From: Stigmatella erecta
GTDB lineage: Bacteria > Myxococcota > Myxococcia > Myxococcales > Myxococcaceae
DNA length: 64,000 nucleotides
Reading direction: 5' to 3'
NCBI RefSeq assembly: GCF_900111745.1
Contig: NZ_FOIJ01000025.1
Coordinates: forward strand, 1 to 64,000
Shown piece after piece: positions 1 through 64,000 of the stretch (position 1 is the stretch's first letter; every line of letters begins with the position of its first letter). A program made the position numbers and the translations under genes. The notes under the pieces were generated by a model, which was not told the origin of the DNA, ran no database searches, and saw nothing but the letters and a program-made list of their open reading frames with translations.

Positions 1-129
1 CGCTCTCACTCGTGGATGAACCGCTTCCGCAGGCTGCTGGTGCGCTGGGAGAAGCGCGAGGACACCTTTCTGGCCATGGTGCATCTGGCCCTGGGGCTCA
101 TCACTTGGTTCCACTTCCTACTGAGATAG
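1..129 (+). mobile_element. IS5-family transposase, C-terminal fragment
   Basis: The first 42 codons are open from the window edge to a TAG stop at 127-129. The peptide contains the pattern SWMNRFRRLLVRWEKR followed by a hydrophobic LALGLITW segment. This is the typical C-terminus of IS5-family (IS4-like DDE) transposases, where a Tyr-free RRLxxRWEK helix carries part of the catalytic core. The start and the catalytic aspartates lie outside the window, so it cannot be told whether the element is intact. No downstream terminal inverted repeat could be confirmed because the left end is not present. The next gene is convergent and ends at 188. Confidence 0.75.
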
Positions 130-187
130 TCTCTAAGCAGGTCGCGCCGTGACAAGCCAATGGCCAGATTCCCCAGTCTCCCAGGAG

Positions 188-808
188 TCAGTGGATGGCC
201 GCGCGCAGGCCCACGGCGGCCACCACCTGGGCCTCGCCCGCCAGGAGTGCTTCGAGCCGTTCCTTGACGGCGGCCTCGTCTCCCGAGGCTGTCACGGCCA
301 GGCGGTAGAAGAGGGACTGGTGCCCGTCCTCGGACTGCGCCAGCTCCCCGTAGAAGCGGCGCAAGGCGGGGTCCTCCAGGCCTTCTGCGAGCAGGGACAG
401 GCGCTCGCAGGAGCGGGCCTCGATGATGGCGGCCACCAGGAGCCGGTCCACGCGGCGCTCCGGAGAGGGGGTGCGGATGAGCTTCTGGAGCCCCTGGGCA
501 TAGGGGTCTCCGCCATCGCGGTTGAGGGTGAGCCCCCGGGCGGCCATCAGGTCGAGCACCCGGGCCAGGTGGGCGCTCTCCTCGCGCGCCAGGCGGGCCA
601 TCTGCGCGGGCAGGCCCGGTAGGTCCGGGTAGGCCTGGAGCAGCGACAGGGCGTTGGCGGCGGCCTTCTTCTCGCAGTGGGCATGGTCGACGAGCACCTC
701 ATTGAAGTGCTCGAGCGCCAGCGGCAGCCAGCGCGGGTCCGTGGGCGAGTGCAGGAAGACAGGGCCCTCTCCGGAGAGGGGTCGGCGGGTGGGGGTCGGG
801 CGGGACAT
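188..808 (-). CDS. miaE: tRNA 2-methylthio-N6-isopentenyl adenosine-37 hydroxylase (MiaE)
   Basis: The 206-residue protein matches the MiaE family along its length. These are non-haem di-iron monooxygenases that hydroxylate the isopentenyl group of ms2i6A37 in tRNAs reading UNN codons. The ferritin-like four-helix pattern is visible: HCEKKAAANA near residue 42, an REESAHLARVL helix, then EARSCERL, and SEDGHQSLF near the C-terminus. Together these supply the carboxylate and histidine iron ligands. It starts 3 bases after the stop of the GNAT gene, so it is very likely the last gene of that minus-strand operon. A link between the two functions is not obvious. Confidence 0.88.
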   Translation of the reverse strand: MSRPTPTRRPLSGEGPVFLHSPTDPRWLPLALEHFNEVLVDHAHCEKKAAANALSLLQAYPDLPGLPAQMARLAREESAHLARVLDLMAARGLTLNRDGGDPYAQGLQKLIRTPSPERRVDRLLVAAIIEARSCERLSLLAEGLEDPALRRFYGELAQSEDGHQSLFYRLAVTASGDEAAVKERLEALLAGEAQVVAAVGLRAAIH

Positions 809-811
809 GGA

Positions 812-1657
812 CTATTCCAGGAGGACGATGCGCTGGACGCGGCCGGACAGGTAGCCGACCTTGCGCGCGATGCGGGCCAGGCTCTCGTGCTTGTCGTCCA
901 GGCGCAGGATGAGCCGGGGCAGCGAGGACAGCAGGTGGCGGGAGATCTGCCCCAGGCACAGGGTGGCGTGGCCCTTGTTGCGCTCGTGGGGCACCGTGTA
1001 CAGCCCCTCCAGCTCCGCGCCGTGCTGGGAGCGGCTGCCAATGTCCACCTTGAAGACCAGGGTGCCCTGTTCCTCCAGCACATAGGTGCGCCGGCCCCGG
1101 ATCCGCTGGGTGACGCGCGCCTCGTAGCCGCTCGGGTCCTCGGCGAGCGGATCCCGCTCCAGGGTCTCCCGCACGGCGCCGAGCGCCAGCGGCATCAGCC
1201 GGGGGAGGTCCTCCTCCCGGGCCAGCCGCAGGGTGGGGTTGGTGAAGGGCCCCAGGTCGTCGGCGGAGACGCTGAAGAGGCGCTGGGTGCGCGTCAGCCG
1301 CATCTTGCCCGAGCCGCCCAGGTGCTTCACCAGCTCGTCCACCGAGGACTTCTCGCCCAGCGAGGCCTGGAGCCGCACCTGGGAGGGGAGCGCCTTGGCG
1401 ATGTCACAGATGAAGGTGCACTCGTTCGCCGAGGGCACCACCAGCCCGCCCTCGCCGCCCACGAAGAGCGCGGCGGTGAGGGTCTTGCTGGCGTCGAAGC
1501 GGCCGTAGAAGGCGAAGGGGGCCCGCCCCGCCCGGGGAACGATGCCGAACTCCTCGAAGAGACCCAGCAGGTAGACGTTGTGCGGCGGGTCCTTCACCAG
1601 GAGCGAGCGCAGGGCGTCCGTGTGCTGGGGGCCGAGCTGTTCAATCGAGAGGGACAT
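812..1657 (-). CDS. GNAT-family N-acetyltransferase with DUF4081-like N-terminal domain
   Basis: The 281-residue protein has two halves. The N-terminal ~130 residues (PPHNVYLLGLFEEFG onward) look like the DUF4081 domain found before some acetyltransferases. The C-terminal half has GNAT features: LYTVPHERNKGHATLCL around residues 220-236 is a beta4-alpha3 acetyl-CoA pyrophosphate-binding motif, in a slightly unusual R-N-K-G-H-A form. The substrate cannot be predicted. It lies 53 bases downstream of the TonB-like gene and 3 bases upstream of miaE on the same strand. No clear Shine-Dalgarno sequence precedes the ATG. Confidence 0.75.
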   Translation of the reverse strand: MSLSIEQLGPQHTDALRSLLVKDPPHNVYLLGLFEEFGIVPRAGRAPFAFYGRFDASKTLTAALFVGGEGGLVVPSANECTFICDIAKALPSQVRLQASLGEKSSVDELVKHLGGSGKMRLTRTQRLFSVSADDLGPFTNPTLRLAREEDLPRLMPLALGAVRETLERDPLAEDPSGYEARVTQRIRGRRTYVLEEQGTLVFKVDIGSRSQHGAELEGLYTVPHERNKGHATLCLGQISRHLLSSLPRLILRLDDKHESLARIARKVGYLSGRVQRIVLLE

Positions 1658-1710
1658 GGAGAGGGTGTCGGCCTCCGCCGGCCTGGACCCACCTTATGGG
1701 AAAGGGGCCC

Positions 1711-2298
1711 TCAACGGCCAGCCTCCGGCGCGGGCTCGAAGCGGAACGGGTAGGCCACGGTCACCTGGCCCCCCCTCCGAGGGGGGGGAAATTGGACGTC
1801 CAGCAGCGAATCCACGAAGCAGGCCAGGAGCATGGGGTCCTGCAGGGTGGTCTCCACCACCTCGCCGCCCTGGAAGCGGCCCACCGGCCCATCCCCCGCC
1901 AGGGTGAACTTCAGCGTCACCGACTGGGGGCCGCGGTAGCGCCCCAGGGTGTCCTCGAAGCACTGGCGCATCAGGGGCACCACCTGCTGGATGGCGCCGC
2001 GAAGCGCCTCCCGGTCCACGGGCCCTTCCGAGGCCAGGATCTGGGGCTCGGCCTCCGGAAGGGTGAAGGGGAGGGCCTGGGGCAAGGGGACCTGCCGGGG
2101 GGAGGGCTCCGGGGGAGGGGGCCGGTCCGGCGATGCGCGCGGGGGAGGGCGGGCCGAGGGGGGCGCCGCTGGAGCGGGCGAGGGGGCGCTGGAGAGGGGA
2201 GGCGGGGAGGCGGGCCGCGTGAGCCAGAGCCCCACGGCACACAGGGCCACGAAGGGGAGGACGACCGTGAGAAAGAGACGGCCCGGCATGGCCCCCAC
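1711..2298 (-). CDS. Membrane-anchored protein with AgmX/PglI-type TonB-like C-terminal domain
   Basis: The 195-residue protein starts with one hydrophobic anchor (residues ~6-27), then a long Pro/Ala/Ser-rich stretch to about residue 75. The folded C-terminus reads LRGAIQQVVPLMRQCFED, then VTLKFTLAGDG, LACFVDSLLDVQFPPP and VTVAYPFRFEP. This is the layout of the TonB-like C-terminal domain that myxobacteria attach to AgmX, PglI and many periplasmic proteins (HxxxIxxCYE-type helix, beta-strand, paired strands). The same module closes the FHA protein encoded at 48820-51018. A second ATG lies at 2289. Function is unknown; a periplasm-facing protein-protein contact role is inferred. Confidence 0.6.
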   Translation of the reverse strand: MGAMPGRLFLTVVLPFVALCAVGLWLTRPASPPPLSSAPSPAPAAPPSARPPPRASPDRPPPPEPSPRQVPLPQALPFTLPEAEPQILASEGPVDREALRGAIQQVVPLMRQCFEDTLGRYRGPQSVTLKFTLAGDGPVGRFQGGEVVETTLQDPMLLACFVDSLLDVQFPPPRRGGQVTVAYPFRFEPAPEAGR

Positions 2299-2356
2299 TA
2301 TGCCACCGGGCCGGTGGGGGGGCCCCGGGTCTTCCCGGCGCCTGCCGGGGGCCTGC

Positions 2357-4018
2357 TTACTCCTCCTTCAGGGACTCGCGCGCCGCGTTGCGCCCGGCGA
2401 TGAAGCCGAACGTCATGGCGGGGCCGAGGGTTCCCCCCGCGCCCCAGTAGGCCTGGCCACTGGGCGAGGCGATGCAATTGCCTGCCCCGTAGAGCCCCGG
2501 GATGGCCGAGCCATCGGTGCGCAGGACCTGGGCATCCGGCCCGATGGCTGGTCCCCCACAGGTGTCCAGCGTCGCAGCACCCAGCAGCGCGGCGTAATAC
2601 GGCCCGGTCCGGGACATGGGGTACAGGGTGCGGTTGCCCGTGGTGCTGCGGGAGGGACCTTGCCAGGCCTGCTCCAGGGCCGTCGCGCCCCGGTGGAAGT
2701 CCAGGTCCACGCCGGTGGCGGCGAAGGTGTTGAAGCGCTGGAGGGTCTCCTCCAGCCGGGAGACGAAGTCTGGCGCCAGCTTCAGGGAGGGGGGAACGGT
2801 GGCGCTCAGGAAGGGCCGCCCCCGGAGCCGCTCCAGGCGCTCCTCGAGGCGCTGGGCCAGCTGCGCGAGCGTCTGGGCCTGAACGACGAGCGGGGACTCC
2901 TGCCCGGGCAGGGGAACGACGCCGCGCCAGGGCCAGAAGGTGGGCTCCTGGGCGACGCCCTCGTCCCAGATCATGAACTGCACCAGGTGGGGGTAGTCCT
3001 TGCCGCTCCAGTGGAAGTGAGTCTGCGCCCGCTCGTGGTAGGGGGCCTTCTCGTTGGCCACGCGCACGCCCTGCTTGTTCACCACGACGGTGCTGTCCCC
3101 ATAGGGGAAGAAGACGTGGGCATCGTTCCGGGCCACCTCGCCGCCCCGGGCCGCCGCGTCCTCCAGGGCCACCTGGTAGAAGAAGCCGTTGGCGAGGTTG
3201 TCCAGCCGGGCCCCCAGCCGCGAGGCGATGTCGATGAAGGCGCCCCGGCTGGTGGGAACGCTGCCGCTGCCAAAGAGGGGGCCTCGCAGGAAGGCGCGGG
3301 CCTTCTGGGAATCATGGGCGAAGCCGCCCGAGGCGAACACCACGGCCTTCCGGGCGCGCACGGCCCGCGAGGTGCCTTCGTGCTCGGCCTCCACGCCCAC
3401 GACTTCGCCCCGGGCATTGGTGAGCACCCCGGTCACCCGGTGCTGCGTGAGCACGGGGACGTCCTTGCCGCGGAGGTGGGCCAGCATGCCGTCCGCCAGG
3501 AAGACGCCGGGCCACTGCATGGACCCAGGGGGCGCGCGGGCGGTCAGCACGCGCCCGTAGGGCGCCAGGTTCTCGGGCAGCTCCGCGTGGTAGTCCGGAT
3601 CCGAGAGGGGCTGGGGCGAGAAGCCGTAGGAGCCGAGGATGACGGGCTGGAGGGCCCCCAGCTGGGTGAGCCGGTCGATGGCGGGCGCCGCGTTGTCATA
3701 GAAGGCCGCGAGCAGCCCGTACTGGAGCGGGGGCAGGCCCAGGAAAGGGGCCTCGGGCGTGTAGAGCGCGGGGTAGGCCGTGCGGGCCATGAGCTGGAGC
3801 GCGCCGTCGCGCGGGTCCGCCAGCCCCTGGGCCCGCATGAGCGAGTTGTTGGGAATCCAGAAGGCGCCACCGGAGCGCCGGGTGGTTCCTCCGGGCGTCT
3901 CCGCCGCCTCCAGCAGGAGGGCGGAGGCGCCCTGGTCCACCACGGCCGCGGCGGCCGACAGCGCGGCCCCGCCCGAGCCCACGATGACCACGTCCGCTTG
4001 AAGATCCCACGTTGGCAT
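2357..4018 (-). CDS. FAD-dependent oxidoreductase, KstD/fumarate-reductase flavoprotein family
   Basis: The N-terminal dinucleotide-binding fold is clear: DVVIVGSGGAALSAAAAV, then LLLEAAETPGGTTRRSGG, in which Glu binds the ribose. The C-terminus has the FAD-contacting GLYGAGNCIASPSGQAYWGAGG stretch, giving a 553-residue protein typical of 3-ketosteroid delta-1-dehydrogenase and related flavoprotein dehydrogenases. The start is set at the ATG at 4018 (protein MPTWDLQ), which has an ACAGGAAC ribosome site; longer upstream in-frame sequence is not protein-like. The substrate is not predictable, but KstD-type steroid or fumarate-like substrates are possible. It is divergent from the histidine kinase gene, with about 80 bases between the starts. 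Confidence 0.72.
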   Translation of the reverse strand: MPTWDLQADVVIVGSGGAALSAAAAVVDQGASALLLEAAETPGGTTRRSGGAFWIPNNSLMRAQGLADPRDGALQLMARTAYPALYTPEAPFLGLPPLQYGLLAAFYDNAAPAIDRLTQLGALQPVILGSYGFSPQPLSDPDYHAELPENLAPYGRVLTARAPPGSMQWPGVFLADGMLAHLRGKDVPVLTQHRVTGVLTNARGEVVGVEAEHEGTSRAVRARKAVVFASGGFAHDSQKARAFLRGPLFGSGSVPTSRGAFIDIASRLGARLDNLANGFFYQVALEDAAARGGEVARNDAHVFFPYGDSTVVVNKQGVRVANEKAPYHERAQTHFHWSGKDYPHLVQFMIWDEGVAQEPTFWPWRGVVPLPGQESPLVVQAQTLAQLAQRLEERLERLRGRPFLSATVPPSLKLAPDFVSRLEETLQRFNTFAATGVDLDFHRGATALEQAWQGPSRSTTGNRTLYPMSRTGPYYAALLGAATLDTCGGPAIGPDAQVLRTDGSAIPGLYGAGNCIASPSGQAYWGAGGTLGPAMTFGFIAGRNAARESLKEE

Positions 4019-4101
4019 GTTCCTGTTTCCCCTGTCCCGGAGCGTCTCTCTGGCCCGTCGGGACATTGTAGAAGCCCAGCGGCCCAGGAGCAGGAGGGGT
4101 G

Positions 4102-5379
4102 ATGTCAGGCGCACCAGGCGACGAGCAGCCAGGCTCCGCAGGCCCGGAGACGACCCGGGAGGAGCTGCTCGAGTTCATCACCCAGCTGGCGACCAACGAG
4201 CCGCACGTCCGCTGCCGGGTGGGGCAGGGCGCGCTGGCGCCCTTGGCGGAAGCGCTCAATGGGCTGGCGGCCCTGCTGGAGGCCCGCAGGTTGGCCTCGG
4301 TGGAGAAGTTCGGCATCGGAGCGCTGGTCGAGCAGTCCCAGAACATGATGATGACCGCCGACACGGAAGAGCGGCTGCGCTTCGTCAACTTCACCATCCC
4401 GGGGCTGACCTACGAGCAGGTGGTGGGCCGCAGCGTCTATGACTTCGTGCTGCCCGCGGACCATGAGCGGGTCCGCGCCGTCATCCGCAAGGTGCTGGCG
4501 ACGGGGGAGTCCGACACGTATGACATCCAGTCCTACGCCGAGACGGGCCCCCAGTGGTACGTGGTGCGGGTGGGGCCCATCCGGGATGGTGACCGCATCG
4601 TGGGCTGCACGATGATCACCACGGATGTCTCCAACCTCAAGCGGGCCCAGCAGAAGCTGGAGCAGTCCAACCGGGAGCTGGAGCAATCCAACCAGGAGCT
4701 GGAAGGCTTCGCCTCCATCGCGTCGCATGACCTGCAAGAGCCGCTGCGGAAGATTCAATCCTTCGGCGAGCGCCTGGAGACCCTGGCGGGAGAGACCCTG
4801 ACGCCCGAGGGCCGGGATTACCTGGCCCGCATGCGCAACGCCGCGTCCCGGATGCGCGGGTTGATCAACGACTTGCTGGCCTTCGCGCGGGTGACGTCCC
4901 AGGCCCAGCCCTTCGTCCGGGTGGACCTGTCGCGGATCGCCAGCGAGGTGCTGGGAGATCTCGAAGTGGCCATCGAGCAATCGGGCGCGGCCGTCACCGT
5001 GGAGCCGCTTCCCACCCTGGAGGCCGATTCCACGCAGATGCGGCAGCTGCTCCAGAACCTGCTGGGCAATGCGCTCAAGTTCCGCCAGGAGGGGACGGCC
5101 CCGCGCATCGCGCTCCGCGGCTCGGTGGATGCGGCCACGGGACAGTGCGAGCTGCGGGTGGAGGACAACGGCATCGGCTTCGACGAGAAGTACCTCGACC
5201 GCATCTTCAACGTGTTCCAGCGCCTGCACGGACAGGGCAAGTACCCGGGCACCGGCATGGGGCTGGCGATCTGCCGCAAGATCGCGGGCCGGCACGGGGG
5301 CTCCCTCACCGCGCGGAGCGCCCCGGGCCAGGGGGCCACGTTCATCGTCACCTTGCCCCTCCAGCACGCCCCCCCGTGA
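4102..5379 (+). CDS. PAS-domain sensor histidine kinase
   Basis: Cytoplasmic kinase of about 425 residues with no membrane span. A short N-terminal helical region is followed by a PAS domain (roughly residues 70-185, with FTIPGLTYEQVVG and FVLPADHERV). A coiled coil of QSNRELEQSNQELE repeats leads into a HisKA domain with the phospho-acceptor His near residue 209 (SHDLQEPLRK). The HATPase domain shows N-box NLLGNALKF, G1 VEDNGIGF and G2 GTGMGLAICRK. The DLQEPLRK box is typical of phytochrome-like kinases. ATG at 4102 follows AGGAGGGG closely; GTG at 4099 is an alternative. No response regulator is adjacent. Confidence 0.85.
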   Translation: MSGAPGDEQPGSAGPETTREELLEFITQLATNEPHVRCRVGQGALAPLAEALNGLAALLEARRLASVEKFGIGALVEQSQNMMMTADTEERLRFVNFTIPGLTYEQVVGRSVYDFVLPADHERVRAVIRKVLATGESDTYDIQSYAETGPQWYVVRVGPIRDGDRIVGCTMITTDVSNLKRAQQKLEQSNRELEQSNQELEGFASIASHDLQEPLRKIQSFGERLETLAGETLTPEGRDYLARMRNAASRMRGLINDLLAFARVTSQAQPFVRVDLSRIASEVLGDLEVAIEQSGAAVTVEPLPTLEADSTQMRQLLQNLLGNALKFRQEGTAPRIALRGSVDAATGQCELRVEDNGIGFDEKYLDRIFNVFQRLHGQGKYPGTGMGLAICRKIAGRHGGSLTARSAPGQGATFIVTLPLQHAPP

Positions 5380-5387
5380 TGGCCGCC

Positions 5388-5422
5388 CCCGGGGGGCGGG
5401 AAGGTTCCTTCCCGCCCCCGGG
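5388..5422. terminator. Strong bidirectional hairpin between convergent genes
   Basis: An approximately 16-bp GC-rich stem with one bulged G folds CCCGGGGGGCGGGAAGG against CCTTCCCGCCCCCGGG. It sits in the 57-base gap between the histidine kinase stop and the 3' end of the facing membrane-protein gene. There is no U-tract, as is usual in GC-rich genomes, so true terminator activity is inferred from position and stability. Confidence 0.6.
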
Positions 5423-5436
5423 AGCCCGGTTCTCCG

Positions 5437-6369
5437 CTACGGATAGACTTCCCGGCGGGGGCCCATGGGGGAGATGACGTTCATGCCCGCGTGGATGCGC
5501 TGGTGCTTGCTCACGCCCAGCGTGGCGCCCAGCACGGACGAGACGAGCCCCAGCAGGAGCACGGCGAAGAGGCCCCAGAAGACGCGGCCCGTGGTGTCGG
5601 CGGCCTTGAGCGCCCCCTGTTGCACCTGCTGCCCCAGCTGGCTCGCCTTGCCCTGGACCTGGGTCCACTGCGCCTCGATGCGGTTGGCGATGTCCTGGGC
5701 GTCCGCCTGGGACAGCGAGGTCTGCTGGGCAATGGAGCTCACCAGGGTCTCCCGGTCCAGCCGGCCCTGGCGAAGGGAGGTGTTGAGCACGTCGCGCGTC
5801 GCCGCCTGGAGCTGGTTGGCGGTGATGGCGGGCTTGCCGTCCTGCTGGAGCTTCCGGTTGATGGGCGCCAGCGCGTCGTTCATGTCGAGCCCGAGGGAGC
5901 CTGCCAGGTCGCCGGCCTCATTGCCTTGCGAGACCGCTCCGGCCACCGCGGCCCCCGTGGCCCCCACCGCGGCCTTGCCCACGTTGAGCACCGTCCCCAT
6001 CAGCGAGGAGATGAGCATCCCCATGACGATGATGCCCGCCAGCGTCGTGAGGCCCCACAACACCGCGCCATGCAGGGCGCCGCCGGCCTTGTCCATGATG
6101 CCCGAGGTGCGGGACGCCACCATGCCTCCCACGAAGAGCGCGATGAGGGGGGCGATCAGGGACCAGATGCCCGTGCCGATGCCCGCCGAGCGCACGCTGC
6201 CCGGATCTCCCGGGTCCACCGAGGACAGGCCCAGGGCCAGCCCCAGCGCATAGAGGAGGATCCAGACGCCCAAGGCGACGAAGGTGCCGCCCAGGATGGC
6301 ACCCCAGCTCAGTTTGAACGGGGCGGTGGGGACCATTTCCACCCGCGACTTCTCCACGATTTCTGCCAT
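5437..6369 (-). CDS. Four-pass membrane protein of unknown function (PhnA-like membrane family)
   Basis: The protein of about 310 residues starts at ATG 6369 (MAEIVEKSR), preceded by a GAGG ribosome site. Hydrophobic segments are visible: WGAILGGTFVALGVWILLYA, SLIAPLIALFVGGMVA and GAVLWGLTTLAGIIVMGMLI near the N-terminus, and FWGLFAVLLLGLVSSVLGA near the C-terminus. Between them lies about 130 residues of soluble helix rich in Gln and Ala (NRIEAQWTQVQGKASQLGQQ). The arrangement resembles small multi-pass proteins annotated as PhnA-like in other bacteria, but no function can be assigned. The 130 bases upstream hold no gene. Confidence 0.65.
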   Translation of the reverse strand: MAEIVEKSRVEMVPTAPFKLSWGAILGGTFVALGVWILLYALGLALGLSSVDPGDPGSVRSAGIGTGIWSLIAPLIALFVGGMVASRTSGIMDKAGGALHGAVLWGLTTLAGIIVMGMLISSLMGTVLNVGKAAVGATGAAVAGAVSQGNEAGDLAGSLGLDMNDALAPINRKLQQDGKPAITANQLQAATRDVLNTSLRQGRLDRETLVSSIAQQTSLSQADAQDIANRIEAQWTQVQGKASQLGQQVQQGALKAADTTGRVFWGLFAVLLLGLVSSVLGATLGVSKHQRIHAGMNVISPMGPRREVYP

Positions 6370-6500
6370 GTCAGCCTCGCGTTTGAAGAAAGACACCCAT
6401 TGCAGGTGAGACACTTCGACTGGAGGCAAAGCTGTTCATCCGGCGAGGATGTGAACATGTATTGGCTACCGCATGGCTCCTCGGATGCATCTGTGAGCGC

Positions 6501-7445
6501 TTACGGCAAGCCGAGGGCCTCGATGATCGTCTGCTCCCGCGTCAGCACGGGCGTGCGGGGCAAGCGCTCGGGGTGGAAGCGGTGCACCAGCTCGCCCAGC
6601 CCCACGGGGCTCCCATCCCCCAGGCCACTCCAGGCCGCGAGCAGACCAAGAACCCGCTCGGCGGCCAGCCCTCGCGTGCGCAGCTCCGCGAGGGCGAAGG
6701 CTCCTTCGCGCTTGGCGAGCCGCTTGCCGTCCTCGCCCAGCACCAGCGGGACATGGAAGAACTCCGGGGCGGTGAGCCCCAGCGCCGCGTAGAGCTGGAG
6801 CTGCCGGGGCGTGGAGCTGAGCAGGTCCTCTCCGCGCAGCACGTGGGTGATGCCGGTGGCCGCATCGTCCACCACCACCGCGAGCTGGTAGCTGGCCACC
6901 CCATCGTTGCGGCGCACCACGAAGTCCCCGATGGCGGTGGCCACATCCTGCATGTACGGCCCCTGCAGTCCGTCCTCGAAGCGCACCTCGCCGGGCTGGG
7001 CCCGGAACCGGTACGCGGGGGGACGGGTCCGGGCACGCCCGGTCTGCTCGGCCGGGCTCAGCCGGGCGCAGGTGCCCGGGTAGCGGGGGCCCTCGTCGCT
7101 CAAGCCGTGGGGCGCGCTGGCCGCCCGGGCGATCTCCGCCCGCGTGCAGAAGCAGGGGTAGACGAGCTCCTCCCGCTCCAGCCGCTCCAGTGCCGCCCGG
7201 TACACGTCATCGCGTGCGCTCTGGAAGAGCGGGGGCTCGTCCCAGTCGAGCCCCAGCCACTCCAGATCTCGCTTCATCTCCTCGACGTACTCGGCGCGGC
7301 ACCGGGCCCGGTCGAGGTCCTCCACGCGCAGCAGGAAGCGGCCCCCGGCCGCCCGGGCCTGGAGCCAGCCCAGGAGGGCGCTGCGGGCGTTGCCCAGGTG
7401 AAGCCGTCCCGTGGGGCTGGGCGCGAACCGGCCTCGGAAGCTCAT
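6501..7445 (-). CDS. gluQ: Glutamyl-Q tRNA(Asp) synthetase
   Basis: The 314-residue protein is a truncated glutamyl-tRNA synthetase paralogue, without the anticodon-binding domain. It has the class I signature RFAPSPTGRLHLGNA (HIGH equivalent HLGN), the zinc-binding region with YPCFCTR and GTC, the HVLRGEDLLSSTPRQ stretch and the KMSKS-like loop KRLAKR. GluQ attaches glutamate to queuosine at position 34 of tRNA-Asp. Its ATG overlaps the stop of the upstream PEGA gene in an ATGA arrangement at 7442-7445, indicating translational coupling in one transcript. Confidence 0.93.
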   Translation of the reverse strand: MSFRGRFAPSPTGRLHLGNARSALLGWLQARAAGGRFLLRVEDLDRARCRAEYVEEMKRDLEWLGLDWDEPPLFQSARDDVYRAALERLEREELVYPCFCTRAEIARAASAPHGLSDEGPRYPGTCARLSPAEQTGRARTRPPAYRFRAQPGEVRFEDGLQGPYMQDVATAIGDFVVRRNDGVASYQLAVVVDDAATGITHVLRGEDLLSSTPRQLQLYAALGLTAPEFFHVPLVLGEDGKRLAKREGAFALAELRTRGLAAERVLGLLAAWSGLGDGSPVGLGELVHRFHPERLPRTPVLTREQTIIEALGLP

Positions 7446-8644
7446 GGCCGGATGAGGGGCTTGCGAGGGGTGAGGGGCGCGCGGCTGGGGGCGGGCGCCG
7501 TGGGGGTTGCTGGGGCGGGGGGCGGCGCTACCTCCGGGTAGGTGACCTGGAGCAGCCGCGTGTCAGGGGCCTCCTGCGCCGCGGGGGCGGTGGGCAGACG
7601 GACGGCCTCTCCGGAGGCGGCGCCCTGCGCGGCGAGGGCACCCGTCAGACTTCTCAGGCGGGGGCCCGCGTCCAGCAGCTCCGCATCCAGCGTGACACGT
7701 GGCAGCCGGCGCGGGGCACGGGTGTCCGGTGCGAGCACGAAGCTGTCGAGCGCGAGCCCCTCTTCCGTGCGCGACACGGTCCCGAAGACGAGCAGGTCCA
7801 CGCCCAGGCTTCGCCCGAGCTCCGCCGCCGCGTCCACCGCCGCGGTGTCCAGGCGGTTGCCCGCGAGCGCCGCGGCCAGCACCGCGCTGGGCCCTTCGCC
7901 CGGAGGGCGGATGGCGACGGCCGCCTCCTGGCCACTGGAGACCTCGACGAGCCCTCCGGCCACCTCTCCCGAAGGCAGCTCCGCACGCCACAGGTGAAGG
8001 CCCGGGGGAACCCCGGCGACGCGAACGGGGGCGCTCTCCAGGCGCTTCCCATCCAGCGTCACCGTGACCCCGGTGGGCGCGGAGGTGAACCGGAGCGAGC
8101 CCCGGGGCTGTTCCCGCAGGGCCGCCTGCACCCGGCCCACGGTGTGCGCGAACAGCGGGGAGGTGGCCGCCAGCGGGAGCGCCCGGCCCGGCGCGAGGGC
8201 CAGGGCGGACGTCACGGCGCGCGTGGCCTCCTCGTCCTTGCCCTGGGCATAGAGGATCGCGGCCCGCAGGGCATGCGCATCCGCCAGCTCCTGTCCGTGG
8301 GGCAGGGAGGCGGCCTGGGTGGTGTAGCCCTCCAGGGCCTGGGCCAGGGCGCTCTCCGCCCCGGCGAAGTCGCGCTGCTGCCTCCGGGCCTCCGCCTCCT
8401 TCACCTGGGCCCGCGCCGGGGCGAGCTGGTCCGGGGGCGGCTCCTCCGGGGGCGGGGTAATGAGGCGGAGCCCGCCGGTGCCCCGGAGCTCGGACATCAG
8501 CCGTTCCGTGAGCCGGGGGCCTCCCCGGGACGTCAGGTCCCCGGAGAGCGCTTGGAGCGGCACCACGGCCACGCGCCGGGCACTCCCCTGAGCGCCCGCG
8601 GTGGCGCCGAGGAGCAGAAGCAGGCAGAGCACGAGCCTCGTCAT
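7442..8644 (-). CDS. Secreted PEGA-domain protein of unknown function
   Basis: The 400-residue protein has a Sec signal (residues 1-18, ending GATAGA) and a leading RRVAVVPLQAL strand. An Ala-rich helical region from about 75 to 170 looks like degenerate TPR (EARRQQRDFAGAESALAQAL). A PEGA module spans ~183-230 (GSLRFTSAPTGVTVTLDGK). The C-terminus is Pro-rich (residues ~360-400). PEGA domains occur in surface and periplasmic proteins. The gene is divergent from the metallophosphoesterase gene and its stop overlaps the gluQ start. The functional reason for pairing with gluQ is unclear. Confidence 0.65.
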   Translation of the reverse strand: MTRLVLCLLLLLGATAGAQGSARRVAVVPLQALSGDLTSRGGPRLTERLMSELRGTGGLRLITPPPEEPPPDQLAPARAQVKEAEARRQQRDFAGAESALAQALEGYTTQAASLPHGQELADAHALRAAILYAQGKDEEATRAVTSALALAPGRALPLAATSPLFAHTVGRVQAALREQPRGSLRFTSAPTGVTVTLDGKRLESAPVRVAGVPPGLHLWRAELPSGEVAGGLVEVSSGQEAAVAIRPPGEGPSAVLAAALAGNRLDTAAVDAAAELGRSLGVDLLVFGTVSRTEEGLALDSFVLAPDTRAPRRLPRVTLDAELLDAGPRLRSLTGALAAQGAASGEAVRLPTAPAAQEAPDTRLLQVTYPEVAPPPAPATPTAPAPSRAPLTPRKPLIRP

Positions 8645-8691
8645 GGTATGCGCACCCTAGCCTGCCACGCGGTCCGCTTCCGAGAATCCCG

Positions 8692-9552
8692 ATGCGCTTC
8701 GTCCACTGCTCAGACGTCCACGTCACCGGTGATTACTTCGCCCTTCCCCTGCGGCGGCTCGGGTGGCGGCGGTGGCTGGCGCTGGCGGAGCTGACGGTGG
8801 GAGGCCGGGCCCGCGCCTACCGCCACGCACCGGAGACGCTCGCCCGCATCGCCCAGGAGGCGCGTGAGCACGCCGCGGATCATTTCATCCTCTCGGGGGA
8901 CCTGACCGCGTATGCGCTCGACAGCGAGTTCCAGGGCGCCCGCGAGGCGCTCGGGGCGTGGGCCGAGGACCGGCGGCGCTGCACCGTCATCCCCGGCAAC
9001 CACGACGTCTTCACGCCCGGAAGCCACCGGAGCCGCCGCTTCGAGCGCCACTTCGGCCACCTGCTGGAGAGTGACTTGCCCGAGCATCGCCGCGAGGGCG
9101 CCTTCCCCTTCGTCCGGTTGGTCGGGGAGGAGGCCGCGGTGGTGGGGCTGCTCTCGGCCCGGGTCCCCTTCGTGCCGGGCATGGCCCAGGGCCGGGTGGG
9201 GCCCGCGCAGCTCGAGGGGCTCGCGGCGGTGGTGAAGGATCCCCGGCTGACGGGCCGGGCCGTGCTCGTGGTGGTCCACCACGCCCCCCTCACGCGCGGG
9301 GGCCGGGCCGACCATCGGTTTCATGGGCTGCGGGACGCGGAGGCGCTGTGCCGGCTCCTGCCGGGGCCCCGGTACGCCATCCTGCACGGGCACATTCACC
9401 ACCGCTATCACCACGTGGCCACGGCCGGGCGGCCGCACCTGTTCGGCGCGGGCTCCTCCACCCTCGCGGGCCGCGAGGGCTACTGGGTCATCGACGTGGC
9501 CAACGGACAGGTACAGGGGGGGCGGATGCACACGCCGGGCACTCAGGCCTGA
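8692..9552 (+). CDS. Calcineurin-like metallophosphoesterase
   Basis: The 286-residue protein shows all the ordered metal motifs of the family: DVH near residue 9, SGDLT near 69, PGNHDVF near 101, VVHHAP near 190 and GHIHHR near 234. These ligands bind two metal ions and hydrolyse phosphomono- or diester bonds. No signal peptide is visible, so it is cytoplasmic. Cyclic-nucleotide phosphodiesterase (CpdA-like) activity is possible, but the substrate is unknown. Its 3' end overlaps the convergent hypothetical gene by 10 bases. Confidence 0.82.
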   Translation: MRFVHCSDVHVTGDYFALPLRRLGWRRWLALAELTVGGRARAYRHAPETLARIAQEAREHAADHFILSGDLTAYALDSEFQGAREALGAWAEDRRRCTVIPGNHDVFTPGSHRSRRFERHFGHLLESDLPEHRREGAFPFVRLVGEEAAVVGLLSARVPFVPGMAQGRVGPAQLEGLAAVVKDPRLTGRAVLVVVHHAPLTRGGRADHRFHGLRDAEALCRLLPGPRYAILHGHIHHRYHHVATAGRPHLFGAGSSTLAGREGYWVIDVANGQVQGGRMHTPGTQA

Positions 9553-9926
9553 AGGTGGGCCCCGGTGTAGCGGCGCACGAAGTGAATCCAGCGGCGCTCG
9601 TCCACCTCCACCTGCCACTCGGAGTTGGGCGTCAGCGGCATGCGCGTGCGCAGGAAGGTCTCCAGGTGGTCGGCCGCCTTCACGGGCGTCAGCCCCGGGG
9701 CGCGGAATGCGACGCGCAGGGAGACATCCAGCGTGGCCGACACATCCACGCAGGCGCAGATGCGCAGCGGCCCCACCCGGCGCTGGTAGAGCGCGTTCTG
9801 GACGGCCCGCGCGGAGGGGTCCTCCGCCTGCCGTTCGAGGGGTAGCCAGTTGTCTGGTGCCAGGACGAAGCCGAGCAAATCACCGCTCGCTTCTTCCACC
9901 GTCAAGTTCTCATGGATGGCCAGCAT
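9543..9926 (-). CDS. Conserved hypothetical protein, 127 residues
   Basis: No known domain was recognised. The start at ATG 9926 is preceded by an excellent GGAGGAGGTGGGG ribosome site, which argues for a real gene and against the longer frame. The product is soluble, with a Trp-rich start (LAPDNWLPLER), two adjacent cysteines (RICACVD) and a C-terminal SEWQVEVDERRWIHFVRRY segment. It overlaps the metallophosphoesterase 3' end by 10 bases. Upstream, 9927-10117 is non-coding with no obvious structure. Confidence 0.6.
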   Translation of the reverse strand: MLAIHENLTVEEASGDLLGFVLAPDNWLPLERQAEDPSARAVQNALYQRRVGPLRICACVDVSATLDVSLRVAFRAPGLTPVKAADHLETFLRTRMPLTPNSEWQVEVDERRWIHFVRRYTGAHLQA

Positions 9927-10117
9927 CGCCCCACCTCCTCCGCTGTTGCCACGCGAAGAATGTGCCCACGTGCCAAGTCCATGCAAGAGGCCAGAAAGCA
10001 CTTTGATCGGGGCTGTCGAACAAAGCTCCCGGCGGGAAGGAGGAGGTGCGCCCGGCTTCCGCTACCACTGAACACCGCCCTGGTTCCGAGGGGATGTGGG
10101 CGGGCGTAAGCGGTATG

Positions 10118-11200
<1,083 letters not shown>

Positions 11201-11348
11201 GGCGCCGCCGAGCGATACCACACCGGCGGGCCAGAAGGGCATGGGGGCAGACGAGCGGCCGTCCCCCGGCCGTCCCCAAAGCAGGCGTCCAAGGGAAGCG
11301 TGAGAGGGGCAAGCTGCCAGGAAAGGGGGGCATGGCCATGTCTCAGGA

Positions 11349-12836
11349 ATGGGTTTGGCCATCGAACGCGAGGAGTTCAGCCCCGAGGACCACCAGCGCT
11401 TCGCCCGGCGGCTGTCCGAATGTCTGGAGGCGCTGCGCACGGTGCTCCGCCGTCCGGGCTTTGGCGAAGGGCCCCGCACCCTCGGGGCCGAACTGGAGAT
11501 GTTCCTGGTGGACGGGGCGGGCTTTCCGTTGCCCGTGAACCAGCAGGTGCTGGGCAGCACGGAAGACCCCCGGGTGACGCTGGAGATCAACCGCTACAAC
11601 ATCGAGTGCAACCTGCGGCCCACGGCCCTGGCGGGGCGGCCCTTCACGGCGCTGCGCGCGGAGTTCGAGGATGCCGTCGCCGAGGTGCGCCGGGCGGCCG
11701 CCATCCAGGGCGCGCGCGTGGCGGTGACGGGCATCCTGCCCACCCTGCGGGAGGCGGACTTCGGTGGCTCGGCACTGACGGACAAGCCCCGCTACCGCGC
11801 CCTGTCGGCGGCCCTGCGCCGCCGCAAGGAGGCGCCCTTCAAGGTGTCCATCTCGGGCGAGGAGTCCCTGACGCTCACCTGGGATGACGTGACGCTGGAG
11901 GGCGCGAACACCTCGCTGCAATTCCACCTGCGGGTAGCGCCCGCGGAGTTCGCGTGCATGTACAACGCGGCGCAGCTGGCGACGGGGCCCGTGCTGGCGG
12001 TGTCCGCCAACTCCCCCCACTTCCTGGGCCGCAAGCTGTGGGACGAGACGCGGGTGGCGCTCTTCCGGCAGGCCCTGGATGACCGGGGGGAGCCCCAGGG
12101 CCGCGAGTTCGCCTCGCATGCCCGGGTGACGTTCGGCCACGGCTGGGCGCGCGAGGGCCTCTTCGAGCTGTTCGCGGAGTCGGTGGCGCTGCATGCGCCC
12201 CTGCTGCCCGTGCTGGGGCCTCAGTCCCCGCTGGAGAGCGTGGCGCGGGGGCAGGTGCCAGGGCTGGACGAGCTGCGGCTGCACCATGGGACGGTGTGGA
12301 ACTGGAACCGCGCCATTTACGATCCTCACGACGGCGGGCACCTGCGCATCGAGTTCCGCGCGCTGCCCGCGGGCCCCTCGGTGGTGGACATGGTGGCCAA
12401 CGGCGCGCTGCTGCTGGGGCTGACGCTGGGGCTGGCCGGCGAGATGGAGCGCCTCTTGCCCGCGATGCCCTTCACCCACGCGCGAGGCAACTTCCTCCGG
12501 GCGGCGAAGCAGGGCATGGACGCGGTGATGCTGTGGCCCACGGACCAGGTGCCCTCGCCCCAGCCGGTTCCGGTGGTGGAGCTGGTGCGGCAGCTGCTGC
12601 CGGTGGCCCGCAAGGGCTTGGTGGGGGCGGGCGTAGAGGAGGCGGAGGCGGACGCGATGCTCGCCCTCATCGAGGCCCGCCTGGAGGCGCGCATCACCGG
12701 GGCAGGCTGGCAGCGCCGGACGCTGGCCCGGCTGGAAGCGCAGATGCCCCGCGCGGATGCGATGGCGGCGATGCTGGAGCGCTACCTCCAGCACGCCGCC
12801 TCGGGCCGCCCCGTCCACGAGTGGCCCCTGGACTGA
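11349..12836 (+). CDS. Glutamate-cysteine ligase family (GCS2) carboxylate-amine ligase
   Basis: The 495-residue protein carries GCS2-type ATP-grasp-like features: TLGAELEMFLVD near residue 45, EINRYNIECNL near 80, and the HLRIEFRALPAG stretch near 335 containing the metal- and substrate-binding Arg/Glu. The family forms gamma-glutamyl amide bonds with ATP (EgtA, YbdK, plant-type GshA). The exact amine substrate cannot be told. There is no glutathione synthetase or ergothioneine gene nearby, so the pathway is open. The gene faces the LPMO gene with only 7 bases between the stops. Confidence 0.75.
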   Translation: MGLAIEREEFSPEDHQRFARRLSECLEALRTVLRRPGFGEGPRTLGAELEMFLVDGAGFPLPVNQQVLGSTEDPRVTLEINRYNIECNLRPTALAGRPFTALRAEFEDAVAEVRRAAAIQGARVAVTGILPTLREADFGGSALTDKPRYRALSAALRRRKEAPFKVSISGEESLTLTWDDVTLEGANTSLQFHLRVAPAEFACMYNAAQLATGPVLAVSANSPHFLGRKLWDETRVALFRQALDDRGEPQGREFASHARVTFGHGWAREGLFELFAESVALHAPLLPVLGPQSPLESVARGQVPGLDELRLHHGTVWNWNRAIYDPHDGGHLRIEFRALPAGPSVVDMVANGALLLGLTLGLAGEMERLLPAMPFTHARGNFLRAAKQGMDAVMLWPTDQVPSPQPVPVVELVRQLLPVARKGLVGAGVEEAEADAMLALIEARLEARITGAGWQRRTLARLEAQMPRADAMAAMLERYLQHAASGRPVHEWPLD

Positions 12837-12843
12837 GGCCCGG

Positions 12844-13866
12844 TCAGTGGCAGCCCGTGCCGTCATCGGGCGGCGCGGGCGGAGGCAGGGACCGGCTGCC
12901 TGCCGGCTCATCCACGTCGAGCTGGAAGGACAACCCTGTCTGCTGGGCGTAGACCCTGTTGCCTTGGCGGCGCTCCACGGGGGGCACCTCGCCAGAGGCC
13001 TGGAGGACGCCTACCTTCACCTGGCTGGAGGCCGCATTGACCTTCTGTGCCAGGAGCAGGAGCCAGGTGGCGGCCGGGGTGGCGTTTTCCAGCTGGAGCG
13101 AGTGGGACTCGAGGTCCTTGCCCGTCTTGTCGAAGAGGCGGAAGGTGACCTGGCTCTGGGCGGGCAGATCCGCCCGCGCCAGCACCTGCCCCAGCTCTCT
13201 CCAGCGGGTGGAGGTGGCCGCCGCCGGGGCCTCCGGGAAGCTCACGTCGCTGCACGAGTAGAAGGCCTCGGTGCTGTCGGAGCGCTGCCAGATGGCGTAG
13301 ATGACATGCGCGCCGTGCTTGCCCTGGGGCAAGGGACAGAGCATGTGGTAGCGGTGGTCGGTATCCGTGAGGCCCGTCGCGGTACAGAACGGCGTGTCCT
13401 CCAGGTCTGACCACTTCAGCGGCTTGGACGGATCATACCCCTCGCGCGTGACGAACAGCTGCAGCGTCTTCGTGGCGTGCAGGGCCGTGGCGTGAAACAC
13501 GAACTCGAACTGGCCCTCCGCGTCCGGCAGCAGGAGCGTGCTGTCCCAGTCCGTGCGCGTCAGGTCCAGCCCCCGGTGGCTGGAGTTGCCACCGCTGCAC
13601 AGCTGCCCATCGGGGATGAACTTGCGGTGATTGTCATTGGCCTTGGTCTGCCGGATGGCGTTCCACTCGTAGAGCTGGGGCTTGCCGCTGTGGGCAATCA
13701 AGGCCTTGCACGCGGGGGAGGTGGGAAACTCGGGGTTTCCCTTGTAGCAATTGTAGACGCGGCTGATGGGGACCTCCATCGAGCCGTGCGCAAGCGCCTG
13801 GGACGCGAGCAGGGAACCCAGCAACAGGAAGAAAGGCTTCAGCTGATTTTGGAGAGAGATTGTCAT
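12844..13866 (-). CDS. Secreted lytic polysaccharide monooxygenase (AA10), GbpA-like
   Basis: The 340-residue protein has a Sec signal of 26 residues (cleavage after SQALA). This exposes His27, the N-terminal histidine that must form the copper 'histidine brace'. The second ligand is H130 in ALHATK, matching the APHATK signature of CBP21/GbpA-type chitin-active enzymes. Cysteine pairs occur in the catalytic domain (to about residue 215). Residues ~225-325 (GQVLARADLPAQSQVTFRLF) resemble the second domain of GbpA. The product would oxidatively cleave chitin or cellulose; chitin is the more likely substrate. No chitinase is adjacent. Confidence 0.9.
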   Translation of the reverse strand: MTISLQNQLKPFFLLLGSLLASQALAHGSMEVPISRVYNCYKGNPEFPTSPACKALIAHSGKPQLYEWNAIRQTKANDNHRKFIPDGQLCSGGNSSHRGLDLTRTDWDSTLLLPDAEGQFEFVFHATALHATKTLQLFVTREGYDPSKPLKWSDLEDTPFCTATGLTDTDHRYHMLCPLPQGKHGAHVIYAIWQRSDSTEAFYSCSDVSFPEAPAAATSTRWRELGQVLARADLPAQSQVTFRLFDKTGKDLESHSLQLENATPAATWLLLLAQKVNAASSQVKVGVLQASGEVPPVERRQGNRVYAQQTGLSFQLDVDEPAGSRSLPPPAPPDDGTGCH

Positions 13867-14012
13867 TTGGAGTGCGGTGTGTGTGTGCGGCTACCGTCAC
13901 TCCAGGGTTCTCACCGTCAGGCCCCCCCGCAATCAGACCGCCGGCCCTTGCGGCCCTGGGCGCTGGCAAGGTCCCGCGGTCCGATGCGCGTGGGCTCCCG
14001 TCCGTCTGGGCG

Positions 14013-14032
14013 GGCGGCCCCGGGGGGCCGCC
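14013..14032. terminator. Perfect inverted repeat downstream of the cyclophilin gene
   Basis: Nine-base arms GGCGGCCCC and GGGGCCGCC are separated by two bases. They lie 27 bases beyond the cyclophilin stop on the minus strand and before the LPMO start. A terminator role is inferred; no T-run follows on the minus strand. Confidence 0.4.
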
Positions 14033-14058
14033 TCTTTCCAACGGGGCCCCGGGAACGG

Positions 14059-14577
14059 CTAGAGCTGGCCGCTGTCCGCGATGGTGATGGTGCCGCGGGT
14101 CTGGCCCCCGGGGGTGCCGAGCGATTCGATCTTCTTCACCACGTCCATGCCCTCGACGACCTCGCCGAAGACGACGTGCTTGTCGTCGAGCCACGAGGTG
14201 ACGACGGTGGTGATGAAGAACTGCGAGCCATTGGTGTTGGGGCCGGCGTTGGCCATGGAGAGCAGGCCCGGGCGCGTGTGGCGGTTGGTGAAGTTCTCGT
14301 CCTTGAACTTCTCACCGTAGATGGACTCGCCGCCGGTGCCGTTGCCCTTGGTGAAGTCGCCGCCCTGGAGCATGAAGTTGGGGATGACGCGGTGGAAGGA
14401 CGAGCCCTTGTAGTGCAGCGGCTTGCCCTGCTTCCCAACGCCCTTCTCACCGGTGCACAGCGCCCGGAAGTTCTCGGCCGTCTTGGGGGTGTTCGTGGTG
14501 TCGAGCGAGAAGACGATGCGGCCCGCGGGGGCGCCGTCGATGGTGATGTCGAAGAAGACTTTGGTGGTGTTCGCCAT
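14059..14577 (-). CDS. Cytoplasmic cyclophilin-type peptidyl-prolyl isomerase, eukaryote-like
   Basis: The 172-residue single-domain cyclophilin contains the catalytic [15 protein letters not shown] stretch (active Arg in HRVIP). It also has SQFFIT and a Trp in the [13 protein letters not shown] loop, the position that confers cyclosporin binding in human CypA. The insert [17 protein letters not shown] is characteristic of eukaryotic CypA and absent from E. coli PpiA/PpiB. There is no signal peptide, so it is cytosolic. The ribosome site GGAGGATCCC precedes the ATG. The eukaryotic look suggests an old transfer or a retained long-loop lineage. Confidence 0.9.
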
Positions 14578-14625
14578 GGGATCCTCCGGGATGCGGAAAG
14601 TGTCTGCGCGGACCGAGGTTCACGC

Positions 14626-14654
14626 GGACGGGCCCGGGATATCAGAGCCCGTCC
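14626..14654. other. Inverted repeat in the cyclophilin/secreted-protein divergent region
   Basis: Arms GGACGGGC and GCCCGTCC pair over 8 bp around a 13-base centre. They sit 48 bases upstream of the cyclophilin start and 110 bases upstream of the secreted-protein start. It could be an operator for either gene or a leader hairpin; nothing else supports a role. Confidence 0.3.
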
Positions 14655-14763
14655 CGGCGGGTCGAAAAAGGTGACGCTCAAGCGTACACCTCTCAATAGT
14701 GCGATAATGCGGACCACCGGGGGAAAGCCGTGGGGCTTGCCCTCGTCACACCCAGGAGACGAC

Positions 14764-15084
14764 ATGAAGACGCTGGTGATGCGTGCATCCTTCCTCGTGG
14801 CCGCCGTGATGGCCGTTGCCGTGGGACCGCTGGGCGCCGCGCAGGCCGCGGACGAGGCGCGCGAGGCCTCCGCGAACCTCTGTCTGGCCGCGCCCGCTGG
14901 GCAGACGGCCTCCTTCCAGGAGCCGGGGCGCCTGCCGGGAGTCCGGGAGGCCCAGGACTCCGGGGCCGCGCTGGGCTACTGCACGGTGGACTGTTCGCGC
15001 TGTGCGACGAGCCAGGAGTGCCGCAGCCGGGGCGCGGGCTCGTGCACGGCGATCAGTGCCTGCCGCGCGCCGTCCCAGGAGTAA
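14764..15084 (+). CDS. Small secreted cysteine-rich protein
   Basis: The 106-residue protein begins at ATG 14764 after CCAGGAGACG. It has a Sec signal (MKTLVMRASFLVAAVMAVAV, cleavage near AAQA/AD). The mature part of about 77 residues has six cysteines clustered near the C-terminus (YCTVDCSRC, then ECRS, SCT, SAC) plus one near its start. This suggests a disulfide-stabilised extracellular peptide. No family was recognised. It is convergent with the anti-sigma gene that ends 40 bases further on. Confidence 0.65.
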   Translation: MKTLVMRASFLVAAVMAVAVGPLGAAQAADEAREASANLCLAAPAGQTASFQEPGRLPGVREAQDSGAALGYCTVDCSRCATSQECRSRGAGSCTAISACRAPSQE

Positions 15085-15123
15085 GCGAGGGCCGGGAAGG
15101 GCCCAGGAGGCACCCGGGGCCCT

Positions 15124-15897
15124 TCAGGGCGCGTAGCTGCGAGAGGGCAGCCGCGCGCGCAGGAGCAGCGTCACCCCGGAGAGCAGCAGCCAGGGCGCCA
15201 CGTGGCCCAGCGCCAGGTGCGCGGCGCTGCCATCCGCGCAGTGCAGGTGCAGGACGAAGAGCCCCACGCCCGCGGCGGCCAGGCCGGCCGCCAGGGCGCG
15301 CAGCGGCTGGAAGACCGACCGGCAGAGCAGCACGAGGGCCGCCACCAGGGGCGGGACGGTCAGCACCACCTCCGTCACCATGCACCCCATGACGCCGGAG
15401 GCAAAGCTCCGCAGCCCGGCGTAGCCCGAGCCTCCCAGCACCTGGAAGAGCACCACCGCCGCGGCCCCCGCGCTGAGCACGCCCCATGCCGGGACGCGGC
15501 GCGCCGGGGCCACCGCGAGGAACGCCCCGCCGCCCACCAGCGCGAGGATGAGCAGCCCCAGCCCCACCAGGGTGGCCGGGGAGGCGGTGTTGTTCACCAG
15601 CCCGTTGCGGCCCAGGAAGAACAGGCCCCCCGCCATGACGGCGGTGAAGACCGCCAGCAACACCAGCAGCTCGCGCCACCAGGGGGTGGCCTGGGGGTGG
15701 GCGGCCAGCTCCTGGAGGGCGGCCTGGGGGCTCGAGGGGGCCGGGGGCCCGGCCGGGGGCGTCCGGGACAGGGGCTCGAGCGCCCCGAAGCCCTCGAGGA
15801 GGGCGCGGCAGTCCTCGCACGTGGCCGCATGCGAGGCCAGCTCCGGTGGCAGGGGCCCGCCCAGGGCATCCATCACACGCGTGCACTCGGGCTTCAT
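15124..15897 (-). CDS. Membrane anti-sigma factor, zinc-finger plus NrsF/DUF1109-like domain
   Basis: The protein of 257 residues has an N-terminal anti-sigma zinc motif, SHAATCEDC (HxxxCxxC), near residue 22 and then a Pro-rich linker. About six hydrophobic spans follow, resembling the DUF1109/NrsF anti-sigma membrane domain (LLVLLAVFTAVMAGGLFFL, VGLGLLILALVGG and others). Its ATG overlaps the sigma-factor stop in ATGA at 15894-15897. That coupling is the standard layout for a sigma factor and its membrane-bound inhibitor. The signal that releases the sigma factor is unknown. Confidence 0.8.
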   Translation of the reverse strand: MKPECTRVMDALGGPLPPELASHAATCEDCRALLEGFGALEPLSRTPPAGPPAPSSPQAALQELAAHPQATPWWRELLVLLAVFTAVMAGGLFFLGRNGLVNNTASPATLVGLGLLILALVGGGAFLAVAPARRVPAWGVLSAGAAAVVLFQVLGGSGYAGLRSFASGVMGCMVTEVVLTVPPLVAALVLLCRSVFQPLRALAAGLAAAGVGLFVLHLHCADGSAAHLALGHVAPWLLLSGVTLLLRARLPSRSYAP

Positions 15898-16511
15898 TCC
15901 TTCATCTCCTGTCGCTGGCGGGCCAGCAGCTCCCGGAGCCGGGCATACCCCCGGTGGGCGCGCACCTTCACCGCGGTTTCCGTCAGCCCCAGGGCCTCGG
16001 CGATCTCCGCGAAGCTCATTCCCTCGAAGCGGTGCATGACAATGGGGATGCGCTGGCCTTCCGGCAGTTGTTCCAGGGCGCGCTGCACGGTGCGCTCCAG
16101 GCCCGTGTCGCGCGAGACGGCCCTGTCATCGGCGGCATGGAGGGGCAGCTCCCCCTGCTCGGTGAGCTCTTCGGGCCGCTGGTTGCGCCGCTGCTGGTCC
16201 CGGGCCGCGTTGGTGGCGATGGCGTACAGCCAGGGCTTCAGGCGGGCGCCCGGAAGGAAGCGCCCCCGGGCGCGCACCAGGGACAGAAAGGTAAGCTGGA
16301 CCAGGTCCTCGGCCGCGGCCCGGTTGCCCGTGAGCCGGGTGAGGTAGCCTTGGATGGGCCGGGCGTAGCGCTGGAAGATCGCGTTGAAGGCTGCGGCGTC
16401 TCCCTGGCAGAACCGGGCCATCAGCAGCTCATCGGACGCCTCGCCGCCTGGAGCGTCTGTCCAGGAGGTTTCCAGGGAGGGAAGGGCGGTCTGGGGCTTG
16501 AGCGGTGCCAA
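15894..16511 (-). CDS. ECF-type RNA polymerase sigma factor
   Basis: The 205-residue protein has region 2 (ELLMARFCQGDAAAFNAIFQRY, then AEDLVQLTFLSLVRAR and LYAIATNAARD) and region 4 with the helix-turn-helix FAEIAEALGLTETAVKVRAHRG. It lacks regions 1 and 3, as ECF factors do. The N-terminal 25 residues are an unusual Pro/Thr-rich extension. It is co-transcribed with the membrane anti-sigma factor immediately downstream. Targets are unknown; ECF factors usually also control their own operon. Confidence 0.92.
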   Translation of the reverse strand: MAPLKPQTALPSLETSWTDAPGGEASDELLMARFCQGDAAAFNAIFQRYARPIQGYLTRLTGNRAAAEDLVQLTFLSLVRARGRFLPGARLKPWLYAIATNAARDQQRRNQRPEELTEQGELPLHAADDRAVSRDTGLERTVQRALEQLPEGQRIPIVMHRFEGMSFAEIAEALGLTETAVKVRAHRGYARLRELLARQRQEMKE

Positions 16512-16703
16512 GGGCGCCGGCAGTCTAAACCGATTCAGGCTTGCGCGCCTTTCAGGCCTCGGCTAACTCCTGGGACAGGTGCTGAGGGGCGCCTGGACCC
16601 GAAAAAGACGACGTCACCCTTGCCGTGCCCGCTGTCCGGTGTGTTCGCGATGAACTCCTTCCAGGGCCCCCATCGGGTGAGGGCCGCCAACGAGGGACCC
16701 GTC

Positions 16704-17270
16704 ATGGGAATTCATCCGCGTGCTGCCGCCCCCTTGTCCCTGCGTGAGTGCAAGGTCCGGGCTTCGTTCCTGCTCAAGGACCTGCTCGCCGCAGGAACCG
16801 TCCGCCCGTCCCGGGCCGCTGAGCGGCTCCGGGTGCTCCCAGCCTTCGCCGCGTTGACGCCCGCGGAGGTGCTCAGCCGCCGGGAGGCCGTGCGCCGCAA
16901 GCATGCGCTGGCCGTCATCGCCCACGAGCAGGGCCACGCCTCCTGGGTGGAGTTGAAGCAGGCCCTGGGCGAGGAGGAGGCGCCGGCGCTCGACACCGAG
17001 GCCTTCTTCCGCAAGAACCGGGGGGCCTTCCTCAACCGGTGGTTCCGTACCTATCCGGAGGCGCTCGCCTCGCTCCAGGCGCGGGGGGGCTACCTCTTCC
17101 CGTTCCGCGAGCAGTTCTTCCTCTGCGAGGCGGAGTTCCTTCGCGCCCTGGGCGTGGACCCCGCGGACCCCGACTGGGCGCGGATGGGGTTCAACTGGGT
17201 GGCGCCGCGGGAGCCCTCCGCCCAGCAGCGGCTCCTGCAGAAGCTCGCCGCGCTCGGTTACGTGGGCTGA
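16704..17270 (+). CDS. Hypothetical protein with a C-terminal conserved Trp/Phe-rich domain
   Basis: About 188 residues starting at ATG 16704, preceded by GAGGGA; ATG at 16650 would add 18 residues. The segment LRALP-like LRVLPAFAALTPAEVLSR followed by HALAVIAHEQGHASWVELK resembles the leader found in some ankyrin-associated proteins. A C-terminal part rich in aromatic residues follows (NRWFRTYPEALASLQ, YLFPFREQFF, GFNWVAP). No function is assigned. It is 38 bases upstream of the GIY-YIG-like gene and may be co-transcribed. The 190 bases before it hold no gene. Confidence 0.55.
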   Translation: MGIHPRAAAPLSLRECKVRASFLLKDLLAAGTVRPSRAAERLRVLPAFAALTPAEVLSRREAVRRKHALAVIAHEQGHASWVELKQALGEEEAPALDTEAFFRKNRGAFLNRWFRTYPEALASLQARGGYLFPFREQFFLCEAEFLRALGVDPADPDWARMGFNWVAPREPSAQQRLLQKLAALGYVG

Positions 17271-17308
17271 CCGGTTCCCGTTCTCTTCCCCTCACCCGAA
17301 AGACACGC

Positions 17309-17704
17309 ATGTCCTCGAATGATTCCCCCCCGCCGCAGGGTGGCAGGTCGCGGCGTTCCGAGCTGAAGCAGGCCTACAAGGAGAAGCCCCCGCCCATGGG
17401 GGTGTTCGCGGTGCGCAACCTCACCAATGGGAAGGTGCTGGTGGGCTCGAGCCTCAACCTGCCCGGGGCCCTCAACCGCATTCGCTTCGAGCTGACCACG
17501 GGCATCCACCGCCTGTACCCCGCCCTGCAGGAGGACTGGGCCCGCCATGGCGCGGACCACTTCTCCTTCGAGACGCTCGACGTGCTGGCGCCCCCGGAGG
17601 AGCCGGGCGTGGATCCGAAGGAGGAGCTGCGGGTGCTGGAGGCGCTCTGGCTCGAGCGCCTCCGGCCCTATGGGGAGGCGGGCTACAACGCCTCTCCCGG
17701 CTGA
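17309..17704 (+). CDS. GIY-YIG-like protein with degenerate catalytic motif
   Basis: The 131-residue protein carries MGVFAVRNLTNGKVLVGSS near residue 30. This aligns with the GIY...YIG start of the GIY-YIG nuclease fold, but Tyr is Phe in the first element and Tyr-Ile is Leu-Val in the second. A conserved Arg (NRIRFEL) and a late Glu (EALWLERL) are present, and the protein ends YNASPG, as many single-domain members do. The changed tyrosines suggest reduced or lost nuclease activity. It is convergent with the next gene, 10 bases apart. Confidence 0.65.
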   Translation: MSSNDSPPPQGGRSRRSELKQAYKEKPPPMGVFAVRNLTNGKVLVGSSLNLPGALNRIRFELTTGIHRLYPALQEDWARHGADHFSFETLDVLAPPEEPGVDPKEELRVLEALWLERLRPYGEAGYNASPG

Positions 17705-17714
17705 GGCGGAGCGC

Positions 17715-18788
17715 TTACCGCTTGGCGCGCTCGTACTGCTGGGGCCACTTCACGTCGGCGCCCAGCTCCTTGGCGGCGTGCAGGGGCCAGTACGGGTCGC
17801 GCAGCAGCTGGCGCGCGAGGATGACGAGGTCCGCCTGGCCGGAGCGCAGGATGTGCTCGGCCTGGTACGAGGAGTGGATGAGCCCCACGGCGCCGGTGGC
17901 GATGCCGGCCTCGCGGCGGACGCGCTCGGCCAGCGAGGTTTGATACCCCGGGCCCACGGGAATCTTCGCGTGGCCCACCACGCCGCCGGACGAGCAGTCC
18001 ATCAGGTCCACGCCGTCCTCCTTGAGCAGCCGCGACAGGGCCACGGAGTCCTCCACCGTCCAGCCGCCCTCCACCCAGTCCGTGGCGGAGATGCGGACGA
18101 TGAGGGGCAGCTCCTCGGGCCACTTGGCCCGCACCGCGCGCACGGCCTCCCGGACGATGCGGATGCGGTTCTCGAAGCTGCCGCCGTACTCGTCGGTGCG
18201 CTTGTTGGCCAGCGGCGAGAGGAACTCGTGGAACAGGTAGCCGTGCGCCGCGTGCACCTCCAGCAGGCGGAAGCCCGCCGTGTGCGCGCGCACCGCCGTG
18301 TCCGCGAAGGCGCGGATCACCTTCTGGATGCCCGCCTTGTCGAGCGCCTCGGGCACCGGATAGGTGGGGGAGAAAGCCTCCGTGGTGGGGCCCACGGGCG
18401 TCCAGCCCCCAGCCTCGGGGCGCACCGCGCCGTCGCCGTTCCAGGGCGCCGCGGTGGAGGCCTTGCGGCCCGCGTGCGCGATCTGGATGCCGGGCACCGA
18501 GCCCTGCTCGGAGATGAAGCGCGTGAGGCGCGCGAGCGGCGCGATGTGCTCGTCCTTCCACAGGCCCAGGTCCTGCGGCGAGATGCGGCCCTCGGGCACG
18601 ACGGCGGTGGCCTCCACGATGATCAGCCCCGCGCCGCCCACGGCCCGGCTGCCGAGGTGCACGAACTGCCAGTCATTGGAGAAGCCGTCCTCGTACGAGT
18701 ACTGGCACATGGGGGAGACGGCGATGCGGTTGCGCAAGGTGACGCCGCGCAGGGACAGGGGCGAGAAGAGGAGGCTGCTCATGGGCAT
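17715..18788 (-). CDS. NADH:flavin oxidoreductase, old yellow enzyme family (YqjM-like)
   Basis: The 357-residue TIM-barrel flavoenzyme has the FMN and substrate motifs of the YqjM/NamA class: SPMCQYSYEDG near the N-terminus (the Cys of SPMCQY tunes FMN), GIQIAHAGRKAST with the substrate-binding His-Ala-Gly, VHAAHGYLFHEFLSPLAN and the C-terminal SGQADLVILARQLLRDPYWP. It reduces activated C=C bonds such as enones with NAD(P)H. The start is either 18788 or 18782 (MPMSS or MSS); neither has a strong ribosome site. Confidence 0.88.
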   Translation of the reverse strand: MPMSSLLFSPLSLRGVTLRNRIAVSPMCQYSYEDGFSNDWQFVHLGSRAVGGAGLIIVEATAVVPEGRISPQDLGLWKDEHIAPLARLTRFISEQGSVPGIQIAHAGRKASTAAPWNGDGAVRPEAGGWTPVGPTTEAFSPTYPVPEALDKAGIQKVIRAFADTAVRAHTAGFRLLEVHAAHGYLFHEFLSPLANKRTDEYGGSFENRIRIVREAVRAVRAKWPEELPLIVRISATDWVEGGWTVEDSVALSRLLKEDGVDLMDCSSGGVVGHAKIPVGPGYQTSLAERVRREAGIATGAVGLIHSSYQAEHILRSGQADLVILARQLLRDPYWPLHAAKELGADVKWPQQYERAKR

Positions 18789-18840
18789 CCAATAAACGCA
18801 TCGCGCCAGAGATGCACGGATTCTCGCATCCCGGGCCCGG

Positions 18841-19161
18841 TCACGAGGGGGAGGAGAGCTTCATCAGGACCAAGCCCGTCACGATCAGGCAGGCCGCCAC
18901 GGCCCGCATCACCGTCAGGTGCTCTCCCAGGAGCGCCACGCCGACGATGAACGAGCCCACCGCTCCGATGCCAGTCCAGATGGTATAGGCGGTGCCGAGC
19001 GGCAGGCTGCGCATCGCGAGCGATAGCAGGCCGAAGCTTCCGGCCATGACGCCGAGGGTGATGACCGAGGGCCACAAGCGGGTGAACCCCTGCGACTGTT
19101 TCATCGCATAGGCCCAGACGACTTCGAGAACGCCCGCGACGAGGAGATAAAGCCAAGCCAT
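18841..19161 (-). CDS. sugE: SMR-family transporter, SugE/Gdx guanidinium-exporter type
   Basis: The 106-residue, four-helix protein has LYLLVAGVLEVVWAYAMKQSQGF at the N-terminus. The essential Glu is in the first helix, and the EVVWA pattern is typical of the SugE/Gdx branch and not of the QacE branch. Gdx proteins export guanidinium ion in exchange for protons. The start at ATG 19161 is chosen because GGGAGGG lies 6 bases before it; an ATG at 19167 sits directly on that site. A hairpin with an ACGG loop lies 22 bases upstream (see the separate entry). Confidence 0.85.
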   Translation of the reverse strand: MAWLYLLVAGVLEVVWAYAMKQSQGFTRLWPSVITLGVMAGSFGLLSLAMRSLPLGTAYTIWTGIGAVGSFIVGVALLGEHLTVMRAVAACLIVTGLVLMKLSSPS

Positions 19162-19183
19162 ATCCATCCCTCCCAGCATGACG

Positions 19184-19197
19184 CCGGGCCGTCCCGG
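19184..19197 (-). promoter_or_regulatory. Hairpin with ACGG loop; possible half of a guanidine-II (mini-ykkC) riboswitch
   Basis: Read on the minus strand, a perfect 5-bp stem CCGGG/CCCGG carries the tetraloop ACGG. It lies 22 bases before the sugE start, between the promoter region and the GGGAGGG ribosome site. Guanidine-II riboswitches consist of two such hairpins, each with a GGG-ACGR-CCC core, and control SugE/Gdx genes. A clear second canonical hairpin was not found; only a GAGG/CCTC stem with a loop containing ACGT lies upstream. The identification is therefore tentative. Confidence 0.4.
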
Positions 19198-19588
19198 ACT
19201 TAGACCCAAAGAGGGGGAGGACGTGGCCTCGCGGACCGCAATGTATTGAGCAGGCCGTGGCATGGCAAGGCGGCCTTGCCGCGAGGCCCTCAACCCGTGG
19301 GGCAGGGCGGCGATGGCCTACCCGGCGAAGCGGTGCTTATGGCTCGTTCGAGGTGGCCTCACGCCCGCGCCGCCCTGTGTGAAGCGTGCCTTCATGTCTG
19401 TCATTCGGGGAACAGCCGGCCAGAGGGAAATTATCCGCTCTGGCTGTGTGCTCATGCGGTGACATCCGGGAAAAAATCCCTGGTTGTTTGATTCCCTCTT
19501 TCCAGCTGGATGTGTTCGATACACTTGGCTGAGCCATGTCTCACGCAAGCAGGGTGCTGTTCCTCCACACCGGCCTGGAGTCCGTTCC

Positions 19589-22500
19589 ATGATGGGTTTC
19601 TCTGCTTCCGCCGCTCGCCTCCGGGCGCTGCGCTCCTTGCTGATGATGCTGTGTGTGGCCGTCTGTGGCGCCGCCTGCGAGCCCGCGCCCGCGCCGCGGC
19701 CCACGGCCCTCGGCTCCCGCGCGGACGGGCTGGTGGCGGGCAATGCGAACCTGCAGATCCTGCTGCTCGATTCGGCGGATCCGATCGCCGAGGGTGCGAA
19801 CTACCAGTACAAGGCCGAGGTCTTGAACCTGGGGCCCAATGTGGCCGAGCAGGTGTCCGTCACGGTGACCCTGGACACCCGGGCTTCCTTCCAGTCGTTT
19901 GATGCCCCGGGATGGGGCTGCTCCCCCTCGGGAGGGGTGCACGTGTGGACCTGCACGGTGGCGACGCTCGCCGTGAACGTCTCGCAGAGCCTCACGTTCT
20001 CCATGCAGGCCCCGTTTCAGGACGACGTGCTGCTGACCGCGAGCGCCACGATCACCTCGGCGGGGACCGACCCGGTTCCCGGCAACAACTCCGCGGTGCA
20101 GGAGACGGTCGTGGGGGAGAACGACGCTCCGGTGAACGTCGTTCCGCCGCTCCAGACGATTCTCCAGAACACGGAGCTGGTCTTCTCGTCCGCGAACAAC
20201 AAGCGCGTCGCGACCTCGGATCCGGACATCTTCGGAAGAAAGCTGCAGGTGTTGTTGCAGGTGGCCGATGGGGCCAAATGCGGCACGGTCACGCTCAGCC
20301 AGACGGCGGGCCTCTCGTTCATCTCCGGCGATGGCGTGGCGGATGTGGCCATGCGCTTCACGGGGACGCTGAGCGATGTGAACGCCGCGCTGGAGGGGCT
20401 GAAGTTCACGACGAACCCTGCCTACTCCGGCTCCGCGTCCATCATCTTCTCGGTGCTGGACCAGGGGGGCAGCGGCCTGGGCGGGAACAAGAGCGACACC
20501 GATCCCATCCGCATCACGGTCACGGCGGTGAACCACCCGCCGGAGGCCAACGACGACAGCTTCTCGGTGCTCAAGGACAGCGGCGCCACGGAGCTGGATG
20601 TGCTGGCCAACGACAGCACGGCACCGGACGTGGGCGAGACGCTGAGCATCACGGCGGTGACGCAGCCTGCGGACGGCGCGGTGACGTTCACCGCCACGCG
20701 CGTGAGCTTCACGCCCACGGCCGGCTTCGTGGGCACCGCGACGTTCACCTATACGGTGTCCGATGGGCGCGGGGGCACCGACACGGCCACCGTCACGGTC
20801 TTCGTGACCGAGACGAACCACCCGCCGGTGGCCACTGACGACGCCTTCACGGTGCCCAAGGACAGCGGTGCCACGGAGCTGAACGTGCTGGCCAACGACA
20901 CGGGCGACCCAGACGTGGGCGAGACGTTGAGCATCACGGCCGTCACCCAGCCAACCTATGGCACGGTGACGTTTACCGCCACGCGCGTGAGCTTCACGCC
21001 CGCCGCAGGCTTCGTGGGCGCCACGGCGTTCACCTATACGGTGTCCGATGGGCGCGGGGGCACAGACACGGCCACCGTCACGATCACGATCACGGACGTG
21101 AATGCTCCGCCGGTGGCCACCGACGATGCCTTCACGGTGTCCAAGGACAGCGGCGCCACGGAGCTGGACGTGCTGGCCAACGACAGCACGGCACCGGACG
21201 TGGGCGAGACGCTGAGCATCACGGCGGTGACGCAGCCTGCGGACGGCGCGGTGACGTTCACCGCCACGCGCGTGAGCTTCACGCCCACGGCCGGCTTCGT
21301 GGGCACCACGACGTTCACCTATACGGTGTCCGATGGGCGCGGGGGCACCGACACGGCCACCGTCACCGTCACCGTCGCCGAAGTGAACACTCCGCCGGTG
21401 GCCACCGACGACGCCTTCACGGTGTCCAAGGACAGCGGTGCCACGGAGCTGAACGTGCTGGCCAACGACAGCACGGCACCGGACGTGGGCGAGACGCTGA
21501 GCATCACGGCGGTGACGCAGCCTGCGGACGGCGCGGTGACGTTCACCGCCACGCGCGTGAGCTTCACGCCCACGGCCGGCTTCGTGGGCACCACGACGTT
21601 CACCTATACGGTGTCCGATGGGCGCGGGGGCACCGACACGGCCACGGTCACGGTGACGGTGGCCGAGACGAATTCCCCGCCGGTGGCCACCGACGACGCC
21701 TTCACGGTGTCCAAGGACAGCGGCGCCACGGAGCTGAACGTGCTGGCCAACGACAGCACGGCGCCGGATGTGGGCGAGACGCTGAGCATCACGGCGGTGA
21801 CGCAGCCTGCGAACGGTGCGGTGACATTCACCGCCATGCGCGTGAGCTTCACGCCCGCCGCGGGCTTCGCGGGCACCACGACGTTCACCTATACGGTGTC
21901 CGATGGACGTGGCGGGACCGATACGGCGACGGTGACGGTGACGGTGTCCGACACGAACAATCCGCCGGTGGCCAATGACGACGCCTTCACGGTGTCCAAG
22001 GACAGCGGCGCCACGGAGCTGAACGTGCTGGCCAACGACAGCACGGCGCCGGATGCGGGCGAGACGCTGAGCATCACGGCGGTGACGCAGCCTGCGAACG
22101 GCGCGGTGACGTTCACCGCCACGCGCGTGAGCTTCACGCCCGCCGCGGGCTTCGTGGGCACCACGGCGTTCACCTATACGGTGTCCGATGGAAAGGGGGG
22201 GCTGGACACGGCCACGGTCACGGTCACGGTGGCCGAGACGAACCAGCCGCCCGTGGCCCGGGATGATGCCTTCACGGTGGAGGAGAACAGCGGCGAGACG
22301 GACCTGGACGTGCTGGCCAACGACACGACGGCGCCCGACGTGGGCGAGACGCTCCGCATCATCGCGACGACTCAGCCCGCCAACGGCTCGGTCCTCTTCA
22401 CGGACACGCGGGTGAACTTCGTGCCGGTTCAGGACTTCGTGGGCACCACGGCGTTCACCTATACGGTGTCGGACGGGCGCGGGGGCACCAGCACGGCCAC

Positions 22501-22657
22501 GGTGACCGTCACGGTGACGGAGAAAGGCGAGGGCGCCACGGGGCCTGTCAACCGCGGGTCGGGCTGCTCCGCGGTGGGGAGCATGGGCCTGTTGCCCCTG
22601 CTCCTGCTGGCGGGCCTGCCGCTGCTGCTGCGCCGCCGGGAAGAGGGAAGTGCCTGA
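19589..22657 (+). CDS. Large surface protein: DUF11-like domain, seven Ig/cadherin-like repeats, MYXO-CTERM-like tail
   Basis: The protein of about 1,022 residues starts at ATG 19589 (MMGFSAS). A signal segment (LRSLLMMLCVAVCGAAC) may end in a lipoprotein-like Cys. A DUF11-type domain (GPNVAEQVSVTVTLDT) and a cadherin-like domain follow, then seven repeats of 95 residues. Each repeat begins N-x-PPVATDDAFTVSKDSG and contains LNVLANDSTAPDVGETLSIT and TFTYTVSDGRGGTDTATVTV. The tail has GSGCSAVGS, a hydrophobic span and LLLRRREE, the layout of the MYXO-CTERM sorting signal. A long extended surface adhesin or matrix protein is inferred. It is preceded by an AT-richer 290-base stretch to the sugE gene. 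Confidence 0.82.
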   Translation: MMGFSASAARLRALRSLLMMLCVAVCGAACEPAPAPRPTALGSRADGLVAGNANLQILLLDSADPIAEGANYQYKAEVLNLGPNVAEQVSVTVTLDTRASFQSFDAPGWGCSPSGGVHVWTCTVATLAVNVSQSLTFSMQAPFQDDVLLTASATITSAGTDPVPGNNSAVQETVVGENDAPVNVVPPLQTILQNTELVFSSANNKRVATSDPDIFGRKLQVLLQVADGAKCGTVTLSQTAGLSFISGDGVADVAMRFTGTLSDVNAALEGLKFTTNPAYSGSASIIFSVLDQGGSGLGGNKSDTDPIRITVTAVNHPPEANDDSFSVLKDSGATELDVLANDSTAPDVGETLSITAVTQPADGAVTFTATRVSFTPTAGFVGTATFTYTVSDGRGGTDTATVTVFVTETNHPPVATDDAFTVPKDSGATELNVLANDTGDPDVGETLSITAVTQPTYGTVTFTATRVSFTPAAGFVGATAFTYTVSDGRGGTDTATVTITITDVNAPPVATDDAFTVSKDSGATELDVLANDSTAPDVGETLSITAVTQPADGAVTFTATRVSFTPTAGFVGTTTFTYTVSDGRGGTDTATVTVTVAEVNTPPVATDDAFTVSKDSGATELNVLANDSTAPDVGETLSITAVTQPADGAVTFTATRVSFTPTAGFVGTTTFTYTVSDGRGGTDTATVTVTVAETNSPPVATDDAFTVSKDSGATELNVLANDSTAPDVGETLSITAVTQPANGAVTFTAMRVSFTPAAGFAGTTTFTYTVSDGRGGTDTATVTVTVSDTNNPPVANDDAFTVSKDSGATELNVLANDSTAPDAGETLSITAVTQPANGAVTFTATRVSFTPAAGFVGTTAFTYTVSDGKGGLDTATVTVTVAETNQPPVARDDAFTVEENSGETDLDVLANDTTAPDVGETLRIIATTQPANGSVLFTDTRVNFVPVQDFVGTTAFTYTVSDGRGGTSTATVTVTVTEKGEGATGPVNRGSGCSAVGSMGLLPLLLLAGLPLLLRRREEGSA
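20531..22525 (+). repeat. Seven in-frame tandem repeats of 285 bp
   Basis: Unit boundaries fall at 20531, 20816, 21101, 21386, 21671, 21956 and 22241. The central units are nearly identical at DNA level; units 3 and 4 share long runs without a difference. The first, second and last are more diverged. Each encodes one 95-residue Ig-like module. Confidence 0.92.
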
Positions 22658-22681
22658 CCGGCACTCCCGCGCCCTGGCCGC

Positions 22682-24106
<1,425 letters not shown>

Positions 24107-24152
24107 TCACACGTGTTGTGCCTACAGCGTGCGACGCGCGTTAATGCTCCCC

Positions 24153-24863
24153 ATGCGCTACGCCATCTCCGGTGCCAGCCGTGGCATCGGTCTCGAATTC
24201 GTCCGGCAACTTCTCGAACGTGGCGACACCGTGGAGGCCGGCGTCCGTGCCCCGGCGGAGGCCAGGTTGCTCGCCCCGCTGGTGTACACCGTGGGGCCCC
24301 GGTTGCGGATCCACGAGCTCGATATCACCAACCAGGCCAGCGTGAAGGCGTTCGCCGCGGCGGTGAATGATGGGCCGTTGGATGTGCTCATCAACAACGC
24401 GGGCATCAGCGGCAAGTGGTGCTCGTTCATGGAGATGGATTACGAGGACATGACCAAGGTCATGGAGACCAACTCCGTGGGCCCCATGCGCCTGTCCGCC
24501 GCGCTGATGCCCGCGGTGCTCAAGGGCCCCACGCGGAAGATCATTCACCTGACGACGCGCATGGCCTCGCTCACCGAGAACACCCGCGGGGGCGTGTACG
24601 GCTTCGAGGGCGGGGCGTACGCCTACCGCATGTCCAAGGCGGCGCTGAACGTCTGCATGCGCACCATGGCGGTGGACTTCCGGGATCAAGGGCTCATCAC
24701 CGCCGCCATCAACCCGGGCTGGGTGCGCACGGAGATGGGCGGCAAGCTGGCCCCCATGCGCCCCGAGGATGCCGTGCGGGGCATGCTGCGCGTCATCGAT
24801 GACATCACCAAGGAACAGAGCGGCATGTTCCTCGACTTCCAGGGCCGCGAGGTGCCCTGGTAG
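24153..24863 (+). CDS. csgA: C-factor (CsgA) homologue, short-chain dehydrogenase
   Basis: The 236-residue SDR starts MRYAISGASRGIGLEF. Residue 10 is Arg and residue 6 is Ser in the coenzyme-binding loop, where Myxococcus CsgA has Arg10 and Thr6. The PLDVLINNAGISGKWC, YAYRMSKAALN (Tyr158, Lys162), INPGWVRTEMGG, VRGMLRVID and terminal GREVPW segments closely follow CsgA. In Myxococcus, full-length CsgA is cleaved by PopC to the 17-kDa C-signal needed for aggregation and sporulation. ATG 24144 would add three residues. The neighbouring pdxH gene strengthens the identification. Confidence 0.85.
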   Translation: MRYAISGASRGIGLEFVRQLLERGDTVEAGVRAPAEARLLAPLVYTVGPRLRIHELDITNQASVKAFAAAVNDGPLDVLINNAGISGKWCSFMEMDYEDMTKVMETNSVGPMRLSAALMPAVLKGPTRKIIHLTTRMASLTENTRGGVYGFEGGAYAYRMSKAALNVCMRTMAVDFRDQGLITAAINPGWVRTEMGGKLAPMRPEDAVRGMLRVIDDITKEQSGMFLDFQGREVPW

Positions 24864-24890
24864 GCGCAGGCCCGGAGGCACCGCGGGCGC

Positions 24891-25475
24891 TCAGGGGTAG
24901 AGCATGCCGGTGCGCCAGGCGCCGTTCTCGCGCTCGTAGACGAGCCGCTCGTGCAGGCGGCTCGGGCGGGCGTGCCAGAACTCGATGCGGCCGGGCACCA
25001 CGCGCAGGCCGGCCCAGTGGGAGGGCCGGGGCACCTGGCCCCCCGCGTACTGGTGCGTCACCGTCTCCACGCGCTCCTCCAGCAGCTCCCGGGAAGGCAG
25101 GGGCTGGCTCTGGAGGCTGGCCCAGGCTCCCACCTGGCTGCCCCGGGCGCGGCTGTGGAAGTAGGCGTCGGATTCGGCCTCGGTGACGCGCTCCACGCGC
25201 CCCTCGATGCGGATCTGCCGGTCCAGCGGGGCCCAGTAGAAGACGAGCGCGGCGAAGGGCTGGCCGAGCAGCTCCTGGCCCTTGCGGCTCGTCAGGTTGG
25301 TGAAGAAGACGAAGCCCCGGGCGTCGAACTCCTTGAGGAGCACCACGCGCGCGGAGGGGCGGCCGTCGGCGCCCACCGAGGCGACGATCATCGCGTTCGG
25401 ATCCACGGGAATGGCCTTCTTCGCCTGCTCGAACAGGGCGGCGAAGCGTTCGATGGGGTCCTGGGGCAGTTCCAT
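24891..25475 (-). CDS. pdxH: Pyridoxamine/pyridoxine 5'-phosphate oxidase (PdxH, FprA homologue)
   Basis: The 194-residue FMN enzyme has PNAMIVASVGADGRPSARVVLLKEFDARGFVFFTN, SRKGQELL, the SRARGSQVGAWAS phosphate-binding stretch and a C-terminal RLHERLVYER, all typical of PdxH. It makes pyridoxal 5'-phosphate. The start at ATG 25475 fits the family, though the N-terminus is shorter than in E. coli. It is convergent with the csgA homologue, 27 bases apart. This reproduces the csgA-fprA neighbourhood described in Myxococcus xanthus, where FprA is a PdxH-like flavoprotein. Confidence 0.9.
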   Translation of the reverse strand: MELPQDPIERFAALFEQAKKAIPVDPNAMIVASVGADGRPSARVVLLKEFDARGFVFFTNLTSRKGQELLGQPFAALVFYWAPLDRQIRIEGRVERVTEAESDAYFHSRARGSQVGAWASLQSQPLPSRELLEERVETVTHQYAGGQVPRPSHWAGLRVVPGRIEFWHARPSRLHERLVYERENGAWRTGMLYP

Positions 25476-25571
25476 GACGCGCACCCTAACAATCCCTTCC
25501 GCCGAGTGAAGGGCAGCGAAGCGCACGTTCTATGGTTGACTCACGGGCGCCACACGGCATGGTGTCAATTC

Positions 25572-26999
25572 ATGAGAATCCTGTTCATCGCCTCGGAAGT
25601 CACCCCGTTCTCGAAGACGGGTGGCCTGGGCGACGTGGCGGGGGCGCTGCCCGCGGCGCTTGCCGCACTGGGTCATGACGTCAAGGTGGTCAGCCCCCGC
25701 TACTCGGAAGTGACGGACGCCCGGCTCACCCCCACCGGCCACACGCTGTCGCTGCGCTTTCCCTTTGGCACCCCGGGCGGGCCCATCCTGTCGGTGCGGC
25801 TCTCGGAGCGCCACGAGCTGCTGTTCCTGGAGAACGAGCACTTCTTCGGCCGCGCCGGCATCTACCGGGGGCCCACCGGGGACTTCGACGACAACCACCG
25901 GCGCTTCGCCTACCTGAGCATCGGCGCGCTCCAGGCGGCGCAGCGGCTCCAGTTCGTCCCGGACATCATCCACCTGAACGACTGGCAGACGGGCCTGGCG
26001 GCGGTGGCGCTGCAGCGCGGCTTCCAGTCCACGCCGCTGTCGCGCGCTCGCACGGTGTTCACCATCCACAACCTGGCCTACCAGGGGGTGTTCGGCAAAG
26101 GGGTGATGGAGGACCTGGGGCTGCCCTGGGACTTGTTCACCGCCGAGGGCGGGCTGGAGTTCCATGATCAGGTGAACCTGCTCAAGGCGGGCATCGTCTA
26201 CTCGGACGCGGTGACGACGGTGTCGCCCACCTATGCCAAGGAGATTCAGACGCCCGAGGCGGGGTGCGAGCTGGATGGGTTGCTGCGCCGCTACCAGGGG
26301 CGGCTCCAGGGCATCCTCAACGGCATCGACGTGGAGGAGTGGAACCCGGAGACCGACCCGATGCTGCCGGCGCGCTACGGCCTGAACCGCATGGCGGGCA
26401 AGGCCGAGTGCAAGCGGGAGCTGCTGCGGCGCTCGGGGCTGCCCGAAGGGGACGCGCCCGTGTTCGGCATCGTCAGCCGGCTGGCGTGGCAGAAGGGCGT
26501 GGACCTGCTGCTGGAGGTGCTGCCCACGGCGCTCCAGGCGGACATCCGCTTCGTGGCCATTGGCAGCGGCGAGGCCCCGTACGAGGCGGCCTTCCAGGCG
26601 CTCCGGGAGCGCTTCCCCGGGCAGGTGTCCGTCTACATGGGGTTTGACCAGGGGCTGTCCCACCTGGTGGAGGCCGGGGCGGACTTCTTCGTGATGCCCA
26701 GCCGGTACGAGCCGTGCGGCCTGAACCAGATGTATTCGCTGCGCTACGGCACGGTGCCCATCGTCCGGGCCACGGGCGGGCTGGTGGACACGGTGGAGGG
26801 TGGCATCGAGGGCAACGGCCTGCTCTTCGAGGCGTTCCACCCCTCGGCCCTGCTGGGGGCCTTCCGCCGGGCCCTGGCGCTGTACGCGGATCCACCCCGG
26901 CTGGAGGCCTTCCGCCGCCGGGGCATGGAGAAGGACTTTTCCTGGAAGAGCTCCGCCCGGAAGTACGAGGGGCTCTTTGCCTCCCTGCTGAAGGAATAG
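25572..26999 (+). CDS. glgA: Glycogen synthase (ADP-glucose type)
   Basis: The 475-residue GT5 enzyme starts MRILFIASEVTPFSKTGGLGDVAG, containing the KTGGL nucleotide-sugar-binding motif. HLNDWQTG, NGIDVEEWNP and the SRYEPCGLNQMYSLRYGTVPIV C-terminal motif with its active Glu follow. It extends alpha-1,4-glucan from ADP-glucose. No other glg gene is adjacent. A Ser/Thr kinase gene begins 36 bases after its stop, which could place both on one transcript. Confidence 0.95.
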   Translation: MRILFIASEVTPFSKTGGLGDVAGALPAALAALGHDVKVVSPRYSEVTDARLTPTGHTLSLRFPFGTPGGPILSVRLSERHELLFLENEHFFGRAGIYRGPTGDFDDNHRRFAYLSIGALQAAQRLQFVPDIIHLNDWQTGLAAVALQRGFQSTPLSRARTVFTIHNLAYQGVFGKGVMEDLGLPWDLFTAEGGLEFHDQVNLLKAGIVYSDAVTTVSPTYAKEIQTPEAGCELDGLLRRYQGRLQGILNGIDVEEWNPETDPMLPARYGLNRMAGKAECKRELLRRSGLPEGDAPVFGIVSRLAWQKGVDLLLEVLPTALQADIRFVAIGSGEAPYEAAFQALRERFPGQVSVYMGFDQGLSHLVEAGADFFVMPSRYEPCGLNQMYSLRYGTVPIVRATGGLVDTVEGGIEGNGLLFEAFHPSALLGAFRRALALYADPPRLEAFRRRGMEKDFSWKSSARKYEGLFASLLKE

Positions 27000-27035
27000 T
27001 GGGGCGGGTGCCCGAAAGCGAAGTAGGCTGCGCGC

Positions 27036-27953
27036 GTGGCGGAAGCGGACCTGGGAGGATACGAAGTCGTCGGCCGGTTGGCCGTCGGGGGCATGGCCGA
27101 GGTGTACCAGGCCCGGGCGCTCGTGACGACGCAGCGTTCCCCCGGGGAGCCCGAAGAGGTGGTGCTCAAGCGGCTCCACCCCTCGTTCCGCAATGACGCC
27201 TCCTATGTGAAGGCCTTCGTGGACGAGGCGAAGCTCACCGTGCGCCTGCGCCACCCGAACATCGTGCGCACCTTCCGCCTGTTCAAGGCGGGGCCGGACT
27301 ACCTGATGGTGCAGGAGCTGGTGAGCGGCCGCACCCTGAGCTTCATGCAGGGGCTGCTCATCAAGGTGGGCACCGCCATGCCCCCGGAGACGGCCTGCTA
27401 CATCGCCTGGTGCGTGCTCAAGGCGCTGGACTACATCCACCGCGCCAAGGTGGGCGAGAGCGGCGCCACCATCGTCCACCGCGACGTGAACCCCACCAAC
27501 ATCCTGCTGGGCGTGACGGGGGACGTGAAGCTCACCGACTTCGGGGTGGCCGAGGTGGAGGGGGTGATGGGCGGGGAGGCGGGCGCGCTGCGCGGCACGC
27601 TGGCGTACATGAGCCCGGAGCAGGTGCTGGGGCTGGCGGTGGATGCGCGCAGCGACTTGTACTCGGTGGGCGTCATCCTCTGGGAGCTGCTGGCCAACCG
27701 GAGGCTGTTCGCCGTGGAGGGCGGCGAGGCGGAGCTGATGCACCGGGTGAGGGATGCGCGCGTGCCGCTGCTGTCCTCGCTGGGCGTGGAGCTGCCGGAC
27801 TACGCCGTCCAGGTGGTGCGCAAGGCGCTGTTCGCGGACAAGTCCCGCCGCTTCCAGACGGCCGCGGAGTTCATCAAGGCGCTCGAGGTGCTGGCCCAGC
27901 GGGCCGGCTGGCCCCTCACGGTGGACGCGCTGCGGCCCCTGCTGGGCGGGTGA
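27036..27953 (+). CDS. Serine/threonine protein kinase, Hanks type
   Basis: The 305-residue soluble kinase starts at GTG 27036. The glycine loop is GRLAVGGMAEVY, the ATP lysine is in VVLKRLHP, and the catalytic loop is VHRDVNPTNILL, with the Lys after HRD replaced by Val-Asn (HRDVNPTN). The metal motif is TDFGVAE and the activation-segment end MSPEQVLG. HRDVKP is the usual form, and HRDVNPxN is common in myxobacterial kinases. There is no membrane span or sensor domain after the kinase domain. Its stop overlaps the GTG of the next lipoprotein gene. Confidence 0.9.
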   Translation: MAEADLGGYEVVGRLAVGGMAEVYQARALVTTQRSPGEPEEVVLKRLHPSFRNDASYVKAFVDEAKLTVRLRHPNIVRTFRLFKAGPDYLMVQELVSGRTLSFMQGLLIKVGTAMPPETACYIAWCVLKALDYIHRAKVGESGATIVHRDVNPTNILLGVTGDVKLTDFGVAEVEGVMGGEAGALRGTLAYMSPEQVLGLAVDARSDLYSVGVILWELLANRRLFAVEGGEAELMHRVRDARVPLLSSLGVELPDYAVQVVRKALFADKSRRFQTAAEFIKALEVLAQRAGWPLTVDALRPLLGG

Positions 27954-28429
27954 GGGACGTGCGCGGGGCACTGCTGGGCCTGCTGCTGCTCGCCGGGTGC
28001 CGGGGCGTCTCCCTGAGCCCGGTGGCCTTCGACGAGGCGGCCCACGTGGAGCAGCTGGCGCTGCGCTTCCAGCCGGATGGCTCGGGGCTGCTCACCTTCC
28101 GGCTGGCGGTGCACAGCCCCACCGCGGAGTCCCCCCTGCTCACGGCGGTGGACTTCGAGCTGGTGGTGGAGGGGCAGCGGCTGGCCACGGGGCTCCAGGG
28201 GATGGAGGTGCCGCTGGAAGGCGGCGGCCCCGCGCGCACGGTGGAGGTGCGCTTTCCGCTTGCCGGCGAGGAGGCGCCGGGCTCGCCCAACCCCGTGGCC
28301 CGCCAGGTCCAGCTCCGCGGCGGCGTGTCCCTGCGCTATGGGGGGCGCACCGTGCGCCGGGCCCCTTTTCGCGCCGAGCGCCTCCTGCCCCTGCCGTGGG
28401 TGCCGCTCGCGGCCCCGTCCCGGGAGTAG
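27950..28429 (+). CDS. LEA14/WHy-type lipoprotein
   Basis: The protein of about 159 residues begins at GTG 27950, overlapping the kinase stop in GTGA; GTG 27959 is an alternative. The signal LLGLLLLAGC ends in a lipobox. The mature part is a single beta-domain of LEA14 type: LLTFRLAVHSPTAESPLLTAVDFELVVEGQRLATG. LEA14-like domains bind ligands or buffer desiccation stress in other organisms; here the role is unknown. It is coupled to the kinase gene and may be a partner or merely co-expressed. Confidence 0.65.
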   Translation: MRDVRGALLGLLLLAGCRGVSLSPVAFDEAAHVEQLALRFQPDGSGLLTFRLAVHSPTAESPLLTAVDFELVVEGQRLATGLQGMEVPLEGGGPARTVEVRFPLAGEEAPGSPNPVARQVQLRGGVSLRYGGRTVRRAPFRAERLLPLPWVPLAAPSRE

Positions 28430-28438
28430 GGCGCGGGC

Positions 28439-29854
28439 CTACGCCTTGGCCGAAGGGGCCAGCGGCCCGGGCCGCGCCTCGCCCGGCCCGTCCCCGGGGC
28501 CTTCGCCAGGGCCTTCTCCGGAGCTTTCCTTGTCCTTGCCGTCCCGCTCCGGCGCGTCCTTGTCCTTGGCGGACGGGGTGCCCTTGAGCCGCACCACCCG
28601 GACGCGGTCGACGCGGGCGCCTTCCTTGGCGGCCACGGTGAACTGCCAGCCGCCGTAGGTGAAGCGCTCGCCCACGTCCGGCAGGTGCCCGGCCAGCGAC
28701 GAGAGGAAGCCGCCCAGCGTGTCGAAGTCCCCCTCGGGCAGCTCGAAGCCGAACGCCTTGGTGAAGGACTCCACCTCCAGCGCCGCTTCCACCAGGAAGC
28801 TGCCGTCGGCCTGCTTCTCCACCTGCTTCTCCTCCACCTCGAACTCGTCGCCGATGTCGCCGACGATTTCGCGGAGGATGTCCTCCAGCGTCACCACGCC
28901 CATGAAGCCGCCGTACTCATCCACCACCATCGCCATGTGGATGCGCCGCTTCTGCATGTCCCGCAGCAAGTCTCCAATGGGCTTCATCCACGGCACGAAG
29001 TGCGCCGGGCGGATGACGTCCGGCAGGACGATGAGCTCCGGGTGCTGGAGCAGGGGAATCAAGTCGCGCGCGTGGAGGATGCCGACGATGCGGTCCACCT
29101 CGTCCCGGTACACGGGGATGCGCGAGTGGTTCTCCTCCGCCAGCAGGCGCAGCACCTCGGTGGGCGGGGTGGACAGCTCCACCGTCACCACCTCCGTGCG
29201 CGACACCATCACGTCCCGGCAGCGCTTGTCGGACAGCTCGAAGATGGAGCGGATGAGCTGCGGGGCGCTCTTGTCCACCTCGTTGTTGGCCGCCTGGGCC
29301 GCCAGCAGCTTCTCCAGCTCCTCGAGCGGCGGCGGCGGCGCCTCGAAGCGCAGCGTGCGGCCAAAGGTGCGCACCACCAGGTTGAGCAGCGCCATCACCA
29401 GGCGCATGGGCGGGTAGAAGAAGAACACCAGCACGGACACGAGCCCCGAGAGCCGCAGCGCCCAGCGCTCCGCGCCCCCGTTGGCCAGCCCCCGCATCGT
29501 CACGTCCAGCAGCGTGGCCACCACGCCCACGAGCAGCGCCCCGGCGGCCACCGTGGCCAGCGACAGCCACGCCCCGTCGCCCAGGCGGTTGAAGTCCAGC
29601 AGCCGCGGGGGCACGAAGGCGCCAATGGCCGCGGCCAGGAAGCCGCTGAGCACCATGCCCAGCCGCAGCGCGGTGGCGGTCGCCTCGCGCTCCGTCTTGT
29701 GCCGCAGCACCCGCTTGCCCGCGCGGCCCTGCGTCTCGGCGAGTTCCTGGGCCCGCAGGTCGGAGGTTCCGTAGAGCGCGGATTCGGCGGCGGCCACCAG
29801 CGACCGCAGAAAACAGAGGGCCAGGCAGGCGGCCCAGAGAGCCCAGGTTGGCAT
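28439..29854 (-). CDS. CNNM/CorC-type membrane protein with DUF21, CBS pair and CorC_HlyC domain
   Basis: The 471-residue protein has an N-terminal DUF21 membrane domain (about four spans through residue ~160), with a first helix WALWAACLALCFLRSLVAAAESALYG. A cytosolic CBS pair follows (CRDVMVSRTEVVTV, IPVYRDEVDRIVGILHARDL and later MAMVVDEYGGFMGVVTLEDILREIVGDIGDEF). A CorC_HlyC domain spans ~350-430, and the tail is acidic and Gly/Pro-rich. The family transports or senses Mg2+ or other divalent ions. The Glu-Tyr-Gly-Gly motif is intact. Confidence 0.88.
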   Translation of the reverse strand: MPTWALWAACLALCFLRSLVAAAESALYGTSDLRAQELAETQGRAGKRVLRHKTEREATATALRLGMVLSGFLAAAIGAFVPPRLLDFNRLGDGAWLSLATVAAGALLVGVVATLLDVTMRGLANGGAERWALRLSGLVSVLVFFFYPPMRLVMALLNLVVRTFGRTLRFEAPPPPLEELEKLLAAQAANNEVDKSAPQLIRSIFELSDKRCRDVMVSRTEVVTVELSTPPTEVLRLLAEENHSRIPVYRDEVDRIVGILHARDLIPLLQHPELIVLPDVIRPAHFVPWMKPIGDLLRDMQKRRIHMAMVVDEYGGFMGVVTLEDILREIVGDIGDEFEVEEKQVEKQADGSFLVEAALEVESFTKAFGFELPEGDFDTLGGFLSSLAGHLPDVGERFTYGGWQFTVAAKEGARVDRVRVVRLKGTPSAKDKDAPERDGKDKESSGEGPGEGPGDGPGEARPGPLAPSAKA

Positions 29855-29908
29855 GGAGCGCCCTTCTTATCCTGTGATAGGGGGCCATACCACCTCGCCG
29901 GAGGCCCG

Positions 29909-30670
29909 ATGTCCGCACCTGCGCCCTTTGCCGCCCGCCTCAGGGCAGGGTGGCTTGCCGCCCTCCTGTGTCTTCCTGCCCCTGCCCTTGCCTGGCCGGT
30001 GGACATGCGGATTCCCCTGGAAAGCGGAGCAGACCGCTTCCACAGGCTTTCGGCCGTGGACTGGGTGGAGGTGGAGGACCCCTCCATCGCCACCGCCGAG
30101 GTGTTGGCCGGCAGCAACGAGCTGCTGCTCACCGGCAAGCGCCCGGGCCGCACGCTGCTGCTGCTCTACGCGGAGGGGAAGTTCGCCGTCTGGCAGCTCT
30201 CGGTCTCCGAGCCTGGGGCGCGCCCGGCGGCCGGCGCCACCTCTCCGGAACTGCTGGCCACCGCGCGCAAGGCGTGTCCGGGCCTGGAGGCGAAGGAGGC
30301 CCCGGAGCGCTTCTTCACCGTCACCGTGAAGGATGCCGCGTGCCGCACGGCGCTCCTCCCGCTCTTCCAGTCCGAGGCCTGGCTGGCGCGCGAGCTGGAG
30401 CTCACCTTCGAGCTGCCGGTGCTCCAGGCGCAGCTGGCGGCCATGGGGCCCCGGCTGAAGGAGCTGGGGCTGGAGGCGCGCTACAGCGGCGCGGGGCTGG
30501 TGCTCCAGGGCACGGCCTCCCCGGGGGTCCACCGGCGCGCGCTCTGGGAGCTGTTCCGGCAGTCCGTGGGCCGCGTGGCCCTGGAGGACCGGGTGAAGGT
30601 GACGGTCCCCGAGCCGCCCCCCGCGGGGCCGGACGCGGGGACGCCCGGGGCGGGCCCCCGCGCCCGGTGA
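29909..30670 (+). CDS. Secreted protein with pilus/secretin N-terminal (T2SS-T3SS_pil_N-like) domain
   Basis: The 253-residue protein has a Sec signal (cleavage near PALAWP) and ATG 29909 after GGAGGCCCG. The first ~90 mature residues (VDWVEVEDPSIATAEVLAGSNELLLTGKRPGRTLLLL) match the domain that precedes secretin and CpaC/RcpA proteins. A second region, residues ~110-230, has a BON-like alternation of helix and strand (LARELELTFELPVLQAQ...). No secretin pore domain follows. It may be a stand-alone periplasmic pilotin-like or assembly factor. The stop is 4 bases from the convergent aat gene. Confidence 0.6.
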   Translation: MSAPAPFAARLRAGWLAALLCLPAPALAWPVDMRIPLESGADRFHRLSAVDWVEVEDPSIATAEVLAGSNELLLTGKRPGRTLLLLYAEGKFAVWQLSVSEPGARPAAGATSPELLATARKACPGLEAKEAPERFFTVTVKDAACRTALLPLFQSEAWLARELELTFELPVLQAQLAAMGPRLKELGLEARYSGAGLVLQGTASPGVHRRALWELFRQSVGRVALEDRVKVTVPEPPPAGPDAGTPGAGPRAR

Positions 30671-30673
30671 GCC

Positions 30674-31357
30674 TCACGTCCACGGGCCGCGGCGGGTGGG
30701 CACCTGGAGCGCCTCGGCGAGCGCCCCGAGGAAGCGCTTGCGCGGCCAGTGTTCAGCACCGAAGCGGGCCAGGTGCTCGGTCTCCACCTGACAGTCGATG
30801 AAGTGAAAGCCCCACGCCTTCAGGCGCTCCACGGAGGCGGCGAAGGCCACCTTCGAGGCATCCGGCGCGTGGGCGAACATGCTCTCGCCGAAGAAGGCCG
30901 CCCCCAGGGACACGCCGTACAGGCCGCCCTTCAGCTCCCCGTCCGCCCAGGCCTCCACGGAGTGCGCGAAGCCCAGCCGGTGCAGGGTGACGTACGCCTC
31001 GCGCATGGCATCGGTAATCCAGGTGCCGCTCTGGCCGGGCCGGGGCGCTTCGGAGCAGGCGGCGATGACGTCCTCGAAGGCCGTGTCCCAGCGCACCTCG
31101 TAGGTGCCCGCCTTCATCGTCTTGCGCAGGCTGCGCCCCACGTGGAGCTTGTCCGGCTCCAGCACGAAGCGCGGGTTGGGCGAGTGCCAGAGCAAGGGCT
31201 GGCCCTCGCTGTACCAGGGGAAGATGCCCTGGGAGTACGCGGTCAGCAGGCGCTCGGGGCTCAGGTCCCCGCCCACCGCCAGGAGGCCCGAGGCATCGGC
31301 GCGGTCGGGCGGGGGAAAGCGCTGCGGATCTTCCGGATCGAGCAGGTAGATGGGCAC
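30674..31357 (-). CDS. aat: Leucyl/phenylalanyl-tRNA--protein transferase
   Basis: The 227-residue protein starts at GTG 31357 (MPIYLLDPED). It includes GLLAVGGDLSPERLL, GIFPWYSEGQPLLWHSPNPR, HSVEAWADGELKGGLYGVSLGAAFFGESMF and the C-terminal GFHFIDCQVETEHLARFGA stretch. All are diagnostic of Aat, which attaches Leu or Phe to N-terminal Lys or Arg in the N-end rule pathway feeding ClpS/ClpAP. It lies 10 bases downstream of the LEA14 lipoprotein gene and is probably co-transcribed with it. Confidence 0.95.
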   Translation of the reverse strand: MPIYLLDPEDPQRFPPPDRADASGLLAVGGDLSPERLLTAYSQGIFPWYSEGQPLLWHSPNPRFVLEPDKLHVGRSLRKTMKAGTYEVRWDTAFEDVIAACSEAPRPGQSGTWITDAMREAYVTLHRLGFAHSVEAWADGELKGGLYGVSLGAAFFGESMFAHAPDASKVAFAASVERLKAWGFHFIDCQVETEHLARFGAEHWPRKRFLGALAEALQVPTRRGPWT

Positions 31358-31367
31358 GGCCGGGCGG

Positions 31368-32207
31368 TCAGCGGGAGGTGTTGATCTTCACGCTGCCCTC
31401 CAGGGCGTAGGGCACCTGGAGGTGGGGGCCCTTCAGCTCGCCCTGCATCCGGTAGGGCAGGGTGCCCGTGGCGATGAGCTTCTTCACCTCGGGGCCGAAG
31501 GACTCCCTCGTCACCGCGGCCTCCACCGGGTACACGCCCGTGGCGGATGGATCCACCGTGTCGCCCTGGGCCAGCGTGCCCTCGCCGAGCTTCTTGCCGG
31601 CCACCTGGAGGCTGTAGGTGAGCGCATCCACGCGCAGGGGGAAGGGGTTGGGGTTCTTCACGCCCACCCGGACGATGAGGTTCACCTCCTCGTCCGAGTA
31701 GCGCGCGCCATCCAGGCTCTCGATGACGAGGGTGGGCAGCCGCGGCACGCGCACCGCGCGCGAGGCGGCGAAGGGCACCGTCTCCACGGCCTCGCCCGAG
31801 CGCACCGTCAGCGTGCCCCGCAGGGCCAGCAGCAGCGTGCCGCCCCGCTCGCTCAGCACCCGCAGGTCCTCCGGCCCCTTCACATAAGAGGCCTGCTCCC
31901 GGAAGGAGAAGGCGGTGGGCTGGCCGGGCGCCAGGCGCACGCGGAGCGCCGCCGAGCCCGTCTTCACCACCGCCCCGTCGGAGACGAGCTCGTAGTCGGC
32001 CTTCTCCAGCACGGCCTCGCCGGGCGTGGTGAGCTGGCCGGCGTACTGCACCGTGGCGTCGGTGAGCGTCTGCGCGGGCACGGTGGTCTCCTGGGCGGCG
32101 AGGGCGGCGGGGCCCACGGGCCGGGGGGGCGCCGAGGCACAGCCGAGCCACAGGCAGGCCAGAAGGAGGGGAGCGCTGGGGGCGGGCGAGCAGAAGGAGG
32201 GCTTCAC
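31368..32207 (-). CDS. Lipoprotein with LEA14/WHy-type domains
   Basis: The 279-residue protein has signal LLLACLWLGC (lipobox LGC). Two beta-sandwich regions resemble LEA14/WHy repeats: ADYELVSDGAVVKTGSAALRVRLAPG (residues ~70-150), and VKNPNPFPLRVDALTYSLQVAGKKLGEGTLA (~185-250), the characteristic NPNPFPL signature. It is upstream of aat on the same strand. Its role is unknown; it is the second protein of this family in the window (see 27950-28429). Confidence 0.65.
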   Translation of the reverse strand: MKPSFCSPAPSAPLLLACLWLGCASAPPRPVGPAALAAQETTVPAQTLTDATVQYAGQLTTPGEAVLEKADYELVSDGAVVKTGSAALRVRLAPGQPTAFSFREQASYVKGPEDLRVLSERGGTLLLALRGTLTVRSGEAVETVPFAASRAVRVPRLPTLVIESLDGARYSDEEVNLIVRVGVKNPNPFPLRVDALTYSLQVAGKKLGEGTLAQGDTVDPSATGVYPVEAAVTRESFGPEVKKLIATGTLPYRMQGELKGPHLQVPYALEGSVKINTSR

Positions 32208-32273
32208 AGGATGACATTGTGGGCCAGCCCCCCGGCCCCGCCCAGGGCTTTTCCGCTAGAGTGTCCACCACTC

Positions 32274-32909
32274 GTGGTCACCCGCCGCCCCAACTTCAAC
32301 AAGGCCCTCCGCGCGCTCATCCGGGACATCGCCACCCGCATGCCGGAGTTCCACCATGTGAAGGCCCAGCGCATCGTGCTGGTGGCGGGCGAGGCGCGCC
32401 GGGCCTCGCGCGGCACGGTGAAGCCCCTGTGCTTCCGGGGCGGCAAGAGCGTGGACCGGGGCGGCCGGCGCAAGCCCATCGTGCGCATCAAGGGCCGGCG
32501 CATGCTCTACTGCATCACCCTGCGCCCGCTGTTCTTCCGGGGCTCCACCGCCCAGGCGCGCATCGAGACCATCATGCACGAGCTCTTCCACTGCTCGCGC
32601 CGCTTCGATGGCACGCTGCACGCCGGAAGGCGGCACGACGTGCTGGGCAAGGACTTCGCCCGGCGCTTGCGGCCGCTCGTGCGCCGCTACCTGAAGGGGT
32701 GCTCCCGGGAGCTCCAGGCCGCGTTCGCCTACAACGGCGAGGTGCGCGTGCTCCAGTGGCTGGAGCGGCCGGGCCCCGCCTACATCCCGGGCTACTCGCG
32801 CGTGCGCAAGGTGTACACGGAGGATCAGCTCTACTACGGCATCGCCCGCATGGTGACGCCCAAGCCCCGCGTGGCGCGCGCGGCCCCGGCCAGCCCCAAG
32901 GGGTACTAG
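32274..32909 (+). CDS. Putative zinc metallopeptidase (HELFH motif)
   Basis: About 211 residues from GTG 32274; ATG 32211 in the same frame would add 21 unlikely residues. The central IMHELFHCSRRFDGTLHAGRRHD segment carries an HEXXH zinc motif (HELFH) with further histidines. Four cysteines occur nearby. The protein is very basic, with many Arg-Arg pairs, and no signal is evident. The layout recalls SprT-like or minigluzincin proteins, but the family was not recognised, so protease activity is inferred from the motif alone. Confidence 0.55.
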   Translation: MVTRRPNFNKALRALIRDIATRMPEFHHVKAQRIVLVAGEARRASRGTVKPLCFRGGKSVDRGGRRKPIVRIKGRRMLYCITLRPLFFRGSTAQARIETIMHELFHCSRRFDGTLHAGRRHDVLGKDFARRLRPLVRRYLKGCSRELQAAFAYNGEVRVLQWLERPGPAYIPGYSRVRKVYTEDQLYYGIARMVTPKPRVARAAPASPKGY

Positions 32910-32928
32910 CCCCCGGGGGCGCCCGGCC

Positions 32929-33954
32929 TCAGCGGCACGAGTAGAGGTACGAGCCGGGCGTGCTCCAGCGGCCGTCCGGGTGGAGCGTGCGCACCGTGAA
33001 GCCGCTGTCCGGGTAGGCCCCGTTCCAGCAGTCCCGGGCGCGCACGTCGTTCTGCACCGCGGAGGCCAGCTCCCAGTTGCCGCGCCGGCGCTGCTTCTCG
33101 TAGGTGGCCACCCGGTCGATGGCGTAGCGCCCCTCGGCGTCCGCGGCCAGCGTGTCCCGGCGCTGCTCCAGGAAGCTCTTGAGCCACGCGTCCTCGCTGG
33201 TGCCCTGGAGGCCCACCGCGGGGGATGCCTGGCCGCTCAGGCCCAGCGAGGCGTGGGTGCGCTGGAGCATGTTCCGCACGCCCTGCTCGCCGTGCTGGAT
33301 GAAGGCGTCATACAGCGCCGCCTTCGACAGCGCCGTGGCCAGGCCCCACGCCTGGGCCTCGCGCATCGCGGCCTCGTAGGCCTGGGCGCCGGAGGCCGTG
33401 TGGGGGAACACGCCGGGCTCCGGGGTGTTGTGCTCCCAGATGCGGGTGAGCGCTTCCACGAGCGCCTTCTGGGAGGCCGTCAGGCCCTCCTTCCCGTCCA
33501 CCGCGCCGGCGCAGTGGGCCGCGCGAACCTGCACCTGGGTCGCGGTGAACGAGGAGGAGGAGTCCGTGAAGTAGGAGAAGGTGTAGGAGGCCTCCGCGCC
33601 GATCGTCAGGTGGGCGGCGCTCGTGTACTTGCAGGTGCCGTGGCCCTGGAGGCGCGTCCACCCCGCCGGGCCCTCGCCGCACGTCACCCCGGCCGGCACG
33701 CTGAAGGAAATCTCCGGGTTCTGGATGTCGCTCGCGCCGGTGTTCTTGAAGGTGATGGAGCCCCAGGACTCCGAGCCCATGTGGGTGCTGGTGGCCACCG
33801 CGTACGAGCAGGCCTCGAGCTCCCCCGCGCCCGCCTCCGGGCCCTCGCCCGCCGGGTCCACGCCCGCCCCGCAGGCGATGAGGGTGGTGGTCATCCCCAG
33901 CCGCGCCAGGCGGCGGCCCACGGTCCACAGCGTCTCGTGCCGGCGGGTGTCCAT
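32929..33954 (-). CDS. Secreted protein: carbohydrate-binding-like domain plus GH46 chitosanase-like domain lacking part of the core
   Basis: The 341-residue protein has a basic N-terminus and hydrophobic signal ending near LIACGAG. Residues ~50-150 form a beta-rich Ser/Thr domain resembling carbohydrate-binding modules. From ~160 to 295 it follows GH46 chitosanases: LTASQKALVEALTRIWEHN at the start, then AMREAQAWGLATALSKAALYDAFIQHG, EDAWLKSFLEQRRDTL and RVATYEKQRRRGNWEL. About 90 residues that in Streptomyces chitosanases carry the catalytic Asp region are missing between these blocks, so activity is doubtful. Chitosan binding is possible. Confidence 0.55.
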   Translation of the reverse strand: MDTRRHETLWTVGRRLARLGMTTTLIACGAGVDPAGEGPEAGAGELEACSYAVATSTHMGSESWGSITFKNTGASDIQNPEISFSVPAGVTCGEGPAGWTRLQGHGTCKYTSAAHLTIGAEASYTFSYFTDSSSSFTATQVQVRAAHCAGAVDGKEGLTASQKALVEALTRIWEHNTPEPGVFPHTASGAQAYEAAMREAQAWGLATALSKAALYDAFIQHGEQGVRNMLQRTHASLGLSGQASPAVGLQGTSEDAWLKSFLEQRRDTLAADAEGRYAIDRVATYEKQRRRGNWELASAVQNDVRARDCWNGAYPDSGFTVRTLHPDGRWSTPGSYLYSCR

Positions 33955-34006
33955 GTTCCAACGTCCTCCAGAGGGCGCCCCCTGGACGGGGGCGGCTTCA
34001 AGAAGA

Positions 34007-34035
34007 GGTATAAAATTAAATCTCTACTGAATCAA
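34007..34035 (-). promoter_or_regulatory. Candidate sigma-70-type promoter for the GH46-like gene
   Basis: On the minus strand, TTGATT and TATACC are separated by 17 bases, inside a markedly AT-rich 125-base intergenic stretch. The -10 element ends about 52 bases upstream of the gene start. Each hexamer matches 4 of 6 consensus positions. The promoter is inferred. Confidence 0.35.
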
Positions 34036-34079
34036 GGCAATTCCTTTCTTCCCCGGTATAGCTGTAATGCGAGGTAGGT

Positions 34080-35336
34080 GTGGGCCGTGTAGAGTGCGCG
34101 CGCGTGTCCGCTCCGACTTCTGCTGTGTCCGTCTCTCCCCGGCTGGGGGTGTGGCAGTGGGTGGCCTTCCTGGTGGGGGTGGTGCCGCTGGCCGTCTACG
34201 CCTTCTCGCCGCGGGAGGGCGATCTGCCGCTGTACTTCCGCACGGCCCACGCCTTCCTGCAGGGGGCGGTGCCCAACCAGGACTTCCGCTTCGAGTACCC
34301 GCCCTACGCGCTGCTGTGGTTCGTCCCGGCGGCGTGGCTGGGCCCCACGCTGCCCGCCTTCATCCCGCTGTTCGGGCTGCAGCTGGTGCTCTTCGATGCC
34401 TTCATCAAGTGGCTGCTGCTGTCCGAGGGGGTGCGGCGCTGGGGGCCCGCGTGGCGCGCGTGGGTGCCCTTCGGGGTGTACACGGTGGCCAGCTGGGTGC
34501 AGAGCGTCCACTACCTCAAGCGGTATGATCTCATCCCCGCCGCCTTCGTGCTGGTGGCGCTGGTGGCGCTGGCGCGGCGGCGCGAGGGGCTGGCCGGGTG
34601 GGCGCTCTCGGTGGGGGTGGTGACGAAGCTCTACCCCGTGGTGCTGGTGCCGCTGGCGCTCGCGGTGTGCTGGCGCCGGGGCACCTGGCGGCGGCTGGGG
34701 CTGGGGCTGCTCGTGGGGGTGCTTCCGCTGGTGCCGCTGAGCGCCTTCTGGCCGTGGTGGCACTTCGCCTCGTTCCATGTGGAGCGGGGGCTCCAGGTGG
34801 AGTCCCTGGGGGCCTCGCTGCTGTGGGCCGCGCACCGGCTGGGCTTCGCCCCGGGGGTGGCGTGGGTCCACGCGCCGGCCGCCTACGAGCTGCACGGGGC
34901 CGCCGCCGAGGCGGTGAAGGCGGCCTCCCGGTGGGTGTGGGTGGCGGGCTCGCTGGCCGCCGCGGCGGTGGGGCTCGCGGCGGTGCGCCGGCGCCTGCCC
35001 GAGCGCACGGAGGACTGGGCGCGGCTGGCCCTGGGGCCGCTCTTGGCCTTCGTGGCCCTCAACCCCGTGCTCAGCCCGCAGTACCTGGTGTGGCTGGTGG
35101 GCGCGGCGGGGCTCGCGCTGCTGTCCGGCTCGCGGTGGGCGCCCGGGGCCATCTTCGCCGCGGCGATGATGACCCGGGGCCTCTTCGCGGGCAGCCAGTA
35201 CCGCACGGGGCTCGGCGGGCCGCACACGGTGCTGCTGCTCGTGCGCAACGGCCTGCTGGTGGCCGCGGGCCTCGCGCTGGTGTGGGAGGTGTGGCGGGCG
35301 CGGAAGCCCCCGCCGGAGGGGGCGCTCAGCCGTTAG
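34080..35336 (+). CDS. Multi-pass glycosyltransferase, GT87/DUF2029-like
   Basis: The protein of about 418 residues has roughly ten hydrophobic spans. An early loop DLPLYFRTAHAFLQGAVPNQDFRFEYPP carries the acidic and aromatic residues typical of polyprenyl-phosphate-mannose-dependent (GT-C/GT87) enzymes. A later segment, RYDLIPAAFVLVALVAL, contains a conserved Tyr-Asp. GTG 34104 is an alternative start that removes 8 residues. The acceptor glycan is unknown. Its 3' end overlaps the facing stressosome operon by 11 bases. Confidence 0.65.
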   Translation: MGRVECARVSAPTSAVSVSPRLGVWQWVAFLVGVVPLAVYAFSPREGDLPLYFRTAHAFLQGAVPNQDFRFEYPPYALLWFVPAAWLGPTLPAFIPLFGLQLVLFDAFIKWLLLSEGVRRWGPAWRAWVPFGVYTVASWVQSVHYLKRYDLIPAAFVLVALVALARRREGLAGWALSVGVVTKLYPVVLVPLALAVCWRRGTWRRLGLGLLVGVLPLVPLSAFWPWWHFASFHVERGLQVESLGASLLWAAHRLGFAPGVAWVHAPAAYELHGAAAEAVKAASRWVWVAGSLAAAAVGLAAVRRRLPERTEDWARLALGPLLAFVALNPVLSPQYLVWLVGAAGLALLSGSRWAPGAIFAAAMMTRGLFAGSQYRTGLGGPHTVLLLVRNGLLVAAGLALVWEVWRARKPPPEGALSR

Positions 35337-35727
35337 GGGGAAGGGTCCGCTGCTGGGCGAGCCAGTCCCGGGCTTCCTGCTCGGTCTCCACGAAGACCGT
35401 GCTCACGGTCGTGCGGCTCATGAGCACGTAGGCCCGGTTGAGCATGTTGAAGAGCGTTCGCATGGAGAAGCTGGCGCCGAAGAACACCATGGCCTTGTAC
35501 GGCACGTGGCTGGGGGCTTGGCCCAGCCGCTTGCGGGTCTCCTGCGACAAGCCCGTGCCCAGGCGGAGGTCTCCCAGCAAGTAGAGGAGGCCGTGGCGGG
35601 CATGGAGCTCCTCCACGAAGTCATGCATCCCCTGTTGATCCGTCGGCTCGATGTCGCCCCGGAAGACGAACCTCACGATGTCCGGTGCCTCGAACGCGAT
35701 CGTGTGCTGACCGAATTGCCGTTCCAT
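35326..35727 (-). CDS. Small STAS/SpoIIAA-like protein at the end of the stressosome operon
   Basis: The 133-residue protein starts at ATG 35727, with AAGGAG 6 bases before it; ATG 35748 overlaps the upstream stop but lacks a ribosome site. The pattern ERQFGQHTIAFEAPDIVRFVFRGDIEPTDQQGMHDFVEEL resembles a SpoIIAA/STAS-like fold. Then YLLGDLRLGTGLSQETRK, and a C-terminal helix with VFVETEQEARDWL. No phosphorylatable Ser/Thr in the usual STAS loop was found. It lies 17 bases after the RsbR stop. Its binding partner is unknown. Confidence 0.5.
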   Translation of the reverse strand: MERQFGQHTIAFEAPDIVRFVFRGDIEPTDQQGMHDFVEELHARHGLLYLLGDLRLGTGLSQETRKRLGQAPSHVPYKAMVFFGASFSMRTLFNMLNRAYVLMSRTTVSTVFVETEQEARDWLAQQRTLPPNG

Positions 35728-35744
35728 GGAGGGCTCCTTGCGTG

Positions 35745-36434
35745 TCATCGGGGGACGGGGGCCGTGCCCAGGCGCTGGCGCAGGTAGAGGAAGCACGCGC
35801 GCAGGCCTTCCTTGAGGCTGCCGAGCGTCTGGATGTCCCGCAGGTCCACGCCGATCTGCACCAGCGTCTGGGCAATCATCGGGCTGATGCCCGTCACCAC
35901 ACAGTGGGCCCCGAGCAGCCGCGCGGCCTTCACCATCTTGATGAAGTGGTTGGCCGTCATGGTGTCCACCACCTCCACGCCGGTGATGTCGATGATGACG
36001 CAGCGGGCCTTGTCCTGGACGATGCGGTGCAGCAGCCGCTCGGTCATCTCCACCGAGCGCTGCGTGTCCACCACGCCGACGATGGGCAGCGTGAGGATGT
36101 CCTCCCACAGCTCGATGATGGGGGTGGACAAATCTTGAATGGCCATGCGCTGCTGCTCGATGGTGGTGAGCTTCTCCTCCAGATCCCGGTTGCTGGCGGC
36201 CAGGCGCGCCAGGGTCTCGTCGTTCTCCTGGCGCGTGCTGGCCAGCTCGCGCACGAAGATGTTGAGCGTCTCCTCCAGGACGGCGAACTCGTCCTGCGTG
36301 TCGATGGGCAGCGTGGTGAACTGGGGCTCGAGGCGCCCCACGGCAATCATCGACAGCACGTCGATGATGCGGCCGATGCGCTCGGGGCTGATGGTGAGGG
36401 GTTTGTCCAGGGGGAGCAGCGGAGGGTGGGCCAT
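35745..36434 (-). CDS. rsbR: Stressosome protein RsbR
   Basis: The 229-residue protein has an N-terminal helical region (residues ~20-90; TISPERIGRIIDVLSMIAVG, then QENDETLARLAASNRDLEEKL) that is not a globin, unlike Bacillus RsbR paralogues. The STAS domain follows: STPIIELWEDILTLPIVGVVDTQRS and IDITGVEVVDTMTANHF. Two threonines in VVDT positions match the RsbT phosphorylation sites of Bacillus RsbRA (VDT twice). It forms the core of stressosomes with RsbS. It is 8 bases downstream of rsbS. The helical domain may be the sensor. Confidence 0.85.
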   Translation of the reverse strand: MAHPPLLPLDKPLTISPERIGRIIDVLSMIAVGRLEPQFTTLPIDTQDEFAVLEETLNIFVRELASTRQENDETLARLAASNRDLEEKLTTIEQQRMAIQDLSTPIIELWEDILTLPIVGVVDTQRSVEMTERLLHRIVQDKARCVIIDITGVEVVDTMTANHFIKMVKAARLLGAHCVVTGISPMIAQTLVQIGVDLRDIQTLGSLKEGLRACFLYLRQRLGTAPVPR

Positions 36435-36442
36435 CGGTGCGC

Positions 36443-36940
36443 TCAGGGAAGGGGCTTGGACGGAAGGACAGGGGGCAGGCCGAGCATCTCGTCCGCCAGC
36501 CGTTGAATGGCCTCGCGCTCGGGGTTGTGGGCGGCCGGGCCGGCAATCTGCACGCCCAGCAGGCTGAGCCCCTCCTCGAGGCCCAGCGCCGTCTCCACGC
36601 CTTCGAGCTGAATGCCCATGCTCTGCAGCGTCAGGGCCACGTCGGCGCCCATGCCGGAGAGCACCGTGTGCGTGCCCATGAGCCGGGCCGCGTTGGACAG
36701 CCGGGCCAGCACCGCGCACAGGTGGCTGTCCACCAGCCACAGGCCGGAGATGTCCACCACCAGGCCCCGGGCCCCGGTGCGCTGGAGGGTGCGCAGCACG
36801 TCCGAGCAGAGCTGCGCCGCCTGGGCATCGGTGATGTCCCCTTGCAGGGGGACGATGAGCTGGCCCCACAGGGGGATGATGGGAATGCGTGACATCTCGG
36901 GCCGGGGCCGCGAGGCCGTCTTCTCGTCCGTGAAGCTCAT
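36443..36940 (-). CDS. rsbS: Stressosome scaffold protein RsbS
   Basis: The 165-residue protein is a single STAS domain: SRIPIIPLWGQLIVPLQGDI, VVDISGLWLVDSHL (Ser in VDSHL equals the RsbT-phosphorylated Ser59 of Bacillus RsbS), LMGTHTVLSGMGADVALTLQSMGI and ETALGLEEGLSLL. An N-terminal tail of about 14 residues and a C-terminal tail of about 45 are extra. RsbS forms the icosahedral core with RsbR. Its ATG overlaps the RsbX stop (ATGA at 36937-36940). Confidence 0.88.
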   Translation of the reverse strand: MSFTDEKTASRPRPEMSRIPIIPLWGQLIVPLQGDITDAQAAQLCSDVLRTLQRTGARGLVVDISGLWLVDSHLCAVLARLSNAARLMGTHTVLSGMGADVALTLQSMGIQLEGVETALGLEEGLSLLGVQIAGPAAHNPEREAIQRLADEMLGLPPVLPSKPLP

Positions 36941-37506
36941 TCTCCCTCCACATCCACCACGAGCACCGTCGCATCATCGGTGTGGCGCCCGTATCGCTCC
37001 ATCAACAAAGCACAGGCGGCCTCAGGATCGTGCCCCCGGGTGAGGTGGGCCTCCAGCCGGGAGCTCAAGCCATCGGTGAAGAAGACCAGCCGGTCGTGCG
37101 GCACCAGGGCGGCCTCCAGGGCGTGAACCTTCCGGCACGGGTGGCCGAGGATTCCCGGGGTGGGGAACACCGGCACCCGCGTGCCCACGGTGCGCAGGTC
37201 CACGTTGCCCACCCCGCCACAGCGCAGCGTGCGCCCATCGAACAGGGCCAGCAGGGCCGCCGCGCCCCGGGTGCCCTTGAGCACCCGGTGCAGCACCTCC
37301 ACCAGCGCCTCCACGCTGGAGGGCAGGGGCGCGCTTGCCAAGCCCTGCAGCGCCTTGCCGGCCACGCCGGCGGCCACCGGGCCATGCCCCAGCGCGTCCA
37401 CCACGGCCAGCAGCGTGTGTCCCTGCTCGCTGCGCACCAGCACCGCGTCGCCGTTGGCCAGCTCCCCCTGCCGGGGCCGCGAGCGCCAGGCGGTGGTGAG
37501 CTTCAT
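36937..37506 (-). CDS. rsbX: RsbX-like serine/threonine phosphatase
   Basis: The 189-residue PP2C/SpoIIE-type phosphatase has the metal-ligand signatures AVVDALGHGP, LLALFDG, VGNVDLR, LVFFTDGLSSR and TDDATVLVVD. RsbX dephosphorylates RsbS and RsbR to reset the stressosome after signalling. The start at ATG 37506 overlaps the RsbT stop (ATGA). It is the only phosphatase in the operon. Confidence 0.85.
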   Translation of the reverse strand: MKLTTAWRSRPRQGELANGDAVLVRSEQGHTLLAVVDALGHGPVAAGVAGKALQGLASAPLPSSVEALVEVLHRVLKGTRGAAALLALFDGRTLRCGGVGNVDLRTVGTRVPVFPTPGILGHPCRKVHALEAALVPHDRLVFFTDGLSSRLEAHLTRGHDPEAACALLMERYGRHTDDATVLVVDVEGE

Positions 37507-38225
37507 AGGAAGACCTCGAATTCGACTTGCGTGCCCGTGGGGCCCGTGCGGACCTCGAACCGGTCCGCCAGCCGCTTCACCCCCAGCAGCCCCATGCCCA
37601 GGCCCGTCTTGCTGCGGTAGGCGCCCGAGAGCACCAGGGCCACATCCGGGATGCCCGGCCCCTGGTCCTGGGCCAGCACGCGCAGCAGGCGCCGGGGCGT
37701 GCGCTGGGGTTGAAGCTGAAGCGTGCCCCCGCCGGCATAGGAGAGCTGGTTGCGCACCAGCTCGCTCACCGCCGTGGCCACCTTCTGGCACTCGAAGCCC
37801 TTGCCGCCCAGCTCCTCGCAGAGCGAGCGCGCCGTGAAGCGCGCGGTGGTGGCGTCCGCCTCGGTGCGGATGAGCAGCACCGTGGGCCGGGTCAGCAGCG
37901 GCGTGCCCAGGTGGGGCGAGGGAGACGGCGGGGGCGGGGGGACAGGGGTGGGCAGGCTCGCGGGGCGCGGCGGCAGCCCCCGGAAGGGCGCGTTCAGCAG
38001 CTCCTTGAGCTCCAGGGTGAGCCGGGGGCGCTGCGCCGGGTGCATGAAGTGCCGGGTGGCCGGCTCCAGCGCGTGGATGACGCGCGGCAGCACCTCCACG
38101 CTCAGCTCCCCGGACGGCAGCTTCAGGGACTCCAGCGTGCCGCGAAGCACCAGCCGGGCCGCGGTCTCCGGCATGAAGCCCAGCAGGACATACAGCAGCC
38201 GGGAGTGAAGCTCGTCCGGACTCAC
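37503..38225 (-). CDS. RsbT-like stressosome kinase with N-terminal extension
   Basis: The 240-residue protein starts at GTG 38225 with GGAAGGACGG before it and overlaps the upstream stop (GTGA). Residues ~1-80 are an extra helical domain (DELHSRLLYVLLGFMPETAARLVL). A Pro-rich linker (PTPVPPPPPSPSP) leads to an RsbT-like HATPase at ~115-240: CQKVATAVSELVRNQLSYAGGG, AQDQGPGIPDV and GLGMGLLGVKRLADRFEV. RsbT phosphorylates RsbS and RsbR and then activates a downstream partner. The extension may target it or regulate it. Confidence 0.82.
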   Translation of the reverse strand: MSPDELHSRLLYVLLGFMPETAARLVLRGTLESLKLPSGELSVEVLPRVIHALEPATRHFMHPAQRPRLTLELKELLNAPFRGLPPRPASLPTPVPPPPPSPSPHLGTPLLTRPTVLLIRTEADATTARFTARSLCEELGGKGFECQKVATAVSELVRNQLSYAGGGTLQLQPQRTPRRLLRVLAQDQGPGIPDVALVLSGAYRSKTGLGMGLLGVKRLADRFEVRTGPTGTQVEFEVFL

Positions 38226-38683
38226 CACCCGTCCTTCCGGGCCAGGGCGGGGCGCCGCTTGCGGGCCACGACCTCGAGCCCGCCGCCCTCGCGGTTGTGG
38301 ACGTGCACGGCATCCGTCATGCGCTGGATCGCCGGGCCCCCCTCGCCCAGGCTCTCGCCCGGCAGCGGCCCGGGCCTTCCCTGCCGGCCCGTGAAGAGCT
38401 GCTCGGGGTGGCGCATCCCCGGTCCCCGGTCCTGCGCGCGGATGACCAGCCAATCGGCCTCCAGCCACAGCTCCACGGTGCCGCCGCTGCCCGTGTGGCG
38501 CACCAGGTTGCTGGCCAGCTCGCTCACGGCCAGGGCCACCTCGGCGCTGGGGACCGCCGCCAGACCCGCCCCCCGGGCGAAGTGACGTCCCATCGCGGCC
38601 GCGACCGCCGTGTCCGACTTGCGCCGGATGGGGACACACAGCCGGGCCGGGTCTGTGGAGATGAGCAAGGAATGAGTCGACAA
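38222..38683 (-). CDS. Second HATPase (anti-sigma kinase-like) of the stressosome operon
   Basis: The 153-residue HATPase shows SAEVALAVSELASNLVRHTG (N-box), AQDRGPGM (G1) and GESLGEGGPAIQRM, a GxG-type motif slightly different from RsbT. No ATG gives a suitable length; TTG at 38683 is used, and TTG at 38668 is the alternative. TACAAT, which could be a -10 element, lies about 25 bases upstream. It is the first gene of the operon. It may be an RsbW-like anti-sigma kinase or a second RsbT. Confidence 0.72.
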   Translation of the reverse strand: MSTHSLLISTDPARLCVPIRRKSDTAVAAAMGRHFARGAGLAAVPSAEVALAVSELASNLVRHTGSGGTVELWLEADWLVIRAQDRGPGMRHPEQLFTGRQGRPGPLPGESLGEGGPAIQRMTDAVHVHNREGGGLEVVARKRRPALARKDGW

Positions 38684-38957
38684 AGCGCGGGCCGTTTCGG
38701 AATTTATTGTAACAAGGAGTGATCTCCAGAGGCACCGGCAAATGCTCTTGCTTGCCCTGAAGGGCGCGCCCCCGGAGGCGCCCTGCCCGGACAGAACCTT
38801 GAATTCAATGTGTTGCGTTGTTTCACCTGGGCTCCCAGCCAGGCATGGATGTGATTGCCAAAAGGGTACAGGGAAACGAGCGCCCGGCCGTGTGAAGGCG
38901 TTCACAGCGTGTGCGGATCTTCTTGGGGTAAAGATGTGACGAAACAGGAGTGACCCC

Positions 38958-40271
38958 TTGCGTCATACATTTCAGGTGTCGGTGCTGTTGCTGCTCGGGG
39001 TGCTCCCGGCCTGTAGCGGTTGCCGCCCGACGGATGCCGAGCGCGCCGCGCGGGAGCGGGCGGAGATCGAAGAGCGGATCCGGGACTCCACCGCGCTGGT
39101 GCCCTATCGCGCGCTCAAGCTGACGGCGCGGGCGCAGGGCACGGGCCGCGAGCCGGAGGCCGTCACGGCGCTCTGGGGGATGGTGCTGGAGACGGTGTCC
39201 CTGCCCGAGAAGGCCGCCACGGTGGAGGAGGCCCAGCGCATGGCGGCGGTCTACCTGCGGCTGGCCGTGGCCTTCTACCGGGCGAAGCAGACGCTCCGGG
39301 AGCACGACGAGGACGACTTCCCCGTGTTCCTGGAGCAGGCGCGGCGGGCGGGGAGCCGGTGGGGGGCGCTGTCCGTGCCCGGCTACGACGCGGGCATGGA
39401 GCACCTGTTCGTGGGAATCGCGGTGACGGCGATGGAGACGCTCGACCAGAAGAAGACCTTCCCCCTGTCCGAGCCGGCGCTCTACGAGTTCTCACGCGCG
39501 GTGCCGCGCCCGGAGTGGCCCGGGGCCCTGCGGGCCGTCTCGCGGGGGGGCCGGGGCCTGACGTTCCTGAACGCGGGCTACCACTATGCCGCCGAGGAGG
39601 AGCTCACCGCGTACCTGGCGGAGGTGGAGCGGCTCCCCGCCACGCTGCCGCCCCTGGGGAACCTGAACCAGGAGACCGCGCAGCTCGCGCGCGACCTGCT
39701 GGAGTCGCGCGAGTTCCTGCGGGCCACGGGGTACTTCCTGAGGGCCTGGAACCGGATGCAGCTGAAGCGCGAGGAGCCCGCCGCGGACGACGTGGACGAG
39801 GCGCTGCAATCGCTGGCGCGGCTGGGCATCGAGAACGAGCTGACGTGGTGGGCCATGGCCTTCGTACACCTTCAGCGCGAGCGCTACCCGGAGGCGGCGG
39901 CGAGCCTCGACCGGCTGGCGCTCAGCCCCTATGTGGACGAGGCCACGCGCGCGGAGCTCCAGGCCAGCGCGCAATCGCTGCGCACCCAGGGCGAGCGCAT
40001 TCCGCTGTTTCAGAAGGAGCGGGCGGTGATTCCCCTGGCGCGCGCGCTGGTGGCCCGGGCCGGCGGGCTGGAGAAGGTCCTCACCCAGGTGCTGGGCGAG
40101 GAGCGGGCCCTGCAAATGCTCGCGCCGTTCGCGTGGCTGGACCGGATGCAGCAGGGGCTCGCGGCGGTGAAGGCCGAGGAGGTGGCGCGCGAGGCGGGCG
40201 CCCAGGGGTGGGAGGCGCTGAAGGGGAAGCTCGGTGGCGGGGCGCCCTCCGCGAGCCCCGCCCCCCCGTAG
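38958..40271 (+). CDS. Lipoprotein of unknown function, alpha-helical
   Basis: The 437-residue protein starts at TTG 38958, with ACAGGAG 7 bases before it, a strong site for a rare start. The signal LLLLGVLPAC has a lipobox (PAC). The mature protein is helix-rich with TPR-like spacing (QRMAAVYLRLAVAFYRAKQTL, ETAQLARDLLESREFLRATGYFLRAW, FVHLQRERYPEAAASLDRLAL). No family was recognised. It is convergent with the last gene of the Glt/Nfs-like operon, 7 bases apart. The 274-base region upstream to the stressosome operon is non-coding. Confidence 0.65.
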   Translation: MRHTFQVSVLLLLGVLPACSGCRPTDAERAARERAEIEERIRDSTALVPYRALKLTARAQGTGREPEAVTALWGMVLETVSLPEKAATVEEAQRMAAVYLRLAVAFYRAKQTLREHDEDDFPVFLEQARRAGSRWGALSVPGYDAGMEHLFVGIAVTAMETLDQKKTFPLSEPALYEFSRAVPRPEWPGALRAVSRGGRGLTFLNAGYHYAAEEELTAYLAEVERLPATLPPLGNLNQETAQLARDLLESREFLRATGYFLRAWNRMQLKREEPAADDVDEALQSLARLGIENELTWWAMAFVHLQRERYPEAAASLDRLALSPYVDEATRAELQASAQSLRTQGERIPLFQKERAVIPLARALVARAGGLEKVLTQVLGEERALQMLAPFAWLDRMQQGLAAVKAEEVAREAGAQGWEALKGKLGGGAPSASPAPP

Positions 40272-40278
40272 CGCGGGC

Positions 40279-42204
40279 TCAGGGCACGGGGGCCGCGGCC
40301 GCGGCGCTGCTGCCCAGCCGCTGGAGGGCGGCCTGCGCGTCGGCGTGGTTCGACTGGAGCTCGACGGCCCGGGCGTACTCCTTGCGGGCCTCGTCGAGCC
40401 GCCCCGCGGCCTCCAGGAGTTGGCCCAGGGCGTTGTGCGGCTCGGCGGCGTTCGGATCCGCCTCGGCCGCGGCCTGGAAGGACTTCTCCGACTGCTTCGT
40501 CTTGCCCAGCGCGTAGAGGGTCTGGCCCAGGTACAGCAGGCCCAGCGGGTGCCGGGGCTCCGTGGCCAGCACGTCTCCCAGCACGCGCACCGCCTTGTTC
40601 TTGTCGCCCCCGCGCAGGTAGAGCTGGCCCAGCTCCGCGCGCGCGTCGAGCTGGGCCGGGTCCTTCCCGGCCACCTGCTCCAGCAGCGCCACGGCCTTGT
40701 CCGGCCGCGCCAGGCGCGAGTGCATGATGCCCAGCCGCGCCAGGGCCGCCGTGTCCGCCTCCTCGCCCTCGCGGGGCTTGAGGAGCTGCTCCACCTCCGC
40801 GTAGCGCCCCATGGCCAGGTACAGGTCCGCCAGCCCCAGCGCCGCCGCGCGGAGGCCCGCGTCCTCCTTCAACAGCGCCTCGTAGAGGGGCTGGGCCTTG
40901 GCGCTCACGCGCTTGAGCGCATAGGCGTCCGCGAGCGCCAGGCGCGCCTCGGGGGTGGGGGACAGCGCCACGCCCTGCTCGTACTGGGCGAGGGCGCCGT
41001 CCAGGTCTCCCTGGGCCTTCAGCGCATCGCCGTAGGCCGCGCGCGCGCCCACGTCCCGGGGGAACTCCTCCACGGCCGTCTTCAGCGTGGCCACGGCGTC
41101 GCCCACGCGGCCCTTGGCGAGGTAGGCCCGGGCCAGGCCCTGGTGCGCCTCCGTCGTCTTCTGGCCGTCCTCCGCGCTGGCCGCGAGCGCCTTCTGGAAG
41201 GACTCGATCGCCCGGTCCTTCTTGCCCTGGAGGAGGTAGAGGTGGCCGAGCTGGGTGTACGGCCCGCTGGAGCGGCGCGGCTCCAGGAGCAGCGCCTTCT
41301 CGAAGGACTTCGTGGCCCGGGCGTTGTCCCCGAGCCGGAAGTAGGCGAGCCCCAGGTTGAAGTGCGCCTCGGCGTACTTCGGGTCCGCGGCGATGGCCTT
41401 CTTGAAGGCCTCCAGTGCCTGGGCGTGCTGGCCCAGCCCGTCGTGCGCCACGCCCAGGTTGTTGTGCGCCGGCGCGTGGCGGGGCTGCAGCTCCAGTGCC
41501 TTGCGGTACTCGCCCATGGCGCCCGCCAGGTCGTTCTCCCGCATGCGCAGCACGCCCAGGTTGTAGCGGGCCTCCGCGTCCGAGGGGGCGCGCGTGGTGG
41601 CGGCGAGCAGCGCCTCCTTGGCCTCCGCCAGGCGGCCCTTCTCGGCCAGGGCCTTGCCCAGGTTCACCCGGGCCACGGTGAGCGACTCGTCCAGCTTGAG
41701 CGCCTCCCGGTAGGCCTCGATGGCGTCGTCCATCCGGGCGGCGCGCTGGAGCGTCTCCCCCAGGTTGAAGCGCAGCTCGGCGTCGGCCGGGGCCAGCTCA
41801 CAGGCCACCGAGTACTGGGTGATGGCCACGTCCGTCTCGTCCAGCACCCGCGCCAGCAGGCCGCGCTCGGCGCGCAGCGTGGGCTCCTCGGGCGCGGCCG
41901 CGATGGCGCTGTCCAGCAGCGCGCGCGCCTTCTCCGTGTCCCCGGACAGCCGCAGCGCCCGGGCCAGCGCCAGCCGCACGGGCACCGCCTCGGGCACCTG
42001 CTCCGAGAGCTTCGTCAGGGGCGCCACCGCCCGCTGGGGCTGCCCTTGCGCGAGGAAGGCCGTGCCCAGCTTGTAGAGGGCCTCCGCCTCGGGCGGCAGC
42101 GCGGGGGCCTCCTCGGCCACGGCCGGTGCCGGGGCGGGCGCCTGGGGCGCGGGGGGGGCGGCGGTCAGCAGCTGGAGAACGAGGACACCGGTTCGAGTCA
42201 TCAT
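40279..42204 (-). CDS. TPR-repeat protein closing the Glt/Nfs-like operon
   Basis: The 641-residue protein has a short hydrophobic leader (TRTGVLVLQLLTAAPP) then a Pro/Ala segment. About 15 tandem TPR units follow, roughly residues 45-630; examples are AEALYKLGTAFLAQGQPQRAV, AEAHFNLGLAYFRLGDNARAT and AHQGLARAYLAKGRVGDAV. It starts at ATG 42204, overlapping the lipoprotein stop by one base (TGATG). It may correspond to the AgnA-like TPR proteins of myxobacterial motility clusters; this is inferred from the position and repeat content. Confidence 0.72.
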   Translation of the reverse strand: MMTRTGVLVLQLLTAAPPAPQAPAPAPAVAEEAPALPPEAEALYKLGTAFLAQGQPQRAVAPLTKLSEQVPEAVPVRLALARALRLSGDTEKARALLDSAIAAAPEEPTLRAERGLLARVLDETDVAITQYSVACELAPADAELRFNLGETLQRAARMDDAIEAYREALKLDESLTVARVNLGKALAEKGRLAEAKEALLAATTRAPSDAEARYNLGVLRMRENDLAGAMGEYRKALELQPRHAPAHNNLGVAHDGLGQHAQALEAFKKAIAADPKYAEAHFNLGLAYFRLGDNARATKSFEKALLLEPRRSSGPYTQLGHLYLLQGKKDRAIESFQKALAASAEDGQKTTEAHQGLARAYLAKGRVGDAVATLKTAVEEFPRDVGARAAYGDALKAQGDLDGALAQYEQGVALSPTPEARLALADAYALKRVSAKAQPLYEALLKEDAGLRAAALGLADLYLAMGRYAEVEQLLKPREGEEADTAALARLGIMHSRLARPDKAVALLEQVAGKDPAQLDARAELGQLYLRGGDKNKAVRVLGDVLATEPRHPLGLLYLGQTLYALGKTKQSEKSFQAAAEADPNAAEPHNALGQLLEAAGRLDEARKEYARAVELQSNHADAQAALQRLGSSAAAAAPVP

Positions 42205-42839
42205 CACAGGTTCTCCACGTAGGGGCTTGCCGCCGCATCGAAGGTCTTCTTGGCCAGCGCCGCCTTGCGCGCCTCCCAGGCCTCGCGCGCCTGGGTCTCG
42301 TCCGAGGTGTCCTTGCCGAGCTCCGCCCGCTCTTCCTTCACGTCGGCGTCGCACTCGGCCACCTGCTCCTCGAATTCCTTCGGCTCCAGGCGCTCACTGC
42401 CTTCCACCTTGGCCTTGCGGGCCGCCGTTACCCGCGCCAGCTCGAAGCGCGCGAAGGCGCACCGCAGGGCGAGCTGCTCCACGTCCAGCAGCGCCACGTT
42501 CACGTGCTGCTTGGCGCGCAGGTACTTCACGCGCGCTTCCGCCTCGTCGATGGTGAGCTGGGCGACTTCCTTCGACACGGGGTCCTCGGCCCGGTCCAGC
42601 TCCGCCTCGGCGGCCTGGGCCCGGGAGCGGGCGCGGCGGATGTGGTCGCGCGCGCGGACAATCTCGTTGCCCGCCTCGTCCACGCGGTCGATGGCGAGCG
42701 CCAGGTCGTTCTCCGCCTCCAGCAGCTCGATGCGCGTCTCGTAGGGGAGCTTCTTCACCAGGCTGTCCGGCACGCGCATGCCGTAGCGCGGGCCACACGC
42801 GGCGAGCAGGGGGAGGGTGAGCAGGAGGATGCGCTTCAT
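42204..42839 (-). CDS. Coiled-coil lipoprotein of the Glt/Nfs-like operon
   Basis: The 211-residue lipoprotein has signal MKRILLLTLPLLAAC (lipobox AAC). The body is almost entirely charged helix (EAENDLALAIDRVDEAGNEI, ARVKYLRAKQHVNVALLDVEQ, EEQVAECDADVKEERAEL), suggesting a coiled coil in the periplasm or on the outer membrane. ATG 42839 overlaps the upstream stop (ATGA). No family name could be given. Confidence 0.65.
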   Translation of the reverse strand: MKRILLLTLPLLAACGPRYGMRVPDSLVKKLPYETRIELLEAENDLALAIDRVDEAGNEIVRARDHIRRARSRAQAAEAELDRAEDPVSKEVAQLTIDEAEARVKYLRAKQHVNVALLDVEQLALRCAFARFELARVTAARKAKVEGSERLEPKEFEEQVAECDADVKEERAELGKDTSDETQAREAWEARKAALAKKTFDAAASPYVENL

Positions 42840-43330
42840 GGAACGGTGGCCTCGAAGCGGCCGAAGAGGGTGCGGCCGGAGTAGACGTCGGTGCCCTGGA
42901 CGAAGGTGACGTGGAAGTCCCCGGACACCTTCGTGCCGGGCTGCAGGTCCTTCTGGAAGGTGAGCGTGCCCCGGGCGATGCGCGGAAAGCCGCGCACGGG
43001 CTCGTCCAGCACGCTGCGGCTCACCTCCCCGCGCTGCACCTCGGAGGGTGGGGCGCCGAGCGGCTCCGTCAAGTCGATGGGGGTGCCCGGCGCGAAGGGG
43101 AGGTTCTCGAGCTTCGCCGTCACCTTGAGGATGGTGTTCTCCCCGGCGCCCTGGGGGGTGATGAAGCGCACGGAGACCTCGTCCGGGGTGCCCTGGGCCT
43201 CGGCGCGCTCGTAGCGCAAATCCAGCAGCGGGCTGACGCTGCCCTCGATGCGGGGCCCCTCGCCGCACGCCCCCAGCAGGCCCGCGAGCAGGCCCGCGAG
43301 CAGGCCCGGGATTGCGCGCGAGGGCCTCAC
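42836..43330 (-). CDS. Small lipoprotein of the Glt/Nfs-like operon
   Basis: The 164-residue lipoprotein begins at GTG 43330, overlapping the stop of the large TPR gene (GTGA). The signal is GLLAGLLAGLLGAC. The mature protein is beta-rich (VSVRFITPQGAGENTILKVTAKLENLPF, VRGFPRIARGTLTFQKDLQPG, VSGDFHVTFVQG), with an Ig-like look. It is unassigned by itself; the position suggests an accessory outer-membrane or periplasmic part of the complex. Confidence 0.6.
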   Translation of the reverse strand: MRPSRAIPGLLAGLLAGLLGACGEGPRIEGSVSPLLDLRYERAEAQGTPDEVSVRFITPQGAGENTILKVTAKLENLPFAPGTPIDLTEPLGAPPSEVQRGEVSRSVLDEPVRGFPRIARGTLTFQKDLQPGTKVSGDFHVTFVQGTDVYSGRTLFGRFEATVP

Positions 43331-46300
43331 TTGCAGCCCTTCCAGGCGGCGTCCACGTCGGGGCCTCCGAGCGAGGCCAGGTCCTTGAGGACGGACAGCT
43401 CGCGCTTGGCGCCCTCCGCGTCGCCGAAGCGGCAGCGCAGGGCGGCGAGGTTCAGCCGGGCCTTGCCATAGGTGGGGTCCGCCTCCAGGGCCCGGGCGTA
43501 CGCCTCGCGCGCGCTCATGGCGTCGCCCTGGTTGAGCAGCGCCCAGCCCAGCGCGTTGTGCGCCCCGGCGCGCGTGTCCTGAAGCTCCGTCACCCGGCCG
43601 AAGGTGAGCTGGGCGCGCGCGTACTGGTGGCTCTCCAGGTACGCCATGCCCAGGGCCTCCAGCGCATCGGCGGACAGCGTGGCCTCGGCCTTCTTGCGCA
43701 GCTCGTCCACCGCGGCGCTCCGCGCGGGCGCCCCGCCCGCGGGCACCGGCAGCGCCGCCGACTCGCTCCGGGAGCGGCAGCCCACCACCGCGGCGCTGAA
43801 CACCTCCAACTGCTCGGCGCGGGACAGACAGGCCTTGAAGGCATCCTCCGCGCGGGTGCGCAGCGGGGCCACCTGCTCCTTGAGCGCCGTCTGGAAGGTT
43901 TTCGCCTCCGCCGCGGACAGGCCCGCGGGCGGGGGCGTGGCGTCCACCACGTCCGCCAGGTGCCCGTAGGCCAGGCCCAGCTTCCACAGCGAGGCCACCG
44001 CCCACTCCGGGTACCCGAGCGAGGCGGCCTGCGTGTAGATGCCCTCCATGCCCTGGAGCGAGGCGACCTTCTCCTCCACCTGGTCGGGGGGCAGGTCCTT
44101 GTAGCCGCGGTAGAGAATCTCTCCCAGGTACCACAGGCCCTTGGCGGCCTCCTCCGTCTGCCCGTTGGGGCCCTGCACGGCGGTGGTGAGGGTGGAGATG
44201 AGCTTGTCGGGGGGCTCCTTGGGCGCGGTGGTGGCCTGCACCTCGGCGAGGATGGCGGCGGCGCCCGTGCTCGTCTTGTCCAGCGCCAGGGCCAGCTCCG
44301 CCGACTGCTTCGCGCGCGGGGCGTCCTTCTGCTTCAGGCGCGTCTCGGCCAGCATCACCAGCACCTCGGCCTTGCGCGGGCCCGCCACCTCGGAGGCGGC
44401 CTCCAGGTTGCGCGCGGCCTCCTTGTACTCGCCCAGCGCCAGGCGCAGCCGGGCGGCGTTCAGCCAGCCATCCACGCCGGTGACATCCGCGCCGAGCTTC
44501 TGGCCCACCTTCTCGAACCACTCCGCCGCCTCGTCGAAGGCCGCGGCCTCCGCCGCGTGGCGGCCCAGCGTCAGCAGCACGTCGGGCAGGTACTGGCTCT
44601 TGGGGTAGTCGGCCAGCAGCTTCGCCCCCAGCTCGCGCTCGCTGCCCAAGTCTCTCTTCTCGCGCGCGGCGGTGAAGGCGCCATAGAGGGCCTTCTCGCC
44701 GATCTCCGTGTTCTTGTTCTGCTCGGCCACCTGGGTGAGGCCCTGGATGACGTCGCCCGTCTCCTGGGCGCTCTGGAGCGCCAGCTCGTCCAGCGCCTCG
44801 GCGCGGCTCTGGGTGAGGATGCGGCGCACGTCCTCCTGGAACTTCGCGGGCAGCGCGGTGCCGATGAACTTCTTGCCCGTCTCCTCCAGGCCCTTGAAGT
44901 CGTTGATCTGCCGCAGGCTGTCGAGCGCCAGGTTGCCGGCCGCGGGCGCGTCCTTGTGGTTGGGGTGCGCCAGGGCGAAGGCGGTGAAGAGCTCGGAGGC
45001 CTTCGGGTAGTCGCCGTCCTCGTAGTAGGCGCGCGCGATGTTGAAGCGCACCTCCATCACGTTGGGGCTCTGCGGGAAGCGGGTGATGTAGTTGCTGCCC
45101 AGCAGCTTGAGCGCCTGGCGCGCGTCGGCCACCTCGAAGGCGGTGCGCTTCTGCGCCTCCTCGGGCTTGAGCGTGGAGAAGTGCGAGAGCAGGGCGGCGT
45201 ACTGGGCCTCGCCCACCGCCTTCTCGTCCTTCTGCTGGGCCTTGTCCTCGTAGCGGGCCAGCTCCTCGTACTGGCGCGCGGCCTCCGGGAAGGCGCCCGA
45301 GGCGAACAGCGCCTCGGCGCGGTTCTTCATGATGGGCCGCACGTACTGCTCCGGCCGGAACAGGCTCAGGTACTCCTGGTAGGCCGCCGCGGCGGTGACG
45401 TAGAGGGCCTTGTCGTCCTTCTTCTGCGCCGCCACGTGGAGCTGCGTGGAGAGGTCTCGCGCCATCTCCTCCAGCTCCGCGAGGTACTTCTTGCGCTCGG
45501 GCTCGGGCAGCTCGGGGTCGGTCTTGCTCTGCACCGCCGAGCGGACCAGGAAGCGGATGTCCGTGGGCTCCGGCATCACCTTGCCCTTGGAGGCCTTGAG
45601 CGCGTCGTACAGCTTCTGGCCGCGCTCCAGGTCCAGCTCGGGATCGAACTGGATCTCCATCAGCTTGCGCAGCGCGGGGATGGCGTACTCGTACTGCTGC
45701 TTGATGAAGTAGCGGTTGCCCAGCTTGTCCAGCGCGAGCGCGAACGTGGCGCGGCTCTCGCTGAGCTTCTCGAAGTAGTTGAGCGCGCCCTTGGCGGGCC
45801 GGGCCTCGGTGTAGCTGTAGACGAGATCCAACAGCGCCTCGCGCTTCACGTTGAGCGCCTTCTTGGCGTCCACGCCGGGCAGGGGCTCGCTGGCGGCGGC
45901 CGCCTCGAAGAAGACGACGGCGTCGGCGTGCCGGGCCTGGTTCACGCGGATCCAGCCCATCTTGTAGCGGGCCAGGTCATGCACCGGCGAGGGGGGCAGG
46001 GCGAGGATGGCCGCGTAGTGCTTCTCGGCCTCGTTCAAGTCCGCCTTGTCGAAGAAGTGGTCGCCGAGGATCTGCTCGGACTCCAGGCGCAGGGGGCTCG
46101 TGGGGTACTTGCGCGTCAGCTCCCCCAGCGTCTTGAGCATCTCGTCGAACTGGCCCAGCTCGCGCTGCTCGTGCGCCAGGTAGAAGGTGACCTTGTCCCC
46201 GTCGTGGAAGTCCGGGTACTCGCGCAGCAGGCGGTAGTACATCTGCACCGCCTTGTTCTTCATCAGCCGCGTCTCCGGGGAGACGATGGCGCCGCTGGCC

Positions 46301-46605
46301 CCCTCCGGCCGGGACTCGGCCTGGAGGTAGTACACGTAGCGGCTCTTCTCCACGTACAGCTCGGCCAGGCGGAACTGCAGGTCCGGCAGGTACGGGGCGT
46401 TGCGGCTCTTGGCGATGAGGCGCTCCGTCTCGCCGATGGAGCGGTCCACCTTGAAGATGTCGCGCTTGAGCCGGGCGATCATCTCCTCGCGCTCCTTGGC
46501 CTTGGAGACGATGGGGTTGAAGGCGCGGTCCCCGCCGCGCGAGGAGGAGGCCGGGGCGGCGGTGAGCAGCGCCGCGGCGAGGAGGCTGCCGAGGGTGCCG
46601 CTCAT
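43327..46605 (-). CDS. Large periplasmic TPR protein, GltD/AgmU/NfsD-like
   Basis: The 1,092-residue protein has an N-terminal signal (MSGTLGSLLAAALLTAAP). A helical segment follows (AREREEMIARLKRDIFKVDRSIGETERLIAKSRNAP is read here as a coiled coil), then many TPRs along nearly the whole length, e.g. ADLNEAEKHYAAILAL, GNRYFIKQQYEYAIPALRKLM and MEVRFNIARAYYEDGDYPKASELF. Size, periplasmic location and position after the 510-residue TPR gene match AgmU/GltD or NfsD of Myxococcus. It probably acts as a periplasmic scaffold. ATG 46605 overlaps the upstream stop. Confidence 0.72.
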   Translation of the reverse strand: MSGTLGSLLAAALLTAAPASSSRGGDRAFNPIVSKAKEREEMIARLKRDIFKVDRSIGETERLIAKSRNAPYLPDLQFRLAELYVEKSRYVYYLQAESRPEGASGAIVSPETRLMKNKAVQMYYRLLREYPDFHDGDKVTFYLAHEQRELGQFDEMLKTLGELTRKYPTSPLRLESEQILGDHFFDKADLNEAEKHYAAILALPPSPVHDLARYKMGWIRVNQARHADAVVFFEAAAASEPLPGVDAKKALNVKREALLDLVYSYTEARPAKGALNYFEKLSESRATFALALDKLGNRYFIKQQYEYAIPALRKLMEIQFDPELDLERGQKLYDALKASKGKVMPEPTDIRFLVRSAVQSKTDPELPEPERKKYLAELEEMARDLSTQLHVAAQKKDDKALYVTAAAAYQEYLSLFRPEQYVRPIMKNRAEALFASGAFPEAARQYEELARYEDKAQQKDEKAVGEAQYAALLSHFSTLKPEEAQKRTAFEVADARQALKLLGSNYITRFPQSPNVMEVRFNIARAYYEDGDYPKASELFTAFALAHPNHKDAPAAGNLALDSLRQINDFKGLEETGKKFIGTALPAKFQEDVRRILTQSRAEALDELALQSAQETGDVIQGLTQVAEQNKNTEIGEKALYGAFTAAREKRDLGSERELGAKLLADYPKSQYLPDVLLTLGRHAAEAAAFDEAAEWFEKVGQKLGADVTGVDGWLNAARLRLALGEYKEAARNLEAASEVAGPRKAEVLVMLAETRLKQKDAPRAKQSAELALALDKTSTGAAAILAEVQATTAPKEPPDKLISTLTTAVQGPNGQTEEAAKGLWYLGEILYRGYKDLPPDQVEEKVASLQGMEGIYTQAASLGYPEWAVASLWKLGLAYGHLADVVDATPPPAGLSAAEAKTFQTALKEQVAPLRTRAEDAFKACLSRAEQLEVFSAAVVGCRSRSESAALPVPAGGAPARSAAVDELRKKAEATLSADALEALGMAYLESHQYARAQLTFGRVTELQDTRAGAHNALGWALLNQGDAMSAREAYARALEADPTYGKARLNLAALRCRFGDAEGAKRELSVLKDLASLGGPDVDAAWKGCK

Positions 46606-48134
46606 GGCGTCTCCTCGATGCAGCGGCTCTCGATGCGCACGCGGTAGTCCCGGAGCTCGTCGTTCCAGTACTCCCCGCCGAAGCGGAAGGCCACCTGGGC
46701 GGGCGACAGCAGCTCTTCCTCGGGAGGCACCGGGGCCTTGGCGCCCCGCTTCACCCGCTCATACAACTTCAGTCCCACTTCGTACTCCATCAGGCGCACC
46801 TGCTCGGCGGCGCGCAAGAGTGTGTCGGCCTCCCGGCGCACGGCCTCGTTCAGCCGCGCCTGGTAGACGCGCTCGGACTCGGCCAGCGACAGGGCATAGA
46901 GCTTGGTGAGGTGTCCCTGGAGCCGCTCGCCGAAGCTGCCCGCGTAGCGGCCCAGCCGCTCGGACTCCAGCTCCAGCAGCTCCTTGAAGCGCGCGGCCCG
47001 CTGGGTGTTGCCGTGGGCGGCGGCGGCCCGGCGCAGGCGCACGTCCTGCGTCAGGTCCTCGCGCGCGCGGATGGACTCCAGCGAGTCCGCGAAGCGGCGC
47101 GTCAGCTCCTTCGCCGCGCGCTTGGCGGGCAGGTAGTGGCACAGGTCCCGGTAGATGAGCGCGCGCAGCAGGTACTTGTCCGGCAGGAACTCGTCGCGGA
47201 ACGAGGGCGCATCCAGCGTGGTGAGGATGCCCAGCGCGGCGCGCAGCTCCCCCAGCTTGTAGCGCGTCCACGCCTCCTCCAGGTAGAGCGTGGCGCGGCC
47301 CGGATCCAACATGGGCAGCTTCACCCGCGCGTACGCCTCCAGCGCGCCCGGGTAGTCGGTGCGCTCGTAGCGCAGCCGGGCCACCGCGAGCGCCGCCTCG
47401 TTGCGCGCCTCGCGCGTGAGCTTCTCGTCCCCGGACAGGGCGAGGAAGTCCTGGATGAGCTCGTCCGGGGGCTCCTTCACCGTGCGCAGGCGGGTGACGA
47501 GCAGGGCGAACTTGGCGCGGCTGGCCTCGGCGCTGGTGGGCTCCAGCTTGTCGAAGTGCGTGTGGGCCCAGCGCTCGTTGCCCACGCGCAGGTCCACCAG
47601 CCCCTGCTGGTAGTGCGCGTAGGCCCCGGCCTCCTGCTCCAGGAAGCCCAGGTCCATGGCGCCGAACACCTGCTCGTCGATCATCACCTCGTCGTGCGGC
47701 CGGTCCGTCAGCTCGCGCAGGGCCTCCAGCGCGCGCGGCAGCACGCTGGGGTTGGAGCGCTCGCGGGCGATGCGGCCCAGGTAGCTGGCGCCCGCGTGGG
47801 TGAGCCCCAGGTCCACGAGGCTGCGCGCCAGGAAGTACTGCGCCCAGGCGTAGTTGTCGTCCGTGCGGGGGGCTGCCGACAGCCAGGCGAAGAGGGGCCC
47901 GGCGGCCCCGCGCGGGTTGCCGGCGAAGTACTTCTTCAGGGCCTCGTCGAAGAGGCGCGGATCCACCTTCTCGGGGGCCGCCGCGGCCTCTGGGGCTTCC
48001 GGGGCGGCGGGCGCCTCGGCCGGGGCGGGTGCGGCAGGGGCCGCCTCGGGGGCCTGCGGGGCGGCCCGGGCGGTGACGGGGGGGAGCAGGAGCGCGGCGC
48101 CCGTGAGCGCGGCGAGCAGGGTGCGGGACATCAT
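46602..48134 (-). CDS. TPR protein, GltE/AglT/NfsE-like
   Basis: The 510-residue protein has a Sec signal ending TARA|APQ and no lipobox. An Ala/Pro/Glu-rich linker (residues ~25-55) leads to helical repeats with EALKKYFAGNPRGAAGPLFAWL, AEASRAKFALLVTRLR and YRDLCHYLPAKRAAKELTRRF. The C-terminal AQVAFRFGGEYWNDELRDYR segment is distinctive. Order relative to the FHA and large TPR genes matches AglT/GltE or NfsE. GltE of Myxococcus is described as a lipoprotein, which this one appears not to be. Confidence 0.65.
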   Translation of the reverse strand: MMSRTLLAALTGAALLLPPVTARAAPQAPEAAPAAPAPAEAPAAPEAPEAAAAPEKVDPRLFDEALKKYFAGNPRGAAGPLFAWLSAAPRTDDNYAWAQYFLARSLVDLGLTHAGASYLGRIARERSNPSVLPRALEALRELTDRPHDEVMIDEQVFGAMDLGFLEQEAGAYAHYQQGLVDLRVGNERWAHTHFDKLEPTSAEASRAKFALLVTRLRTVKEPPDELIQDFLALSGDEKLTREARNEAALAVARLRYERTDYPGALEAYARVKLPMLDPGRATLYLEEAWTRYKLGELRAALGILTTLDAPSFRDEFLPDKYLLRALIYRDLCHYLPAKRAAKELTRRFADSLESIRAREDLTQDVRLRRAAAAHGNTQRAARFKELLELESERLGRYAGSFGERLQGHLTKLYALSLAESERVYQARLNEAVRREADTLLRAAEQVRLMEYEVGLKLYERVKRGAKAPVPPEEELLSPAQVAFRFGGEYWNDELRDYRVRIESRCIEETP

Positions 48135-48766
48135 TCCGTGGCGCCGAAGTTGAAGGCGGTGGAGAGCTGGAAGGTGGGCACGTTGACGATGCGCGAGGCG
48201 CCCGCGAACAGGATGTTGTCCGTCACATCGAGCCGGAAGGAGATGTGCTGGGAGGTGAAGAGGCGCAGCCCCACGCCGATGTTGGCCGCGGGCCGGAAGC
48301 CATCATCCCGGTTGAGCTTGAAGATGGTGGCGCCCGCGAGCACGAACGCCTCGAAGTGCAGCACGCGCCGGTTGAGGAAGGCCGTCTTGCCGTAGAAGGG
48401 GCTCCACACCACGTCCGAGCCCACCATCCACTGCACCTCGTCCTCGAAGGCGTTGGCGGTGGGGGCCACGCCGAAGTCGCGCTCGAGCTGGCTGCGCAGG
48501 TCCGTCTTCACGTTGTAGCTGTAGGCGCCACGGCCCACCTGCCACGCGAAGCTGTCGGAGAAGTGGTACGTGTAGCCCAGGGCCGCGAAGTAGCCCTTGT
48601 AGAAGGCGTCCGCGGGCAGCGCCCCCACCCCCAGCGTCAGCTCGTGGTTGAGCCGGTACAGGCGGTCCTGCACCGCCGAGACGGTGCCGGGGTTCTCGAG
48701 CGCCTCGGCCTGCGCGAAGGCGAGGCCGGGCACCAGGGACAAGAGGACAAGCAGGGCGTATCGCAC
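48131..48766 (-). CDS. Outer-membrane beta-barrel protein of the Glt/Nfs-like operon
   Basis: The 211-residue protein starts at GTG 48766 with signal RYALLVLLSLVPGLAFA. The mature part alternates amphipathic strands with aromatic girdle residues: AALGYTYHFSDSFAWQVGRGAYSYN, LHFEAFVLAGATIFKLN and the C-terminal VPTFQLSTAFNFGATE. This fits the myxobacterial outer-membrane beta-barrel family. It overlaps the TPR gene start by four bases. It probably anchors the complex in the outer membrane. Confidence 0.68.
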   Translation of the reverse strand: MRYALLVLLSLVPGLAFAQAEALENPGTVSAVQDRLYRLNHELTLGVGALPADAFYKGYFAALGYTYHFSDSFAWQVGRGAYSYNVKTDLRSQLERDFGVAPTANAFEDEVQWMVGSDVVWSPFYGKTAFLNRRVLHFEAFVLAGATIFKLNRDDGFRPAANIGVGLRLFTSQHISFRLDVTDNILFAGASRIVNVPTFQLSTAFNFGATE

Positions 48767-48819
48767 AGGGGATTCCAGACGGGGGGCGGCGGGGGAGACG
48801 CGGAAAGGGGGTTCCCGCG

Positions 48820-51018
48820 TCAGTAGCCGACCGAGTTGAAGAGGAAGGGGTAGGTGATGATGACGACGCCGCCCTTGGGGGAAGGGAAGGCCCACGTCTT
48901 CAGGTTGCTGAGGATGCAGGACTCGACGGCGCTGTTGCGCAGGGTGGAGGACTTGGTCTTCGCCGCGGCCACGCGGCCGTTGCCGCCGATGGTCCACTCG
49001 AGCACCACCTTGCCGGCAAGGCCCGGATCCTTGAGCAGGGCCCGCTCGTAGCAGGCGTGGACTTCCTGCAGGTGGCTGTTGATGACCTTGGCCACGGCCT
49101 CGCGGTCGATGCTGCCCTGGGCCGCGGACACGCTGCGGGCGGTGGCGCGCGTGACGGTGCCGCCCACCTTGCCCTTGCCCACGCCGCCCGCGCCCAGCGC
49201 GCCGATGCCGCCGCCGCCCTTGCCCCGCAGAATCTCCGCGCCCAGCGTGGCGCCGCCGCCCTTGCCGCCGCCCGCCAGGCCGAACGTGCCCAGGCCCGCG
49301 TTGGCGATGGGCGCCTTGCCAATCAGCCCGGCCAGCTTGTAGTTGGACGCCTTGGCGTTCTTGGCGCCGGGGCCGCTGCCCAGCTTGTCCACCGCGGCGA
49401 GCAAGTCATTGGCCGCGGGCCCGGCCGCCGACAGCTTCGCCAGGGCCTTGAGGGCGCGGGACTCGGGCGGGGGCGGGGCCACCTCCTTCGGCTTGGCCAC
49501 GGGCGCCTTCTCCACGGGCTTGGGCGTGGGCTTCTCGGCCACCTTCTGCGGCGTCTCCTTGGGCTTGGCCTTCTGCTTGATGGCCTCGAGCTTCTTCTTC
49601 GCCTCCTCCTTCTTCTTCGGCTCGGGCATCAGCAGGCGCAGCGCCACGGGCGGGAGGTTCTTCTGGGTGAAGTCCGGGGCCTCGGGCAGCGCGGGCTTCA
49701 GGGCGAGGAAGGCGCCCAGGGCCGAGATGAAGAAGGCGAAGCTCGCCAGCGCCAGCCAGGGCAGGCCCTGGAGCGGGTTGACCCAGACGCGCTCGGGCAC
49801 GGGCGCGGCGTAGGCCACCAGCGACATCTGCCCTTGCGTCAGACGCACGGAGGCGCCCTCGCGCAGGGTGACGAAGCGGCGGCTGCCGTCGGACTCGAGC
49901 CCCGTGGCGTGGAGCGCCTGGAAGCGCCCATCCGCGCCGCCGCGCTCCACGCCGGTGCCGGGCGGCACGAAGAGGCGGTAGGCGCCGTTGAGCGACTCGG
50001 CGAGCGTGAAGGCTTCCTCGGGCAGGGCGAAGCCCCACAGGGGCATGCCGGCGCTCGCGTCGCTGGCGGCCTTCAGGGGCTTCTTGCCCGGGCGGAAGCG
50101 GATGGCCTCCCGGCGGACGGTGCCCCAGTACAGCTCCAGGTAGAGCTGCGCGGGGCCCTTGCCCGGCGCCATGCGCGGCGCGCGGAGGGCCTGGGCCTCC
50201 GGCTTCACCGCTGGCTTCGCCTCCGGCACGGGCGGCGTGTCCAGGTCGAGGCCGTCCAGGAGGTCATCGGCCAGCATCAGCGACGGCAGGGACTCCTCGG
50301 CGCGCGGGGCCTCCGGGGCGGCGCGGCGGCGCGCGGAGGGCATCGTGCTGGCGGGCACGGGGGCGGGCGCCGCCATGGGGATGGGCACCGGGCGGGGGGC
50401 CGCGGCCGGGCTGGCCTGGAGGGAGGCGCCGCGCGCGCTCCGGGAGGGCCCGGCGGGCGGGGCCTCGACGATGACCGGCGCCAGGGGGGGCGCGGGGGCG
50501 GCCGGCTTCGCGGGCGCGTAGGCGATGGGGACGGTGGAGACGGAGATCTCGGGCGGGGCCTCCGTGGTGCCCCACTGGGGCGCGGTGGTCACGCCGCCGG
50601 TGGGAGGCAGGGGCGCCCGGGGGGCCGCGGCGGGCCGGGCCGCGGGGGCCGGGGCCGCGCCGAGCAGGGCCGCCACCTCGGGCGGGGGCTGCGGCTTGGC
50701 CTCCGGGCGCTGCGAGAGCACGCGGGTCTTCAGGACGAAGGGGCCACAGAGCACCTCGTCCACGGGGCGAATCTCGCACGCGGTGACGCGGTGGCCGTTG
50801 ACGTAGACGCCCGAGACGGTGCCCGCGTCCTGGATGGCCGAGCGCCCGTTCTGGAAATACAGCACCGCGTGGCGCGGTTCGATGGAGGCATCATCCAGCA
50901 TCAGATCCGAGGAAGGATCCGAGCCGATGGCGTAGGAGCCGGGGACGAAGACCTCCGTGCCGATGAGAAGCCCATCGCGGAGGATGACGACCTGGAGGAC
51001 AGAGGGTTGACCGCTCAC
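48820..51018 (-). CDS. Trans-envelope FHA/TonB-like protein, GltG/PglI/NfsG-like
   Basis: The 732-residue protein starts at GTG 51018 after AAGGGAGAG. An N-terminal FHA domain (~10-95) has IGSDPSSDLMLDDASIEPRHA, with Glu-Pro where the usual phosphopeptide-binding Ser would be, then VYVNGHRV. A Pro/Ala linker and a beta domain follow. A single membrane span (LPWLALASFAFFISALGAFLAL) sits near residue 435, then a Lys/Pro-rich periplasmic rod. The TonB-like end has HLQEVHACYERALLKD, VVLEWTIGGNG and VVIITYPF. This matches PglI/GltG or NfsG, which link a cytoplasmic regulator to periplasmic parts. Confidence 0.78.
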   Translation of the reverse strand: MSGQPSVLQVVILRDGLLIGTEVFVPGSYAIGSDPSSDLMLDDASIEPRHAVLYFQNGRSAIQDAGTVSGVYVNGHRVTACEIRPVDEVLCGPFVLKTRVLSQRPEAKPQPPPEVAALLGAAPAPAARPAAAPRAPLPPTGGVTTAPQWGTTEAPPEISVSTVPIAYAPAKPAAPAPPLAPVIVEAPPAGPSRSARGASLQASPAAAPRPVPIPMAAPAPVPASTMPSARRRAAPEAPRAEESLPSLMLADDLLDGLDLDTPPVPEAKPAVKPEAQALRAPRMAPGKGPAQLYLELYWGTVRREAIRFRPGKKPLKAASDASAGMPLWGFALPEEAFTLAESLNGAYRLFVPPGTGVERGGADGRFQALHATGLESDGSRRFVTLREGASVRLTQGQMSLVAYAAPVPERVWVNPLQGLPWLALASFAFFISALGAFLALKPALPEAPDFTQKNLPPVALRLLMPEPKKKEEAKKKLEAIKQKAKPKETPQKVAEKPTPKPVEKAPVAKPKEVAPPPPESRALKALAKLSAAGPAANDLLAAVDKLGSGPGAKNAKASNYKLAGLIGKAPIANAGLGTFGLAGGGKGGGATLGAEILRGKGGGGIGALGAGGVGKGKVGGTVTRATARSVSAAQGSIDREAVAKVINSHLQEVHACYERALLKDPGLAGKVVLEWTIGGNGRVAAAKTKSSTLRNSAVESCILSNLKTWAFPSPKGGVVIITYPFLFNSVGY

Positions 51019-51052
51019 GGAGACTCTCCCTTCGGGTGGCTGGGGCGGGACC

Positions 51053-51469
51053 CTAAGGGTCGTAGACGGTGCTGAGGGTTTCGGAACGGAAGCTCTCCCG
51101 CTCACGGATCATCGACCGTGTCTTCAGTTCCTTGCGGTCATAGAGGTACACGGCGCCGGACTTGTTCGTCTGGCCCTGGATGAGCCGGTCATCGAAGTCG
51201 ATGCGCGCGGGGCCCCGGCTGGGGGCGGCCGCGGCACTGGCGGCCTCCCCGGCGGAGGAGGCGGCCGGGGCAGCGCTCTCCAGCGGCTTCGCGTCGAGCC
51301 GGGGCACGGCCCGGGGGGCGCTCTTGGACGCGGCCTTCTTGGAGGCGCGGCTCTTCGCAGAGGGGGTCTTGGAGCGGCTGCGTTGTGCCCATGCCTCCGG
51401 ATTGGCGAGGGGGAGGGGAGAGAAGCCAAGGAGGTTGGCGACGAGAAGGCCGAGAAGGAAGCGTCGCAT
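51053..51469 (-). CDS. Small basic secreted protein, first gene of the Glt/Nfs-like operon
   Basis: The 138-residue protein starts at ATG 51469. A signal (RRFLLGLLVANLLGFSPLPLANPEAWA) is followed by a Ser/Arg/Lys-rich segment (RSRSKTPSAKSRASKKAASK), then Ala/Ser linker. The conserved-looking C-terminus is RIDFDDRLIQGQTNKSGAVY followed by LYDRKELKTRSMIRERESF. It is 34 bases upstream of the FHA gene. No known family. The charged tail could contact the other periplasmic parts. Confidence 0.6.
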   Translation of the reverse strand: MRRFLLGLLVANLLGFSPLPLANPEAWAQRSRSKTPSAKSRASKKAASKSAPRAVPRLDAKPLESAAPAASSAGEAASAAAAPSRGPARIDFDDRLIQGQTNKSGAVYLYDRKELKTRSMIRERESFRSETLSTVYDP

Positions 51470-51555
51470 TCGGACTTCCAGGTTAAGCGATGGTTGTACC
51501 GCTCTGTCAACGCACGCGCCTGGCTGCTCACCGAGGGGGCACGGCCCCCTGTAGA

Positions 51556-51587
51556 GGGGTGTCCCCCCCAGCTGGGGAGAACACCCC
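51556..51587. other. Imperfect inverted repeat between the Glt/Nfs-like operon and the cytochrome gene
   Basis: Arms GGGGTGT and ACACCCC pair perfectly over 7 bp, with an inner C-run facing GGGG. It sits in the 193-base divergent region shared by both transcripts. An operator or leader structure is possible. Confidence 0.3.
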
Positions 51588-51662
51588 ACGGTGGCGCGGA
51601 GGGGTTTCCCAGACGGCTGGAAAGGGGGAGTCTCGCGCTGTGTTCGCGACGGTGTTCCCCAC

Positions 51663-53939
51663 ATGAGACGCGCCCTGGTGGTGTTCGCGGTGCTGGCCGT
51701 TCCACTGGCAGTGGGAGGCGTGCTCGCCGTGGCCCCGCGGGCGGCGCCACCCCCGGGGCCCCGCGCCCGGCTGAGCGCGGTGGGGCCGTGGCTCACCAGC
51801 AACCAGACGTCCCAGCCGCTGGCGGTGTACGGCGAGGGGCTCGCTCCCGGGATGCGGCTGGCGCTGGGGCCTCCGCTGTCGCGCGAGCTGCCCCTGCGGG
51901 TGGTGGATGCGCGGCACGCGTATGCGCGCCTTCCCGCGGGGCTGGCGCTGCCACCGGAGCAGCCCCAGGTGAACGTGACGGTGCGGCTGGTGGCGGACGG
52001 AGGGGCCGCGCCCGAGGGCGAGAAGCGCCTGGATGTGGTGAACGACGCGGCGTTCCCGGACCTGACGGAGCTGGCGCTGTCGCCGGATGGCCGCGTGGCC
52101 TTCATCGCCTCGGCGCCCACGGACACGGTGTTCGTGCTGGAGGTGGCCACCGGCAAGGTGACGCCGCTGGCGGTGGGGGACGGGCCCAGCGCGCTGGCCA
52201 CATATAATGATGCGGGCGGGCACCCCTGGCTGGCGGTGGCGCACCGCTTCAGCCCCGAGCTGCGGCTCTACGCCCTGGACGCCCTGGAGCGCGCCCCCCG
52301 CGTGCTGCCCGCGCCCGTGGGGGCCATGGGGCTGGTGGTGGAGTCCCCGGGCGAGGTGGCCTTCCTCGCCGAGCACGTGCGCGACACGGTGCGGGCGCTG
52401 TCCCTGAAGGATGGGCGCGAGCGGTGGCGGGCGGCGGTGGACCCGAACCCGCGCGCGCTCGCGCCGTGGAACGGCCTGCTGGCGGTGGGGAGCCTCCAGA
52501 CGGGGCAGGTGGAGCTGCTGCGCCAGGAGGATGGCGCGCCCGTGTCCACGCTGGTGCCGAAGCCCGGCGTCCCCATCCTCGGCGGGGAGACGGAGCCCTT
52601 CTCCGCGCAGGTGATGGGGGGCAAGGCGGCGCGAGGGCTCGTGGCGGGGGCGCGGCTGGGCAGCCTGTTCCTGGCGAGCCTCGGGCCCAACGTGGGGCCG
52701 AACGCCGAGCGCATGGAGGTGAGCGCCAACGGTGGGGTGAGCGTGCTCTCGCCCACGCGCGGTGAGGTGGTGCGGCACCGGGGCTTCGGCGCGGGGGTGA
52801 CGGAGGGGCTGGCGCTGGACGAGGCCACGGGCGTGCTCTACGCGGCGGACATCGCCCTGGGGCTCGTGCGGGTGCTGGACGCGCGGCGGCTGGTGGCCAG
52901 CGACGCGGGGGCTCGCGGCGCGCTGCTCCAGGAGCTGCCCATGCCGCTGCCCGAGCGGACGCCCCTGGCGCGCCCGGCGGAGGACTACGGGACGAACGGG
53001 CGCGCGGGGGCCGAGCTGCACGCGGGCCCCCGGGCGCTGGCGCTGGCGCCCGGCGGGCGCACGCTCTACGTGCTCAACCGCTTCACGGGCACGCTGGCGG
53101 AGGTGGACGTGACGCGGGCGCGGGAGGGCCAGGCGCGCGTGGTGCGCCAGCTCCCGGTGACGCCGATGCAGACGCAGGCCAAGCGCCGGCTGGGACAGGT
53201 GCTCTACTACGCGGACCTGGGGCGCAAGGCGATGAGCTGTGACGCCTGCCACCTGGAGGGCCACACCGGCGGGGTCTTCTTCGAGAAGACACACCCGATG
53301 CGCATCTACCGCTCCACCACGGTGCGGGGCAGCCGGGACACGCCCCCGTACTTCACCCCAGCGAGCACGCGCAGCCTGGCGGAGACGGTGCGGACGGTGG
53401 GCAACCGCAACCGTTACTTCAACCCGGAGCTCACCGGTGCGGAGGTCGAGGCCCTGACGCTCTTCACGGCGCTGATTCCCCTGCTGCCCAATCCCCACGT
53501 GGGCGAGGACGGGGCGCCGCCGGAGGCGCTGGAGCTGCCGGATGGGCGCACGGGGCGGCCCGCGGAGGGCCGGACGCTGTTCGAGGGCAAGGCCGGGTGC
53601 GCGGCGTGCCACCCCGCGCCGCTCTTCACGCTGGATCAATCACCCGAAACGCGGGGGGGCTACCCGGACGTGGGCACGCCCGGGGCGCTGCCCTTGCGCC
53701 TGGCGCAGCAGGAACTCGTTCCGGGCGCGGCGCCTCCCGCGCTGGTGGGCACCTGGGATGTGTGGCCCCTGCTGACCAGCGGGGCGGCGGGCTATGCGGT
53801 GAGCGGAGACCAGCTGGTGGTGGAGACGCGCTTTGCGCTGCGCGCCCTCCTGGAGACGTCCGGGCCCGCGCACGGCAACGCGCGGGCGCTCACCCCGCGC
53901 GAGCAGGATGACCTGCTCGCGTTTCTGCTCACGCTTTGA
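51663..53939 (+). CDS. Secreted beta-propeller plus di-haem cytochrome c protein
   Basis: The 758-residue protein has an N-terminal signal segment (RRALVVFAVLAVPLAVGGVLAVAP). Residues ~115-490 form a propeller of YncE type (LTELALSPDGRVAFIASAPTDTV and ALALAPGGRTLYVLNRFTG). Two c-type haem sites follow, CDACH at 526-530 and CAACH at 646-650, with a MauG/cytochrome-peroxidase-like surrounding (DTPPYFTPASTRSL, EGRTLFEGKAGC). It is likely exported and electron-transferring or peroxidatic. It is divergent from the Glt/Nfs-like operon. Its 3' end overlaps the next gene by 11 bases. Confidence 0.75.
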   Translation: MRRALVVFAVLAVPLAVGGVLAVAPRAAPPPGPRARLSAVGPWLTSNQTSQPLAVYGEGLAPGMRLALGPPLSRELPLRVVDARHAYARLPAGLALPPEQPQVNVTVRLVADGGAAPEGEKRLDVVNDAAFPDLTELALSPDGRVAFIASAPTDTVFVLEVATGKVTPLAVGDGPSALATYNDAGGHPWLAVAHRFSPELRLYALDALERAPRVLPAPVGAMGLVVESPGEVAFLAEHVRDTVRALSLKDGRERWRAAVDPNPRALAPWNGLLAVGSLQTGQVELLRQEDGAPVSTLVPKPGVPILGGETEPFSAQVMGGKAARGLVAGARLGSLFLASLGPNVGPNAERMEVSANGGVSVLSPTRGEVVRHRGFGAGVTEGLALDEATGVLYAADIALGLVRVLDARRLVASDAGARGALLQELPMPLPERTPLARPAEDYGTNGRAGAELHAGPRALALAPGGRTLYVLNRFTGTLAEVDVTRAREGQARVVRQLPVTPMQTQAKRRLGQVLYYADLGRKAMSCDACHLEGHTGGVFFEKTHPMRIYRSTTVRGSRDTPPYFTPASTRSLAETVRTVGNRNRYFNPELTGAEVEALTLFTALIPLLPNPHVGEDGAPPEALELPDGRTGRPAEGRTLFEGKAGCAACHPAPLFTLDQSPETRGGYPDVGTPGALPLRLAQQELVPGAAPPALVGTWDVWPLLTSGAAGYAVSGDQLVVETRFALRALLETSGPAHGNARALTPREQDDLLAFLLTL

Positions 53940-55491
53940 CCCAGGACTGAAGGACGGCGGCGTAGTCCTTCATCGACCGGAAGAGCTCCGCGGAGAGGCG
54001 CTCGTTCTCCTCGCCATCGGCCTCGTCCAGGGGCAGGTCGTTCCAGGAGCCCATGCCGCCAAAGACATCCGAGACCGAGGCCGCCAGGAAGCCGAGGATG
54101 CGCTCCGCCGGCCAGCGCAGGATCCTCAGGTCCTCCGCGAAGGAGAAGACCTCCTGGAAGTTCTCCTGGGCCCGCTCCGAGAACCCCTTCGCCTGGAGCG
54201 CCTCCAGGGCGCGCTGGCCGTGGGCCGCGTCGAAGTCTCCGCGAGGAAAGTCCTGCTCCAGCAGGGCGCGCCCCAGGCGGAACGCCTCGGCGAAGGGGAA
54301 GTCCAGGCGCGCCGCGAACGCCTCGATGGCCCGGAGCGCCTCCTGGAAGCGGGCCTTCGCCTGGGCGGCCTCCCCGGGCGGCTCGGTGGGCCCGGCACCG
54401 GGCACCTCCTCGAAGAAGAGCAGCTGCCACGGCTGGGGGTTGTCCTGGAGGCGCCACTGCTCGCCCCCGCTCAGCCGGCCCCGGGCCTTCGCCCGCTTCT
54501 TCTCGAGCGCGTCGGGGCCGAAGTGGGCCTTCAAGGCCTCGGGAATGATGGGCTCCTGCTGCTGCTCCTCGCACAGGGTGCGGATGGCATCGCAGACCGC
54601 CTGAGGGACGCTGCGCTTCAACGCGTCGCTCAGCCCATCCAGCGCCGTGGGCCACGCCCCGGGGGAGGCGGGCAGCAGGGCCGGATCCGTGTACTCCCGG
54701 AGCCTCGCGTCGGCCCGGACCCAGATGTCCGAGGGCGGGAAGGGCTGCGCCTGAATCAACGCGCGCAGCTCCTGCGGCGCGATGTCCTGCTTCTCCGGAT
54801 AGAGGAAGACGGGGTCGCGCTCGGGCAGGCCGAACGAGAAGTCCGATTGGTAGAACGCGTCCTTCAGGTGCGGGGGAATCCGGAACGGCGTCTCCCTCAC
54901 GAGACACTCGAGCTGGACCTCCTGGCAGAGGTCCATGACGAGGAAGTCGTACACCTCGGCGCCCTCGGGGCTGAGCAGGTACGCTGCGGCCTGGCCCGGC
55001 GCGACGGCGGGCCGGCTGTTCAGCTCGTTGGACTCATGCACCAGCTCCCGCACCCGTTCCCACAGCAGCGCCTTCTGCTCCTGGGCGTCCATCAGCTCGA
55101 CGAACTGCGCGGGGGTGAGGGCCACCTGGGGCGACTGCCGGGTGTGCAGCTCGTAGGTGCGCGCGGCGGTGGCGGTCTCCACCTGGAAGAGCAGGGTGCG
55201 CACCCCCGCGAAGGCCACCGCCACGTGGGGCGGCAGGGACGGGTCCGCGGGCTTGGCGCCCCAGGAGAAGCGCACCCCCCGTAGCCCTTCCGCCCGGAGC
55301 GCCTGGAGCCACGCGGCGTAGCTCAGCGCGTCACCCGCCGGGCCCCGGCCCCCGAGGGAGACGGCCTGGGGCTTCTTCAGCTCCTGGAACTCGAAGCGCT
55401 GCCCGAAGTGCGCCTGGGCCGCCGCGGCGGGCTCGCCGTCCAGGGCCAGCAGGCCGGAGGTGAACGCCTGAACATAGTCATCTCGCTTCAA
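53929..55491 (-). CDS. Hypothetical protein, 520 residues
   Basis: No domain recognised. The sequence is soluble, acidic, and rich in Ala, Glu and Pro. It has segments such as YDFLVMDLCQEVQLECLV near the middle and an Ala/Glu helical C-terminal half (ARFQEALRAIEAFAARLDFPFAEAFRLG). No signal or membrane span is visible, and the N-terminus MKRDDYVQAFTSGLLAL follows no clear ribosome site. The AT-rich 135-base region upstream contains TATACAAT and TATAAG on this strand and serves the divergent hydrolase gene as well. Confidence 0.6.
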   Translation of the reverse strand: MKRDDYVQAFTSGLLALDGEPAAAAQAHFGQRFEFQELKKPQAVSLGGRGPAGDALSYAAWLQALRAEGLRGVRFSWGAKPADPSLPPHVAVAFAGVRTLLFQVETATAARTYELHTRQSPQVALTPAQFVELMDAQEQKALLWERVRELVHESNELNSRPAVAPGQAAAYLLSPEGAEVYDFLVMDLCQEVQLECLVRETPFRIPPHLKDAFYQSDFSFGLPERDPVFLYPEKQDIAPQELRALIQAQPFPPSDIWVRADARLREYTDPALLPASPGAWPTALDGLSDALKRSVPQAVCDAIRTLCEEQQQEPIIPEALKAHFGPDALEKKRAKARGRLSGGEQWRLQDNPQPWQLLFFEEVPGAGPTEPPGEAAQAKARFQEALRAIEAFAARLDFPFAEAFRLGRALLEQDFPRGDFDAAHGQRALEALQAKGFSERAQENFQEVFSFAEDLRILRWPAERILGFLAASVSDVFGGMGSWNDLPLDEADGEENERLSAELFRSMKDYAAVLQSWVKA

Positions 55492-55626
55492 AAGACGCCC
55501 TCCCGGGGGGAAATAGACGGTTGCCTCTTATACGCGCTCATTGTATAAATCCATTAAGGCCATAAAAACGGACAGCTTTGTACGACACCGGCCCCCGACG
55601 TTGGTCCCACTGAAGGAGCGGGTTCC

Positions 55627-56727
55627 GTGTCCAAGCCGAGTTTCGTGAAGGCCGTTGTGCGGCTGCTGGTGTTGGGCATGCTCGCCGGGGTGTCCCCCAG
55701 CGCGGACGCCTCCGTGGCCTCGAAGCGGTGTGAGGGCCGGCGGCTGCCGGTGGCCCTCTACCCCGGCCTTCCCGTCACCGAGTGGGTGTTCGCCAAGCTG
55801 TGCCTTCCGCCCGGGCCGGCGCCCTCCACGGTGCAGCTCCTGGTGCACGGCATCACCTACACGCACCAGTACTGGGACTTTCCGGATCCCGCCGGGCCCA
55901 GCGACCGGTACTCGTACGTGAGCGCGGCGCTGAACGCGGGCTTCGCCACGCTGGCGATCGACCGCATCGGCAGCGGGGAGAGCTCCCGCCCGCCGGGGCT
56001 GTTCGTCACCATCGAGGCCAACGCCTACGTCGTCCACCAGGTGGTGCAGGCCCTGCGCAAGGGCTGGCAGATGGGGGCCTCCTCGGTGAGCTTCGCCAAG
56101 GTCCTCCTGGTGGGCCACTCCTACGGCTCCTTCACCGCCTGGTACGCGGCCTCCGACTACCAGGACGTGGATGGCGTGATTCTCAGCGGGGTCAGCCACT
56201 ACATCTCGCCCGAGACGGTGGCACGCGTCCTCTCCCCGCTGATGCCGGCGGCGCTCGATCCGGCCTTCTGGGGCCGGGGCACCTATGACTTGGCCTACCT
56301 CACCACGCGCCCCAACACCCGCTACCGCACCTTCTACGAGCCGGGCGAGGTGACGGCCCAGGTGCTGGCGCAGGACGAGCGGACCAAGAGCACGGTGACG
56401 CTGAGCGAGTTCGACACCTTCCCCCTGATCCTCGTCCGGCCGCTGGACATCCGGGTGCCGGTGCTGCTGTTCAACGGCACCGAGGACCGGCTGTTCTGTG
56501 GGACGTCGATCCTGGGCGCGGACTGCTCCAGCGCGGAGGCGCTGGTGGCCATGGAGGCGCCCCGCCTGGGCCCCAACGTGCCCTGCGTGGAGGGCCACGT
56601 GCTGGAGGGCGCCGGCCACGCCCTCAACACCCTCGTGAACGCCCAGGACTGGTTCGCGGTGGCGCAGGCCTGGGCGGTGCAGCGCATCGGCACCGGCCCG
56701 GGGCCCGCGCCCGGCTGCGGCACGTGA
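55627..56727 (+). CDS. Secreted alpha/beta hydrolase
   Basis: The 366-residue protein starts at GTG 55627 after AAGGAG. A signal (VVRLLVLGMLAGVSPSADA) is followed by an alpha/beta-hydrolase fold: LVHGITYTHQYWDF (oxyanion strand HG), the nucleophile elbow GHSYGS with Ser165, a late Asp in GTEDRLF and the His in GAGHALN. Cysteines near the C-terminus suggest disulfides. A secreted esterase or lipase is likely, but the substrate is unknown. Many related predicted secreted hydrolases are found in myxobacteria. Confidence 0.78.
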   Translation: MSKPSFVKAVVRLLVLGMLAGVSPSADASVASKRCEGRRLPVALYPGLPVTEWVFAKLCLPPGPAPSTVQLLVHGITYTHQYWDFPDPAGPSDRYSYVSAALNAGFATLAIDRIGSGESSRPPGLFVTIEANAYVVHQVVQALRKGWQMGASSVSFAKVLLVGHSYGSFTAWYAASDYQDVDGVILSGVSHYISPETVARVLSPLMPAALDPAFWGRGTYDLAYLTTRPNTRYRTFYEPGEVTAQVLAQDERTKSTVTLSEFDTFPLILVRPLDIRVPVLLFNGTEDRLFCGTSILGADCSSAEALVAMEAPRLGPNVPCVEGHVLEGAGHALNTLVNAQDWFAVAQAWAVQRIGTGPGPAPGCGT

Positions 56728-56902
56728 GCCTCTCCGCAATGTGAAACATGTTACCACCCGCGTTTGACGCGAGGCGGCATGTCTCGCTTTGAGACGGCGC
56801 ACCGGGCCATCCGGGGGCTCCCGCTCCCGCTCGCCGCCAAACTTGTTTAGGGCCGGTGTGCGTGCTCCTATGCGCCCCACTCAACAAGGGATGGGGAGGC
56901 TC

Positions 56903-57208
56903 ATGATTCCGGAAAAAGCGCAAGAGATTGCGAGAAACCCTAAGTATCAGCAGCTGGTCAAAAAGCGGTCTGTCTTGGGGTGGAGCCTGACTGCCGTCAT
57001 GTTGGTTGTGTATTACGGATACATTTTCCTGGTGGCCTTCAACCGGGAGTTCCTGGCCCGTACGGTGGGCGAGGGCGTCACCACGCTGAGCATCCCGATT
57101 GGCCTGGGGGTCATCGTCTTCACGGTGCTCATCACGGGCGTGTACGTGCGCCACGCGAACTCCGAGTTCGACCGGATGAACGACGAGATCGTCCGGGAGG
57201 CCAAGTGA
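56903..57208 (+). CDS. DUF485 membrane protein (YjcH-like)
   Basis: The 101-residue protein has two membrane spans ([18 protein letters not shown] and [21 protein letters not shown]). It starts at ATG 56903 with GGAGG 5 bases before it. DUF485 proteins are usually encoded directly before ActP acetate permeases, as here. Its stop overlaps the actP start (TGATG). The upstream 175 bases contain the palindrome AACATGTT and a short GTCTC/GAGAC hairpin, but no clear promoter was identified. Confidence 0.85.
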
Positions 57209-58917
57209 TGCGCACGCGCGCTCTGCTCACGGGCCTGGCGCTCCTGCTCTCCTCGGCGCCGGCGGGGGCGGCGGGGGACCTGGGGACGCTGGAGAAGCAG
57301 CCCACCAACTGGACCGCCATCGTCATGTTCGCGGTGTTCGTGGCCGCGACGCTGTGGATCACCAAGTGGGCCTCCCAGCGGACGAAGTCCGCGGCGGACT
57401 TCTACACGGCCGGCGGCGGCATCACCGGCTTCCAGAACGGGCTGGCGATCGCCGGGGACTTCATGTCCGCCGCCTCGTTCCTGGGAATCTCCGCCGCGGT
57501 GATGACCAGCGGCTATGACGGCTTGATTTACTCCATCGGCTTCCTGGTGGGCTGGCCCATCCTGACGTTCCTGATGGCCGAGCGCCTGCGGAACCTGGGC
57601 AAGTTCACCTTCGCCGACGTGGTGGCGTACCGCTTCAAGCAGGCCCCCACGCGGGCACTGGCCGCCTCGGGCACCCTGGTGGTGGTGGCCTTCTACCTCA
57701 TCGCGCAGATGGTGGGCGCGGGCCAGCTCATCAAGCTGCTCTTTGGGCTCGAGTACTGGATCGCCGTGATCATCGTCGGCGTGTTGATGATGGTCTACGT
57801 GCTCTTTGGCGGCATGACGGCCACCACCTGGGTGCAAATCATCAAGGCCTGCCTGCTGCTGTCGGGCGCGACCTTCATGGCCTTCATGGTGCTCTACAAT
57901 TATGGCTTCTCGCCCGAGAAGCTCTTCGCCGAGGCGGTGCGCATCAAGACGGACCTGGCCACGGCGGCCGGCAAGCCCATGGAGGAGGCCGCCCGGCGAG
58001 GGCAATCCATCATGGCGCCCGGAAACTTCGTCAGCAGTCCCATCTCCACCATCTCGTTTGGCATGGCGCTGATGTTCGGCACGGCGGGGCTGCCGCACAT
58101 CCTGATGCGGTTCTTCACGGTGCCGGACGCGAAGGAGGCCCGTAAGTCTGTCTTCTGGGCCACGACGTGGATTGGGTATTTCTACATCCTCACGTTCATC
58201 ATTGGCTTTGGCGCCATCGTGCTGGTGTCCACCAACCCCGCCTTCCTGGATGCGAAGGGCGGCCTGCTGGGCGGCGGCAACATGGCGGCCGTGCACCTGG
58301 CCTCCGCGGTGGGCGGCAATGCCTTCCTGGGGTTCATCTCGGCGGTGGCCTTCGCGACGATTCTGGCGGTGGTCTCGGGCCTGACGCTATCGGGCGCCTC
58401 CGCCGTGTCCCACGACATCTACTCGACCGTGTTGAAGCAGGGCAAGCCCGCGCCGGGCTCGGAGCTCAAGGTGTCGCGCGTGACGACCATCTTGCTGGGC
58501 ATCGTGGCGGTGCTGCTGGGCATCCTCTTCGAGAAGCAGAACATCGCCTTCATGGTCTCGCTGGCGTTCGCCATCGCGGCCTCGGCGAACTTCCCGGCGT
58601 TGATCATGTCCCTGCTGTGGAAGAACTGCACCACGCGCGGGGCGTTCATCGGCGGGTTCGCCGGGCTCATCAGCGCGTTCGCGCTGACGGTGCTGTCGCC
58701 CTCGGTGTGGGAGGCCACCTTCGGCAACCCGCCCGGCAGCGCGCTCTTCCCCTACACCTCGCCTGCGCTCTTCTCCATGCCGCTGGCGTTCGTGACCATC
58801 TGGGTGGTGTCGCTGCTGGACAAGAGCCCGCGCGCCGCGGAGGACCGGGCCGGCTACCTGGCCCAGGAAGTGCGCTCGGAGACGGGCATCGGCGCCGCCG
58901 GCGCCTCGGGACACTGA
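57208..58917 (+). CDS. actP: Cation/acetate symporter ActP
   Basis: The 569-residue SSS-family transporter has a cleavable-looking N-terminal leader ([21 protein letters not shown]), as in E. coli ActP. About 13 spans follow, with [30 protein letters not shown], a SSS signature, and [23 protein letters not shown]. It takes up acetate and related short carboxylates with Na+ or H+. It is coupled to the DUF485 gene. A strong hairpin follows the stop. Confidence 0.9.
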
Positions 58918-58929
58918 GCCCCTTGCGCG

Positions 58930-58965
58930 GCGGGCGCCGGGGCCCCACAGGCCGCCGGCGCCCGC
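58930..58965 (+). terminator. Stem-loop after actP
   Basis: Perfect 11-bp arms GCGGGCGCCGG and CCGGCGCCCGC enclose an inner GGCC/GGCC stem with a CCACA loop, with one unpaired G. It starts 13 bases after the actP stop. No U-tract is seen, but stability and position support a terminator. Confidence 0.65.
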
Positions 58966-59031
58966 GCGGTCCGCCCGGCTCCGGGGCAGGCGGGCTTGAC
59001 AACCTGGGGCGCTGCCGGGAGTTGTAACGGC

Positions 59032-59928
59032 ATGCGATACGAGACCCAGGACAACGAAGCGGCTCCGTCCCTCGAAGGTGCCCCGGACGGCGTGGCCAGC
59101 GCTTCCGAGGTGGCGCCTCGGTACGACACCGCGGCCATCATGGGGGGCCTCTACGGGGAGGGCATCATCGGCCTGAAGGGCGCCTTCCCGCAGGAGTGGG
59201 TGCGGCAGGTGGGGGAGGACATCCACACGCTGTTCCAGGAGGCGCTGGCGCGGCCGGGCGGCGCGCTCGGCCGGGGGCCCAACCGCTACTACGTCGAGAT
59301 TCAGCCGGAGCGGCTCCGGGGCTTCGTCGAGCTCGTCACCCACCCGTGGGTGGTGGCGGTGTGCGAGGCCGTCCTGGGGCCGGAGTACAAGATTGTCGAG
59401 CTGGGCTTCGATGTCCCGGGGCCGGGCGCCCAGCAGCAGCCCTGGCACCGCGACTTTCCGTCCCCCGAGGAGACCCGGGTGGGCCGGCGCTTGAACTCGC
59501 TGGCCTTCAACCTCACCACCGTCGATGTCACCGAGGACATGGGCCCCTTCGAGATCGCGGTGGGCACGCAGTGGGACCACAGCCCCCGCTTCGACAAGGG
59601 GATGTTCCCGCCCCGGTCGCTCTACCCCCGCTACCTGGAGCGGGCCCAGCGCAAGATGCCGAAGATGGGCGACATCTCGGCCCGCTCGGCCCTGACCATC
59701 CACCGCGGAACGGCCAACCTGTCGGACAAGTCCCGGCCGGTCCTCGTGCTCGGGGCGGATGCGCCGGACGCACGCAACGCGGAGCGCCATGATCTGCAAC
59801 TCAGCCGGCGCTTCCAGGAGACCTTGCCGCCCGAGGTGCGCCGGCACCTGACGTACCGCGTGGTCGACGCGCTGGAGGACATCGTGCAGGCGCACACCAT
59901 CGAGGGCCTCGTGAAGGCCGACGTCTGA
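59032..59928 (+). CDS. Phytanoyl-CoA dioxygenase family protein
   Basis: The 298-residue Fe(II)/2-oxoglutarate-dependent enzyme has a jelly-roll core. The iron HxD is in PWHRDF near residue 143 and the distal His in LTIHRGTANLSDKSRP, with a downstream Arg for 2-oxoglutarate. The start at ATG 59032 (MRYETQ) has no obvious ribosome site. The substrate is unknown; family members hydroxylate small molecules, peptides or natural products. A 76-base AT-rich region follows before the GH76 gene. Confidence 0.75.
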   Translation: MRYETQDNEAAPSLEGAPDGVASASEVAPRYDTAAIMGGLYGEGIIGLKGAFPQEWVRQVGEDIHTLFQEALARPGGALGRGPNRYYVEIQPERLRGFVELVTHPWVVAVCEAVLGPEYKIVELGFDVPGPGAQQQPWHRDFPSPEETRVGRRLNSLAFNLTTVDVTEDMGPFEIAVGTQWDHSPRFDKGMFPPRSLYPRYLERAQRKMPKMGDISARSALTIHRGTANLSDKSRPVLVLGADAPDARNAERHDLQLSRRFQETLPPEVRRHLTYRVVDALEDIVQAHTIEGLVKADV

Positions 59929-59963
59929 GCCGCCGGGTCTGCTCGTTTTCTCTGATTTACTAG

Positions 59964-60016
59964 TTTTCCGTAAGTTGATAACGCATGGGCGCCACCTCCC
60001 ATGGGGTTACGGAAAA
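59964..60016 (+). promoter_or_regulatory. Nested palindrome over the start of the GH76 gene
   Basis: Outer arms TTTTCCGTAA (59964-59973) and TTACGGAAAA (60007-60016) are perfectly complementary. Inner arms CATGGG (59984-59989) and CCCATG (59998-60003) are also perfect. The last outer-arm base is the A of the ATG at 60016. As RNA it would hide the start codon region; as DNA it would be a symmetrical operator. Regulation is inferred. Confidence 0.5.
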
Positions 60017-62166
60017 TGAAAGAAACCAAGGTTCTTCTCACCACGCTGCTGGTCTCCGCGGTGATGACCGGCTGCGAGGGTGCGAGCCCGGAGGACACCG
60101 CGGCGGCGAGCACGGAGTCCGTTCCACTCACCCGCGCGGAGGCTGCCGGTGAGCAGCCCGGCAAGGCCGCCTTGTCCTGGGTGCCGCTGCGGCTGAACGT
60201 CTACCACTCGTTCGGCGTCACGACGGCGGGGCATACGAGCCGCATCCTGCGGCACTACGAGAGCCTGGCGCGCACGGACATCCTCGGCACGTCGCCGGTC
60301 GAGAAGGCGGACTCCAGCTTCCGCGTCGTGGCGGGCCTCGCCGACGGCGGGTGTTACTCGCTGGAGTCCCAGAACTTTCCGGGCAAGTTCCTGCGGCACG
60401 CCGCCTCGCGGGTCCGCATCGACAGCCGCGACGGCACCCGGGCCTTCGATGAGAGCGCCACGTGGTGCACGCGTCCGGGCCTGTCCGGACAGGGCGTCAG
60501 CCTGGAGTCCTTCAACTTCCCGGGCCGCTACATGCGCCACTTCAACTCGGAGGTGTGGCTCGCGCAGCGCGGCGGCACGCTGCCCAGCGATTCGGCCACC
60601 AGCTTCAACGAGGACTCCACCTGGAAGGACCTCCTCCAGGCCAACAGTGACTTCAAGGCCTGGGGCGAGGAGACCCTCGCGAAGATCGAACAGGACTTCC
60701 GCAAGCCGGGCAGCAACCTCTATTACGAGACCTCGGCCCGGCAGGGGACGGCCTTTCACTGGCCCGCGGGCGTGCAGCTTCACGCGCTGATCGCCGCCGG
60801 CAAGATCGCGCAGGCCGAGGCCTACGCGAACGAGCTGCACCAGGCCTACTGGTGCAACACGAAGAACCGCTGGGGCTACAACGCCGCCGCCTATGGCTGC
60901 GGCGACCGCTACTACGATGACAACGCCTGGGCGGCCAAGGGGCTGATGGAGCTGTACCAGAAGACCAACAACGCCACCTACCTGAACCGGGCCAAGGAAG
61001 TGCTGGCCTTCAGCATGAGCGGCGAGAACACCGCGAGCAGCGATCCGAACGGCGGCATCCGCTGGCACGAGGGCGATACCGGCGGCCAGTGCCTGTGCGC
61101 CACGGCGCCCACCGCGGCGGCGAACCTCATGCTGCACCGGGCCACGGGCACGGCGCAGTACCTGACCGATGGCCTGCGGCTCTACAACTGGATGAAGGCC
61201 AACCGGTTCGGCTACGGCCCGGGGTACCGGGGCTACGAGAACGCGGTGATGGCCCAGGCGGCGCTCCTGCTGTTCCGGATCACCGGCAACTACACCTACC
61301 TGGACGACGCCCGCCACCAGGGGCTGGCCATGGAGTCGACGTACATCGACTGGCAGACCCACGCGCTGAAGGAGACGGGGCAGTGGGGCGGCCATGACAT
61401 GACCAACGCCTACGTGGACCTCTACGAGGTGGATGGCGACATCAACTGGCTGAACATCGTCGCGGGCTACCTCCAGTTCCTGCGGGACAATGGCAAGGAT
61501 GCCAACGGCCGGTACCCCGAGTGGTGGAGCGACGTGGGCCAGCCGGGCAAGGCGGAGCTGCTGTACCAGGCCTCCGCCGCGCGCGCCTTCGCCCGGGCCA
61601 GCAATGTCCGCACGGGCACCCCCAAGCCGAGGGACCCGGTGGCCGTGTTCAAGGACTGCAACTACACCGGCATCTGGGGCGCGGGCTTCTGGGTGGGCCG
61701 GTTCGCGCTGAAGGACCTCCAGTTCCACGGCATCTCGGGCAAGGACATCTCCTCGGTGCGCGTGCAGCCGGGCTACAAGGTGACGCTCTACGAGAACGCC
61801 GACTTCACCGGCGCCTCGCTCGTGCGGACCGCGGATGACGGGTGCCTCGTCAGCAGCGGCTGGAACGACCGGGCCAACGCCATGGTGGTGGAGCCGGTGG
61901 CGCCCATCGCCGTCGTCTACAAGGATTGCAATTACACCGGCGCGGGCTTCCACCTGCCCGTGGGCAGCTATGACGAGGCGAAGCTGCGCGAGCTGGGCAT
62001 GAGCCCGGACATCGTGTCCTCGCTTCAGGTGGCCGATGGGTACGAGGCGGTGCTGTACGACGGCGGCTACTTCGATCAGACCTCCTACGCGACCGGCACC
62101 AACAGCTGCCTGGTCGGCGCGGGCTGGAACGACAAGGCCGCCTCGTTCGTCATCCGCAAGAAGTAA
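60016..62166 (+). CDS. Lipoprotein with AbfB, GH76 mannanase and two beta-gamma-crystallin modules
   Basis: The 716-residue protein has an N-terminal lipoprotein-like signal (LLTTLLVSAVMTGC). Residues ~50-190 are AbfB-type carbohydrate-binding (YSLESQNFPGKFLRH and a second VSLESFNFPGRYMRH). From ~200 to 535 is a GH76 alpha-1,6-mannanase barrel with the catalytic Asp pair D301-D302 in YYDDNAW. Two beta-gamma-crystallin-like units follow (540-625 and 629-716), with repeated KDCNYTG and GWND motifs. It may degrade fungal or yeast-type mannan. ATG 60016 is preferred over 60001. Confidence 0.82.
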   Translation: MKETKVLLTTLLVSAVMTGCEGASPEDTAAASTESVPLTRAEAAGEQPGKAALSWVPLRLNVYHSFGVTTAGHTSRILRHYESLARTDILGTSPVEKADSSFRVVAGLADGGCYSLESQNFPGKFLRHAASRVRIDSRDGTRAFDESATWCTRPGLSGQGVSLESFNFPGRYMRHFNSEVWLAQRGGTLPSDSATSFNEDSTWKDLLQANSDFKAWGEETLAKIEQDFRKPGSNLYYETSARQGTAFHWPAGVQLHALIAAGKIAQAEAYANELHQAYWCNTKNRWGYNAAAYGCGDRYYDDNAWAAKGLMELYQKTNNATYLNRAKEVLAFSMSGENTASSDPNGGIRWHEGDTGGQCLCATAPTAAANLMLHRATGTAQYLTDGLRLYNWMKANRFGYGPGYRGYENAVMAQAALLLFRITGNYTYLDDARHQGLAMESTYIDWQTHALKETGQWGGHDMTNAYVDLYEVDGDINWLNIVAGYLQFLRDNGKDANGRYPEWWSDVGQPGKAELLYQASAARAFARASNVRTGTPKPRDPVAVFKDCNYTGIWGAGFWVGRFALKDLQFHGISGKDISSVRVQPGYKVTLYENADFTGASLVRTADDGCLVSSGWNDRANAMVVEPVAPIAVVYKDCNYTGAGFHLPVGSYDEAKLRELGMSPDIVSSLQVADGYEAVLYDGGYFDQTSYATGTNSCLVGAGWNDKAASFVIRKK

Positions 62167-62176
62167 CCCCGGCGGG

Positions 62177-62201
62177 GGGACGCCCGGAACAGGGGCGTCC
62201 C
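62177..62201. terminator. Bidirectional hairpin after the GH76 gene
   Basis: Perfect 9-bp arms GGGACGCCC and GGGCGTCCC enclose a 7-base loop, in the 51-base gap between two convergent genes. Terminator function is inferred from position. Confidence 0.55.
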
Positions 62202-62217
62202 GCTCCCGGGGCGGGGC

Positions 62218-63531
62218 TCAGCGCAGCAGGCCGGGCCACCAGCGCCAGGAGCACTTCTCCTTCTCGGGGGAGGGCCCGCAGAGGTCGTCCTCGTCGCAGA
62301 CCTCGGGCGGGATGATCCGCTCGATGTGTTGGACGACGGTCCCATCCACGCCCACGTTGAGCTGCCGGCCGCCGCAGGAGTCCTGCAAGGCGGGGAACTG
62401 AACCGCGCCACAGGCGGTGCCGTCCTGGGTGAACAGGAGCAGGGACGGCTGGCACCCGATGCCCTCGGCCATCGCCGGCGGAGGGATGAGGGCGTGGGCC
62501 TGCTGGCCCCGGATGAGCACCAGCCGGGTGCCGGGGTGGTTCGCCAGCCACGCGGGCGCGGGCTGAACCGCCGCCTGGCCGCTGGGGAACACCGCGGTCC
62601 ACTGCCCGGCTTGGCTTCGCAGCGCCAGCCCCCCGCCCGCCAGCGGCTGCAACGTCCCGCTGGCCACCGAGGGCAGCACGAACGGGAAGGGCTGCGTCAC
62701 GGCGGAGCCATTCCACTCCACCCACTGCCCGTGCCACGTGTTGCCGTCGCCTGGGTTCTGCCACAGCAGCAGCCCGCGCCCCTGGGTGTCCACGCCCGTG
62801 AGCAGGGGCCGGTCTCCGGTGGGGACGGACAGCGCCTGGGCGCGCCCCGCGCGGGCAACCCCCGTCGAATCGAGGAACTGGTACTCCAGCACCTGGGTGT
62901 TCCCCTCGCGCGGCTCCCACACCGCGAACAGCGCGCCGCCCCGCGGATCCGGGGACAGGCTGGTCGTGAGCTGATAATCGGTGGTCAACCGGTTGATGCT
63001 CAGGGCCTCGCCCCGGGAGGTGTATGGCTTCAGCGCGAGGCCCGCGGGGGAGAACGCGGTGAGGGAGACGTGGAACCCGCTGGGCTGGGGCACGACGGTG
63101 TCGGTCAAATCCCCTCCATAGATGAGCTGTCCGGTGGGGATGCCCTCGGAGGACACGACATCCCAGGCCGTAGAGCCGAGCCGCCCTGAATTCATGAGCG
63201 CCAGGAAGCCGGCGCCATCCGAGGTTCCGGGGCCGCAGGCCGCCTCGAGGCCCGCGCGGCCGTCCAGGGCGATGCTCCGGCTCTTTCCGAGCTCCACCGG
63301 GACGATGTCCTCGCACGACAGCGCCCGGGGAGGCTCTGGCGGGGCAAAGGGGTCTTCGGCAATCGCCTCCGGCGGCTCTGGGGCCGCGGGCGTGCCGGGA
63401 ACCTGGGCGGACGGGGCGGTCTCCGGATCCAGGGGAGCGCCCGGAGGTGTGTCCACCTCGGAACAGCCCCAGGCTTGCGCCAGGAGCGCTGCCGTCACCA
63501 TCTTCCCCCAAGGTCCTCGGCGCCGAATCAT
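62218..63531 (-). CDS. Lipoprotein-like secreted protein of unknown function
   Basis: The 437-residue protein starts at ATG 63531 with GGAGGAGG 7 bases before it. A signal ends in AWGC, a possible lipobox. A Pro/Ala-rich segment of about 55 residues follows, then a repetitive beta-rich body that recalls a propeller (GGALFAVWEPREGNTQVLEY, GRGLLLWQNPGDGNTW, GLALRSQAGQWTAVFPSG). Several cysteines cluster at the C-terminus (CDEDDLCGPSPEKEKCSW). No family was recognised. The promoter region to the convergent acyltransferase end contains nothing further. Confidence 0.6.
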   Translation of the reverse strand: MIRRRGPWGKMVTAALLAQAWGCSEVDTPPGAPLDPETAPSAQVPGTPAAPEPPEAIAEDPFAPPEPPRALSCEDIVPVELGKSRSIALDGRAGLEAACGPGTSDGAGFLALMNSGRLGSTAWDVVSSEGIPTGQLIYGGDLTDTVVPQPSGFHVSLTAFSPAGLALKPYTSRGEALSINRLTTDYQLTTSLSPDPRGGALFAVWEPREGNTQVLEYQFLDSTGVARAGRAQALSVPTGDRPLLTGVDTQGRGLLLWQNPGDGNTWHGQWVEWNGSAVTQPFPFVLPSVASGTLQPLAGGGLALRSQAGQWTAVFPSGQAAVQPAPAWLANHPGTRLVLIRGQQAHALIPPPAMAEGIGCQPSLLLFTQDGTACGAVQFPALQDSCGGRQLNVGVDGTVVQHIERIIPPEVCDEDDLCGPSPEKEKCSWRWWPGLLR

Positions 63532-63669
63532 GTGCTGCCTCCTCCGTGCGTCATGATCCGCGAACATGGGCACCCCTCACGGGGAGCGCCAGGGGGCCGT
63601 TCTGGAAAGACACCTGGAGGGGCCCACCGTCAGGGGAGGGCGTCCTGGGGTTTCAGAAACGAGAGCGCT

Positions 63670-64000
63670 TCATGAGACTCCGGGGGAGGCGGTGGCCGGG
63701 CGGCGGCTGAGCCGGGAGCGTAGCCAGCGCCGCGCGGGCTCCTCCAGCCAGAGGAAGACGCCAATCGAGGCGGCGGCCGAGACGGCCACATAGGCCGCGA
63801 AGAACACCCAGGGCGAGGAGGCCGCGAGCCCTGCCCCCGAGCGGTGGTCCACCAGCCGCAGGTAGAAGTAGAGCGGGTTGTGGAGGATGTAGAGCACGTA
63901 GCTGGCCTCGCCGAGCCGCACCGCCCAGGGCTGTCCCAGCAGCCAGGCCACGGGGCCCTCCCCGTAGGCCAGGCTCCAGAGGAGCAGCGCGTAGAGGGGC
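63670..64000 (-). CDS. Acyltransferase-3-like membrane protein, C-terminal part
   Basis: The frame is open from the window edge (64000) to a stop at 63670-63672, about 110 codons. It ends an OafA/YrhL-type acyltransferase 3: LGEASYVLYILHNPLYFYL, a span VFFAAYVAVSAAASIGVFLWL, and EEPARRWLRSRL. These integral membrane enzymes add acetyl or other acyl groups to surface polysaccharides or lipids. The N-terminus with the catalytic His lies outside the window. Confidence 0.75.
   Translation of the reverse strand, partial: PLYALLLWSLAYGEGPVAWLLGQPWAVRLGEASYVLYILHNPLYFYLRLVDHRSGAGLAASSPWVFFAAYVAVSAAASIGVFLWLEEPARRWLRSRLSRRPATASPGVS

Follow-up and report, generated by a model that had tools for sequence, protein, structure and literature searches.

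How CsgA of Myxococcus xanthus sends the C-signal is described as a matter of dispute between a p17 fragment cut by PopC and an enzyme acting on lipid in the cell (PMC11559036). In the p17 model the C-signal fragment is cut from the p25 protein by the protease PopC, and in the lipid model intact CsgA is itself a cardiolipin phospholipase (PMC11559036, PMC4880591, PMC12288465). Cardiolipin phospholipase activity has been reported for the M. xanthus protein, with a proposed release of diacylglycerol (PMC11559036, PMC12288465). Natural variation in CsgA provides a test of the enzyme and p17 models that laboratory mutants do not give. Four residues have figured in the mutant work: the M. xanthus csgA alleles T6A, R10A, S135T and K155R, made in the Shimkets laboratory, are said to have failed to support development in 1995, and Lee et al. 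reportedly found in the same year that S135T abolishes CsgA function, which makes S135T a loss-of-function test allele. A literature search that covered few subscription papers returned no paper in which any two of CsgA, S135T and K155R occur together.

The locus described here lies in a window of 64,000 nucleotides, the whole stretch of Stigmatella erecta DNA that was analyzed, from a genome of 9.21 Mb in 47 contigs. Its features are collected in Table 1. The CsgA translation begins with MRYAISGASRG, ends with GREVPW and corresponds to a p25-type protein of 25.8 kDa. It contains an adh_short domain (PF00106, 99.4 bits, cut-off 26.6), in which the TGxxxGxG coenzyme motif reads SGASRGIG, with Ser rather than Thr in the first position, and the YxxxK motif reads YRMSK. 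The MRY start recurs in every one of the 60 proteins that make up the orthologue clade defined below; a second in-frame ATG lies at 24144, three codons 5' of this conserved start. We use the name hemG for the FAD amine-oxidase-family gene as a working assumption, and we take the pdxH gene of the csgA locus to be the fprA gene of M. xanthus. A scan for promoters and terminators gave nothing clearly over shuffled sequences: there were 0 promoter-like sites, and within pdxH one terminator-like site, where shuffling yields 0.4 on average. Just past the hemG-like gene, window positions 19484-22657 hold a large ORF that, read by eye, contains about seven similar repeats of about 90 residues (VTQPADGAVTFTATRVSFTP...).

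Table 1. Features of the csgA locus in the window (positions are those of the window)
Feature	Position	Strand	Remarks
csgA orthologue, 236-aa short-chain dehydrogenase/reductase (SDR) family protein (CsgA)	24153..24863	+	
Ser6 codon, coenzyme-binding loop	24168..24170	+	Thr in 52/52 orthologue-clade CsgA that are not of the Stigmatella group
Thr135 codon, SDR catalytic serine position	24555..24557	+	Ser in 52/52 clade CsgA outside the Stigmatella group
Seven-codon insertion, residues 145-151, core GVYGF, loop between catalytic Ser/Thr and Tyr	24585..24605	+	Register +/- ~1 codon
Catalytic YxxxK: Tyr158 and Lys162, equivalent to Tyr151 and Lys155 of the 229-aa CsgA	24624..24638	+	
pdxH, pyridoxamine 5'-phosphate oxidase, 194 aa, convergent with csgA	24891..25475	-	TIGR00558 256.5 bits, cut-off 180
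hemG-like gene of the FAD amine-oxidase family, divergent from csgA	22682..24046	-	Family search: Amino_oxidase and related FAD domains only

An earlier note on this DNA had considered a csgA orthologue likely, and not just a general SDR. The window protein was searched against 147 genomes of the class, with up to 19 candidates scored per genome. The comparison genomes include Stigmatella ashevillena NCWAL01, Archangium lansinium, Myxococcus landrumus, Pyxidicoccus parkwaysis and M. stipitatus, as well as G079, which is presumably S. aurantiaca DW4/3-1. Among the matches listed, the orthologue-clade relatives are full-length and share 52-98% identity with the window protein. For a tree, 104 rows (14 other SDRs in addition to 90 loci) were analyzed without column 135 and the columns of the insertion, by a short search with SH-aLRT values and no bootstrap; three general SDRs of 28-29% identity served in it solely as outgroup rows. 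In this short-search tree, 60 proteins including Myxococcus CsgA form one clade (SH-aLRT 93) with their own-genome paralogues outside, and the clade coincides with the hemG-csgA-pdxH locus. Within the tree the eight proteins of the Stigmatella group also form one clade (SH-aLRT 100). When Myxococcus CsgA (P0003) is searched against the window genome, the window gene is the best match at 283.6 bits, followed by an SDR at 61.3 bits; no other gene of this genome matches CsgA more closely, which would have spoken against the proposal. The window protein and the Myxococcus CsgA L031 are identical at 132 of 229 aligned residues.

The 60-protein clade is taken to be CsgA because residues T6, R10, S135 and K155 of a 229-residue relative fall exactly on the M. 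xanthus mutagenesis positions, and because M. xanthus CsgA, over its 166 C-terminal residues, matches clade members at up to 165/166. The evidence thus supports csgA orthology for the window gene, here in a species of Stigmatella, in agreement with the earlier proposal. Ser6 and Arg10, the coenzyme-loop residues that the note had listed as CsgA-like, are both present. The GREVPW end that it had offered as a further mark of CsgA is less telling; EVPW/ELPW-type ends are common to most of the clade, so this feature is not distinctive.

The adh_short domain matches the window genome 85 times, in part within pieces of very long reading frames, and NCBIfam returns only general SDR names, each of the 25 matches listed being below cut-off. 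Both facts would suit a housekeeping SDR of the ordinary kind that is beside pdxH by chance and is functionally not CsgA, but the tree, the gene order and the best-match test all favor csgA and make this explanation very improbable. A second CsgA-like SDR family comprises 17 rows (L081-L096 and L076) drawn from several genomes of Myxococcus, g6, Archangium, g5 and g2. Its proteins have 226-229 residues, are 41-47% identical to the window protein and carry the same motifs. Unlike window CsgA, these proteins have Ser at position 135 and form a clade of their own (SH-aLRT 99 in the 104-row tree), and the stretches fetched for all 17, two of them reaching only a short way downstream, contain neither a hemG nor a pdxH match. 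The family therefore also counts against a chance neighbor of pdxH.

Gene order was counted over 62 rows, namely the 60-protein clade and two g21 proteins that share its locus. Neither neighbor was found in the stretches of L072 and L074-L100, and these rows were excluded. The distances to the neighbors were obtained twice, and the two sets agree apart from a constant offset. All 62 relatives have the divergent hemG-like gene, which is the most constant neighbor. The convergent pdxH gene, which the earlier note had correctly recognized as reproducing the csgA-fprA neighborhood, occurs in 51 of the 62, within 160 bp of csgA in 45 and 1.5-2.6 kb further in six. In the other 11, all from genus g6 (which we take to be Corallococcus), pdxH is absent from the 180-1501 bp of downstream DNA that was fetched. 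The suggested check for loss of synteny thus finds the hemG-like gene kept in every row and the close pdxH in 45, and supports the proposal; in one related genus, g7, csgA itself is missing from the locus. Since pdxH is distant in six relatives and not in the fetched DNA of 11, its adjacency is weaker evidence for orthology than the note had assumed, and the adjacency of hemG is stronger. The note had overlooked the divergent hemG-like gene, the more constant neighbor, and also Thr135.

Several loci depart from the compact arrangement. One g6 genome has an 828-residue PGA_cap (CapA-like) family gene between csgA and pdxH (L137:4770-7256), which displaces pdxH by 2.6 kb, and pdxH lies 1.5-2.2 kb from csgA in two Archangium genomes. 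The deep g21 relatives L071 and L073 (47-52% identity) fall just outside the main csgA clade and share the hemG-csgA-pdxH order; the locus is therefore older than that clade.

Active-site residues were compared in a MAFFT alignment of 90 relatives, in which the Stigmatella group consists of Stigmatella (g1, 7/7) and a sister genus (g8, 1/1). Thr135 is found in exactly eight of the 90, that is, in all seven Stigmatella proteins and the one from g8. The other 82 comprise 81 with Ser and one with Ala, the latter being L099, a distant SDR that is 31% identical and lies outside the csgA clade. Columns 6, 135 and 176 are always Thr, Ser and Leu in the 52 other clade members and always Ser, Thr and Phe in the eight, so that the site changes are confined to one well-supported clade. 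Among the 77 columns that are invariant in the 52, columns 122, 138 and 167 are also altered in all eight, with more than one replacement each, and ten more are altered in some. At position 138, Gly is replaced by Ala or Ser in the Stigmatella group, and the window protein has Ala. The changes are thus not confined to the named functional residues. Two of the three uniform replacements at invariant columns fall on the four functional residues of the mutant work; the chance figure for this, 0.006, is post hoc and is given no weight here.

Arg10, Asn107, Tyr158 and Lys162 are invariant in all 60 clade proteins. In the coenzyme pocket, Arg10 is retained and Thr6 is Ser in 8/8; in the catalytic pair, the lysine is retained as Lys162 and Ser135 is Thr in 8/8. 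The replacement of Ser135 leaves orthology by descent intact and weakens any claim of identical catalysis. M. xanthus CsgA itself was compared through its C-terminal part, and otherwise through the close Myxococcus relative L031. On this basis, the window protein resembles it in the type of locus, with a divergent hemG-like gene and convergent pdxH/fprA, in its length apart from the loop, in R10, N107 and the catalytic Tyr and Lys, and in the EVPW end. It differs in having Ser6 for Thr6, Thr135 for Ser135, Ala138 for Gly138 and seven extra residues before the Tyr.

The insertion had been estimated at about seven residues ahead of the catalytic Tyr relative to M. xanthus. The count is indeed seven, before Tyr158, in 8/8 Stigmatella-group proteins and 0/52 others of the orthologue clade. 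MAFFT places the insertion at residues 145-151, and 146-152 fits equally well. Its columns are blank beyond alignment-edge residues in 81 of the 82 other relatives, while L099 fills them with unrelated residues. Because the outgroups are without the loop, it is an insertion, lineage-specific and derived, and because the eight proteins form one clade, a single origin is the simplest account. Taken as 146-152, the inserted codons agree with the next seven at 11-13 of 21 bases and 2-3 of seven residues. A resemblance as good as this is seen in 0.4-3.9% of codon-aligned pairs and in 2-12 of 223 tandem pairs in the same gene. These figures are suggestive of a tandem duplication as the possible source of the loop. 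The insertion lies C-terminal to residue 64. Residues 64-236 amount to 19.0 kDa compared with 17.8 kDa for residues 64-229 of the shorter form, so that in Stigmatella one would expect a larger p17-like fragment.

The spatial position of the insertion is taken from alignments; a single-sequence AlphaFold model of the window protein (P0001) has a mean pLDDT of only 41.9. Drosophila Sniffer (PDB 1sny) aligns with the window protein as an SDR over residues 4-236 at 95.3 bits, and its motif DGGMYAYRTSKSALN resembles EGGAYAYRMSKAALN of window CsgA. When GSIQGNTDGGMYAYR of 1sny is set against ASLTENTRGGVYGFEGGAYAYR of the window protein, Sniffer lacks the loop by motif reading, although the HMMER alignment spreads the gap otherwise. 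The structure 5wqm aligns to window CsgA with a seven-residue gap near the loop. Alignment of P0001 with two of the 28-29% SDRs was too poor to use. Monomeric carbonyl reductases with an insertion are reported to carry about 41 extra residues before the catalytic Tyr, which block oligomerization. Window CsgA is similar to these enzymes in having extra residues ahead of the Tyr, but it has seven and they have about 41.

The csgA genes of the Stigmatella group are under purifying selection, because dN/dS between the window gene and the seven other members is 0.05-0.33 by simple pairwise counting. The matched region is free of stop codons in 8/8 genes. We favor, with reasonable confidence, a functional csgA orthologue with a remodelled active site. 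The remodelling is placed in the ancestor of Stigmatella and g8, through Ser135 to Thr, Gly138 to Ala or Ser, Thr6 to Ser and the insertion of the seven-residue loop. We suggest that Thr135 supplies the hydroxyl that the serine once provided, in space gained from the longer loop and the accompanying changes. The protein most likely still binds a nicotinamide coenzyme and probably acts as an SDR-type enzyme on a lipid or other substrate at the membrane. It would also most likely be needed for C-signalling during development, as in M. xanthus. For Stigmatella CsgA, orthology, gene order, the residue changes with their confinement to one clade and the purifying selection are shown, and enzyme activity, compensation and the C-signalling function are inferred. 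Two considerations point the other way. Given the loss of function reported for S135T in M. xanthus, Thr could mean that activity has been lost, and the related Cystobacter/Melittangium lineage does without csgA.

A loss of activity would be in keeping with a Stigmatella CsgA that no longer performs SDR or phospholipase catalysis and is kept only as a PopC-cut protein signal, as in the p17 model, with neighboring cells reading the C-terminal fragment and Ser135 free of constraint. Thr135 in place of the Ser found in 52/52 other clade proteins, the altered Gly138, the longer loop and the presence of a PopC candidate with a PopD-like neighbor in the window genome would all fit. Yet Tyr158, Lys162, Asn107 and Arg10 are invariant in the eight Stigmatella-group proteins, and Thr135 is identical in 8/8, which a free column need not be. 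Thr can, moreover, stand in for Ser in some other SDRs. We regard this non-catalytic alternative as unlikely, and the remodelled but functional orthologue remains the preferred reading.

Beyond the orthologue itself, the larger finding is that the active site was remodelled at the level of a lineage and that csgA was lost in a sister lineage. The latter, Cystobacter/Melittangium (g7), is represented by four genomes (G073-G076), including C. fuscus DSM 52655 and 'Archangium primigenium' ATCC 29037, a strain assigned to Melittangium (PMC8307915). In all four (L122-L125), csgA is absent from the locus, and the hemG-like gene and pdxH follow each other in the ancestral order at distances of 50, 50, 50 and 32 bp. 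Because the two neighbors sit 32-50 bp apart in 4/4, csgA has been cleanly removed. The best-scoring matches of the window protein in these genomes are just 31-35% identical (among the matches listed). For Myxococcus CsgA, with every candidate scored, the best are 34-36% identical and reach at most 83.5 bits. The four g7 matches included in the 104-row tree all lie outside the csgA clade: three join another SDR family, and one pairs with a paralogue from its own genome. The absence is known from only four genomes, and an assembly or search artefact in a group where csgA is universal might be considered, but the hemG-pdxH junction is readable sequence between matched ends in each case, including a complete genome of 12,349,744 bp. 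Together with the low scores and the outside position of the best matches, this leaves an artefact with hardly any probability.

For 21 genomes (one by PopC alone), a tree built on hemG, pdxH and the PopC candidate groups g7 with csgA-bearing Archangium at 100/100, and within it at 91/92. The loss is therefore derived and requires one event. C. fuscus is described as fruiting (PMC5658505), and ATCC 29037 is reported to form obvious fruiting bodies (PMC8307915). A search that included few subscription papers found no paper on csgA with Melittangium or Cystobacter fuscus.

Published PopC is described as a 50.8 kDa protein that lacks a signal peptide and has its subtilisin domain at the C-terminal end, after an N-terminal part in which no domain is recognizable (PMC6434023). 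The candidate used here is the S8 protease at 240.7 kb in genome G118, with 475 residues, a mass of 50,894 Da and a subtilase domain at 192-462 only. PopC is presumably MXAN_0206, near the 240.7 kb position. Among 25 chosen genomes searched at E 1e-40 or better, the candidate is present at 73-89% in 20; the protein of the window genome is 81% identical to the Myxococcus one. All four csgA-less g7 genomes have it, at 73-74% identity, and it was not found at this threshold in five g2, g4 and g26 genomes of the 25. A PopD-like ORF adjoins the candidate in the same 20 genomes, including the window genome. For g7, either PopC would have been kept without its known substrate, or the candidate may have another role.

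These observations allow a broader proposal, to which we give slightly less than even credence, that C-signalling was rewired twice among the relatives of Myxococcus. Stigmatella CsgA would work with, as its wild-type state, the S135T change that reportedly inactivates M. xanthus CsgA, tolerated through the seven-residue loop and neighboring changes. Cystobacter/Melittangium would have lost csgA once and would fruit without CsgA. In this proposal the PopC-PopD cascade is kept though csgA is deleted, and PopC would therefore have another substrate. Should Thr135 CsgA work in M. xanthus only when it has the loop, catalysis would be important and its change compensated; should Stigmatella CsgA work whatever its loop or catalytic residues, the fragment model would be strengthened. 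Fruiting in a lineage that lacks csgA and retains a PopC candidate would indicate that the pathway is separable from its supposed substrate, and development there would be driven by something else. We note that one Stigmatella genome contains a second PopC-like protease, L160 (G082:C33:96336-97271), which is 73% identical over residues 160-475.
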